Assembly (NCBI GenBank): GCA_010094025.1
Contig: ML991788.1
Location: 186,001 to 250,000 of the forward strand
Length of the DNA: 64,000 bases
From: Viridothelium virens
Taxonomy: Eukaryota > Ascomycota > Dothideomycetes > Trypetheliales > Trypetheliaceae
Direction of reading: 5' to 3'
The notes below the pieces were generated by a model that had not been told where the DNA came from, did not search any database, and saw nothing but the letters and a program-made list of their open reading frames with translations. Numbering within the stretch: the first letter of the stretch is position 1; each line of letters starts with the position of its first letter. Shown piece by piece: positions 1-64,000 of the stretch. The translations under genes and the position numbers were made by a program.

Positions 1-1450
1 ATTTCAGGGCCCGGCATACACAGGGCAATCCGAGGATCAAGGTCATACGCCAACAGCACTTAAATCGTAAAAACTGGATATTCTCAGGCGACGAAGACTT
101 GATGAATTATATCGTCCTCACCACACCCCAGAAGATGGCTGTGCGCCACGGACCTGCGATCTGGGTTGACCAGCGACTTCAAAATCTCAGTGGTTCACAG
201 ACCCAGCGGAAGAAGCATGCCAAACAGCTCAATGAGCAAGCTACAGAATTTGATACTGCCCCCAAGGACTTCGACGCTGTCTTGAATGGTTGCTTTGGCT
301 CGGTTACCATTGACTAGGTGCATTTTGTGAAGAATGCGGAGACCCAGCAACACCTCGGCCTGCGCTGGCTCGACGCACCCTGGTACAACCTACTGAGTGC
401 CACGCCCATCTTCCAAGGGGTACGTGATTACCACACACATCTCGCCTTCAAGGCCAAGCCGACGACTTCAGCTATGGGCGCCAACCGTAAGCTCAACCCC
501 TACGAGGAGCAGTACGACCACGCCCAAAATCCCGATCCACAGACGAATTTGATATACAATCCGCTGGCTGGGAAAGATATGTCTTCTTTACCACACCGAT
601 GAGCTATGCAACTCACCTCCAGGCCCCCATCAAGGAACACCAGACTTTGAGTAGGATATTCCAATTTGCTTATGTCTGTATTGATGAAGCGGACAAACAG
701 AAGTCACACTTTCATAAGGAGTTGACTGGTTTCCATATGCAGTTAAGTAGTTGCGAATATCTTGATGCCAGTACATATCGCAGTCCATTCCTCATTCTTG
801 CGAGCGGTACGCCATAGGAGCTAGGTGCACGCGACTTTATCTCATATTACTGCCACTGGAAAAAGCGGGAGCACATAATTTTGACCCAGGACACACAGCA
901 TAAGGACAAGGATGGTGTGACCCACAACTTGGAGCGACCCAGGCGCCGCTATCCCCAGATGTTTCCCCAGCATATACATGGTCACATGCAAAAATACAAC
1001 GTTGATTGCCTTGATAAAATTGAAGGCAATATGAGACTGGAGAAGGACCTACAAAAGATAGCTTATCATACGTAATTAAAGCACGGACAATCCAAAAAAA
1101 GGTGTATCTAAAGAAAAAGGTTACCGATTTTACAGCGCAGGCTGTTATTAACAGATATCAAGCTGATAATATCGATGTCCCAAAAATTATTCACGGTGTG
1201 TATTAAGAATTTGTAGAGATCCTACAACTGTACTTTATCCGACGGATGGGAGAAAGCATATGGGCTGGAAAGCCTTCAGTGGATATCCCACCTATGAAGA
1301 CCAGGGTGGTTTCATATCACGCCTCTGAGGATGATTTAGCATCGATAAACAGCTATTTGTGTGACATCGACAGAAAACTCCAACGGTCCTCAAAGAAAGA
1401 GCTTTCTGAGTAGCACAACCTCTTTAAACAGAAGCGGCGGATTACACGGA
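1..1450 (+). pseudogene. SNF2-type helicase remnant
   Basis: Not a working gene. Short open pieces on the plus strand carry SNF2/DEAD-like helicase motifs in a plausible order: IVLTTPQ near 108-130, a degenerate Walker B stretch (SVTID, then HFVKNAETQ) around 298-350, LLSATPI near 390-415, then a second set of motifs (CIDEAD near 675-695 and LASGTP near 797-815), and an FIRRM...IPPMK stretch near 1230-1300 that resembles the segment before the C-terminal helicase lobe. The pieces lie in at least two frames and are separated by several stops and shifts; one stop (TAG, 315-317) falls inside the Walker B region. The left end is cut by the window. Family membership comes from motif resemblance only; the motifs appear twice, so two related copies or a two-lobed protein may be represented. 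Confidence 0.5.
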
Positions 1451-4188
1451 CATGGTGTCATCTTACCCTCGCTTCTTTCTCTCTTCTTTTGTACCTAGAG
1501 ACTCCACATTCCACTCTCAGATACACTACAGTTCACATTCCAGCAACAGGTTATGAGTCCGGATGATTTGCTGTCCATCGAGAGATCGTCTGGCAATTTC
1601 TCTTCAAGCTACTAAAGGTAGTCTCCGGTTGTGGCTCATGGAACCTTACTGCATGGACACCCCTCGGGTCACTCCGTCATTTCAACAATCTCATCGACTT
1701 TTGTCTCAATTTATTATTTCGAATACCTTCATCGCTTGCATGTTGGATATCCTGCAAGTCGTCTGCTAGCGATATACCCAGCTCTGAAGCTTCCGTTTGG
1801 GGTCCAACTGCGATTTATCTACCTGTTATTGGAAACGTGCACCTCTATGTCTACGAGATACTCGCCCATCCCAGCTTTGGTAAAGCGACGTTCTGGCACC
1901 TTGCTGTGTTTGATGCGAGTCATGGAAACGTGCCATCTCGTCATCTGAGATATCTTGTTAATTTTCTTTGTTGCGTTTGAACTGCCTCCACCGATCAACT
2001 GCGAAACAAAGCAACCAGAGTATTGGACTTCGTAGCTACTACTTATCATCAACTTGGTGTCCCAAAATTCTGCAAAGCACTCTCCCTTTGGCTGTTCCAC
2101 TCAGATGAGGCAACAAAAATACCAGAGCCTTCACAAGTCAAGGCAATGGTCCTGTTTCTGCATCGTTGCATGGTCCACACAGGCGACACCAAACAACCAG
2201 GCGCCTGGGGAATGCGACATGACTTGTCTTCCGTACGAGCAAATTGCCACCAGAACCAGAATGGGTCGCCGTGTTCTCATCACCCGGTTGCACCCACTGC
2301 AAGTCGAGAAGCGAGTTGTAGAAAGAGGTCTTGGACCGATTTATGAGGCACTCAAAATGTTTGCCGACCCAGACTCCTCGCCGAAACAGCTAGTAAACGC
2401 CTTTGGGTCTTTCGCAACCGTCACGAGCGAAGTTCACGACAGAGCAAAGCCCGACCGAACTACACGAAACTCTACACCCTCTTATTTCATTCTTCTCATC
2501 ACAGATACCGTCACCAGCTGAGCTTGAGCACCGAGTACCTGAAGTCATAGATACTTCTTCATCTTCGCTTTATATCCAGCTTCTTCAGACATCAGACGAA
2601 TAGGAACACCTCGAGAATCTACCTTTGGATTCTCTCCGTGCCTGTCAACAGACCAAACAAATCCCGAACAACATGACATGACGGAACTGCTCATTGCAAA
2701 GTTTGATAAATTCCAAGGTGGACAAAGGTCAGTCGTACTCTGACTTAACGATTATTTAAGTAGCTGGATTCCTACAATCAACAGTTCGACCTCTAAACAC
2801 TGTATTAAGAGCGAAGAATCTTCTCATGAACGTTGGGAATATCCATGAGATAAACCAGATCGGAGGGTTGAGAGATTTTGTGTCGAAAATATCTATTACG
2901 CGCTGCAAAGATCTTGAAATGCTTTATCCATCGACCTACAGTCTCTCCGTGCTATCGAGGAGGCCCAAGGGATGAGGAGGGAGAAAATTGAACAGCTGCC
3001 ACGAATCGAGTTCGTTCCTCTGAAACGTATTATGAAGCTCATGTGACGTTTCTTGGGCCTAGATGGGAAACCAAGAACGAAAATGATCATTGATGCTGTC
3101 GACTTCAAAACCTCGAAGTTGTTAATGTCGTGGGAAGCGATCCCCGAGGCCGGTAGGGAGGAGCTTACCATGGGTATCGATTACCTCATTTGTACTAGTG
3201 TATGCCTACATAGGCTCCCGTCTGAGGTTCCTCCTCAACTGAGATTCTACACACTTCATACTCAATACATTGAGCTTCGTCTTCTACAGTTAAGGGAGGA
3301 GCGAGGGTGGTGCACGGACCACCCCGAGAGGGTCTTCACCTCCACTTAGATAGCTACCATTAGACCTTACGACATCATGATGAATCAATGAATCTCTTTG
3401 TTACAGAACTTCCTGTTCCACGTTAGAGTCGCCAGGAGGCACCTCTAACAGAAGTGAACGTGTGGTGAGTCTACAAACCTTCCACATTGCTTGTTGCTTT
3501 AATAATATACAATGTCTAATTGATCTTTGGTGGCTTTCCAGCAGGTACGAAGCAACAAGAGCTTCGAGTCTGTGTAACCCTCCATCATAGAAGTTCACTC
3601 CCGCAACGATTCCGTGGCACCATGACTAGAATTTATTTCCGAGACTTTGGTAAAGTTATTCAAGAGCTTAGTCGCGGCCTCCAGATGTGCCCAGAGAATT
3701 TGCTTCTGAAGTACAGCCTACTCCGCCCATTCATCATTGATGGAGCTCATCCACGTAACCCATGATAGCAGCCCTTTCTCAGAACATTCAACCTTAGTCG
3801 AAGATATCCGCATTCAGTACCAAGTTTGATTCTCCCCACGTCTTCCACAGAGGACCAATCACACCAAAAATTATGTACACGGCTAAGAATAGAAACTCTG
3901 CTAAGCGGGCCGAAGATATGTTTTGTGGTCAGCATAAAGCAGGGAAAGCTATCCATCTTCTTGATAGGGGTGCCACTTTAACAAAATACTGTTTGCAAAA
4001 TGATGGAGCCTTGGGATGTCGCAATGTAGCCATCCGCACCTGTTAGTGCACACAGCATGATGCCCTCAGGACTTCGTAGATCAGCTGCAATGCAATCATA
4101 CTTTCGTACGAGATAGAATATTTAGCACTTCAGTATTATCCTGCGCCATACTTTGCCTAAGTGAACTAGATACTCCACGGATTGCCCA
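1451..4188. other. Intergenic stretch, probably decayed coding DNA
   Basis: No gene can be supported here. Two open stretches on the plus strand (about 2054-2521 and 3053-3349) have a somewhat coding-like composition but no recognisable domain, no partner exon and no conserved start. They may be further remains of the helicase-like sequence to the left or of another lost gene. The rest shows short chance reading frames on both strands. Confidence 0.4.
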
Positions 4189-5351
4189 TCACGCCTCGCC
4201 GTCGCCGGTCTGCGCCATCCCAGACGAATGGTCCCAGAAAGTCTCATTGAGGTTCTCCACAAATTGTCTGTGGGCCTTGCCAAATATGCTCTGCATAAAA
4301 GTCTCATCCACCGCTGGCTTGATCGCGTCCTTGCTCACCCAGTAATGCCTCACATACTTGCCGGTACAGCCCTGACCCCCTTCAGGCGCCCCATTTGCGT
4401 GATCGCACGGCAGCGTACGGATCCAATCTCCATAGTCATATCGCACGTGATTCGAGAAGGCGCCCTGCTCGTGGTAGTGATTGTTCTTCCAGTGGTCGCA
4501 GTCCTCATATCTTGTGCCATCCGGACACTCAAGCCAATCCTTCATGATCTCATGCGTCTTGGCATTATTCTGCGCGATGATGAATCCGCAATTCTGGTTT
4601 AAACGTCCTCTGCTATCGAAATTGTAGCCTGCATCGGGGTCTTCGGCGAGTGCGAGCGAGATGCTAGAGCTGATGTTCCAGTAGGAGAGGAGATATTCGA
4701 GAGGGATCTCGGGACGGCTGAAGACGATGTCGCCGTCTGTGAAGATCACGAAGCGATAGGAATGGCGGAGCGCGGCTCCGAGTTCCCTGACTTTGAGCCA
4801 GGTATTGTAGCGGTCGGTGAAGGGAGTCGCCTGGACAAATTTGTAGTCATAGCCGTGCATCTTTGCTACAAACCATGAGCAGTTGGACGAAGTATCTATT
4901 TGAGTGAGAAACACCGTAGAGGTAATGGCCGAGCCGGCCAGCAGATGTCCGCTGAACGTTCTTCCATTCCAGATGTGACTTGTTCATCATCCCTCCCTCC
5001 ATATCGTACGGCCGGGAGTCAACATCTAGTAAACAGATCTCCTTGCCAAGAGGCTTAGGATACAATGTCGGATACGGTAGAGCAAATTCTGATACCGTTG
5101 GATAGTTTGAAGTCGCGGGGATAGATGTGATATGCATTGCCGGATGTGTATCGGGCATTGACATTGAATTTAATCTCGAACTCTCTGAGGTATGCCTAGA
5201 GTACTGAATCAGATTTTATGAAGCTGAGCGAAAGTCTGGGTCATCACAAAGCATACCTAATCCAGCACATATAGTAAAAAGGGAGCACGATTGCCCATGC
5301 CACAAGGGCGAGCAACGAGATGGTTCGCGTCTCAAGGGGAATGATTGCCAT
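4189..5351 (-). CDS. Type II membrane glycosyltransferase
   Basis: Predicted 350-residue protein from three exons (5351-5257, 5195-4915, 4865-4189); introns are 61 nt (GTATGC...CTCTAG) and 49 nt (GTGTTT...TTGTAG), and all frames join exactly. Residues about 9-30 form one hydrophobic segment after a short N-terminus with an Arg, the pattern of a Golgi type II signal anchor. The lumenal part has QRTSAGRLGHYLY followed, across the second intron, by AKMHGYDYKFVQ, then FTDGDIVF, where DGD is the likely metal- and nucleotide-sugar-binding DxD motif. NCGFIIAQNN and an HxxYxQGAF-like stretch later match fungal nucleotide-diphospho-sugar transferases related to the GT34 (GMA12/MNN10) fold. It probably adds sugars to glycoproteins or glycolipids; donor and acceptor cannot be told. 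The start at 5351 is chosen because it supplies the anchor. Confidence 0.8.
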
Positions 5352-5774
5352 CCCAATTATTAAACACCGAACTCAGACTTTAAGGCCTGAGTTGGATGAT
5401 TTTTTGAGGAGTTTCCAGCGGACCAAGCGGAAAACTCAAGGAAAATTCAATGATGTGGCGCGTCAAGGCGCGTAGGTTCACCCCTTGCATTGGAAAGGCG
5501 TAATCCAAACGTTCATGCCAAGTCCGACTGGAAATACAATCATGCTTTGAAATGACCACGTAAGTGGGCAGTGGCGATCATCGAGGGAAATAACAGGTGT
5601 AGACATTTATCTTCTAATAAGGATAGACCGGGTCGGCGGAGGGTCGAAAGATTCCGGTTAGGAGTTTTCATCCTGCTTGTAAGCGGAATGCCTTTTGACT
5701 CAATTACAATGATTAGTATGATCGCAAGGAAGTCATATATGCTCAAATGAATTCATCAAACCAGTGACTCACAT
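5352..5774. other. Intergenic, nothing recognised
   Basis: Upstream region of the glycosyltransferase and downstream region of the TPR-like gene, both on the minus strand. A short minus-strand frame at 5540-5746 has no support. Confidence 0.4.
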
Positions 5775-6855
5775 TTAGATCTGCTCCAGGAGAGCTGCAG
5801 CGAAGCAGTCAACTTCGCTGAGTTGCTTACATTCTGCAACAATGGGATCCACTGTTCCCCGATCCCTTTTCTGCAGGGCCTCAAAAATACTTTGCAGAAT
5901 GTTCCATTCAAGTCCACCCGGAAATGTTGAATCGATCTCAAAGAAACCAAGATCGAGCAGCAAACGCAGACGCCACGAACCATGGCCGCGATCCAGCAAG
6001 TGGCACAGTCCCGCCTTGAACATGTTTCTAAGACCATGATTAAACCTGAATTTCATTTCTACCTTGGGCGATTTCTTCATTGCTTACGCTCTAGGGTGCC
6101 GATGTATTGGGAGTGATTGCATGTTTTGCCTTGCCGCCCGTTCAAAACATATGGCGGCCTTTTCATAGTCTTTACTGTAGCTGGCGGCTATTTCTGCGAT
6201 AAGAACCCACAACATCTCTGCTAACCGGGGCTGCTTCTGCTCTTCACTCAATACGGCTGCCTTCTCGAAAGTACTTTGAGCTTTTCTGTGATCTCTGAGT
6301 TCGCTGTAATAGAGCTGGCCTAGCCAGACGAGCTTGGTCATGACGGCATGCATTTGCCCTTGGAGAGCCAGGCAATAGACCGCCTGATTGAGGGATCTCG
6401 CCGCTGCAGGAAACAAACCCGTACGCAGGCGAATCCGGTAAATTTTGAGGAATAGGCTCTCAGCATCGGCATATCGTTCCGTGTGGGCAAGATGTAGGCA
6501 AGCCGCGATGTTCAAAGCGTGAGCGGCGTACTCGTCTAGCATGAATTAGCATGGGTATAAACTTTCTCATCAGGTTTAGCTCACTGCAATGCCCCATATC
6601 TCTAAACCTCAGCCCTGCCTTAGCATAGAAGTCTGCAGCTTGCCTGTAATAGGATTTCTGCCTGCCAAAGAACCAGGCAACGTGGCTGGCGGCTTGGTCT
6701 AGATACGACTGCGCTTGGAATAGTAGCTCCCAAGGATCCGGCCTCGCCAAATACGCTAACGTTGATAGCAAAGGCTGTATCTCTGCATCGTTGCGCTTAC
6801 GAACAAACCACTGGAGAATGGGAAAGATCCCCGAAAAGCTCCAAGAACGGATCAT
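5775..6855 (-). CDS. TPR-like helical repeat protein, unknown function
   Basis: Three exons (about 6855-6585, 6535-6088, 6027-5775) join in frame to give about 323 residues. The introns are 49 nt (GTGAGC...GCTAG, with a CTAAT branch site just before the acceptor) and 60 nt (GTAAGC...CTTAG). The sequence is almost wholly alpha-helical, with repeated YxxAxxxFxxA-type helices (for example RYADAESLFLKIY, KAQSTFEKAAVLSEEQ and DYEKAAICFERAA), the hallmark of tetratricopeptide-like arrays. No enzymatic domain is visible. The N-terminus is uncertain: the frame stays open to 6894 without an upstream ATG and a possible acceptor lies nearby, so an upstream exon may exist. It could be the C-terminal part of a larger scaffold or NLR-like protein. 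Confidence 0.6.
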
Positions 6856-7506
6856 CAGGCACGCTTTTTCTACAGTCAAGATGCTGTACACCAATGCGTG
6901 GCGTAAGGAGAGTGAAGCTAGTAGACACGACTGTGTATGTCGTTAAGCAGAAAATAAATAATCAGCGACTACTTGAGGTAGATAGATTACCAGGGATGAA
7001 TACGAAGTGGGAAGAATAGCACAAAGTGACAGGGAAGGCCATTAAATTCGAAAAAGCGCTAGAGTTTCGAAGCGCGTATTCAAAACGCGGTCGTTATTTA
7101 GACGAGAAGACATGCGCCGGTAGTGTCAAAAGTCTAATTCGATTCAGCAATTTCAGCAACTCATGCGGTTTCGATTGATAGGCATCAATCAAAAATGATC
7201 CCGAAACGTAAATCCAAAAGCCAGAGCACCATCAGCCCAATGCTGAAAGCACTCCTATTAATGTCGATGCACGAACCATGGTGAAATTAGGCGTGATCTG
7301 TGTTCTCACCTCATACCCAAAATCTTATCGTGGGACTTGTGGAATATGCGAAATAAAAATCGGACCAAGTGGTCTTTCTATTGATTCTTACCAAAACACC
7401 GTCTCTAGTCATCGCATACCGTTTCCTGATTCCGTAGCGGCCTATTGAGAACCTTGACGTGCGGACTAGAAGCCCAAAATATCGGTGTCCACAATGTCAA
7501 TCAATC
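6856..7506. other. Intergenic, nothing recognised
   Basis: Lies upstream of the TPR-like gene and downstream of the hydrolase gene. It may hold an unrecognised first exon of the TPR-like gene. No repeat or RNA gene was seen. Confidence 0.35.
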
Positions 7507-9231
7507 TCAACCGAGATATGTTTCCGAGCTAGTGGGCTCTTCCGAAGGGATAGTCGATACTCGTTCCACTTCGGTTACGAGCATTTTGCGCCAGTGCTCC
7601 CGATCAAAGATCTGGGCGTGGTCCAATCCATTGCACCACACCAAGGTTTTAGGTTGCCCAACACCTTGGTCTGTCCGCCAAATAGTGTGGTCTTCGTCCC
7701 AGCCCCCACGCCAAGTTCTAGGGGCCTCACTGCGTTCACAGTTGGTCAAATACTCGCGGATTTCGTGAGTGGGCGCAATGATATCCCTGTCGGCCAGAAA
7801 GACTGTTATAGGCAGATGTCCATAGTCTTCCTTCCACAGAATGTTCTCAGACCAGAAGAAGCCCCTCGCAAGCGTGTGAGCAACACCCATGTCAGTAGAC
7901 GCGAAGTACCATAACTGCCACTGGGATGCGCTTCGTGGGCTCCGATAAGTAAAATTGTACGCGACATCTGGGAGGTGCAACAGTATGCTAACAGGATCTA
8001 TGAGGACAATGCTCTTGATAAGGGGGCGAAGGCCAGAAGAAGCATCGGATGAGAGCATGTGCGTGGCCAAGACTGAGCCATAAGAGTGAGCAACGAGCGT
8101 GAAACCATTGGCAAACTCTTGATGCGTGTCGAGGATCTTTTGTAGCTGCGCGCAAAACTCCTCACGACCAGGGAGCGAAGGAGTGATACGGAAAGATACG
8201 GGAAGTAGTTCAAGTGCGATGATTCCAATATCACCATCGATTTGTTCGTCGTTTCCATGAGCATTAAGCGCTGCAAGAAATGGAACATATGTGTTGAGTC
8301 CAACTCCGATGCCATGGAGGAAGACGATAGGCCTGCGCTTGTGGGAAGTGTGTGGACGATACCAATAAGGAAAACTGCCTGTTGAGACGCGTCGCGTAAA
8401 TGCACTCTGTGGCCTGGGAGGAAAGACCGAAGCAAGCGAGGCTGTGAGTGACACCCGATAGAAATTGAATTGGTGAGAGACTAGCCAAAAATGCGTCAGA
8501 ATGTCAACCAGGAAGATAATCTAAGCACTAAATTTAGCATGTCTCTAAACCCAAAGTCTCCTTATCTAATAGACAATTTTAGGATATTTCCTTACCAGAT
8601 ACCACACGAGCGGTCGATGCACCATTCGTACTTCGTCTAGAGTCAATCGTAAGGGCTTAGCCTCTCCACATCCGTTCGGCAATGTCCGTCCAAATTGTCT
8701 TTCTAGGCCCTCGATATAGTCTTGCAGTTCTGCTTCATGCACTTGATCGGTTACGTTGGGCTCTCCGGTCTGCTTCCTATCCTTCGAGCTTGTCGTGTTC
8801 AAAAATGCCCACGCTAAGAACTCCTCGACATTCTCTTTTTTGATATCTGCAAGGTCTGCATTTCGAAACCATTGTCCCAGATATTTTTCATGCTCATGGG
8901 TCGTGGCTATGCATCTCTTGAAAAGAGTCCTACGTTCGGACTGCGCTCTCAGGGGCGGATGGAAGGTGGGATGTTGACTGCGGGCTTTGAGGGGTAGGTA
9001 GACGAAGAGCAGAAACGCCGCCTCGATTGCGGCATAAATATCAAGAGGGAGTAATCGGATTCTCCATTGAGGCGAGAGAGACACAAAAGGTCGCAACAAA
9101 GAGTATGCGACACTGAACGGACCTATCGCTCGAAGCACGAAGATGCAAGTCCGAATGAAGAGGTACTCAGGGATTGAGTTGTTGATCATTGCGATAGAAG
9201 TTTGGAGTCGGTCGTTGCGAAGATCTTGCAA
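7507..9231 (-). CDS. Alpha/beta-hydrolase, membrane-associated N-terminus
   Basis: Two exons (9231-8596 and 8520-7507) joined across a 75-nt intron (GTAAGG...GCTTAG) give about 549 residues. The N-terminal part has hydrophobic stretches and a conserved-looking central segment (TLFKRCIATT, YLGQWF, IKKENVEEFLAWAF) that I associate with a fungal hydrolase family. The catalytic domain follows: the oxyanion-loop FLHGIG near residue 281, the nucleophile elbow AHSYGS with Ser near 358, a DRD acid candidate near 456 and LDHAQIF with His near 513. It is probably a lipase or esterase-like serine hydrolase; the substrate is unknown. An internal Met at 9189 is an equally good start and would shorten the protein by 14 residues. 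The exon junction falls inside a hydrophobic segment (HRPLVWYL then IIFLVDIL), which supports joining the halves. Confidence 0.8.
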
Positions 9232-9970
9232 CGTGGAATATCAGAGGGTGGCACATAATTGATGACATGAGTGAAACAGGCCAAAGGAACATATCTTTGG
9301 CAGACCTTCGAAACTGAATGATAATGCTGCGTCTGCAAACACAGATCGTCCGTACTGATAGTTGACATCATTCTCATAGCATTAAGTTGCGACGGCGGTC
9401 ACGAATCTAGCGCGAGGTCAGGTGATGCCAAAACCCACTTGAGATTTCGTTCCCCTTTTAGGCAGTTGTCGTGAGGCGTCATCTATTTTGCACGATCTTG
9501 CAGGTCCGTGTCATTCATCACGATTTTAGTCTCTACTCTGAATTCATGATCTTTCAGACAATTTTCGTTAAATCCAAGTATTCATTAATATACTCTAGCG
9601 CTTTTTTACTGTACTGGCACCCGGTGCAGAAGTTTCTCCAACGAAGCCGACCTCACAAAATCGTCAGAACAATATCGCTAGCGCGGACTCTTATTCTGCA
9701 CAAGGGATTGATTAGACAAGATCAGAATATCATGTCAGCCTACGATGAGTTCTATGCACTCCCTCGAAGAGTCACTTCGGGCTAACCTTTGAGCCGCCTG
9801 CAGTCTTAGATCCCAACCGTATGAAGAAGGGCCCTGACCAAGACTTCGACTGCCAGCAATCGTATCAAAAATGATTCGAGGCAGCTCCTCGCAAGGCATT
9901 CGCATTCTTTATCCGAATTTTAGGAGTCGGGATGCGCTTTACCCCTTACTGTTATTAATTGGTCGACCAC
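9232..9970. other. Intergenic, nothing recognised
   Basis: Promoter side of the hydrolase gene and 3' side of the GDSL esterase gene. Only short chance frames are present. Confidence 0.35.
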
Positions 9971-11268
9971 TTAGCAGCCGTCTACACCCGGATTCTTTCC
10001 GATACAACCAGTTATTCGTTTGTGTATGAAATCTTGGTAGGCAAGCTGCGGATGGAACAGTCTTGCACGTACCCCAACCCATGCCCAAAACGCACTCTCT
10101 TTAGGATCCCCTTTACTATCTTTCTTTAGTTTGCTCCTGTCAATGTTTCCATATACCGCATTCCTGAGGTCTGCGTCGTTTGGGTATTGGGTATTCATGT
10201 CCCCATCGATAGATAAGCTGTTCCAGGCATCCTGTAGAACACTCATTTGCCAATCGCTGTTGTGAGCACCAGTCTTGTCGTTTGCCTCCGCATACGGATA
10301 GTGCCATAGCCAAAGATTTTGGTTTTGTTCATCGGGCTCTTGAATGCCTGGTTCACAGAAACGATGGCCCGCCAGTGCATCTGATCCATCGATATTTCTT
10401 TCAATATCGATGAACCTGACACCATCGTTCGCGTTGCGAGTAACTGCCTGTCGAACAGCATTGTTCAGGACCACGGTCATATCATTGAGCTCTTTCCGTA
10501 AATCTGTCGTCAACATGGTATGCTGCTTGCCGTCGGGCTTAGGGTTGGCAGACCGCGCAAAAGTCACAGTATTACATCCCGGATCATCCTGGTTGAAGTA
10601 GGTCGGATATCCGGTGACAAAAAGCTGGAAACTGTTCCCAATAGGACCCTTTCGACCTTTAGCAACAACTTGCTGGATGGCATGATCGATGTCATCAACC
10701 AGCTTAGGGGCGTTCAAAAAGCCCCAAGTACGAAGCTTTTGGTCCGCGCAAGTCGACTTTGGAGGGCCCCCCCAAATATGCTGTTCCAATATACAACTGA
10801 AGAAGATACCAGCAAAATCGGTGTTTTCAGCACCGACAGTCAGAGTCGCGATTGTGGGATTACCGAATTTGGGACGAGAACCTGCGGTGTTCAGTACTAG
10901 GTCATGATGCAGCGGACAACTTTTAATTTACCATATTTATCATTAGGTTTAGCAGAAGTGTCCTGATCTAATAGCTGCCATTGTATCACATCACTGGTCT
11001 GCGCTCCGTTGCAAGCAGCATTATGAAAGACCTGATCCTTGGAGAAATAGGAATCTTTGTTTATCAGAGCTGGATAGGCTTGATTGTAGCGTAAGCAACG
11101 CATGCCCGACTCATACTTTGTAGATCCATCGCCAGAAGCCAGAGAGTCGCCAAGGGCTGTCCATTCGTATTTGGTATTGGTGGAGCTATTGAGAGGGGGC
11201 GGGGGAGTGTTAACTGCAGTTACATAAGTAATCCAGGGCAACGTGCCCAAGAACAGAAGATGAAGCAT
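9971..11268 (-). CDS. Secreted SGNH/GDSL esterase-lipase
   Basis: Two exons (11268-10932 and 10881-9971) with a 50-nt intron (GTAAAT...CCGCAG, branch TACTGAAC) give 415 residues. Residues 1-18 are a signal peptide with a hydrophobic core. The block I motif GDSLASGDG carries the catalytic Ser, CNGAQTSD supplies block II, and LTVGAENTDFAG contains the block III Asn. Near the middle of exon 2, GHRFCEPG resembles the His-containing region of fungal SEST-like members. The order and spacing fit the SGNH hydrolase family acting outside the cell on ester bonds in lipids or polysaccharides; the exact substrate cannot be read from the sequence. The splice choice is supported because it restores the block III region in frame. 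Confidence 0.85.
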
Positions 11269-12389
11269 GAAATATCAGAGAAGAATTGGGAATTTTTTAT
11301 GGAGAGGTGCAAGGTTATTGGTTGGGTATCAGTCTAAAGCATTCGGGGATATTTTGATACCTGATCCCATTTTAAAGCAGTTTCGCAGTAGCCGCCTATA
11401 TCTTGCAATTTCCCAATTGTCAAGATTCTTTCAAACAAGTTATAGAGTACATTATTAAGATTGCCACCTCTTAATGACGCCATGCGGAGCACGTTGTCCT
11501 GTGGATGTTCTCAATTGACTGAAGGCTACGTAATATTACGACAGTCTTTAACGTTCGCAAGCAGATATCTCAGAAGAGATGAGAGTACGTAGATCTGATT
11601 GCAGACAAGAACGTGAACGGTGTTACTGTGGCCTGGGGACACCGATGTCCAGGTGTCTGTATCGAATCTACTTTTTGTATGAGGATGCAGCACATGCTGC
11701 GGATCACAGCCATGGATGAGTGTCTTGTGCATCAGAAAGGCCAAGTTACGCTTGGATACCTGAACCTGCGCAGTCGAAAGTCGTCGAAATATTGGCTGGG
11801 CTGGATATCGGTTGTGCCCAGCCATCGCGATTGTGACGTCACGGATCCCTGGAAAGTTTCTACGTAGGAAACCTCGACAGGTTCTCACGTCCACACCACG
11901 TGTTCTTCTGTGCCAGCAGTAAAAAAATGATTTTTTGGAGGACAGGAGGGTCGGCGGGTCCGACTGCCTTGAAGTCTTTTTTAGGGTTGGACAAAGTAGT
12001 ACGCTATGTCTTTTGGCCAGATCATAGTAGCGTGGGCGTTGATGATGCAATCCACATTGAGATTCAAGGTTCGATTCCAGCCCAACATTGAGGGAACTCT
12101 GTGTCTATATAATGGTTGTTTGTGTCTCTCCATGAGTCAATTTTCAGGCTCATCCTTTAGACAAAATTCGTTCTTAGAGCGCAGTGAGTACAAAAAGTTA
12201 TCCAGAATTACTGAACATCTAAACCATACAGCCTTGATCTAAGCCTTCACAGAATTCTAGAGATAGATCGGCGATGGGCAGTGGTAAGCGTAAGATAAGC
12301 ACGACAGCGATCGTAACAAGAGTTTTCGTAACCGCGTCATGTCCCGTGAATACTAGATGAGACGGCAATAGTCATTTTAATTACTGAAA
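11269..12389. other. Intergenic, nothing firmly recognised
   Basis: About 1.1 kb between the GDSL esterase start and the end of the arabinanase gene. A 174-codon minus-strand frame (11526-12050) shows no domain and is not called. A tRNA B-box-like string is present near 12065-12078 but no cloverleaf forms. Confidence 0.35.
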
Positions 12390-13640
12390 TTACATAGATC
12401 TTCTGCGTCTATACGTATCCTTCTCACACCTGGCAAACGGCGGAAAGTCGCCGGCCGATGATGAATTCGATCCAATATTCACTGTTGTCGCCTGGACACT
12501 GTTATTCGCCCCATTCAACACCCCACCCCCTACAATCAGCACCTGCTCTTGCCCCGGCAGGACCCTCAAGCTCCGCGTATAGCTCTGCGCCGCCGGCGTA
12601 TCGACTCTTGTCCAGTTCGCAGAATTCCCCAACTCCTGATTCAAAAAGATCGCCTCATCATTCCCAGAGCTAACGACGATCGTACCGTTGGGCCCACCCG
12701 CCTCGCTCCAAACGATGTACGGCGAGCTCGTCGGCACCACGCCATCGCTCGCCCGAACCACCTGCCCCGTCGCGTTGTTGAAGTTCAGCGGGTTCTCGGA
12801 AATGCGGTAGTAGACGGCGAAGTCGGCTTCTGGCGCGCCATAGAATTCGTAGGTCATAATGTATTGGCCTGTGGGTAGCTGAGCGACAGTGGTCATGCCC
12901 GGGCGGAAGGTGTAGTTGGAATAGGCGACGTCGTCGACCGGGACTGCCCAGTTGCGTAGATCTGTGCTGGTTTGGTGGACGAGCTTCTGGCCGTGGGCGG
13001 GATCGCGCTGGTCGGAGTAGTAGACCACGAGTTGGTTGTTGTAGGTGAGGATAAAGGGTTCCCAGACGGGGGTGAGGCCGTTGTCTGGGAGGGCCTCGCC
13101 TCCAGCGGCGATGTGCGAGACAAAGTTCCAGGTGTATCTGGTTCAAATAAGTGAGTGCGTAGCTTGCGTGTATTGGAGCTTGCAGGCTTACCCTTTGTCT
13201 GTGCTCGCGTAGAGATCGATTTGCGTGTTCGAAAGATTGGTTGGTATGGAGTTACCGGCGAGGAGGATGGTGCCGGCGGAGTAATTTCCTATCGCTTGAG
13301 GCATCTCATATAAAAACGGCTGATAGCGGAGGCCCCAGCCATTGACCTGGTCGGTAACTCTCGAGATCTCCTGCCATGACTCCCCGAGATTCGTAGATTT
13401 ATAGATGGGGAAGTACACAGAAGGCGGTTCTGGTGAGTAGTTCTCCCATGTGCTTAGTAGAACATTGTCTGTCTCACAATTCTGATTTAGGAGTAAAGTC
13501 CTGGCGTAGAGCGTTTTCGGGGTAGTGTAGTTGGAGGGTGGCGTGAATATCGTGACATTCGTGAATGTATCTGCGGCCTGAGAGTTTACGCCCACAGACA
13601 GAAGAGAAAAAATAAGAGAACCTCCACCTAACAGCCTCAT
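12390..13640 (-). CDS. Secreted GH93 exo-arabinanase
   Basis: Two exons (13640-13192 and 13137-12390) with a 54-nt intron (GTAAGC...AACCAG) give 398 residues, the normal size for the family. The first 20 or so residues form a signal peptide ending near VNSQA. The body shows the sialidase-like propeller pattern: YKSTNLGESW and YASTDKG/YTW are Asp-box-type turns, and PVWEPF, YYSDQRDP, HQTSTDLRNW and MTYEFYGAPE match conserved stretches of fungal exo-alpha-1,5-L-arabinanases. The predicted role is release of arabinobiose or arabinose from plant arabinan outside the cell, pointing to a plant-associated or saprotrophic lifestyle. The C-terminus ends with a short basic tail. The splice junction falls inside the second Asp box, which strongly supports it. 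Confidence 0.87.
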
Positions 13641-14140
13641 GGTGGCGAATTGATGATTAACTCAGTGATCGAAGCGCGAGTGCAAGCAAAATTCCCAGGC
13701 AACTGATTGGGCAGGGGGGATTTTGAGGAAGAGGGATTCAAATCAGACGGTACATCTGGAAAAATCGATCAAAAAAGAACGAGATCGGACATCGATGATC
13801 TTTTATGGTATTTATTCCACAAAAGCGCAGTCATGCCCACTTGCCATATTAGAATACCGGCTTTCTTTACATTGTGTACCTGCATTCTCTCATGCAGGGC
13901 CTGCGCCACCAGCAGCGAGATATTCCATCAATCAACAACAATGCTAAAGAGATGGCTTCCTGGGAAAAAGCCGGAGATGTGGAGTTGGCGATCTAAGTAC
14001 GAAAACAGGGAAGATCATTTTGCGCGGGGTCAAGGCTCGGGTGGCTCGGTTCCCCAGATCTTCGCCGAGGTTGGTGATAGGGCAAGCAAATTTCCATGAA
14101 CCGGGATATATTTTGAGATGCGCCTTGCTAGAAAATTTTC
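13641..14140. other. Intergenic, nothing recognised
   Basis: Promoter side of the arabinanase gene. Overlapping plus-strand frames at 13707-14099 show no domain and are not called. Confidence 0.35.
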
Positions 14141-14933
14141 TTATATGCCACTCTTGAAACCTGCGATGCGCCTTATCGCTCTGTTTGAGATTGTTCGACC
14201 TCCAGCTTCTATGCCTGGTCCCTCAAGCGGCTTTCCATCCCCCGACGCAAGATCAACCATGAAGTCACCAAGCTCTTTCGTTGGACTGATCATCGAAGGA
14301 TACGTTGCCCTTATTAGAGGAAATAGCATCGCCTCCCCCTTCTTCAGGAGACTTGGGTATTTCGGGATGAAGGGATGAATAGCTGGCTGGTTCTTGGCAT
14401 CAACACCTCCTGGTCGCACGTTATAGATTTTGAGGCTGGGATATTGTGTAGGGAGCTCTAAAAGCCCTGCTTCCGTACGACCTTTGATCCGCGCAAACAG
14501 AGCCGTGAAACGACCGGGTTTGTCGGTGGCTCCTTCACCAGAGACGTGGACGAAGTTGAAGGTATCGGAAAGGGTACTAAATTGTTTCGCAGCGTTCAGT
14601 GCATATTCTTCAGTGATCTTGACATATTCACTAGTGGACGGTCAGAATATGATGTCAAAAAACTTGATGTCTTTCATACTCCTTCCCAACTTGACTCATC
14701 GAGATTCCCAATGCCCAAACACATCCATGTGCGCCCTTTAGTTGTTCAAGTGTTGAAGACTCAATTGAGGAGAAATCCCTCTGGATGAACACCTGGACTT
14801 TCTCGTGCCCTTCTGCCATGGCGACCGGCCTTCGACTGATGATCGAGATCTTTGTGACGCTTTCCTTGGTTAGCATGGCTTGGAGGACACAGCCGCCGAC
14901 AAGACCAGTGGCCCCGGTAAGAACGAGATGCAT
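14141..14933 (-). CDS. NAD(P)-binding epimerase-like Rossmann protein
   Basis: Two exons (14933-14680 and 14630-14141) with a 49-nt intron (GTATGA...CACTAG, branch CTGAC) give 247 residues. The protein opens with MHLVLTGATGLVGG, a Gly-rich dinucleotide-binding loop right at the N-terminus, followed by ISRRPV at the second strand and WALGIS near residue 80. The second exon contains FVHVSGEGAT, IYNVRPGGVD and SPTKELGDFM. This is the layout of short atypical SDR/nucleoside-diphosphate-sugar epimerase-like proteins common in fungi; the usual Tyr-xxx-Lys pair is not obvious, so a catalytic role is not certain. The start at 14933 is preferred over the longer open frame to 15152 because the Rossmann motif belongs at the extreme N-terminus. 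Confidence 0.8.
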
Positions 14934-15975
14934 GATGACTTGAAGAGGATCTTGTCTTGCCTTGCCACTGATGGCTGTCCAAAATTCAAGGCCTACGATG
15001 GTCAGACCTGTTGCTCCTTTTTCTACTTGTGCATCACGAAATAAGCTCGGCGAGACCCGGAAGACAAATGCAGCCACAGGCACGTATAAGGCAGCGCTGG
15101 TGACAGCGGAGATTTGGCTGTAAGAGCGCGTGGCGCAGCATGGCAGCTGCACTGCTTATTGCATGCCCAGAAAAACAAGCACGACAAGTTAGGCGTCCTG
15201 GATGCGGGTGGTGCGGCCGCATCGACGCAACCACACAACCTTGAGCTAGAGGTACTTCACCTTCACTATTGAAAGCTTCTAAGCTACCTAATACAGTATG
15301 AGTTTCCCATACTGGCCCCTCATCTCTGCCAGATCTGTGGTGTCTGCATAGGTCACTAATCTCTGCGTGGAGCTCTATAATCTCTTCCTGGGGCCTATTC
15401 TCTGCGTAGGGCTGTAATCTCTGCGTAAGCCTACTTCTTTGTGTTTATGAACCATTTCAACATTACTGATAAATCATAGTACTGTTGGTTTATAAAAGGC
15501 TTGAAATGAGGCTGAGCAATGCGAACTTGGCAGTGATACGGTGGGTAGTAACAGCAGCTCATACGGGAAGCCTTAATACTTAGCAAGATCACGGCCGCGT
15601 CAAAACGATATTGAGGATATTAGTATTATTAGTGTTTGCTCAGTATCTCGTAGCTGAGCTGCTGTAAAATGTAATATGCTAGTATTTCTCTCTCTCTATC
15701 TCATTCTGCTTGTCGAACCACAAATTGACAGAATTCTCGAGCCATCTTACTTCTGTAATAGATGGCAATGCCTTCTGCTCGCTGTTGTCCACGCCCTCTC
15801 ATCGACCTTCAAGCAATCGTTATCATAGCTGCAGCAAGCATCAACCCATATGGTCGGACCTCAAGATCAAAAGCAGGACATTATTCCATAGTCCATCCGT
15901 TGTCCGTATTTAACATGGCATCGTAAAGTCGTCGTGTCTGATCTCCCCCTTTCAGGTATCAATATCTGAAGGTCC
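14934..15975. other. Intergenic with degenerate tandem repeats
   Basis: About 1 kb between two minus-strand genes. It contains the degenerate 19-bp repeat listed separately (15342-15436) and a CT-rich run near 15685-15705. No gene recognised. Confidence 0.4.
15342..15436. repeat. Degenerate tandem repeat, about 19-bp unit
   Basis: Five imperfect copies of a unit like TCTGCGTAGGGCTGTAATC follow each other, 18-21 bp long. The recurring core is TCTCTGCGTA followed by a G-rich or GCTC-rich half. No terminal repeats or coding sequence flank it. Confidence 0.55.
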
Positions 15976-16668
15976 TCACTTCTCTTGCTTCTTGCGCTGA
16001 AAGTAGAGGTTTCCGTGCCGGTCATCGAGCTTCCATTCCCCCTCCCATCCCATGTTGTCAATCGTGTCGAAGGTCCTCAGTACAGTCGTCTTGCCGTCGG
16101 GTTCGACTACCCAAAACAATTGATCATCCTTTGGATCCTTTGGCACGAAGGCATTGCGTCCATAAACACCCTCACGCACAGCAGTGGTTTGGTTATCCTC
16201 GGCGACTTGAGCAGCGGTACGTCCGAACCAGTTGTGCTCGTGGCTGTTGGGATTGTTGGCGTAATAGACCTGAGGCGGTTGGTCGTTTTCGTGGGAAGTT
16301 GGGTAGTGGTAGTAGGACTGTGGCTTTGAAGATGTCTCAGCTTGCTTGGGAGCGGCTATAGCAGGCATGCAGTAGTAGCTCTGCGGGTTTTGAGCGGGCT
16401 CGGACGGCGGAGAGTAGGGAATGTACGCCTGATGGTATGCAGAGTAAGCAACTGGAGAGGCAGCGACAAAGTAGTACTGCGGCTGCTCGGGCGGCGGCGG
16501 AGGTTGCCCATCAGTACCGGCTCCAGATGATTCGGAGGGAGGTACTGTGGGAGCGGGAACATAATGGTAGGTATGAGAGCCATCACTTGTAGCCGAGGCC
16601 GCAGGCGAAGCAGTGCGCTGACGGCGGCGATAGTCGTTGTAGTCAACAGCTCCGCCGGTAGCTTGCAT
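15976..16668 (-). CDS. Pro/Tyr-rich protein of unknown function
   Basis: Single-exon frame of 230 residues. Residues 1-120 are low-complexity and rich in Pro, Tyr, Ser and Ala (PPPPPEQPQYYF, PQSYYHYP), likely disordered. The last 80 residues look folded and conserved in style: NWFGRTAAQVAEDN, YGRNAFVPKDPKDDQLFWVV, DGKTTVLRTFDTI and GEWKLDDRHGNLYFQRKK. The C-terminus is basic. No enzyme motif is seen; function unknown. The start at 16668 is the first ATG of the frame and follows a T/C-rich leader. A tandem 15-bp repeat lies just upstream. Confidence 0.65.
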   Translation of the reverse strand: MQATGGAVDYNDYRRRQRTASPAASATSDGSHTYHYVPAPTVPPSESSGAGTDGQPPPPPEQPQYYFVAASPVAYSAYHQAYIPYSPPSEPAQNPQSYYCMPAIAAPKQAETSSKPQSYYHYPTSHENDQPPQVYYANNPNSHEHNWFGRTAAQVAEDNQTTAVREGVYGRNAFVPKDPKDDQLFWVVEPDGKTTVLRTFDTIDNMGWEGEWKLDDRHGNLYFQRKKQEK

Positions 16669-16780
16669 TTTGATGGATCCGTAGAGATCAAAGAGGATAG
16701 TGAAACAATGTAGTCAGGGACGGGTTCTGTCTAGTGCAACAAAAACTGATGAATGGAAGTGAGGTGAAGTGGGGTTGGGA

Positions 16781-16818
16781 AGCGGTGGATCACGAAGCGG
16801 TGGATCACGAAGCCGTGG
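16781..16818. repeat. 15-bp tandem repeat, 2.5 copies
   Basis: Two exact copies of AGCGGTGGATCACGA followed by a partial third, in the leader region of the Pro/Tyr-rich gene. Confidence 0.8.
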
Positions 16819-16884
16819 CGAGATCACAGGTCACAGAGGTATCCAGCGACATGCATAAGGTGTGGGTGGGAAGGTAAGAACTCA

Positions 16885-16996
16885 CCATGGAGGGGCGTCG
16901 AACATAAATAATCCGTCTGCGCCTCCTTGGCCGTGGAGGTGGGTCTGGATCTTCGAGCCAAGCATCAGCAAATGGCCAGCAGCACGGAAAGCACAT
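16885..16996 (-). CDS. Possible Cys/Arg-rich first exon or small peptide
   Basis: From an ATG at 16996 the frame reads MCFPCCWPFADAW, then an acidic-proline stretch and RPRRRRRIIYVRRPSM, and meets a consensus donor (GTGAGT) at about 16884. The composition is strikingly non-random. It may be a first exon whose partner I cannot identify, an alternative 5' exon of the Pro/Tyr-rich gene, or a very small gene; without splicing the frame runs to 16805. Low confidence as a real coding exon. Confidence 0.3.
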
Positions 16997-18880
16997 TCTT
17001 GATCCGGTAGGTTTCTGATCTCTTGCAATGATGAGGACTGAAAATAGCTATGGGCATTCGATGCTTTGAGTGTGATGAGAAGCGGAATCGGTCGAGGCGC
17101 AGGTACCGCTTACTTATGGAATACTAAGCTCACGGACCGTACGATGCAAATATTTACACAATGGACCAATGTGTTCAGCGTGAATTAGTATAGCTTAACG
17201 AGAGTGTCGAGAGTCACAATGTCGACTCGTGTGTTCGGTTCTGAGAGACGGATGACGTAACTAGGAATTTAGATAACTTCACGATTGGAGTATACTATTC
17301 ATAAATTAGAGAAAGAGCAGCTACGATAATCAGGCCATTGCCATATCTAAGAAATAAACTTTGGAGCAGCACCGCGCTATCGCGCTGATAGGTGGGATGG
17401 GAGAGAGAGACGTAGAACGTCCACAAGTCAAGCCATAGCGGCTCAATGCCGGAAAGAAGATATTCCATATGCAAAATCCCTGGGTTGCTGTCGTCTGTCT
17501 GAAATCAGAATAGTTGGTAATTCCGAGGATTTATCTTAGTCTTGTGAATCAGGCACTTTGGATAAATCATTTGAAATAGAAAACCAGCCCTTCGTCAGTA
17601 CAAACCTCGCGATCTTTATTCCGATGTCTGGGTTACTACACGTAGTTTGCATTCAGCAGCGTGTCGGATGGATGTTGCAATTGCTGCCCATGCCATAGAG
17701 GATTTATGGCACGGGACGACTTCCTCAACGAGCATTTCAGGAAGTGACTGGTGGGAGAAAATTGATGTTAGCGACTTCTGAGTTGTGCCTTTGGTCCCAG
17801 GACCCATGACTGCGGCAATATTCCAGTAACCGGACTTTCGATTCAAGACCATGGTAGATACAGGTAGAGGTACGTGCACATGGCTCGTAAATCTGGGATT
17901 TGACAAGGCGACACTATATTTTGCAAATTGACGAACAGGAACAGAAGAGAGGAGGTTGAGGCAAAAGAGCGCGATCACGCAGAGTGCTATGTATTCTTGA
18001 TGATGTAATGCTGCATGAGTCCAGGGACATGGGTGATGGGGCGATGGCCACCATGGCTCTGAGGCACGTGAGGCACGCGGGGTGCCCCAGGTTTACCTGA
18101 GGGATGGGACTTCCAGTTGCTAGGTGCCCGATCCGATTGTTCAATCTTGCACCTCTACACTTCCCCACCTTTCAAGAGGCTCCGTGGAGCTCTGAGCCCG
18201 ATGCTAAAAATCCACTCAACGGACTCAATAGGGATAATAACATATACAAAGATCCAATACAACGAGAAAAATAGACATTCACAAGGTACGACAGTCCCTT
18301 TTCTGTGCCGCGTAGGCCGGCAGATCCCTACCAAAAATAACGCCTACCTCTCTGGTCCCCACAACTTGGCTCGTCTTTCGCACTGAGTTCGACCCATTAA
18401 TAGCATCAACCTCCTGCTCAATTTATCATTTGAAAATGCAACTCGCTACCTAAAGTTCCAGATCTACGATACATGGTTCCATTAAAGAATGGAATTTTAT
18501 TTGAAAACCTCTGAACCCGCAAGCCACGTGCCGTGGTACGCAAAAATGTTGCTTCTGCCTTAACGGAATCCGGCGCATAGATCAGCTGAGGACCCAAGTA
18601 CCAACAGGGGTAGCAGTAAGCAATTTGTGCCACAGTGCCACTGAAAGGGGGAAGTCGCCGGTATTTAACCTCCGCGCCTTCCCAGAGGTCGCTCGGAACG
18701 ACAAGTTGAGAACCTTGAATGCGTGCGAATCTGACTATTAGACAAAGATCGGTAGCGATCCGTCTAGCTGGCTTCTTTTAGTATTCGCTAGGCTGAAAAT
18801 CTCTCAACCAAATTTAATATTTTTTTTATTTTTGTTTTCTTTTCAGATGCAATATCTTTCCAACCTCGCACAGTACAGAA
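16997..18880. other. Intergenic, nothing firmly recognised
   Basis: About 1.9 kb. Minus-strand frames at 17616-17978 and 17914-18168 lack domains and partner exons. A T-rich tract near 18820-18845 directly precedes the amidase start and is typical of fungal core promoters or leaders. Confidence 0.35.
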
Positions 18881-20300
18881 ATGACCCCAAAGACACGGGG
18901 CCAGTCCGCCAAAGCTGCCCAGGACTTGTCAGCCTCATGTCAAAGTCCCGCAAACGGTGTAGACCAGGTAGCTCCTGGAACATATTCAGTTGATTCAATA
19001 CAAACGTTCGCATCTTCGCAGGTTCCTGATGCCGATGTTCCACCCATATATCGTATAGATCTATCTTTATCTCCGAGAGAAAGGTACAAGGTCCTGGCAC
19101 ATGATTACAAAGATCAATTAAAAGGCTTCACTGGAATTCTCAATGATCTATTAGAGGAGTTCGTCAGTAAAAGCGAGTTTTACAAAAATCTCATCAAGAA
19201 ATTGTCTCAAATCCTCCTCCGGCGACTGTATAGCGAGGAGGAGACGGAAGAGCTTCGCGGCATTCACGATGTCACTGGCATAGCAATGCATCTCCTTATC
19301 TGCTTCAATGTCGTCCTCGACTCCCTTATGGGATGTACCAGTGGAGGAGCTCGTGTGGAGGGTGGTGCGTCAAAGGGTAGGATGTTGCACTTTCGTACGG
19401 TTGACTGGCACATGGAGCCTCTGCGGAAGATTGTTGTGCAACTCGAATTCGTTGATGGACGACAAGGGGATGTCGCTGCTCGGAGCATCACTTATGTGGG
19501 CTTTTTAGGAATGCTTACTGGTGTTCGGTAGGCGATTCCTTTTTCATTCAAAAGCTCCCATCCCACGCAGGTCCTTACTAGACCGCAGGAAAGGTCTTAG
19601 CGTTTCCTTCAATGCCCGATATAAGCACAACGACTCGACCTCATCCGCCTCAAATGCCCAATATTACTTCCACTGTCTTCTTGTGCTCCTAGGTCGGCGT
19701 CCTTCGATGTCGCACATTCTTCGAGGCTATATCCTATCCAAGCCTGGACCCAAGGCGCATGGAAACGAAGCTTGCCGTAGCGGGTGTAAGACCACAAATG
19801 CTCTTGCAAAAATCATGAAAGAACTCCCGCAAGTACCAAGCATAGCTTGTTATCTCACCTTCAGTGACGGCAAGCGGACGATCGTCATGGAGAAAGATCG
19901 TGTCACGGCCAGAATTCGCTCGTCGAGATCTTTCATCGCGGTGACCAACCATGACCAGGATGATCTTCATCTAGTCAGTCAGCGGCAAGAGCATGACAAG
20001 GTCAGCCTTGGTAAGCTTGCGTCTCCTTTGGCTGGGGACGACTACCTCGAGGAATCCGTCGGACGCATGGCGTCTTTGGAGGAAATGTGGAAGCAGGCCA
20101 AGAAGAGGCACCGTCGTAAACAGCGGGACAAGAATGGAGACCAAGATCCGTTGACGGACACTCTTGTTGCCAGCATCATGGTGACATGGCCTATCTCGAA
20201 CGAGAGCACACATTATTGGTGCCTCATGGATCCGATGACGGGCGAAATCGAAGCTTGTATGAGGTATTTGACGCCTCTTCAAGAACCCGACGTGTCTTGA
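18881..20300 (+). CDS. NAAA/acid-ceramidase-like amidase
   Basis: Two exons (18881-19527 and 19571-20300) with a 43-nt intron (GTAGGC...ACGCAG) give 458 residues. The family signature is at residues 151-180: GCTSGGARVEGG..GRMLHFRTVDW, with Cys152 as the predicted N-terminal nucleophile exposed by self-cleavage, and the Arg/Asp-Trp stretch typical of the beta subunit. Across the splice, GMLTGVRSLLDRRKGLSVSFNAR matches the substrate-pocket region, and FIAVTNHD near the end is the usual Asn/His-containing stretch. The relatives hydrolyse the amide bond of N-acylethanolamines or ceramides. No signal peptide is seen at this start, although lysosomal relatives have one; an unseen upstream exon is possible. 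The region about 390-410 is Lys/Arg-rich, an insertion compared with animal members. Confidence 0.82.
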
Positions 20301-20725
20301 ACACCCTTTACATCCTGGATGTTCGAGTATTTTGCAAGCGCCCCAATTCTGAAGATCTCGTAGGCATGACAGGGTGATTCGTGCCGGAACTATTCAGCCT
20401 CTTGGGTATGCAAAGGATGTCATCTTGGCATCTCCATGTCGTTTGACCCATCCCTTCTTCGAGAATGGTGACGTTGAGCACGAATGAAGGTTAGTCGTCA
20501 AATCATAGGAGGTAAGCCTCTTTCATAACGAGTAACGCGCTGTGATACGGCGGTAGCAACTTTGCCTTGTAAGACTAAATGTATCTCAATGTAAGTGTAA
20601 TAGTTAGCATTTCCTAGCACTTCCTTCATTGAGCTTGTTTGGTTTAAGCTTCGTCTGAATTCCAAAATTGGCGCTCTTTTGAAGTCACTCATGTCGTCCA
20701 GAGCAGCGGTCATATTCTTTCATAA
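20301..20725. other. Intergenic, nothing recognised
   Basis: The 3' region of the amidase gene up to the foldback element. No gene seen. Confidence 0.35.
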
Positions 20726-20914
20726 GATACCTTACGGCGGCTGGGGGGTGTCTCAACAGGTAATTAATACAATGTTATTTCGACTTTACTGTTCTGACCT
20801 TGTTGGTCCATGTTAACACCGCCTTAACATGGGTCAACATGATCATAACAGTTAAACTGAGGTAACGTTATATTAATTACCTGTTGAAGCACCCCCCAGC
20901 CGCCGTGAGGTATC
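20726..20914. mobile_element. Foldback MITE (non-autonomous DNA element)
   Basis: The 189-bp sequence is one long inverted repeat: a 91-nt left arm (20726-20816), a 7-nt loop and a 91-nt right arm (20824-20914) of equal length. The outer 43 nt match almost perfectly, starting GATACC(T/C) and including GGCGGCTGGGGGGTG and CAACAGGTAATTAATA. The inner halves match less well; roughly four fifths of all positions pair, and many mismatches are C/T differences. The flanks read CATAA on the left and ATAG on the right, so a TA or ATA target duplication is possible if the outermost base pair is mismatched. No coding capacity. It inserted just upstream of the 2EXR gene. Confidence 0.82.
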
Positions 20915-20958
20915 ATAGCCAGAGTTCAGTCGTTGTTGCCTTGGTCCGTGCCACACCT

Positions 20959-21846
20959 ATGATGCGAGTGACCCATATGTCGTACTCACTCCCTAAAACT
21001 TCCACTACCACTTCTTCATCTCAAGAACAGTCACAACTTGATCAGCCATCTTTGAATCATCTTCTCATCATAAACATGAGCTTAGCCATCAGATACCCAA
21101 CCTCGTCGCTCCCACTCAAACTGCCTACCTTCACGAGGTTCTCAAAGCTCCCACTGGAGCTTCGTCAACAGATTTGGGGCTATTATTTCGAGGGACTCAG
21201 CAGTGACTGGTCGCAGAACTACGATGACCCATGTGGAAAGACAGTCATCGGCATTTCTGGTCATAGGCCTGATCTTAATATCGGAGACAAAAACTCCCAG
21301 GTTTCCCTAGAAGCTGCAGCGGTCTTGCACCGGAAATGCGCGTTTGCCTTACCACTTCGCCTAAGAGAGCGCCATCTCGTGTTCAACATGGCCCTGATCG
21401 ACAGGTCGATAACCTGGCAGATCAAGCAACTTGTCTTCACACGTTTTTCCAACAACAGGCGTGTGGTAAGGGTGGATTACGGTCGTCTACGCAACGCGTT
21501 TCCAGCACTCCAAATCATCACCTTCGATGCTCGTGCCTTGGAAGATCCTAAAAAGCCAAGGTCCCAGCAACTACACAAGGGGAGGTTCCGCCTCGCTGCG
21601 GCACAAATGCTCCAATCCTTCCACTACGTCCCTACGTTACGAGTAGTACACACCGATACTGGAACCCATTTCAGACTGGCTTTGCACCGTATTCAACTTG
21701 CACAATTGTAAGTAAATGAAAAGAAAAAGTATTTATCAACATGAAGATTATGACTCACTTTGGTTAACAGTTGGGAAATTGGCGAGATCAGACAGATCAC
21801 GGCGACTAGCGGCATTAACTACCAGGCATTGTGCACGCACATATAG
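20959..21846 (+). CDS. 2EXR domain protein
   Basis: Two exons (20959-21707 and 21771-21846) with a 63-nt intron (GTAAGT...TAACAG) give about 274 residues. Near residues 55-75, FTRFSKLPLELRQQIWGYYF is the signature of the fungal 2EXR domain (Phe-x-x-Phe ... LPxELRxxIW). The rest has features of that family: a short strand-rich body with VSLEAAAVLHRKCAFALP and LVFNMALIDRS. Function is unknown for the family. The first ATG at 20959 lies only 45 bp past the foldback element; Met at 21076, closer to the domain, is a reasonable alternative start. The second exon adds the C-terminal 25 residues and a TAG stop. Confidence 0.68.
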
Positions 21847-22547
21847 TTCGGAGGATAGGACTGACTCAGTATGTGAGATCTAATACTGGCCTGCACCGCC
21901 TTTTCGCAGTTTCATCGTACGCTAATTAGAGGATTTAGCCAAAGTCGGCATGTGGGAAACCACAGCGAGAACGACTTTGATACTGTGTGGTCACAGCATT
22001 TACTCGATCGAATGGCTGACATTGGGTGTATCAACGCGTCGACTACTACCACATCCAGCCAGCCTCTTATCCACCCTCTGCAGGTCTGCAGAGCAGCTCC
22101 TGGGATCCAGTCGGAAATGTCACATGGAGGGCTTCGGAGATGGAATTGATTACTGCTGCTTTTTTAGAGCACAATGAAGCTCTTAATTCCAAGTCAAGAG
22201 AACAAAATCAGAATCAAAATAAAAAAAAAAAAAGGAGAAAAGGAATAAAAACAAGGAAAAAAAGGAAAAAAAAGATCGGGGGTAGACATTGGCGGGACAG
22301 GTTACATGATTACTACAGACTGCATGGGCATAACATATTATATGGACAGTATTGATTACATGGGGACTACTGATTGCACGGGCAGTATAACACGGTCACT
22401 ACAGATTGCATTGAACGCACACATCACATGAGCAGCATAGATTAAATAGACAGTATATATTAGACCCTGTTCCTATCTCTGAAGTAATCCGATAGTTTCA
22501 TTTCTTTTATTGACAGTGCGTATATTTCGCGTTGTGCAAGAAGTCTC
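21847..22547. other. Intergenic with A-rich tract and decayed short repeats
   Basis: Between convergent genes. A purine/A-rich run of about 80 nt lies at 22195-22275. From about 22295 to 22460 there are loosely repeated pieces like GATTACATGGG(G/C)A(C/G)TA and GATTGCA(C/T)GGGCAGTAT, suggesting an eroded minisatellite. No gene supported. Confidence 0.4.
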
Positions 22548-24470
22548 CTATAGATGCTCCCCACTGCTTATATACAATTCCGCCAATTTCGGGCCCGGGT
22601 ATTTCCGTATTCCATGAACCAACCACCAAAATGCCGTAAGCACGATCACGCCGACCAAAATGACGCTGTTGTAGTTCATGGTCGACGCATCAAAAGGCAG
22701 AGCCGCCGCTATCCCGATAAGTTAGCCAAAGTCCCCGTTTCAGCCACTCCCACCAACGGGCATCAGCATTTGCGCAGAAAAAAGAAAAAGGAAAACTTCT
22801 GGACTTACGGAAACAAAACATGATATTGAAGAACGCAATCGCCACCACCGCCACCCCATTCACCACCCAGCCCAACCCCCCCATCCAAAACGGGCCCCTC
22901 GGGATCGCCTTCCGCCCCGTCACCAGATTCGGCGCAATCGCCAACGCATAGCTCACCGTGGTCAAGATGACGAAGCTGCCCGTGAGGTCCGTGAACGCGG
23001 TCTTGCTCCCGAACGTGATGGCGCCCAGCGCGGTGGTCAGCACGCCGGTCAGCAGGGTGGCGGGGACGGGGCAGCTGAGGCGCTCGCTGACGAGCGCGAA
23101 GGTGGCGGGGAAGGGCGTCGCGTTGTCGCGGGCGAGGGCCCACCAGGTGCGGGAGACGGTGAGGACGGTGCCGATGAGGGAGGGGATGAGCGAGAGGAAG
23201 ATGATGAAGAGGAGGCCGAAGGTGGCGCCTGGCGAGCCGGTGGCTTGGGAGTAGATGGCGGCGACGGGGAAGGAGCCGTTGGACGTGGTGACGTCGGAGA
23301 GGTTGCTGATGCCGTAGAAGAGGGCGATTGCGTAGCAGAAGGAGGCTGGTGGTGGTGGTGTGGATTAGCAACTTTTCTTTGGGTAAGGGGATGTGGTGAG
23401 GGTAGGATGTCGGGCGAATGGAGGTAGGTGAACGGAGTGGGAGGTGATGAAAGGGTATCCTTACTTAAGCCGCCGAGTATGATTTGAGCCGCAATGGCTT
23501 TGGGTATATCGACTTTTGGATTGGGTAATTCTTCGGCGATGTGCGTCACAGAGTCAGGAGTACCAATTGTAAAGGCTCCATTCAGCACGCCAGTCAAGAA
23601 CGCCACGCCGCTACCCCAGCCAGTGACATTGGTCCAATCCGTCCAGACGAACGAATGACTTGCATGCTGCTTAGGCATAGCCGCAACAACAATGATAGTA
23701 ATCATGCCTCCCACAATCACCATGAACAGCCCAAAATGCTGCAGATATGGCAAGAATCTATTCGCGAATACTGTAGCAACCACCGCAAGCCATATTATAA
23801 GAACGTAGGCAATGTAAAGGTGCCAAGCCTGGATCATAAGGTCTGGATGATAAACCACGTACATCTGCACCACGAGCTCCGCCACAATGTAGGTGATCGA
23901 GGCAAGGTCGAAGATCCAACCAAAGAAATTCAGGGCGCCAGTGAAGAAGCCGATGATGCGACCTGCGCGTGGTCCTGGAGTGATTGAAGCCCAGTGATAG
24001 ACGCCGCCGGCTGTTGGTAGAGCAGAAGCAAGCTAGAAAGTTAAGCATCAGAGAAACTGTTGAGACACAGGAGAGGTGCAAGTGTATTCATTCTACTCAC
24101 CTCTGCCAATGATGCGGCAATGAAGCCATAGTAGATGACTGCAACGATGAGCTCATACAGAACTCCTGGAGGCCCGCCATTTGCTAGTAACACACAGTCA
24201 ATATACTGTTTGGCGTATTGCAGAGTGAGTGGTTTTACCAATGGCAAGTGATATGGAAGTACCAAGCGCGACCCAAGCGTTGTCAATGGTCAGCGCAAGC
24301 CCACAGATGCTGAGCAACCCATATTGCCGCCGCAATTGGTCTCGATGGCCTGAGGCGTTGATGATCTCGCCTGCTCTGCTTATGACGGAGTGTTTTCTTG
24401 AAGCATCATCTTGTATTGAATGACGAGCATCTTGCTCTTCCAAGCGCTTTTTCTCGTTCACAATATCCAT
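22548..24470 (-). CDS. Choline/amino-acid permease (APC superfamily)
   Basis: Five exons (24470-24239, 24183-24101, 24032-23465, 23345-22809, 22708-22548) with introns of 55, 68, 119 and 100 nt join in frame to 526 residues, the usual length for fungal APC transporters with 12 membrane segments. Recognisable stretches are RRQYGLLSICGLALTIDNAW in helix 1, NGGPPGVLYELI, LASALPTAGGVYHWAS, RIIGFFTGALNFFGWIFDLA, TPDSVTHIAEELPNP and, after the last intron, FPAALPFDASTMNYNSVI with GIRKYPGP at the end. These match the choline/GABA permease branch (HNM1/UGA4-like). The substrate is likely choline, ethanolamine or an amino acid; it cannot be chosen from sequence. The start is the ATG at 24470. Confidence 0.87.
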
Positions 24471-26671
24471 CACTGCGAGTATGCTCGCAGGCTAAGAGAG
24501 CTGGGAAGGACATGGGGGCAAAGATGAGCAGCTCCACGCCCTTTTCAAAAGTCCTCTCATCTCTTGGCGGCCACGTCCGGAGGCTAATACTGGGCATGGA
24601 GGCACCAATGACCGACGCAACATCGTCCAATGGCAGAGATGCGGCAATCGAGATTGTCGGGACATCCAGGCGGAGTCTGGAGCAGGTGTGGCTCCCACGC
24701 GAGCAATCCCATCATGCAGTGTGACTGCAGCTTCAATGAGGAGGGAGGCCCATGGGAGTGGTGAGACGGCGCGTTGGCTCGGTGTGGCTTCAGTGGCTGC
24801 GTTCCTACGCGTGGGTCGCGATAAAGAAGATAGACGTCGGACCTGCAGAATCGAGACTAAGGCCCGACTCAGGTCGCTCGGCCGAAACGTCATCACGATT
24901 ATGAAACGCCTGCTTATCTCTCAGCTTGACCAAGCCTTTTACCTGATGAAAGTTCTGTCATGGCGGAGCGCGTCGGGCCTCAAACATTCCTCATGAATGT
25001 CCATGTTGAGGCAGCTGTGACGAGGGTGACGACTATGACGACCCAAACACCCAAGTTAACTCGGAGCGGCCGACGCTAGTTATGATTCTCGTGCAGATGC
25101 ATGGAAGTGCAATTGCTGCAGCTCAGCGGAGCAGGGCCAGGGCACAGCACGCCTGAATTACTATGACTTGCTGCATTAGCATACCTGGGGAAACATCCCA
25201 TGAACCAGACTGTTGGAGCACAAACGACCAATCCCCTCAAACAGCATAGCAAATACTAGCTATTTGTTATTGGGGCGGCTCTTTTCCTGTTGCCTTACAG
25301 ACGACAACTTCAGCTGCGCCTTTAGCCGATTGGTCTTCTCTCTCAACATCGTCCTATCCTTCCCTTGTCTGTGTCAGCCCAGGTTTTCCAAAGAATGTTC
25401 ACCGCCTGTTTCGCGATGCAATGCCCCTCGTTCTGACGAGTCTGGAGAATTGCCAGGGGGCGCCGCAGAATAGCTCTGCCGCGCCCTTTATAGAATCGAT
25501 ACGATCCGTCAACTACTCACCGGCGAGTGGACTCATACAGAATACGGCCAGGCCGGGGACTCCCGACGCTTAACAGACGTGTATCCTCTTGACTGGATGG
25601 AGGCAAGCTCACATGAAGAAGGCAAAACACGATGTTGTAGCTGTACGTAACATTTGGAGTTGGGCAACGCATTGGCATGCAAAGGCTGCCCAAGGCGCAA
25701 TCGCTGGGTCGTTGCACACCTTACGGTATCTTCCTGTTTGATCTGTACATTCTGTCATATCTTGATGGTTCTGCGGATGTATCAGAGCTGGGTAGCTCTG
25801 CCATCCCATTGCTGTCTCATCCATCTGTCATCTGTCGAGACGGTATCAAGACTGGTGTTTAGATCTGAAGACTTTCGATCTTTAAGACATCGGTGGTTCA
25901 ACGCCTTCTGAGTCAACAACTCGGCGCTCGATCTGTCCATTCTAAAGGGACTCGGAGGACATATGGTTGGAATATGGTAACAATGGCCACCTGATGCGCT
26001 GTGGTGCGTCAGCTTATCCCACGTAGTCGGAGTGTTTGGCAGAAACTTGGTTGCATAGGAAACTGCAAAGCAGGTTTGGTAAGTAATTATAAATGTCCTA
26101 AGTCTGTCGCGTACTTCAGTCTTCCAAATGGTGGGAGACTTGAATCTATGCTTATCTTAGAGCCCTGAGCTTCTTCCCGCCGCCCTCACCCCCGAAAGAG
26201 AATTTAGCACGAGAGTCACCAATTGTAACATATAATATGAAGCTGCACTCATTGATTTCATGAAGCAAAGTTTTCAGGGTTTGACGTAAGAATAGATAGA
26301 GGAGCGTGATTTGTGGTTCGCGCACTGCAGACCCGTTCTCATGATATTCTGTCATCTCACGACATGTAGTGATCTAATGTCATCTTGAGGAAGAATAGAA
26401 AAGTCTGCCAATGATACCACCATCCTAACTACCGATTTGTCCAGTATAATCTTGCTCCTCACCCTCGGAGGTCTGGCTGATCATACCGATCAATACTTGG
26501 CATAAGACAAGATCTCGAGCTCATGAAAAAGCATGAAGACAGATAGGCTCCCCAGCATATAGGAACCTCTCTGGGACCACTGGTCTCGATGTATGGACCT
26601 ACCTCTCAAAGTTGTTCCAACGCACCACTGTTAGACGATTTGCAAATTATCTTCTCAGCTCAACCAAGTCT
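24471..26671. other. Intergenic, nothing firmly recognised
   Basis: About 2.2 kb. Several overlapping frames at 24492-24996 and 25213-25473 show no domain. A short stretch at 25690-25860 (FLFDLYILSYLDGSADVSEL) weakly recalls the first loop of MFS transporters but no partner sequence exists. Confidence 0.35.
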
Positions 26672-27720
26672 TCAGAAGTCCATCTTTCTACGCTGACTTG
26701 TTCCCTGGCTCTTACCCCTTGCTCCGTTCGCTTCTTGACATTCCCTAGCTATATGTCCCTTCTCTCCGCACCGATAACACTCAATGTCTGAGCCTTTCCG
26801 CAAGCCTGGACCTCCTCGTGCACTGATAGTAGCTAAACGCTCCAAATTTATATTACCGCGGTGCTGATTTTGAGCTTCGGCAAGAGTCGCGGCTTTGATA
26901 GCTTTCTTTTGAGCTTTACGCTCAGTCTTGGCCTGCGCTGTAGCACTAGAGCGGATTAGACGATCAGTGGGATCTACACCTTCATCGCCATCTTCAAGTT
27001 TGAAATCTCCTGAGTTTTCTGAATCAGACGAGGCTTCGGAGGAGTTAGACGAGGACTCGTAATTGGGATTTTGACGACGCTCAACAGATTTGTTGAAACG
27101 CCCAAAGCTGCGACGTCCCACGCTATTTTCGAGACCGCGAAGAGGATCCTCGTCATCCTCACGTTTGTTCGAATAGGGGTGTGATTGATCTTCCTTCTTT
27201 AAATTAATCTTCCTAGCTTCGGTGGTATCTGGAACACCGGAAGCCCTTCCGTTTCCCCAGTCGATCTCAGCGTAGCCCTTCTTCACAACCTTCAATTCTG
27301 TACCTTTATTATTCCGTCTCAAAGCAGCATTCCCCGGTTCCTCTTGAAAACTAAGTACCCATTTTGTCTCTCCTGCACCTGCTGCTGCTTTATCCAATGC
27401 CGCTTGTCTTTTTCTCTCCTCTGCTTCTAAGGCTGCCTGTACGGCTTGACGATCTGATACCCTGCTACTAAGCGCCTGTTCTGCCGGCTCGCCGTTTCGA
27501 TTCGAGGCTTGTGCAGAGCCGTTGGAAAGGCGTTGCTTCTTGGAAGGCGGGCCAGAAGGCCTGTTCGGACTGCTGGACGAAGAAGAGTTGGCAGCGCGTT
27601 GCATAAACTGAAAAACGACACCTAATTTAGAGAGGAGTCACTTTGAAGCTAGACGTCACGCACTTTCATAGTCAGTAGTCGCGAAGACATTTGCTTCGCT
27701 GGCTGAGGTGGTGTCGCCAT
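26672..27720 (-). CDS. mpp6: MPP6-type nuclear exosome cofactor with zinc knuckle
   Basis: Two exons (27720-27664 and 27607-26672) with a 56-nt intron (GTGCGT...TTTCAG) give 330 residues. The small first exon encodes MATPPQPAKQMSSRLLTMK and the second continues FMQRAANSS; SSRLLTMKFMQR is the N-terminal motif of M-phase phosphoprotein 6, which docks to the nuclear exosome. Downstream GETKWVLSF and KKGYAEIDWG resemble the fungal MPP6 core. The middle is acidic, Ser-rich and disordered. Residues about 296-309 form one CCHC zinc knuckle, CYRCGEKGHIAREC, absent from human and budding-yeast MPP6. The likely role is RNA binding and surveillance with Mtr4 and the exosome in the nucleus. Divergent from NDUFS6 with 280 bp between starts. 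Confidence 0.8.
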
Positions 27721-28000
27721 GGTTTCCTTTAAAAATACCTGCCGAGAGCTCGGACTTTGAATGGTACTCAGCAATCCAGATAATTACAATCAGTGCAGAG
27801 GTGTAGTAGAGGTGGGCGAAAAATGTGGCGAATACCAATCTTATGTCCCTGCGTGACGAAGATTCCTTAGAAGATTAAGGTATGCAGAAGTAAACTCCAA
27901 GTTCCTAGCCAATCACGGAAGTTCCTCGCCGACGCCACCATCTCAAACCACATCTTCACCTCACGTACTCGTTCCGATTTGACCTCAATTCATACTCACC
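27721..28000. promoter_or_regulatory. Divergent promoter region
   Basis: The 280 bp between the start codons of the MPP6-like gene (minus) and NDUFS6 (plus) must hold both promoters. A C-rich, CA-rich stretch (CCATCTCAAACCACATC and following) directly precedes the NDUFS6 start. No single factor site is claimed. Confidence 0.5.
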
Positions 28001-28822
28001 ATGCTCGCCTCTACCTGCCGGCGCCTTCATCGGGCTCTAAATGCCCATCTTCCATCCTCATCCGGCCCATTTGCTCTTCGATACAGCACTCAGACAGACA
28101 ACCCAATCCCTGCGAACCCGAGTCCTAACACACCCAAAAGTCACTCGCCTGTATCAGCAACTAATGAGCTCCCAACATCTTCCGAAGGTAGCTTCGATAA
28201 ATCACTGCAGGAGAGTATGGAAAAGGGAGAGGAGTTGAGGACCACGCAGGCACCCAACCGGAAGGGGATCTGGAGTCGGAGTCAACAGCCAAGAGAAAAG
28301 GCAATGGCAGGGCCGAGGTTTGAGCAGATGATTATGGCGGACCAGGTATGGCTTGTTTTACTTCTTTTCACAATATTTTTGGGAGAGAGTGCGGCATTGA
28401 GTCCATGCCGGAGCTTCAGGATGGAGGAATAGCAATCTTGCTTTGATATACAGGACAAACTAACTTCTCGTTAGCCGCGACCGTATGCTGCCATCGACTT
28501 AATCCATAAGCAGCCAGTACGATGGACACATGAGAGGACAGTCTCATGTGATGGTGGTGGTGGACCTTTGGGTCATCCAAGGATCTTCATCAATGTGGAT
28601 AAGCCGCAGATATGTTGGTGTACCTATTGCGGACTCCCCTTTGTAAGTTTTGCAGCCGGGTCTGTGCAATTGCCTGGCATTAATCAGGATTAGGCGCATG
28701 AGCATCACAGGGAGCTTCTCGAGTCTCAGCCAACAACCACGTACCCGCTTGAACCCACGGGTGATGCAGCAGAAGTTCAAGAGTCACAAAGAATTACCAA
28801 TGAACCTTTCGGCCAGCGCTGA
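28001..28822 (+). CDS. NDUFS6: NADH:ubiquinone oxidoreductase subunit NDUFS6
   Basis: Three exons (28001-28345, 28475-28642, 28694-28822) with introns of 129 nt (branch ACTAAC) and 51 nt give 213 residues. The N-terminus (MLASTCRRLHRALNAHL) is rich in Arg, Leu and Ala without acids, a mitochondrial import signal. The second exon carries the family zinc domain: CDGGGGPLGHPRIFINVDKP then CWCTYCGLPF, giving the Cys, His, Cys and Cys ligands. This is a peripheral-arm subunit of respiratory complex I that binds zinc and is needed for late assembly at the N module. After the domain, AHEHHRELLES leads into an acidic tail. Its 3' end is 48 bp from that of the convergent EthD gene. Confidence 0.92.
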
Positions 28823-28869
28823 GAGCACAGAATCTAGATCCGTAAATAATCACAAAAACAGACTGTCGC

Positions 28870-29356
28870 TCAGTCTTTCTCAACTCTTTTGCCGTCATCA
28901 ATGACCATATACTCGTCTCCGACCATCATTTTCATTTGGCTTGCATCCATGAAATTTTCATGATCACCATTCATAGCCTTCGACTCTGGGTCATACATAA
29001 ACTTAGCGAAGGCCCTATAATCTGGAAAGACGAAAGTGCAAATTGCATCATAAGGCAGGAGCTGAGCTTTGCCATGAAGCATGTCCCGCATTATCGTACG
29101 ATCTCTCTGGAGGTGGTATGTCTGCGGCATTTCTTGAGCAGTCAGGATCTTGAGCCCGATCGATTCACGGACGTACAAGGCTATACGTAATGACATCATG
29201 CCGTAACAGTACCGGCACAGCCATCTGGGCGTGAATGTTGTTGTAATGTGTCGTAAACTCTTCGTCAGACAAGCCTTCCTTCTTTTTAATGAGGACCGTG
29301 ACTTTTGTAACCTTGCGAAAGCCTTTGCTGCCGGGATAGCCTGCTTCCAGGACCAT
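28870..29356 (-). CDS. EthD-domain protein
   Basis: Two exons (29356-29177 and 29121-28870) with a 55-nt intron (GTACGT...CCGCAG, branch CTGAC) give about 143 residues. The first exon has KVTVLIKKKEGLSDEEFTTH with YNNIHAQ, the N-terminal strand and helix of an EthD dimeric alpha-beta barrel; the second has LPYDAICTFVF, AFAKFMYDPES and MMVGDEYMVIDDG, the matching strand and tail. Fungal relatives include polyketide dehydratases and proteins of unknown role. The Met chosen is the first ATG before the domain; a possible acceptor (AAATAG) just upstream means an extra 5' exon may exist. Convergent with NDUFS6. Confidence 0.75.
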
Positions 29357-29980
29357 ATTCACCGCTATTTAGACTTTTGACGCGAATTGTGATGATCTTG
29401 ATCTGCATGGGGATATCCAGAGAAATGATTGAGGACCTTGTGCCGCTACCAGCAGCAGTCCGAAAAAGCCGCCTACCAGGCTTCAAGCTTCTGACTCGTT
29501 CTCCGATTATCGCAACTGTATAAGACTACGTTTCTGATGTATATATATCTCGAATAGATTTCGTTCTGTCTACTTTATCTTTGCGTTTTTCGCTCTACCC
29601 TCGAAAGTGATTGCGCAATCCATTGCGAAATCCATAATATTGACTCTGATGCGCACCAATTAAGGCAACGACGCCCCGACTACTCTCCTTGCTGACATGG
29701 CGCCGGTCAGGAAGTATCTCAAGAGCAGCTGATGACATATGTTCTCTACTTCAGGTCTGCCTGGCACGACTTTCCGAAGACAATAAAGGCGGTCACCTTC
29801 ACATCGCTAGCTCTCAGGACTTTGTGCAGTCACACCGCATCCGTCACCTTCCATTCGCAATCACACGCAACATTGCCTCCCCGCTTTCCTCATACGTGTC
29901 TCGCGCGTCCTCACGCTCCACTCTACTTGCAAAACAGTTATTGTATCTGTGGTCCGACTAGGACTTCCCCCGCGTCAACG
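29357..29980. other. Divergent intergenic region
   Basis: Promoter side of both the EthD gene (minus) and the M16 protease gene (plus). The frame upstream of the protease start remains open from 29732 but shows no conserved sequence, so it is treated as leader. Confidence 0.4.
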
Positions 29981-32900
29981 ATGCCGGAACCAATAAACCA
30001 ACGGACAGATGTGCCAGCAGAGCGTCTCGCTGAGCAGCTCGAGAAACCCGAGCTTGACGATAGGACGTACAGAGTGATAAGGCTGCCGAATAAACTTGAG
30101 GCTTTGCTTATACATGATGCGGAAACGGACAAAGCCAGTGCGGCGTTGGATGTCAATGTGGGAGCTTTCAGCGATGCCGCGGATATGCCAGGCATCGCCC
30201 ACGCTGTTGAACATTTGCTTTTCATGGGCACGGAAAAGGTTTGTAATAGACCTTGAGAGATTGACAAAAACGGTGCGCTGACCTTGATTGTAGTATCCTG
30301 TAGAGAACGACTACAATTTGTACCTTTCCTCAAACAACGGCCATTCTAATGCGTATACCGCCTCAACCTCGACGAACTATTACTTCGAAGTAGGTGCTTC
30401 ATCGACTCCGTCCAATAGCGGAGCCTCGTCAGCAGCAAATACTACGGAAGATCTTTCCACAACGAAGACAAAGTCACCCTTGTACGGAGCATTGGACCGC
30501 TTTGCACAATTTTTCATAAAACCCCTCTTTCTCGAGGAAACTTTGGATAGGGAACTTCAGGCAGTCGACTCTGAGAACAAGAAGAACTTACAAAGCGACG
30601 TATGGCGGTTGCACCAGCTGACCAAAGCTCTCTCCAATCCACAACACCCATTTCACACCTTCTCAACAGGCAATCTTGATACATTGAAGCATGAGCCGCT
30701 CAAACGCGGTGTCAGGATACGCGATGAGTTCATCAAGCACTACGAAAAGCATTACTCGGCCAACCGCATGAAGCTCGTCGTACTTGGGAAAGAGAGCCTA
30801 GATGAACTTGAGTCTTGGGTCGAGGAATTCTTCTCTCCGGTTGTCAACAAAGATCTTCCCCAGAACCGCTGGGATCACGTTCACCCATTCACGGCGAAGG
30901 AACTTATCACTCAGGTCTTTGCAAAGCCGGTAATGGATGCACGTTCTATCGATCTCTACTTCCCCTATCCGGATGAGGAGCATTTATTTGATAGCCATCC
31001 ATCGCGCTATCTTAGTCACCTGATTGGTCATGAAGGTCCAGGGAGCATTCTCTCATTACTCAAAGCGAAAGGATGGGCAAATTCCCTTAGTTCGGGAGTG
31101 ATGCCCGTTTGTCCCGGTTCTGCGTTCTTCACAATGTCGATTCGATTGGCTGAAGATGGTCTCAGAGAATACAAAGAGGTTCTGAAGATCATCTTTCAGT
31201 ATATTTCAATGCTCAAGGAAACTCTTCCACAGAAATGGATCTTTGAGGAGATGAAAGAAATGACAGAAGTCGAATTCCGCTTTAGGCAAAAGAGTCCTGC
31301 TAGCAAAACTACTAGTAGACTAAGCAGCTGGATGCAAAAACCCTTGCCTCGAGACCGCCTCTTAAGCGCGCAAAGCGTCTTAAAAACATTCGATCCGGAT
31401 GCTATTACCAAGGGCCTCGCTCACCTACGCCCCAACAACTTCCGTTTCACCCTCGTCAGCCAAACATTTCCTGGAGACTGGTCCGAAAAGGAGCAATGGT
31501 ATGGGACACAGTACAAGTACGAAAAGATTCCTGACGACTTCGTCGCCGAGCTCAAAGAAGCCGCAAGTAGCAACAAAGCCACGCGGCCCTCATCGCTACA
31601 CCTTCCCCACAAGAATGAGTTCATCCCAACCAGGCTGGAAGTGGAGAGAAAAGAGGTGGACAAGCCGGCCAAAGCGCCCAAGCTCATCCGTCGGGATGCC
31701 AACGTCCGCACTTGGTTCAAGAAGGACGACCAATTCTGGGTACCGAAAACGAATCTGCACATTTTCCTGCGCACACCCTTGCTTCATGCCACGCCGCTGA
31801 CCTCTGTGCTCACTCGGCTGTACAGAGAGCTAGTCGAGGACGCACTGAGTGAATACGCCTACGATGCCGAGATTGCGGGGCTCGACTACGATATCGGAAA
31901 TCAATTCCAAGGTCTGGACATCAGAGTGGCGGGTTACAACGACAAGTTGCCCCTGCTTTTGGAGAAGGTGCTTTTAACGGTACGAGACTTGGAAATCAAG
32001 GATGAGCGGTTCAGAGTCATCCATGAACGTCTAGTTAGAGGCTTCAAGAATTGGTACTGGAGCCAGCCGTATGCTCAGGTCTCACATTACTCGCGCTGGA
32101 TGATCCAGGACGTTGGGTGGATTAACGATCAGTACCTCGACGAATTGCCCTCCATTTCTGCCGAGGACGTACGAAGATTCTTCCCGCAGTTGCTAAATCA
32201 AATGTATATCGAGGTGCTGGCTCACGGGAACTTGTACAGAGAGGATGCGCTCCGATATACGGATCTGGTGGAAAAGACGTTACGTCCGCGTCCACTCCCA
32301 CCCACGCAATGGCCGTTGCGGAGGAATTTAATGTTTCCAGAAGGTAGTAACTTTGTCTATGAGCGAGAGCTAAAGGATCCAGGGAATGTCAACCACTGCA
32401 TAGAGTATGTCCTCTTTGTTTCCAATGATGTCGACCGTACAACGCGCGCAAAGTTGCTTCTTTTATCTCAAATTGCGCATGAGCCTGTCTTTGATACCCT
32501 AAGAACGAAAGAGCAATTGGGTTATATTGTGTTTAGCAGTTCGTTATTGTCAGGCACTATCGCAGGTTGGCGCATTCTGATACAGAGCGAGCGGACACCG
32601 GAGTATCTCGAGAGCAGAATCGAAGCCTTCATTGTCAGTCTAGGGAAGGTGTTAGAGGAGATGAGTGAGGGTGAATTTGAGGGACACAAGGTCTCGTTGA
32701 TCAACATGCGCTTGGAAAAGTTGAAGAACCTAGGACAGGAGACGGCGAGGTTCTGGACCCACATCAGCAACGAGTTTTTCGACTTTGAACAAGGTACGTG
32801 AAGATCCTGGGTGGCTCTAGCAATGAGAATACTGATTCCGGAGCAGTGGATGAAGATGTTGCTCACATCCAACCGCTTACCAAGCCTGACGTACTGGAAT

Positions 32901-33445
32901 TCTTCCGCTATCATATGGTGCCCTCTTCCCCTCATCGAACAAAAGCGTCGATCCACCTACGGGCGCAGTCCTCTGCGAGTGATGACACTGTATCTGAAAC
33001 AAGAGAGAAGGCTATCGCAGTGATTCTCAAAATTCTCAGCCAACTCGGTGTTGCTAAAGTTGACGAGGCTCTGCTACGTGAGCGCTTCAAGGACGTTGAG
33101 TTGCAAGTCGATTCCATTACGAACGGCATACTCTCTTTCCTTGAGAATGATGCCGCAATGGCAAAGGATGAGGTCGCAAAAATCATTGAGCAAGTGAAGA
33201 TGATACTAGCGCAGGTGTTTCCGGCGAAGCCAGACACTGAAGTCAACGGTAGCCCAGCAATGCCCAATGGTACTGTTAATAATACCGAGCAAGCTGGACA
33301 GAAGCCGTCGCAGCTTTCGAATGGTATTACTGAGCCGCAAGTCATCAAGGATCCGTGGAGTTGGAAGGCGGGTATGGAAGTAAGCAAGGGACCGCGGGCC
33401 GTGAAAGATTTGAGTGAATTCGAGGAATTGGAGCCGAAGCTGTAA
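29981..33445 (+). CDS. Insulin-degrading-enzyme-like M16 metalloprotease
   Basis: Three exons (29981-30238, 30294-32793, 32847-33445) with 55- and 53-nt introns give 1118 residues. The inverted zinc motif HxxEH is HAVEHLLFMG with His74, Glu77 and His78; the third zinc ligand lies in AVDSENKKN about 75 residues on. Later stretches match the insulysin (M16A) layout: SNNGHSNAYTASTSTNYYF, GHEGPGSILSLLKAKGWA in the second repeat, and RTKEQLGYIVFSS in the C-terminal half, which forms the second side of the closed chamber. It degrades peptides, including prepeptides and pheromone-like peptides, in the cytosol, mitochondria or peroxisomes. Intron 1 splits just after the active-site motif. The C-terminus is extended by about 100 residues relative to human IDE with a low-complexity stretch. 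Confidence 0.93.
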
Positions 33446-34975
33446 TTGTGATGTAGTCCTGAATTGTCTATTATGAAGCTAGGTATTCATTTGTACATGA
33501 GTAGACAATTAGACCAATTTCATCCAATGAGATAGCTTCACGTGATTAAAGCACTGGGCACCCCCTAGTAGGTAGGTGTCTAAGGTACTTCCTACGATAC
33601 AGTATGGACCTTAGCTCACTATATTTCCAACCGAGTCATTTCGCTCGATAGCATGTTCCTCCCTTCTGAGCCAAATTAACTGGCAAACTCCCGGAACCTG
33701 CATAACTTGGTGCAATGCTATAACAAAGGCAGAGTGCCATGCTCATCCATAGGTCACACACCGTGCTCCGAGTCATTGCATGACTCAGGCAGCGAAAGTT
33801 AAACAAAAAACGATCGAGGAAGAGCAACACGAACAAAAAGACAGGACTATAGCGGAGCATGTTTACAGGTTGGTATGTTGCTCCGTAGTGAATAGGAACA
33901 GTCTGGACTAAAAATCCTTGGTACTCTGCAGCTCCATCGATTGCCTAGGTTATATCCACACTCGCTCCGTGTTCAACCCGTCTTCAAAATGTCCAGGCTA
34001 TCAATGATGTCCCGAAGATCCCTCACTAAGTGTCTTTGCAGATCAATAAGTAACTATTTATGAAAGAACCCCCATACCTCTATGGAAACTCAATGCGGCC
34101 TCTTACGATTACATAAGGCTAAGACGAACCATTTCTATTCTCCAACAATTTATTGACAATTCGACGCAGATTTAAAAACGATAAATCATCAACGAAAACC
34201 CAGGGCTGCCTGAACACCGATGCCCTGCCTCGTTGGTCCAACATGAAAAGTAGCCATCGACTACTTGACACTCCTCAGTAAGCAATGCGATCTTTCCCGT
34301 GCTGCTAAATTTGCGTCACTAATTCCTGCTCCGTAAAGATAAATTTGCGCAGCACCTGGGTTCATATCTATTTCATCATTTTTCCAGAGCTCGGGATCAG
34401 ATTCTCGTGTGGAGCGATCACAGTACTATTGTAGAATTCAAGGGGTTCCAACCGTTCCTAATACAGGTCTGTCAGGAATTTCAACAGGAGTATGCATTCT
34501 CCCTTCATGATTCTGTAACAGAAGAAAAGCCTCACATGATCTTGAAGCCTGAGATCTCTTCAATTCTTACTTGTTAGCGTAATTTGCGAGAAGCCATGGG
34601 TGAAAGCTCTTCAAATCGGCAGGTCAGGATATCGAAGTACGACTAGATACGCTCAATGTTGTCGCTATTTCACCTACAATCATGTGAAAAAAGTGTCCGC
34701 TCGCTGGCGCGGGAAAATTGCTGGGGGTTGCCCGGACAGTTTTGTCCTAGTACTGTATACTTGCTATGATTCTACTAGTCTGAAGGACTTGTTGACACAA
34801 TGTCAAGAATGCTAACCACTTTCTATCCTTTTAGGTGTTATTGATTGAGAAATTAATGAGGACATACACGCAGAGATATAAGTGTTATTGGTCGACTGAG
34901 ACTCGCTACCCTCAGAGAGTTACTCTGTTCGATACAGATCTCAGATCAGAATCAGCAATAAGCGAAGAACGAGAG
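33446..34975. other. Intergenic, nothing recognised
   Basis: About 1.5 kb between convergent genes; it marks the border from housekeeping genes to the accessory block. Only short chance frames. Confidence 0.35.
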
Positions 34976-36811
34976 TCATAGAATCTCCAGAACTCTCTGA
35001 TTTCCACACTTCTCCGCGATATCCTTCGCAGTCATACCCTTTTTTGTTCCACCCTTGACTTTCAAATCCTTGTTAATTTTTTCATCGACAAGGTACTTCG
35101 CTACGTCGACACTGTCCCCATTAGCCGCTTCATGTAGCGCGCTCCATTTATTATGGCCAGACACCTGATTAATGTCCGCGCCTTGTTCCTTTAATATCCT
35201 TACGATCTTTACGTTGCACGCTTTCGCAGCGTCGAGAAAAGCCGTGCGCTTCTTCTTGTCACGGATGTCTAGATTGGCGCCTTTGTCACAGAGAGTTTTG
35301 ACAATAGCGGTTTTGGACTTGAGGGTAGCTTCGTGGAGGGGGGTGCGCCCTTCTGAGGTCTGCATATTAATGTCGATGTCGGGAAAGGCAAGGAGTGCCC
35401 TTAGGCATTTCAGATGTCCCCTTGCGACACATATATGAACAGCGCTCCATTTACGGTTGCCCGTGACTTGGTTGATGTCTGCCCCGTGCTCTTGAAGAAT
35501 CTTGACAAGCTCGACATTGCCTACCTCCGCGGCGTCGAGGAATGCAGTATGCTTCTTTTTGTCTCTTTCGTCTACCTTCACCTTTCTGCCTACTAAATAT
35601 CTTACCACCGACACCTTCTTCTTGAGTGTAGCGAGGTGCAGTGCAGTCTGACCTTCAGAATCTTGCGCATCGAGCTCGACGTTACGGACGGTACAGAGGA
35701 CTTTGACACCCCGAAGACGGCCTGCTTCAGCGGCAAGATGAAGCGCTGTGCGGCCATTTTTGTCAGTTATGTTCAAGCTTGCGCCTTTTTTAAGTAATGT
35801 TCTCACAACATCCACGCGGTCTTTCTGCGCCGCAAGATGCAGCGCTGTCCGCCCATCTCGGTTCTTTGAATCTTTTTCTATACCATTAACATCAAGCAAG
35901 ATGTTGCAGCACTTCAAATGTCCACCCGCGGCCGCCAGACTCAACGCCGTCCACTGTCGTGAATCTTTGGCATTGGGATCGAATGAGTTTCTCTCGATGA
36001 ATTCCGCAACGCGGCTTTCAATCCCATTGGCGGCATTCTGATGCAATAAATTACGTCCTTTTCGCGAGTACGGTGATGGTTGTGCAGATGGGTCTGATTT
36101 GTAGTGATAGATACAATCGAGGTTGAGAATGCATTCGCGTTCTGCATCTTCTAGACCTTTCTTTTCGGCCCCCCAATCTGTCTGACCAAGAAGGTTGTCG
36201 AACCAACGCCGGAGGGGCGACTTGAGCTTGTATACGAGTTTGGCGATCGCAGATAGTAGTTTGAAGTAGATATCTAAGTAGCTAAATTGTAGTTGCTGCC
36301 GTAGCTCTGTTAGCTTCTCTGTCTCGGACGGAGATTCACTGTAAATTTGGCCATCCTCTACTACCCTACGGCAGATGATTTGGCCAATGCGTATCGTGCA
36401 GTCGAACATGGCTTTCGACTCGCTGATATAGTTCTGCTGGATCGAAAATGCCATGAAGAGGCCAGACACTGCAATTGCGGCCGGTGGGCTGGCAGCTGCA
36501 CCAGTGGAAACAAATTCCTTCGTCTTGAGTACTGCCTGCACAATCTTCTCGGACGTGCCATTCTCTGGTTTAATAGTCTGAGCTTTTGTATTGATCAGCT
36601 CGAGCAACTTCTGACGACCCTTTGTAGAGCCAAGGTGACCTATGGAGTTGCCGGTCTCCCCCAGCTCCTCTTGCACAGCTTTCTGGAACTTGATCAGAAT
36701 TTTTTTGCCATCCGGATCGCTCTGCATCTTTTTATAGGCGGATTGCCAGAGGTCATCTTTGTGACGGCGCTTTTGGCTGCTATTTGTGCTCTGCGATATG
36801 ACTGAGGACAT
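34976..36811 (-). CDS. NACHT_N-ankyrin protein without NTPase
   Basis: Single-exon frame of 611 residues. Residues about 20-240 resemble the N-terminal domain of NWD-type NACHT proteins (NACHT_N): LWQSAYKKM, VLKTKEFVSTGAAASPPAAI, QLQFSYLDIYFKLLSAIAKL and a Trp-rich region (RRWFDNLLGQTDW). Residues about 255-605 are a run of roughly ten ankyrin repeats, several near-canonical (DGRTALHLAAQKDRVDVVR, NGRTALHLAAEAG, EGRTPLHEATLKSKTAIVK); the pair with KKHTAFLDAAEVGNVELVK and KKRTAFLDAAKACNVKIVR shows recent internal duplication. No Walker A or B motif is present, so the usual NACHT between effector and repeats is missing. It is probably a recognition or cell-death related protein; function not proven. 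The frame is intact with no sign of decay. Confidence 0.8.
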   Translation of the reverse strand: MSSVISQSTNSSQKRRHKDDLWQSAYKKMQSDPDGKKILIKFQKAVQEELGETGNSIGHLGSTKGRQKLLELINTKAQTIKPENGTSEKIVQAVLKTKEFVSTGAAASPPAAIAVSGLFMAFSIQQNYISESKAMFDCTIRIGQIICRRVVEDGQIYSESPSETEKLTELRQQLQFSYLDIYFKLLSAIAKLVYKLKSPLRRWFDNLLGQTDWGAEKKGLEDAERECILNLDCIYHYKSDPSAQPSPYSRKGRNLLHQNAANGIESRVAEFIERNSFDPNAKDSRQWTALSLAAAGGHLKCCNILLDVNGIEKDSKNRDGRTALHLAAQKDRVDVVRTLLKKGASLNITDKNGRTALHLAAEAGRLRGVKVLCTVRNVELDAQDSEGQTALHLATLKKKVSVVRYLVGRKVKVDERDKKKHTAFLDAAEVGNVELVKILQEHGADINQVTGNRKWSAVHICVARGHLKCLRALLAFPDIDINMQTSEGRTPLHEATLKSKTAIVKTLCDKGANLDIRDKKKRTAFLDAAKACNVKIVRILKEQGADINQVSGHNKWSALHEAANGDSVDVAKYLVDEKINKDLKVKGGTKKGMTAKDIAEKCGNQRVLEIL

Positions 36812-37135
36812 AGCTGGTAGTTGCGGTGGAATACTACAGTGACAACCGCGACAAGGAAAGGACTATCGTCAGTAGCAGATTGAAGAAATGATGGAGTGGG
36901 AACTCGATATTGAATTACCATTGCTTGAAAATAAGCAAGATGCCTGAGGCTGTGGCTCCTTGTTGCTTTGGATTCGCATGCGGGGCTGTGTATGACCTTG
37001 CGTCTTTGGAGGCTCACCATTCGTTGATCCAGCCACAGGTCGCATAACCGATTCCGCTGCCTATGATCGGTGAAGGACCGCCCCAATTGCGTTGCAACAA
37101 TAGCTTAGCCTAATCTTAGCCTATGAAATTTTCTT
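36812..37135. other. Intergenic, nothing recognised
   Basis: Upstream of the ankyrin gene. A short minus-strand frame (36694-37086) overlaps the ankyrin start and is a shadow. Confidence 0.35.
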
Positions 37136-37414
37136 TCATGACCGGTCTAAGAAGATCATGCCAGACACCCCTTCCTGCCCCAACTGGTTTGCTTCGCGAG
37201 AGAGCTCCATAGTCAGTACAACACCCAATACCATTGCCACAATGGCGAGCACGAGTATGGAGAAGAATATGATGAACAAGATGGTGCTGGATTGGGAATT
37301 GTTAATGGAATTTCTCAATGCTTGCCGAGCATTGCGCCCTATCTGATTATCGGATGTGTCGATGCTGGTGGAGCCTTGGGCATTCATTCCCATTACTTCA
37401 GGCGCAGAATCCAT
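37136..37414 (-). CDS. Possible small single-pass membrane protein
   Basis: From ATG 37414 the frame encodes 92 residues: a polar N-terminal half (MDSAPEVMGMNAQG...), then a strong membrane segment (TILFIIFFSILVLAIVAMVL) at about residues 44-68 and a short tail. The hydrophobic helix is long and clean, which is uncommon by chance. No family recognised; it lies between the ankyrin protein and the SesA-like protein. Coding status uncertain. Confidence 0.35.
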   Translation of the reverse strand: MDSAPEVMGMNAQGSTSIDTSDNQIGRNARQALRNSINNSQSSTILFIIFFSILVLAIVAMVLGVVLTMELSREANQLGQEGVSGMIFLDRS

Positions 37415-38681
37415 GATCAAACAAGGTGGAAAGGAAGTGAAATATGCTTCCGCGTTACACTGGCGAATGAGAAATGCCGTGCTCCTGGTTGCAGTGAGTA
37501 ACGGTGTGAGTACTGCCTTTTGATGGTATGACGAAAAGGTGAAAAATGATGTCTCTTTTGATGCGCCATCTTTTTCCGGCAAACTGTAGGCCATACTTCA
37601 GGCGCTGCATCCAAGAAACGCAGATGTCGTGGATAGTTTTCCTCATCGGAGTGTAACTCATGAGGCTGTGTAGAGTAATAGGAAGATTTGCGGACTCCCC
37701 CTTCGGTGGTCACATCCGCAATCCAACGTTCAATCAGCGGTATTACGAACTTTAATCCGACATCATGGACAGTGTTGGCATTATATTCGAATCACCACTC
37801 GACTGCGCGAGAACTCTCAACTGTAACCGAGATTTATCATGGCGTCGGCTGGTCAAATGAACGTGGCAACAGCCTAGTCTTGAAAGAAGCAATTTGCAAC
37901 AGAAGGGTGTGTTCCATTCTGGAACAATGAATGGGCACCTTGTGAAAAGACAAGCAATTCAGTTATCTTGCATAAAAGCATGATATTCTGTTTGCTTCAT
38001 GATCAAGACAGACGAAGTTGCGAAAACATGAACATAACAGAGATAAGGAGCTGAAAAGCGGGGATTTGCTTAAAGTGCAGCTCAGTGAGGCTCTGGATCA
38101 TAAGGAGAAGGCCTTGCTATCATGCGATCATTGATGCACATTCAATGAGACTCTCATCCATTTTTGGCCACTCAGTAATCCCCACTTTAGGCAGCAGCGG
38201 TGTAATACGTGGTCTAGTCAGCGAATAGGAAAAGCAGGGCGAAAGGCAGAATTCGGGCGTCGCACCTGAGGCTTATTGTTCGGTGAAGATGGAATTATGC
38301 CCGTGCTTCAGGTGTGCCCACCTTTCGATGTAGAGTACTCCCATCTTGAAGAACCTTACCTCTAAAGCTTTCTCTGGATCGTTCACATTCTATAGCCTGA
38401 AAATACGATGCACCAACCTTCGGACCAGCAACTTTGAGCCTTTCACTTTCCCTGGATGCACTTAGGGTATTTATCTGCGGGTGTCGATAATGAATATGTT
38501 AGGAGTTCGTTATACTTGGGAGGCCAGCTCCAGGTCGAAGCTTTGCCTACGGGTACAGAGGTTGTCATCCTTGGCAAGCTGCGCCACTACTGTGCAACCG
38601 CCGAGCCTGGCTCGATGTCTGCACGATCGTCACTTTATTACTGTAATCAAGACCTGCTTGACATCACATCCCGCCCGTTAC
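37415..38681. other. Intergenic, nothing recognised
   Basis: Divergent region upstream of the small membrane frame and of the SesA-like gene. The frame ahead of 38682 is open from 38481 but shows no conserved sequence. Confidence 0.35.
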
Positions 38682-39569
38682 ATGGACCTTATCGGGCTGA
38701 CTGCGAGCATTGCTCAATTGGCCGCATATGGAAAGTCCGTTGCCCGGCAGCTGTCCCGTCTATATAACGCCATTCGCACAGGTCCCGATGCGTACCGCGA
38801 CCAGGCATCTAACATCTCTGTCTTGCTGAATATTGTCAGTCGTGTCGGCGAACAACGTACATTACAAGAAGAGTCAATCCTGCTGCTCTTGAGGGAGATC
38901 TCTGTGCTTGTAGGCAAAATCCAAAACCTTCTCGATCAGAAAGGAATTTTTGGTTTGAACTGGGCGCTTATCGCTAGAAGTGAGGCTCTCTCAGAAGCTT
39001 TCGTTGCCCTCAATACGAAGAGAGACCTTCTCCACCTGTACATCTCGGAACGAAATCACAACGTCTTGAGCCAGATCCAGAACAATATCATCGAGATGAA
39101 TAGAAATCATCAGGGGCAGAAAGTATCTCAGGTGCAAGACCAAGCAAATGCTAGGTTTCCCCTCGCAACCACTGCCAGCCCCTTTGAAACCGCACTCGTG
39201 ACATGGGACCGTACTGGCCAAGCCGAAAATAGTGGCAGTTATGCAAACACCTCGACTCAAAGAGTAAGTGAATCACGGATGGCGCCTCAACGCTAAGCTG
39301 ACTTATCTACCAAGACGACAACTGGCGGGGCAAATGTTGGGGCAAATGTTGATATGAAGCAGATGAACGTCACCCATCACGCTAGGCAACAATGGGCCAA
39401 CGGCTATCAAGGAGCGCCGACAATTAAGGCCGAAGATATGACGATCGGGGACAATGCAGAGAGTCGCATCGGAAATGCAAAAGATACGAGTAAGGAGAGC
39501 AAATCGACAGAGCAGTATGTACGGGAAAAAGTCACTGTAAGAACTGAAGGAGCTCGGCGGACAGGGTGA
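38682..39569 (+). CDS. SesA/HeLo-like protein with HET-s-type repeat motifs
   Basis: Two exons (38682-39263 and 39315-39569) with a 51-nt intron (GTAAGT...ACCAAG, branch GCTGAC) give 278 residues. The start MDLIGLTASIAQLAAYGKSV and the following helices (YRDQASNISVLLNIVSRVG, LLLLREISVLVGKIQNLL) are typical of fungal SesA/HeLo-like N-terminal domains that trigger cell death or head NLRs. The second exon holds two aligned motifs about 25 residues apart: MNVTHHARQQWANGYQG (211-227) and MTIGDNAESRIGNAKD (236-251), both fitting the pattern M-x-[VI]-x3-A-x5-[WI]-[AG]-N; a third weak match (VTVRTEGARRTG) ends the protein. The pattern resembles HET-s-related amyloid motifs (HRAM). Inference: a HET-s-like effector able to form signalling amyloids. 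Start chosen at the domain Met. Confidence 0.68.
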
Positions 39570-41134
39570 TTCCACGAAATAGAGGTAACCCCATCAGCGC
39601 AGCAGCAATGGCTGATGTACTAGTGTGCTCCCTGCCAAGAGCTGTCCGCGTTATTTCGTTGAGGATGACATAAACATTCGTTTGAGCGCGACTGGGACTG
39701 AGCCTCAGGCTACCAGAACAATGATATGGATAATGAGATAACGCATTTTTCTGTGCCTTGTGAACAGCTATCCCGAAGATCAGTCTGATTCGTGTCTTTC
39801 AGCCCGTGGACCTTCGAAGGGTCAGATGATACTCGGGCATTGGAGGCGCTCTGGTCATCGACCAAATTATCAAACCTTTCATAGAGCACAAGATATGCCT
39901 TGAAGTGACAGAACCCTCTTAGAGTGGCTCAGATGCCCAGTCACGCCCGACAATAGAGCGGGGAAGAAAAGAGCGTAAGAAGAGAGCCTGTGTCTATGAT
40001 TTTGTTCAACAGAACTAAATCGGAGAAAAGGACTCTATTGAATCTATCTAGGTGGCCTGGGGCGCAGGCTATTATAAGACCTCCATATGAAGGTGAGGGC
40101 GAAGGTAAATTACCTAATTAGGTAGCAGGGCGAAAGGATTACATGAAGGATACGCGCGTGAGTCTACGCGTGAGGTGTGGTGAGCGCCACCTCGAGGCTA
40201 GATTGATTGGATGAACAACATCAGTCCAAGAGTTGAACAGGCAGAAATCCCAGGAATAGGGGTTTGAGGAAGACAGCGAGACAAGTCTCGTGCACCCTGC
40301 GAGCGAGTCACGAAGGAGCCTACTCAGGTATATAAGTAAGCCCTAAACGCAAAGTGAAGGCGCTAATATATGATGACAGAAGGAGCATTACCAGTTGTTT
40401 GGCCTTATCAGGTGGACCAATGGCGTGGAAGGGCTGAGTGAGGAAAGCCGGGTTCGTACATATCTAAGATAAGTAATTGTTGAGGAAAGCTATTCCTCAT
40501 GCTCTTCTGGAGGTGCAGATGGAACTGGATCTCCCAGCAGAAGTTTCCACATTCATTCTACGTTCGTGTCTACAGCGTCGTCCACAGACCTCCACAGACT
40601 TTGGCCTCAATACTACACGCCGTTTCCAATCTCAAAAACTATTTGATACGTAGTAAGGTAGGTACGGCTCGCGAAAATTACTCCCAATCATGTGGTAGGG
40701 CTGTTTCCTTACATAGGTACAACATCAAAATCAAGTATATTCCTATTGAAAACTCTGATTTTGGTGAGGGCGTAGGTAGATACCTTGAATAACGTAGCTC
40801 CCAGTTGCAAGAACTACCCGCTGCCGGCCATCAGTCACCAGATGTTAGGCTTCCGGAGACACGTACAATGCAGGCGGACACATGACAATCTCAACGTCTG
40901 AAGCCTTGTTAGACGAGCTGTTGCCTTACAGCCTTGTTAGACGAGATGTTGCATTACAACCTTATTGGTCAAGATAAGGCTAGGTAAGCCCCCGATTACT
41001 CTACATTGAAAACCCCTCATTACTTTATCGAAGTTTGAAAACCAACTCGGAACCGCTCTTGGAATCCTCGTATGACCGGTTTCGCACTCAAAAATTTGTA
41101 GAATCTCAGATATCAGAACGCATTTGGCTTGGAG
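39570..41134. other. Intergenic with one tandem repeat
   Basis: About 1.6 kb between two plus-strand genes. Contains the 28-bp tandem repeat listed separately. No gene supported; a 97-codon frame at 40499-40792 lacks any sign of conservation. Confidence 0.35.
40903..40979. repeat. 28-bp tandem repeat, about 2.7 copies
   Basis: Two 28-bp units starting GCCTTGTTAGACGAG (40903-40930 and 40931-40958) differ at two positions; a third partial, more diverged unit follows. It sits about 150 bp before the start of the 1067-residue gene. Confidence 0.75.
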
Positions 41135-44100
41135 ATGGCACACCGCCTACCTTCTCAAGTAAGTACGTCTTCAAAGTCCCTGGCTCGGAATGGCTCATAA
41201 AACCAGGTGCCGACGGCGGACTATCCCGCCAGGTTCAAGACCGAAGAACAGCTTTGGCTAACAAAGGGAAATGGCGAGCCTTTGCTTGTCAGAGTTATTG
41301 ATCGATATTACTGGCCATCAGGATGGATGTATAGGCTGGAGACCTCGGATGGAAAGCCTCTGGACTCAGGTGTCTGGTATCCCGAAGACTGCTGGAAACA
41401 ATCCGGAAGCCTTGCTGGAAAAGACAATAGAGATTATCAGCTATCAGATAAAGAGCTGACTATCCTGACTAAACCCTCACGGCTGTTCCTTTCGCTGGAT
41501 AAAGAGCAACCCCTTGTTTCGGCTTTTATAGGTGACTTGTGTCAAGATCTTGGCCTTCTTGCTGATCACATTGGAATGTACAGTCGGATATCTGCTTCTC
41601 TTCCCTCTCTTTTGAAGATTTTCACTCTAAGACTTGAAAAAACAACTGAATCGAAGGCACAACGTGATATAAAGGAATTTATTCATCAGCAACGCGAGTA
41701 AGTACATGTTTTGCGAAGTCCAGTCGTTCAGATCATGGCTCATTGTGGTCTAAACAACTCCAAATACGGGATTTAAGCTGACATTTTGATTGATAGTCGT
41801 ATCGTCAAAAAATTCCTTGAGAATCAGAAGCCCCAACAGAATTCAGTAGGTGAAGCTGTGTCAACAGTATCAGATGACGCCCCTCCTTCCACAGATATGG
41901 GCATGTCACCTGCTGAGAAGATGGCGCTATGGAAAAATGTAGAGCATTCAGAGTCCATGGCAGAGACAATGTCAATCGAGGCAAAAGCGGACAACGTTCG
42001 ACGACCCCTAAGATATCAAGATGTGCGCTCGTTTCTACGGGACGGTCCAGCGTACCAGTGGTTGCTTGACAACATTAGATCTTCTAAACTGCTTACTGAG
42101 AGAAAGGCAACAATTTTTGATACTATTACAATTGAGATTACTAAAGCGTTTTCCTCCGTCAGCGCTCCAGAACTACGTACTACCCAGGATTTTCAAGTCA
42201 TATACTCCATGGATTGGGATCTTGAGGGGTTTTTGAGAGTCCAAGAATATGACACTACTTTAGAAATCGCTGTTGAGCGCGCCATTACAATTACGGGGTC
42301 TTTCTCGAACGCTCAGGCGCTGACTTGTGTGGACTATATGTGCCAGACTTGGCCATCCAGCGGTCGTCAAATGGTGAGGGCACTGCAGGTGGCGGTCTCA
42401 TCCCCAGATCTATCTTCTTCAAGTAAGTAACGCTGTAGCTATCATTACTTCACGTCTGACGAAAAAGCGCGCTTTGTTGATGGAACGATATTCCATGTCG
42501 ATCTACGGCGGCCGTCAGCATCATTTGAAGCACTCGGAGGTCAAGCTGCTCTAATAGAGGTTTGTGAGCAGCTTGCCTGGCTTGGAGCTGCACTTCGACT
42601 GTCTCCGACGTTATCTGGAATATGTCTTGTCACTCCAAGCATCAAAACTCACCGGGTCCCCCAACTTCTTGGCTCAGTACCAATCGTCTCAGTGCGCATA
42701 ACTTTCGATATGACCTCATCCCCTGAGAAGGGTGTATCGACGAACCTCAACTCAACGTGCTGGCACGCAATGTTTCGCAATCCAGTCGTTGTTAGCGGGT
42801 ATCCAATACTTGCCAGGCAGGATGATGAGGAAGGACTAGAGTTATCACTCAAAATGATGACTGATCTGGCTGAAGTCAATTTTGTAACGCACTACGATAT
42901 GGTTTTGATTTTAAAGGGATTTTGCACTATGCTTGTACCGACTCGCCACGTAGCGCATTCTATCACTTGGCATTTTCTGTTCAACCAAGATGGGAAGCGT
43001 ATTCCTTATCATTCCTTTCGAGATCGCTGTCCTGATTGGATTGACACCGACAAGGTGACTATCGACCTTTTGGAATCTGGAAAAGTACGCAATTTTGTTG
43101 GATGGGCGTCAAGCATCACTAGACATCTGGGTATGTCTTTCAGATTTCTTCGAGTACTATGCTAAGCATTAGTAATTAAAACAGGAACCGATGACATGGC
43201 ATACAGTGAGATCAACTGGGCTGGAGCTAAGAAGTGCTCTGCAGGATTGGCTATCGAGCAGAGAGTAAACATCTCTCTAAGCAAGATAGGCGGGCTTAGT
43301 GGGAGCTTCGTGAGGGGCAACAGAGACAAGCCAAACTTTTTTACTCAGTCTGCCTACTTATTGCAGGTCAAGGCAGCCCGCGACATGTATGTTGTGCTCT
43401 ATGATACAGAGGCTTGGCGTGGTTGGCTAGTCGACGGGGCAAGCGCCTTGCTGCATCTTGTGCGTACGCAAGTGGTTCGGGATCCTTATAAGGATGCTTC
43501 CCTTTTTAACCAGGACGAAGAAAACCCCATAAAGTTCCAACATCCGCAACTTTCCGATGGACCGGATGCAGCTATGGATACGCTGAATAACGAATGCAAT
43601 ATGAGGCACACTATTCTTAGGTATTTCGACTCGTACACGGATGAAAAGATGGATATACGCCAACCCGAACCCACGTTTTCGGACGGCGATCCCTCGAACA
43701 GGACGAATACCTCATCAGAGGTGGCCAAACAAAATCCAAGTGAGAGAAGAAAAGCAATTTACCGCACGGAGTGCTTTCGAGAACTTATTTCTAATGCTTG
43801 GAGTGCCCTAGAGAAACTTTACGATAGTCAAAAAGATAGGGATACCACTCATGTTTCGAAACAGATACGGAACCCATATAAAGCTACACTTGAGGGCTAT
43901 GAATTCATGGCAATTGTCTCATGTGAGCATGTCGTGACTCGACGCTCTGTAAAACTCCCCCCAAACGGGAAAGCTTGGTTGAATCTGATCAGGAGTATGA
44001 GCGCAATGACTCTTTTTGGTCAACAGTTTGGAGAAATATATCAGCCGACTCACAGCGTGAAGGATGTGATCTGTGAACACTGGAAGACTGTTCCACGAGG

Positions 44101-44584
44101 CCAGGGCTATCTCGCAGCCCCAGTCTCTCTGCTGAAAGAAATAAAGGAACGCAGTTGGAGGGAAGACGAAGTCGAGATGGACTCTGCGGAAATAGCCAAA
44201 GGCATTCTATGGGTCCAACCAACAGACTCCTTCGACATTTGCGGAAAAAGCTGCAAGCATTCTTTCAAACGTGTCCAGCAATGTCGCGCTTCTAGGTATA
44301 CTCTAGGTGGAAAATCTCCTCAGACAGCAACGACTTTGTCGGAGATTCGCGGCGCAATTCTATTTGGCAAAAGTAGCGCTCTGAACACGAAAATGCTAAA
44401 GCCTGCAACATCACCAGCAGGGTCGGCAGAGAATGACATTCACAATAGCGGGCTCGGTTCAAGTCTACTAACTTCATCTACAACCAACTCGGCGATTGAA
44501 AGCGCCAGCGCTGAGGCGAGCGGTGTCAGTAGTCAGGAAGCAGGACATGACGCGACGTCTAACACATATAGTCTTGCTCAGTAA
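41135..44584 (+). CDS. Large fungal protein of unknown function
   Basis: Five exons (41135-41158, 41207-41697, 41797-42422, 42468-43130, 43185-44584), introns of 48, 99, 45 and 54 nt, all with GT...AG ends, sum to exactly 1068 codons. The 8-residue first exon (MAHRLPSQ) is inferred from a perfect donor and frame. Residues 9-70 (PARFKTEEQLWLTKGNG... WMYRLETSDGKPL) resemble a small beta-barrel reader-like fold, perhaps Tudor-like. The middle has LICLVTP-like and HSITWHFLFNQDGKRIPYHS stretches and MYVVLYDTEAWRGWLVDGAS with a following LLHLVRT, which I recall from widespread uncharacterised fungal proteins. The C-terminus is Ser/Thr-rich. No catalytic motif recognised. Placement among NLR and HET genes suggests an accessory role, by context only. 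Confidence 0.72.
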
Positions 44585-45720
44585 GGTAATTCTCATAGGC
44601 AAGCTGTCTCATGCGTGCTCTATGCCTCAGGAGGATCGCGATCGGATATCTTCTTCCCAGACGCAGAGACATGTCCATAAATGATTTCCCTGTCTTGGAC
44701 AAAACTTAAAATGGAGAAAGTGCGCTCAGATATTTGGCCTCACTTCGAATGATGCAAGATTCCAGAAGTTGTAATTGGATGCTTGAGTTACGGCACACGC
44801 GTTGCTGCAATACCAGACGCAAAAGTTTCAAGCTCACGAATATTGATGAAATTACTGAGATCCGCAGAAATATTAAGATTCCATTAGAGTTTAGGAATGG
44901 TTTATCCAGGAATTTCGGGCTGAGTTTATAAGAGCGAATGTCTCCCTAGAAGAGTTCTGAGAGGGAGGTTGAAGAGAGCGATGAGTGAGGACTCGTTTTC
45001 TGAAACCAGTTAAGAGGCCAATAAGGAATCGGTTTGTCGAGATGGAGAGATCGGAGTGTTCTCGATCACAATGTAGATGCGCATGGGATAACACAGTAAC
45101 CTTGCTTAAGCCAAGGTCTTGCTGGAAGTCAGCCTAAGACAGTCCAAATTAGGTGTAGCGCAGCTGAAGAAACCCTGCTACGATAGAGTACAATGAGCCC
45201 CAAACCTACCTAGGTAGATACCTTCATACACCAATAATCCAACCACAAGGTATTCATCTCACACTTTCAACAGATCCAGGACACATTGCAGCCATTCCTG
45301 ATCATTTCGAGCTTTTTTAGCGGGTCGAGGACGGAATTCTGATGTTCGGCGATCTATATCCTGTGCTTGGTGCAATCGATTCTATTGTCGAGGGTGAAAA
45401 TGACCACGTTTCTTACCTTGACAGGTTAGCAGTACTTTCCGCTATCGGTACAACTTCGGATCAATACGTGGTCTGGATCTGTCAGCTTAGCCTCCACTCG
45501 GGTTGGCTCGGGCTGGCTCAGGCTTACCCATGGTGATGACTTCCTCCAAGACCGGTCATGTTCCCCTCCCAGGACCACTGCCTCTAATGTTCCAGGAACA
45601 CTAAGTTCCCAAGACGTTGCGATACTTACCTACCCAAAATACTCTACGAGCTCCTCACATCATGATTCTTCGGGAACAGTCTATTATGGGAATATCAAAA
45701 ATCGCTTTGTCAACGCAACC
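44585..45720. other. Intergenic, nothing recognised
   Basis: Between two plus-strand accessory genes; serves as the HET gene promoter side. Short chance frames only. Confidence 0.35.
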
Positions 45721-57652: not shown

Positions 57653-59047
57653 ATGGTAGCAAATCCGGCGAAACCGGAGGTTCTCATAACCTGCCTTCCT
57701 GGCTATGGTCATGTGGAGAAGATGCGCGCAATAGCTGCTGGCCTCATTGAGAGAGGTTATCCTGTCACATTCATTACTGCCTCTGTCTATCGCAAAGGCA
57801 TAGAATCTACAGGTGCTCATTTTGTCCCTCTGAAATCCGGCGCCGACTTGGACATGGACCGGCTTGATGAAACACATCCTGAGTTTTGGAACATGCCCCA
57901 GGGGAAAGAGAGACATGAGTATGCGTTTAAGACATTTGTAATAGGACCTGTGGAGGACTCTCATTTGACCGTACAGGAACAGCTTACAAGATATAAAGAT
58001 CAAAGCAAGAATCACATTATAATACTACAAGATACTGGATTCTTAGGTAATGCCCCTATCCTACTCGGAGCCCCCGGATTACGCGTCCCTGTAATTGGCA
58101 TCGGCACTGCGAGACTTGCAATGAAGAGCATCGATACGCCGCCCTTCAATTCTGGCCTACCCCCGGACTCCTCTGACGAAGGTCGCAAGCGCAACATCGC
58201 CCTTCAGCAAGAAGTCGAAGCGAACTTCGCCAATCTTCAATCCGGTTACGAAAACATCCTCCGCTCCCTTGGAGTATCGTCTTCGACCCGAATCCCCTTC
58301 TACATGGATAGCCAAGTCGTCCTCGCCGACCGCTTCCTCCAAATGAGCATCCCCTCTATCGAATATCCTCGTAGCGATCTCCCCCCAAGCATCCGCTTTG
58401 TCGGTGCCCTCCCGACCACCGGCGGCCGCAAATTCGGCAGCAGCAACTCCCTCGGCACCGTCTCCGAAGCCAGTCAGCTTCCCCCCTGGTGGCCTGAAGT
58501 AATTGCACACACCCGACCTCTTGTCGTTGTCTCTCAGGGCTCCAAATCCACAAACCCGGAAGAGCTCATTTTGCCTACGCTGCGTGCCCTTGCGGACCTC
58601 GATGTTCTTATTGTCGCCACTCTTGTGACAGTCAAAGCGTTGCCAGAGGACTTTGAGGTCCCGCGAAATGTGCGCACTGCAAGCTTTGTGCCCTTTCACG
58701 AGCTCTTTAAGCATACAGACATTGCGATCACGAATGGTGGCTATGGTGCTGTGCAGCAGGCGCTGTATCTGGGGGTTCCGATGATCTTGGCGGGAGAGGG
58801 GAAGGATCACACGGCGACGAACGCGAGGGTCGCCTGGAGCGGAGCGGCGATTAATCTGGGAGAGGAGTTTCCGAAACCGGAGAAGGTCGAGAGGGCGGTG
58901 CTGGACATTCTAGCGGAGGGAAGTACGTATAGGAAAAGGGCGGCTGAGTTGGCGGAGGAATATAGGAGGATGGGGGATCCTTTGGACAAAATTGCGGAGG
59001 CGGTTGAAGAGCTGAGGACCACCGATATGAGATGGAAAGGTCAGTGA
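57653..59047 (+). CDS. GT1-family UDP-glycosyltransferase (MGT-like)
   Basis: Intronless, 464 residues from ATG 57653. The N-terminus VLITCLPGYGHVEKMRAIAAG is the acceptor-side Rossmann start with the Gly-His of GT-B enzymes. The donor side shows VVVSQGSKSTNPEELI, ASFVPFHELFKHTDIAITNG and GGYGAVQQALYLGVPMI followed by EGKDHTATNARVAW, the macrolide-glycosyltransferase-like form of the plant/bacterial PSPG region; the usual HGG is NGG here and DQ is DH, as seen in fungal members. It likely transfers glucose or a similar sugar from UDP to a small molecule, in detoxification or secondary metabolism. Codon use in the 3' half is richer in GC than the 5' half. Convergent with the P450 gene (265 bp). 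Confidence 0.88.
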   Translation: MVANPAKPEVLITCLPGYGHVEKMRAIAAGLIERGYPVTFITASVYRKGIESTGAHFVPLKSGADLDMDRLDETHPEFWNMPQGKERHEYAFKTFVIGPVEDSHLTVQEQLTRYKDQSKNHIIILQDTGFLGNAPILLGAPGLRVPVIGIGTARLAMKSIDTPPFNSGLPPDSSDEGRKRNIALQQEVEANFANLQSGYENILRSLGVSSSTRIPFYMDSQVVLADRFLQMSIPSIEYPRSDLPPSIRFVGALPTTGGRKFGSSNSLGTVSEASQLPPWWPEVIAHTRPLVVVSQGSKSTNPEELILPTLRALADLDVLIVATLVTVKALPEDFEVPRNVRTASFVPFHELFKHTDIAITNGGYGAVQQALYLGVPMILAGEGKDHTATNARVAWSGAAINLGEEFPKPEKVERAVLDILAEGSTYRKRAAELAEEYRRMGDPLDKIAEAVEELRTTDMRWKGQ

Positions 59048-59311
59048 CACTTGATGGTGCCCGCAGCTGCGACTAGATTTGAGAAAGTAGGATGGTAAAA
59101 GCTGGGAGAAATGGACTAATGTTTTATGATATACGTGTAGCTCAGTGGCAACTGTAGATAATCTACCGTTGAAGCATTTCACACTGGTATGTGCTCTTAT
59201 TTCTATGCTTGAAAATAAACCAATTTTGCCAAATCTGATTGCTCGTGTTCTCCACACAATATGACCAATGCCCAACATGCAACCCAACGTCAAGCAATGC
59301 ATCTGCTGAGG

Positions 59312-61956
59312 CTACAGCACAGGCGCCTCTTCAACAATGAGATTCCCTTTTATCTTGGCCACGTCTTGCTTGGTCATATCACAGTATCTCTCAATATACG
59401 CCTCCGCTCCCCCAAACCGCTCATCCAACACTCGAAGACAAGCACGCATATCTTCCTCCTTCGCACTCAACATCCTCTCAATCTCCTCCCTCTTCGCCAC
59501 CCCCTTCTTCCCCATCGCCGCCAACTTCTCCACCATCTGCTGCTTCCACTCCCCCAACCCCACCTCCGTCAACGCAAACTCCCTCGCCACAACCTCATCC
59601 CCCACCCCCGCCAACTTCAACAACAACGCCACCAAAACCCCCGTCCGATCCTTCCCAATCGCACAATGACACAGAAATGGCTCCTCCGCCCTATCCCTCA
59701 CATGCCTCAACACCACCCCGAACGCCTCCCCGCCATGCTCCAAAATCCGCGCATACGCCTGCGCAAACGCCTCCGACCCATCCCCCCTGGCGACCTCCGC
59801 ATACTTCTCCGCATGCCGCTCAGGACTGTAGTTCTCGTCGCGGTACAACGGCACAGCGAAGTTCGCGACCCCCGGGATGTCGGCGACAGCCTGCACGCCC
59901 GGATACTTCTGCCGGATCTCCTCGATCTCGGCGGGCGAGCGCAGGTCGTAGCGCGTGGTGAGGCCGAGCGCCTGGAGCTGCGCGATACCCGCCGGCGTGA
60001 TACGGCCGGGGTGGGCGGAGCGGAAGATGAAGTTGCGACGGACGGAGGTGGTGGTGGTGGTGGGGTGGGTGGCGAGGGGGTAGCCGCCGATGTCGCGGAA
60101 GTTGGGGACGCCGGGGATGAGGAGGAAGGGGGGGGAGGGGAGAGGTGGCGGGGTGGTGGTGGTGCGGGCTTCGAAGGGGGAGCCTGGGGTTGCGGCTGCG
60201 AGGGTCTCGCGGGATGTTGGGGTTGGCTCGGTGGGTCGGTGAGTGATGGTGATGTTTCCGTCGCGGCGGAGGATTTTGACGGGGACGGAGAAGCGCTTGG
60301 GGGCTTCGACGGCCTCGAATTGGAATTGGCCCATGAGCGATGCTACGACTTTGAAGAGCTCGAGGTGCGTGAAGCTCTTCCCGATGCATGCTCTGGAGCC
60401 TTGACTGAATGTTAGGTCCACACGATCCATTGCTGCCCTCCGCTCGTAGAACGCTTCCTCGCTTTCGCCCTTGGCACGCATCCAGCGTTCGGGATTGTAT
60501 TCGCCGGGATTGGCACCATAGACAGGGTTCAAGCGCATGCTAGGACTCGATATTGCGGCATCCATATGTCCAGGTAGATGCCTGCCATCAGGTAGATCTA
60601 AACCCTCATCGGGCACGCGTCTTTCAATTGCGATGTCGCTCCCGTGGTGCAGCCTGTAACTTTCCTTGATCACGCCCTCCAGGAAAGGCATCTCCATCGT
60701 CGCAGATAACGGTACAGGAAAGTCGCATCCTGTGCTACGAACTTCCTCATACAGCCGATCTTGAGCCCAGGGATTTTGCACGAGCCATGTGCAGATCAGA
60801 TCCAGGACTCGAGAGGGGCTGAGCGAACCCGCGAGCGTGTTTGTGCTGCAGTACAGTCTGACTTGTGTATCATCGACGATGTCTGGATATCTTTCTTTGG
60901 CATAGAGGAAATGCGACAAAAGTGTCCTTTGGGTAGCATCTTCAGACTCGGGATTTGCTAGCTGATCTTTTATCTTGGATTTCGCAAACACAAAGAAAGG
61001 AGACTCCTTGTGCGTTTTGAACGCAAGATAAAGAGGATTCTTCTTGAGAACGTAGTCAAGCTTGGGAAACTGCGTGACCTTAAGAATGTCAGCAGACACT
61101 AGTCAGATCCTGAGCAGCCTGCAATCCAGGCATAACAGACCCACAAACTTACAATTCTGACATATGCAACGTGCCGAGCCTGGTTCTCGATTAAGTTGTA
61201 CATGTCCCTGCCGTTCTCGAGAAAGCCGATAGGATGACCAAATGTGACTCGCATGATTGTATCGTAGGCGACTGTGCCTCGTGCCTGCATTAGCTTTTAC
61301 AAACCGGCACGCCTAATCTTCATAAGCTAGACTTACAGTAATGACACCATGAGCTGATATTCAAGATGCTCTGCCTCTGCGCAGATTTCTCAAGAATGTC
61401 GGCAAGCTTGTTAATCATCTCATCCACCGCAGGCTCGTATGCCTTGAGACTTGACAGGCTATACGCGCCTTGGATAGGCCTGCGGTACGCCGCATGCTTT
61501 TGTTCATTACTTTCATGGGTCAGCCAGGAACTTCGAGAATGAGGAGAAACTTCGATACCGAATGCCAACGAGAGAGGTGTGTATTCCTGGAACACTGAAA
61601 GGTATGATGGAATCAGACTTCTCCAGCCTCTGTTTAAATCCGAGAACTCGCGGGATGGCCTCAGCATCGTTGATGAATACTGTACGAGGTCCTACTCTGA
61701 CTACATTGCCATAGCGATTATGAAGAACCTCATGATAGGTGATACCGTTTGGTCGAGTAGCATACTGCCAAGCTTGCCATGCTCGCCAAGCATTCGTGTA
61801 TCGTGCGATGATCGGACCAGGAATTCCCCACAGATCACGATTTTGGATTTCATGAAAGACGACGAAAGCGAAGAGTGAAATGACGCAGAAATATCCCACC
61901 AAATTGACCTTACTCGTTTGCTCAAAGAGAGACTTCAGAACGTCGGACAGAGCCAT
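59312..61956 (-). CDS. Cytochrome P450 fused to tyrosine phosphatase
   Basis: Four exons (61956-61559, 61509-61337, 61271-61153, 61078-59312); introns 49, 65 and 74 nt; 818 residues with exact frame. Residues 10-40 hold the ER membrane anchor, then LWGIPGP. P450 features: a helix I region AGSLSPS (313-319) in place of the usual A/G-Gly-x-Asp/Glu-Thr-Thr, KESYR (ExxR, 369-372), NPERW (425-429) and the heme loop FSQGSRACIG with Cys461. A Thr/Pro-rich linker (about 511-550) leads without stop or intron into a Tyr/Ser phosphatase domain (Y_phosphatase3 type): GVPNFRDIGGY at about 553 and the Cx5R loop HCAIGKDRTGV with Cys702 and Arg708. Both catalytic sites look intact apart from helix I. The fusion is unusual; a sequencing or assembly artefact is unlikely because one exon covers both domains. 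Confidence 0.85.
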
Positions 61957-62999
61957 GGCGCGTAAACACAACGACCAGAACGCGTTCTCACTACGTACTT
62001 GACAAACTTATTGGCCTATCTGGCAATAGACGAAATCCACATCCGCCCACTCGGAAATTTTGAGAATGTCCCGTGGTCTCCTCCGAGCCGTCGTGAAAGC
62101 TGCTGGAGACGCTGGCAAGGACAACGCGGTCCTGCAGGGAGCGACTTTAGTTCGAGCACGATGGCGTAGGTGGCCATGCTTGAGAGATGCAAACCCCACC
62201 TCACTTCCGCTCTTGCTGAATCTGCCTGTACGGTGTTGAACCCACGCTACATGCAGGTATCCGCAGAAGTCTGAGGTCTAGACAAAGGTGGAGGTGGTGG
62301 GAAAAAGAAGTGGTCGAAAAACCAAGCAACACCAAGCAATACGGCAATACTAAGGATACTAAGTGGGTCCAACCCGGTCCAGGGAAAATCCTTCTCATCG
62401 ACTCGCCCACTATCAAATGCTAACCCCACCACGGAATACGATAAGATTAGGCATCACTGCCTTTGGCCCCACCTCATCCTTCCCGTCTGAATCCTTCAGC
62501 TTCATCCACGACAGTATCGTGCTCCGACCGTCCAAGCCGAGCCTCGTTGTCTGCGCTATCTCTGACGGAACGCTGCAGCCTGTCCCTCTAAATGCTCACC
62601 ACATACAGATGGACCACGCCCTGCATTGTAACCTAAGGCGGCTTTCTTGGGAGGACAGCGCCATGGTATGCATGATCACAACGTATCCAACATGGAAAGT
62701 CTTGCGAACGCCAGTCGACGGCAGTCTACGGTAGGCTATGGAACCGCCGGTAACAAAGGTGTGCTCAGACTAGAAACGAACAAATGCAGTGAGTCTGTAA
62801 AGTCAGTGCCCATGATCATACCTATTATGGTCATGCTTGTTGCAAAGGCGTCGACTCAAGCGTCAAACAACTTGATTGGCGAGAAATCCAGAAGTTGAAA
62901 ATAGCCTATGATATTCCAAGCAAAGGCTTGCAACGGTAAGCCAAGTTCTCATTGCATCAACGTATCGAACGCGCACAAACGCGTCTTTCCGTCGTCAAG
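61957..62999. promoter_or_regulatory. Divergent region between P450 and SDR genes
   Basis: About 1 kb separating divergently transcribed P450-phosphatase and SDR genes. A minus-strand frame (62247-62432) encodes one hydrophobic segment (LSILSIAVLLGVAWFF) followed by a Pro run but has no ATG; a plus-strand frame at 62363-62734 has no domain. Neither is called. It probably contains both promoters. Confidence 0.4.
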
Positions 63000-64000
63000 A
63001 TGCCTTTCACTCTGGGTGATCTACTGTTGCTGGCCGACAAGACCATCCTCAACCCCTGGCTCTCTGGGCCAATTCTCGCAGGACTGAGACTACTCGATGT
63101 TTGCATACAGCGTTCAATCGTCACATCTGATGCCTCCATCTTCTTGCCATCGCCCGGACTAGGAAAGGCCTTAACATGGCTCTTCGGAATCGGCGTCACC
63201 CTCCGCGCAAACCGAACCCTCAGTCGAAGAGCCCTTAACAACGGCACCACCGCCCACTTCGACTGGAACAAAGAGATCATCCTCATCACCGGCGGCGCAG
63301 GCGGCATCGGCGGCGAAACCGCGCGCCTCCTCGCCACGCGCGGGTCCCCCATCATCGTCCTCGACGTCCTCCCCCTCAGCTACGACCCCCCTCCAAACCT
63401 GCACTACTACCAAGTCGACCTCACCGACCACGTTGCTCTCGAGAGCACCGCGGCACGCATCCGCAAAGACATCGGCGACCCGAGCATCATCGTCGCGAAC
63501 GCGGGGATCTGCCGGGGCAAAGCGCTGCTGGACGCGTCGCCGCGCGACATCTCGCTGACGTTCGGAGTCAACACGCTCGGGCTGATCTGGACCGCGAAGA
63601 CGTTCCTGCCATCCCTCGCCCAGCGCAACCACGGCCACTTCCTCGTCGTCTCTTCTCAAACCGCGCACTCCGCGACTGCGCGCTTGGTCGACTACTCGGC
63701 GTCGAAGGCGGCGGCGCTCGCGGTCTACGAGGGCTTGCACTCCGAGCTGAAGCACGTGTACAACGCGCCGAAGGTGCGGGTCTCGTGCGTCGCGCCGTGT
63801 GTGGTGGATACGGAGATGTTTCGTGGGATTAAGGCGCCTTCGAATTTTTTGGTGCCGAGACTGCGGCCGAGGGAGGTGGCGGATTTGATCGCGGAGACGC
63901 TGTGGATGGGGGAGAGTAGGAATCTCATGGTGCCGGCGTTTGCGTATATCAGTCCGCCGACGAGAGCACTGCCGGAGTGGTGGAGGGTTGCGTTGGCGGA
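63000..64000 (+). CDS. Short-chain dehydrogenase/reductase (partial)
   Basis: The frame opens at ATG 63000 (MPFTLGDLLLLADKTI) and runs off the right edge, so at least 333 residues. An N-terminal hydrophobic region precedes the Rossmann fold, as in membrane-bound retinol-dehydrogenase/DHRS-like SDRs. The cofactor loop is ILITGGAGGIGGETA, VLDVLP ends strand 2, IIVANAGI is the NAG motif, and VVSSQTAHSAT... DYSASKAAA carries the catalytic Ser and Tyr-xxx-Lys. VAPCVVDTEMF is the usual nicotinamide-side Pro region. It likely oxidises or reduces a lipid-like or polycyclic alcohol/ketone. The coding part is very GC-rich. Divergent from the P450 gene; fits a shared pathway. Confidence 0.9.
   Translation, partial: MPFTLGDLLLLADKTILNPWLSGPILAGLRLLDVCIQRSIVTSDASIFLPSPGLGKALTWLFGIGVTLRANRTLSRRALNNGTTAHFDWNKEIILITGGAGGIGGETARLLATRGSPIIVLDVLPLSYDPPPNLHYYQVDLTDHVALESTAARIRKDIGDPSIIVANAGICRGKALLDASPRDISLTFGVNTLGLIWTAKTFLPSLAQRNHGHFLVVSSQTAHSATARLVDYSASKAAALAVYEGLHSELKHVYNAPKVRVSCVAPCVVDTEMFRGIKAPSNFLVPRLRPREVADLIAETLWMGESRNLMVPAFAYISPPTRALPEWWRVALA

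Follow-up and report, generated by a model that had tools for sequence, protein, structure and literature searches.

A predicted cytochrome P450-phosphatase fusion in a putative labdane-type gene cluster of the lichen fungus Viridothelium virens

A putative labdane-type gene cluster of V. virens contains a gene whose predicted product is a cytochrome P450 with a membrane anchor and, at its C terminus, a phosphatase domain (PF13350). Judged from sequence, its phosphatase tail probably removes the diphosphate from a labdane diphosphate and frees the alcohol, a reading to which we assign a probability of about 0.6. The gene lies in a window of 64,000 nucleotides, the whole stretch of DNA analyzed here, which is part of contig C18 (430,946 bases) of the 30.7-Mb genome.

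The fusion gene and its conservation

The fusion gene is encoded on the minus strand by four exons, join(61956..61559, 61509..61337, 61271..61153, 61078..59312), and specifies 818 amino acids; its three introns are all GT-AG. The N-terminal part of the P450 is encoded by the three exons upstream of exon 4.

61559..61956, minus strand: exon 1, containing the start codon, a hydrophobic N-terminal helix and the start of the P450 (splice model; matches the deposited V. virens protein P0002 from residue 1)
61337..61509, minus strand: exon 2, P450 (matches P0002; flanking introns 61558-61510 and 61336-61272, GT-AG)
61153..61271, minus strand: exon 3, P450 (matches P0002; intron 61152-61079, GT-AG)
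59312..61078, minus strand: exon 4, remaining P450 (I-helix AGSLSP, ExxR, heme loop), linker, Y_phosphatase3 domain and stop (PF00067, PF13350, motifs and splice model)
60380..60409, minus strand: heme-binding loop FSQGSRACIG (motif; position from the splice model)
60131..60253, minus strand: Thr/Pro-rich linker, approximately residues 506-546 (splice model and comparison with relatives)
59336..60118, minus strand: PF13350 phosphatase domain (Pfam match)
59639..59668, minus strand: phosphatase active-site loop HCAIGKDRTG (motif)

The first-pass annotation had placed a P450 heme loop and a CX5R site, with a linker between them, in a single exon, and this was confirmed: exon 4 (61078-59312) was open throughout, and the corresponding minus-strand ORF (59312-61099) matched PF00067 with 106 bits (cut-off 22.8) and PF13350 with 198 bits (cut-off 22.2). 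The assignment to PF13350 was based on both the HMM match above the cut-off and an HCX5R site with GKDRTG. Exon 4 comprises 589 codons including the stop, giving an open run of 588 codons, and the longest open run in its randomized versions was 266 codons (300 base shuffles) or 315 codons (300 first-order Markov versions). On either side of the domain boundary, the closest Met codons in frame were at 60334, within the P450, and at 59536, beyond the CX5R site; without a Met at the linker, a separate phosphatase could not begin there.

The window translation agreed with P0002 over residues 1-717. P0002 ends past the CX5R site with three further residues (718-720; window ~59615-59579), which fits a 37-nt "intron" with one fitting acceptor. 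Because the other four fusion proteins, which lack this "intron," read through to a common C-terminus, the early end of P0002 is probably an annotation error.

Both domains were found in the same order in five database proteins, namely Trypethelium subeluteriae P0001, V. virens P0002, Bogoriella megaspora P0003, Bathelium mastoideum P0004, and P0005, which were the best five of 22 matches in a search of proteins of at least 0.55 x 595 aa, a range that leaves shorter standalone phosphatases outside. The two protein searches scored the 7994 and 7998 candidates with the most words in common. P0001 to P0004 represent four genera, all of the Trypetheliaceae (Dothideomycetes, Trypetheliales; lichen fungi); all five are predicted proteins, and P0001, P0003, and P0004 are labelled as derived from metagenome-assembled genomes. 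No Met was found in the linker of the relatives' proteins, and P0005 has a Met within the phosphatase domain, ahead of the active site. The first-pass annotation had named, as grounds against a fusion, relatives that all encode the two domains in separate genes with a start codon at the linker; the linker contained no Met, and the close relatives found were all fused. An annotation artefact or chance open frame was rejected for the window by the shuffles and the four further fusions. The P450-phosphatase fusion in one protein thus looks real at the sequence level, and its conservation in Trypetheliaceae is well supported.

Identity of the four relatives to the window was 91-98% in the exon-4 part of the P450, 46-83% in the linker, and 65-88% in the phosphatase, the P450 part being far better conserved than the phosphatase. 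Over the whole P450, P0004 was 88% identical to the window. An AlphaFold2 model of full-length P0004 contained a helix at residues 16-38, a disordered linker at 506-540, and a confidently modelled phosphatase; these three features only were used, the P450 itself being poorly modelled (mean pLDDT 68.5, pTM 0.44).

The closest solved folds to the PF13350 domain were PtpB and a protein tyrosine phosphatase (PTP) of C. difficile. In a 65-row tree, built without P0002 (a truncated duplicate of the window row) and without a paralogue on C9 that the length filter removed, the fused phosphatase domains formed a single clade (100/99) with a long stem. No standalone sister of this clade was resolved in the tree, whose deeper order is untrustworthy because long branches meet. 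PF13350 had five matches at three loci in the genome, and only the fused one was near the cluster. Descent of the domain from the genome's own standalone phosphatase was unsupported; the paralogue at 412 kb on C18 grouped with other rows, although its branch was long and weakly supported. The GC content at third codon positions stepped from 0.56 in the P450 part to 0.81 in the phosphatase part, and was 0.80 in the adjoining SDR gene. This step was set aside as proof of a join, because the rise begins inside the end of the P450 and the SDR gene also stands at 0.80.

Gene neighbourhood and the probable role of the phosphatase

The genes surrounding the fusion were as follows.

57626..59047, plus strand: glycosyltransferase with an EryCIII-like C-terminal domain, probable cluster member (Pfam; NCBIfam matches only under the cut-offs)
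55197..57086, minus strand: MFS transporter, possible cluster member (Pfam)
63000..64000, plus strand: SDR (PF00106) reaching the window edge, probable cluster member (Pfam)
contig C18:256724-259810 (L014:6724-9810), beyond the window edge: homologue of PvCPS-type bifunctional diterpene diphosphate synthases
contig C18:263096-264100 (L015:3096-4100), ~3 kb beyond the cyclase: Exo_endo_phos (DNase-I-like) gene (Pfam)

The glycosyltransferase and the MFS transporter lie on one side of the fusion, and the SDR, two P450s (I-helices AGHETT and AGSETT) and the cyclase on the other. About 8 kb past the transporter, a HET-domain (heterokaryon incompatibility) gene was found at 45721-47637. An ORF at 34976-36811 looks from its translation like an ankyrin-repeat protein. 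Beyond the window edge, the Pfam search covered nine ORFs from the stretches L014 and L015. About 9 kb separate the PvCPS homologue from the fusion gene, a linkage known from one genome, that of V. virens. The best matches of its two long ORFs were the solved copalyl diphosphate synthases 8v0f (E 6.5e-99) and 9q3i (E 3e-159), and it contained the class II DxDD motif (DADD) and the prenyltransferase DDxxD motif (DDIED). No second match to its class II part was present in the genome.

A comparable gene set is the labd cluster of Talaromyces sp. HDN151403, which was expressed in A. nidulans and encodes the PvCPS homologue LabdA, the phosphatase LabdB, the dual-domain P450-methyltransferase LabdC, the aldehyde dehydrogenase LabdD, the P450s LabdE and LabdF, and the SDR LabdG (PMC10744899). 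According to its authors, clusters of this kind have two conserved genes, those for the phosphatase and the bifunctional synthase, and copalyl diphosphate is proposed to be the substrate of LabdB or of a phosphatase native to the A. nidulans host (PMC10744899). A bifunctional class II cyclase/GGPP synthase, further P450s, and an SDR were likewise present in V. virens, as was a phosphatase beside the cyclase, here as a domain of a P450 rather than as its own gene.

Since the fusion adjoins a diterpene-making gene, its phosphatase most likely strips a terpene diphosphate. Eight class I terpene synthase matches were found in the genome, the only one on C18 being ~96 kb away; as none is close by, hydrolysis has to account for the loss of the diphosphate. 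HAD_2 (8 genome matches), PAP2 (5), and Hydrolase (16; 16 of 29 candidates scored) had no match on C18; among the families searched (these three and PF13350), the fused phosphatase was the only candidate for hydrolysis found in the cluster. The PvCPS-type enzyme would make GGPP and cyclize it to a labdane (copalyl-type) diphosphate, although its product may be other than copalyl diphosphate. The fused phosphatase would then strip the diphosphate, as has been proposed for the stand-alone LabdB of Talaromyces, and free the alcohol beside membrane-bound oxidases; the SDR and the glycosyltransferase would complete the product. We infer that these genes act together, as well as the substrate, the order of steps, the ER location, and any benefit of tethering.

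Several observations count against this assignment. The Exo_endo_phos gene past the cyclase is a weak alternative source of phosphatase activity, and the step of LabdB may have been performed by an endogenous A. nidulans phosphatase, as the accessible text of that report itself allows (PMC10744899). No counterpart of LabdD was found on C18, all 14 Aldedh matches lying elsewhere in the genome (11 of 41 candidates scored). In addition, none of the titles and abstract openings listed in the literature search pointed to a terpene diphosphate as substrate of a PF13350 enzyme, and the best structural matches carry protein tyrosine phosphatase names.

These names are also the starting point of an alternative in which the phosphatase has protein or phosphoinositide substrates close to the ER and serves to regulate the pathway or the membrane, with the P450 as an anchor or partner. 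It would agree with PtpB and the C. difficile enzyme having been deposited as protein tyrosine phosphatases and with an HCxxGKDRTG-type signature common to standalone relatives, but it appears unlikely given the adjoining PvCPS-type cyclase, the lack of any other phosphatase nearby among the families searched, and the pathway phosphatase proposed for the labd cluster in the accessible text of its report (PMC10744899); the separate, long-stemmed clade of fused domains also fits a changed role. The first-pass annotation had offered two functions, with neither the cyclase, which is outside the window, nor the P450-methyltransferase relatives in its view. Phosphate removal from a pathway intermediate was strengthened by the nearby PvCPS-type cyclase and the separate labd phosphatase, whereas regulation of tyrosine phosphorylation near the ER became the less likely one, backed just by the names of fold relatives.

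The phosphatase may instead serve the pathway on another substrate, either the monophosphate left after the first cut of a general phosphatase or a later phosphorylated intermediate. There are precedents in that diphosphate removal in astellolide biosynthesis is divided between AstI and AstK in two steps (PMC5024094) and that AacA stops at the monophosphate (PMC13244436), but a second phosphatase was not found nearby among the families searched, and we consider this possibility rather improbable. It is highly improbable that the halves are two separate products, whether through annotation across two genes, transcripts with alternative ends, or cleavage of the linker by a protease. In favour of such a split, the P0002 model departs at its 3' end, the linker is disordered in the P0004 model and fast-evolving, standalone phosphatases have a similar Pro-rich start, and the relatives, known from proteins alone, could have introns in the linker. 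Against it, the window has neither an in-frame stop nor a Met at the linker and needs no intron there, and all five deposited models run from the P450 into the phosphatase.

The P450 half and its relatives

The heme loop FSQGSRACIG and an ExxR motif of KESYR were common to all five fusions. The I-helix of oxygen-activating P450s classically follows the consensus AG-x-D/E-T-T. In the five fusions and in P0006 of Talaromyces atroroseus this stretch was AGSLSP, with Leu in place of the acid and Ser at the first Thr. The acid was thus missing in all six sequences of this type that cover the I-helix, the stretch being absent from the model of P0009 (T. marneffei). Two distantly related plain P450s of Cladophialophora, P0023 and P0024 (AGSGTV), likewise lacked the acid.

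Among the candidates scored, the closest relatives of the P450 besides the fusions were the Talaromyces P450-methyltransferases P0006 and P0009, which were 61-67% identical to the fusion P450 in the modelled stretches up to the end of the P450 and then continued into a methyltransferase (domain match at the Pfam cut-off in P0006 and just under it in P0009). The next two relatives were from Cladophialophora (30%). In P0006 the heme Cys is replaced by Phe (FSQGSRAFIG), possibly by a sequencing error; the Cys is kept in P0009. P0006 and P0009 are presumably orthologues of LabdC. The fusion P450 carried PF13350 instead of a methyltransferase tail, and Methyltransf_23 had no match on C18, with 28 matches elsewhere in the genome (28 of 82 candidates scored). 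Because the nearest non-fusion relatives are P450-methyltransferases, the tail appears to be a phosphatase here and a methyltransferase in Talaromyces; most simply, these would be kindred P450s, from kindred clusters, that differ in the enzyme attached at the C terminus.

The fusion P450 may perform unusual chemistry, or serve partly as a platform. At its furthest, this idea would make LabdC-type P450s a membrane docking platform with exchangeable tails, holding the labdane diphosphate while the tail converts the substrate, and with a chemistry of their own that is non-classical or dispensable. It is suggested by the absence of the I-helix acid in all six covering sequences and by the heme Cys lost in P0006 while the exon-4 P450 part (91-98%) is nevertheless more conserved than the phosphatase (65-88%). 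We regard it as rather doubtful, as the heme Cys is kept in the five fusions and the acid is also absent from the two distant plain P450s.

Comparison with known systems

No description of a P450-phosphatase fusion was found among the titles and abstract openings listed, and exact-phrase searches for P450-phosphatase and P450-methyltransferase fusions gave no match; subscription journals lay mostly outside these searches. The fusion is without a description in the literature searched, and for its substrate we infer a labdane diphosphate. If the proposed role is correct, a P450 would have a covalent link to the very phosphatase providing its substrate, and one protein would join two steps that are kept separate in other class II terpene pathways (astellolide and labd). 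It would provide a candidate enzyme for fungal labdane dephosphorylation from a family not tied to terpene diphosphates in that literature, and a case of related clusters exchanging the tail of one P450.

The closest counterpart is LabdC, in which a P450 of a PvCPS-type cluster likewise continues into a second enzyme at the C terminus. It differs in that its tail is a methyltransferase rather than a PF13350 phosphatase, the labd phosphatase LabdB being encoded by a separate gene. Compared with the labd genes given in the accessible part of that report, the V. virens cluster has a glycosyltransferase and a transporter, and no aldehyde dehydrogenase was found on C18 among the 11 of 41 candidates scored. 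Like PvCPS and PfCPS, the neighbouring cyclase homologue has the DxDD motif of class II cyclases and the DDxxD motif of prenyltransferases. PtpB, the C. difficile PTP, and the fungal standalone PF13350 proteins are not fused to a P450, and the fused domains form a clade apart. P450foxy, Ppo, and CYP5619 are also natural multi-domain P450s, but in these the P450 is joined to a reductase or a peroxidase/dioxygenase instead of a phosphatase. The HAD-like terpene cyclases (AstC, AacA, AncC, and drimenol synthases; PMC13244436) similarly have a phosphatase tethered to a terpene enzyme; as described in the available part of that source, however, their domain is of the HAD type and fused to a cyclase (inactive in AstC), whereas the fusion of V. 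virens combines a predicted cysteine phosphatase with a P450.
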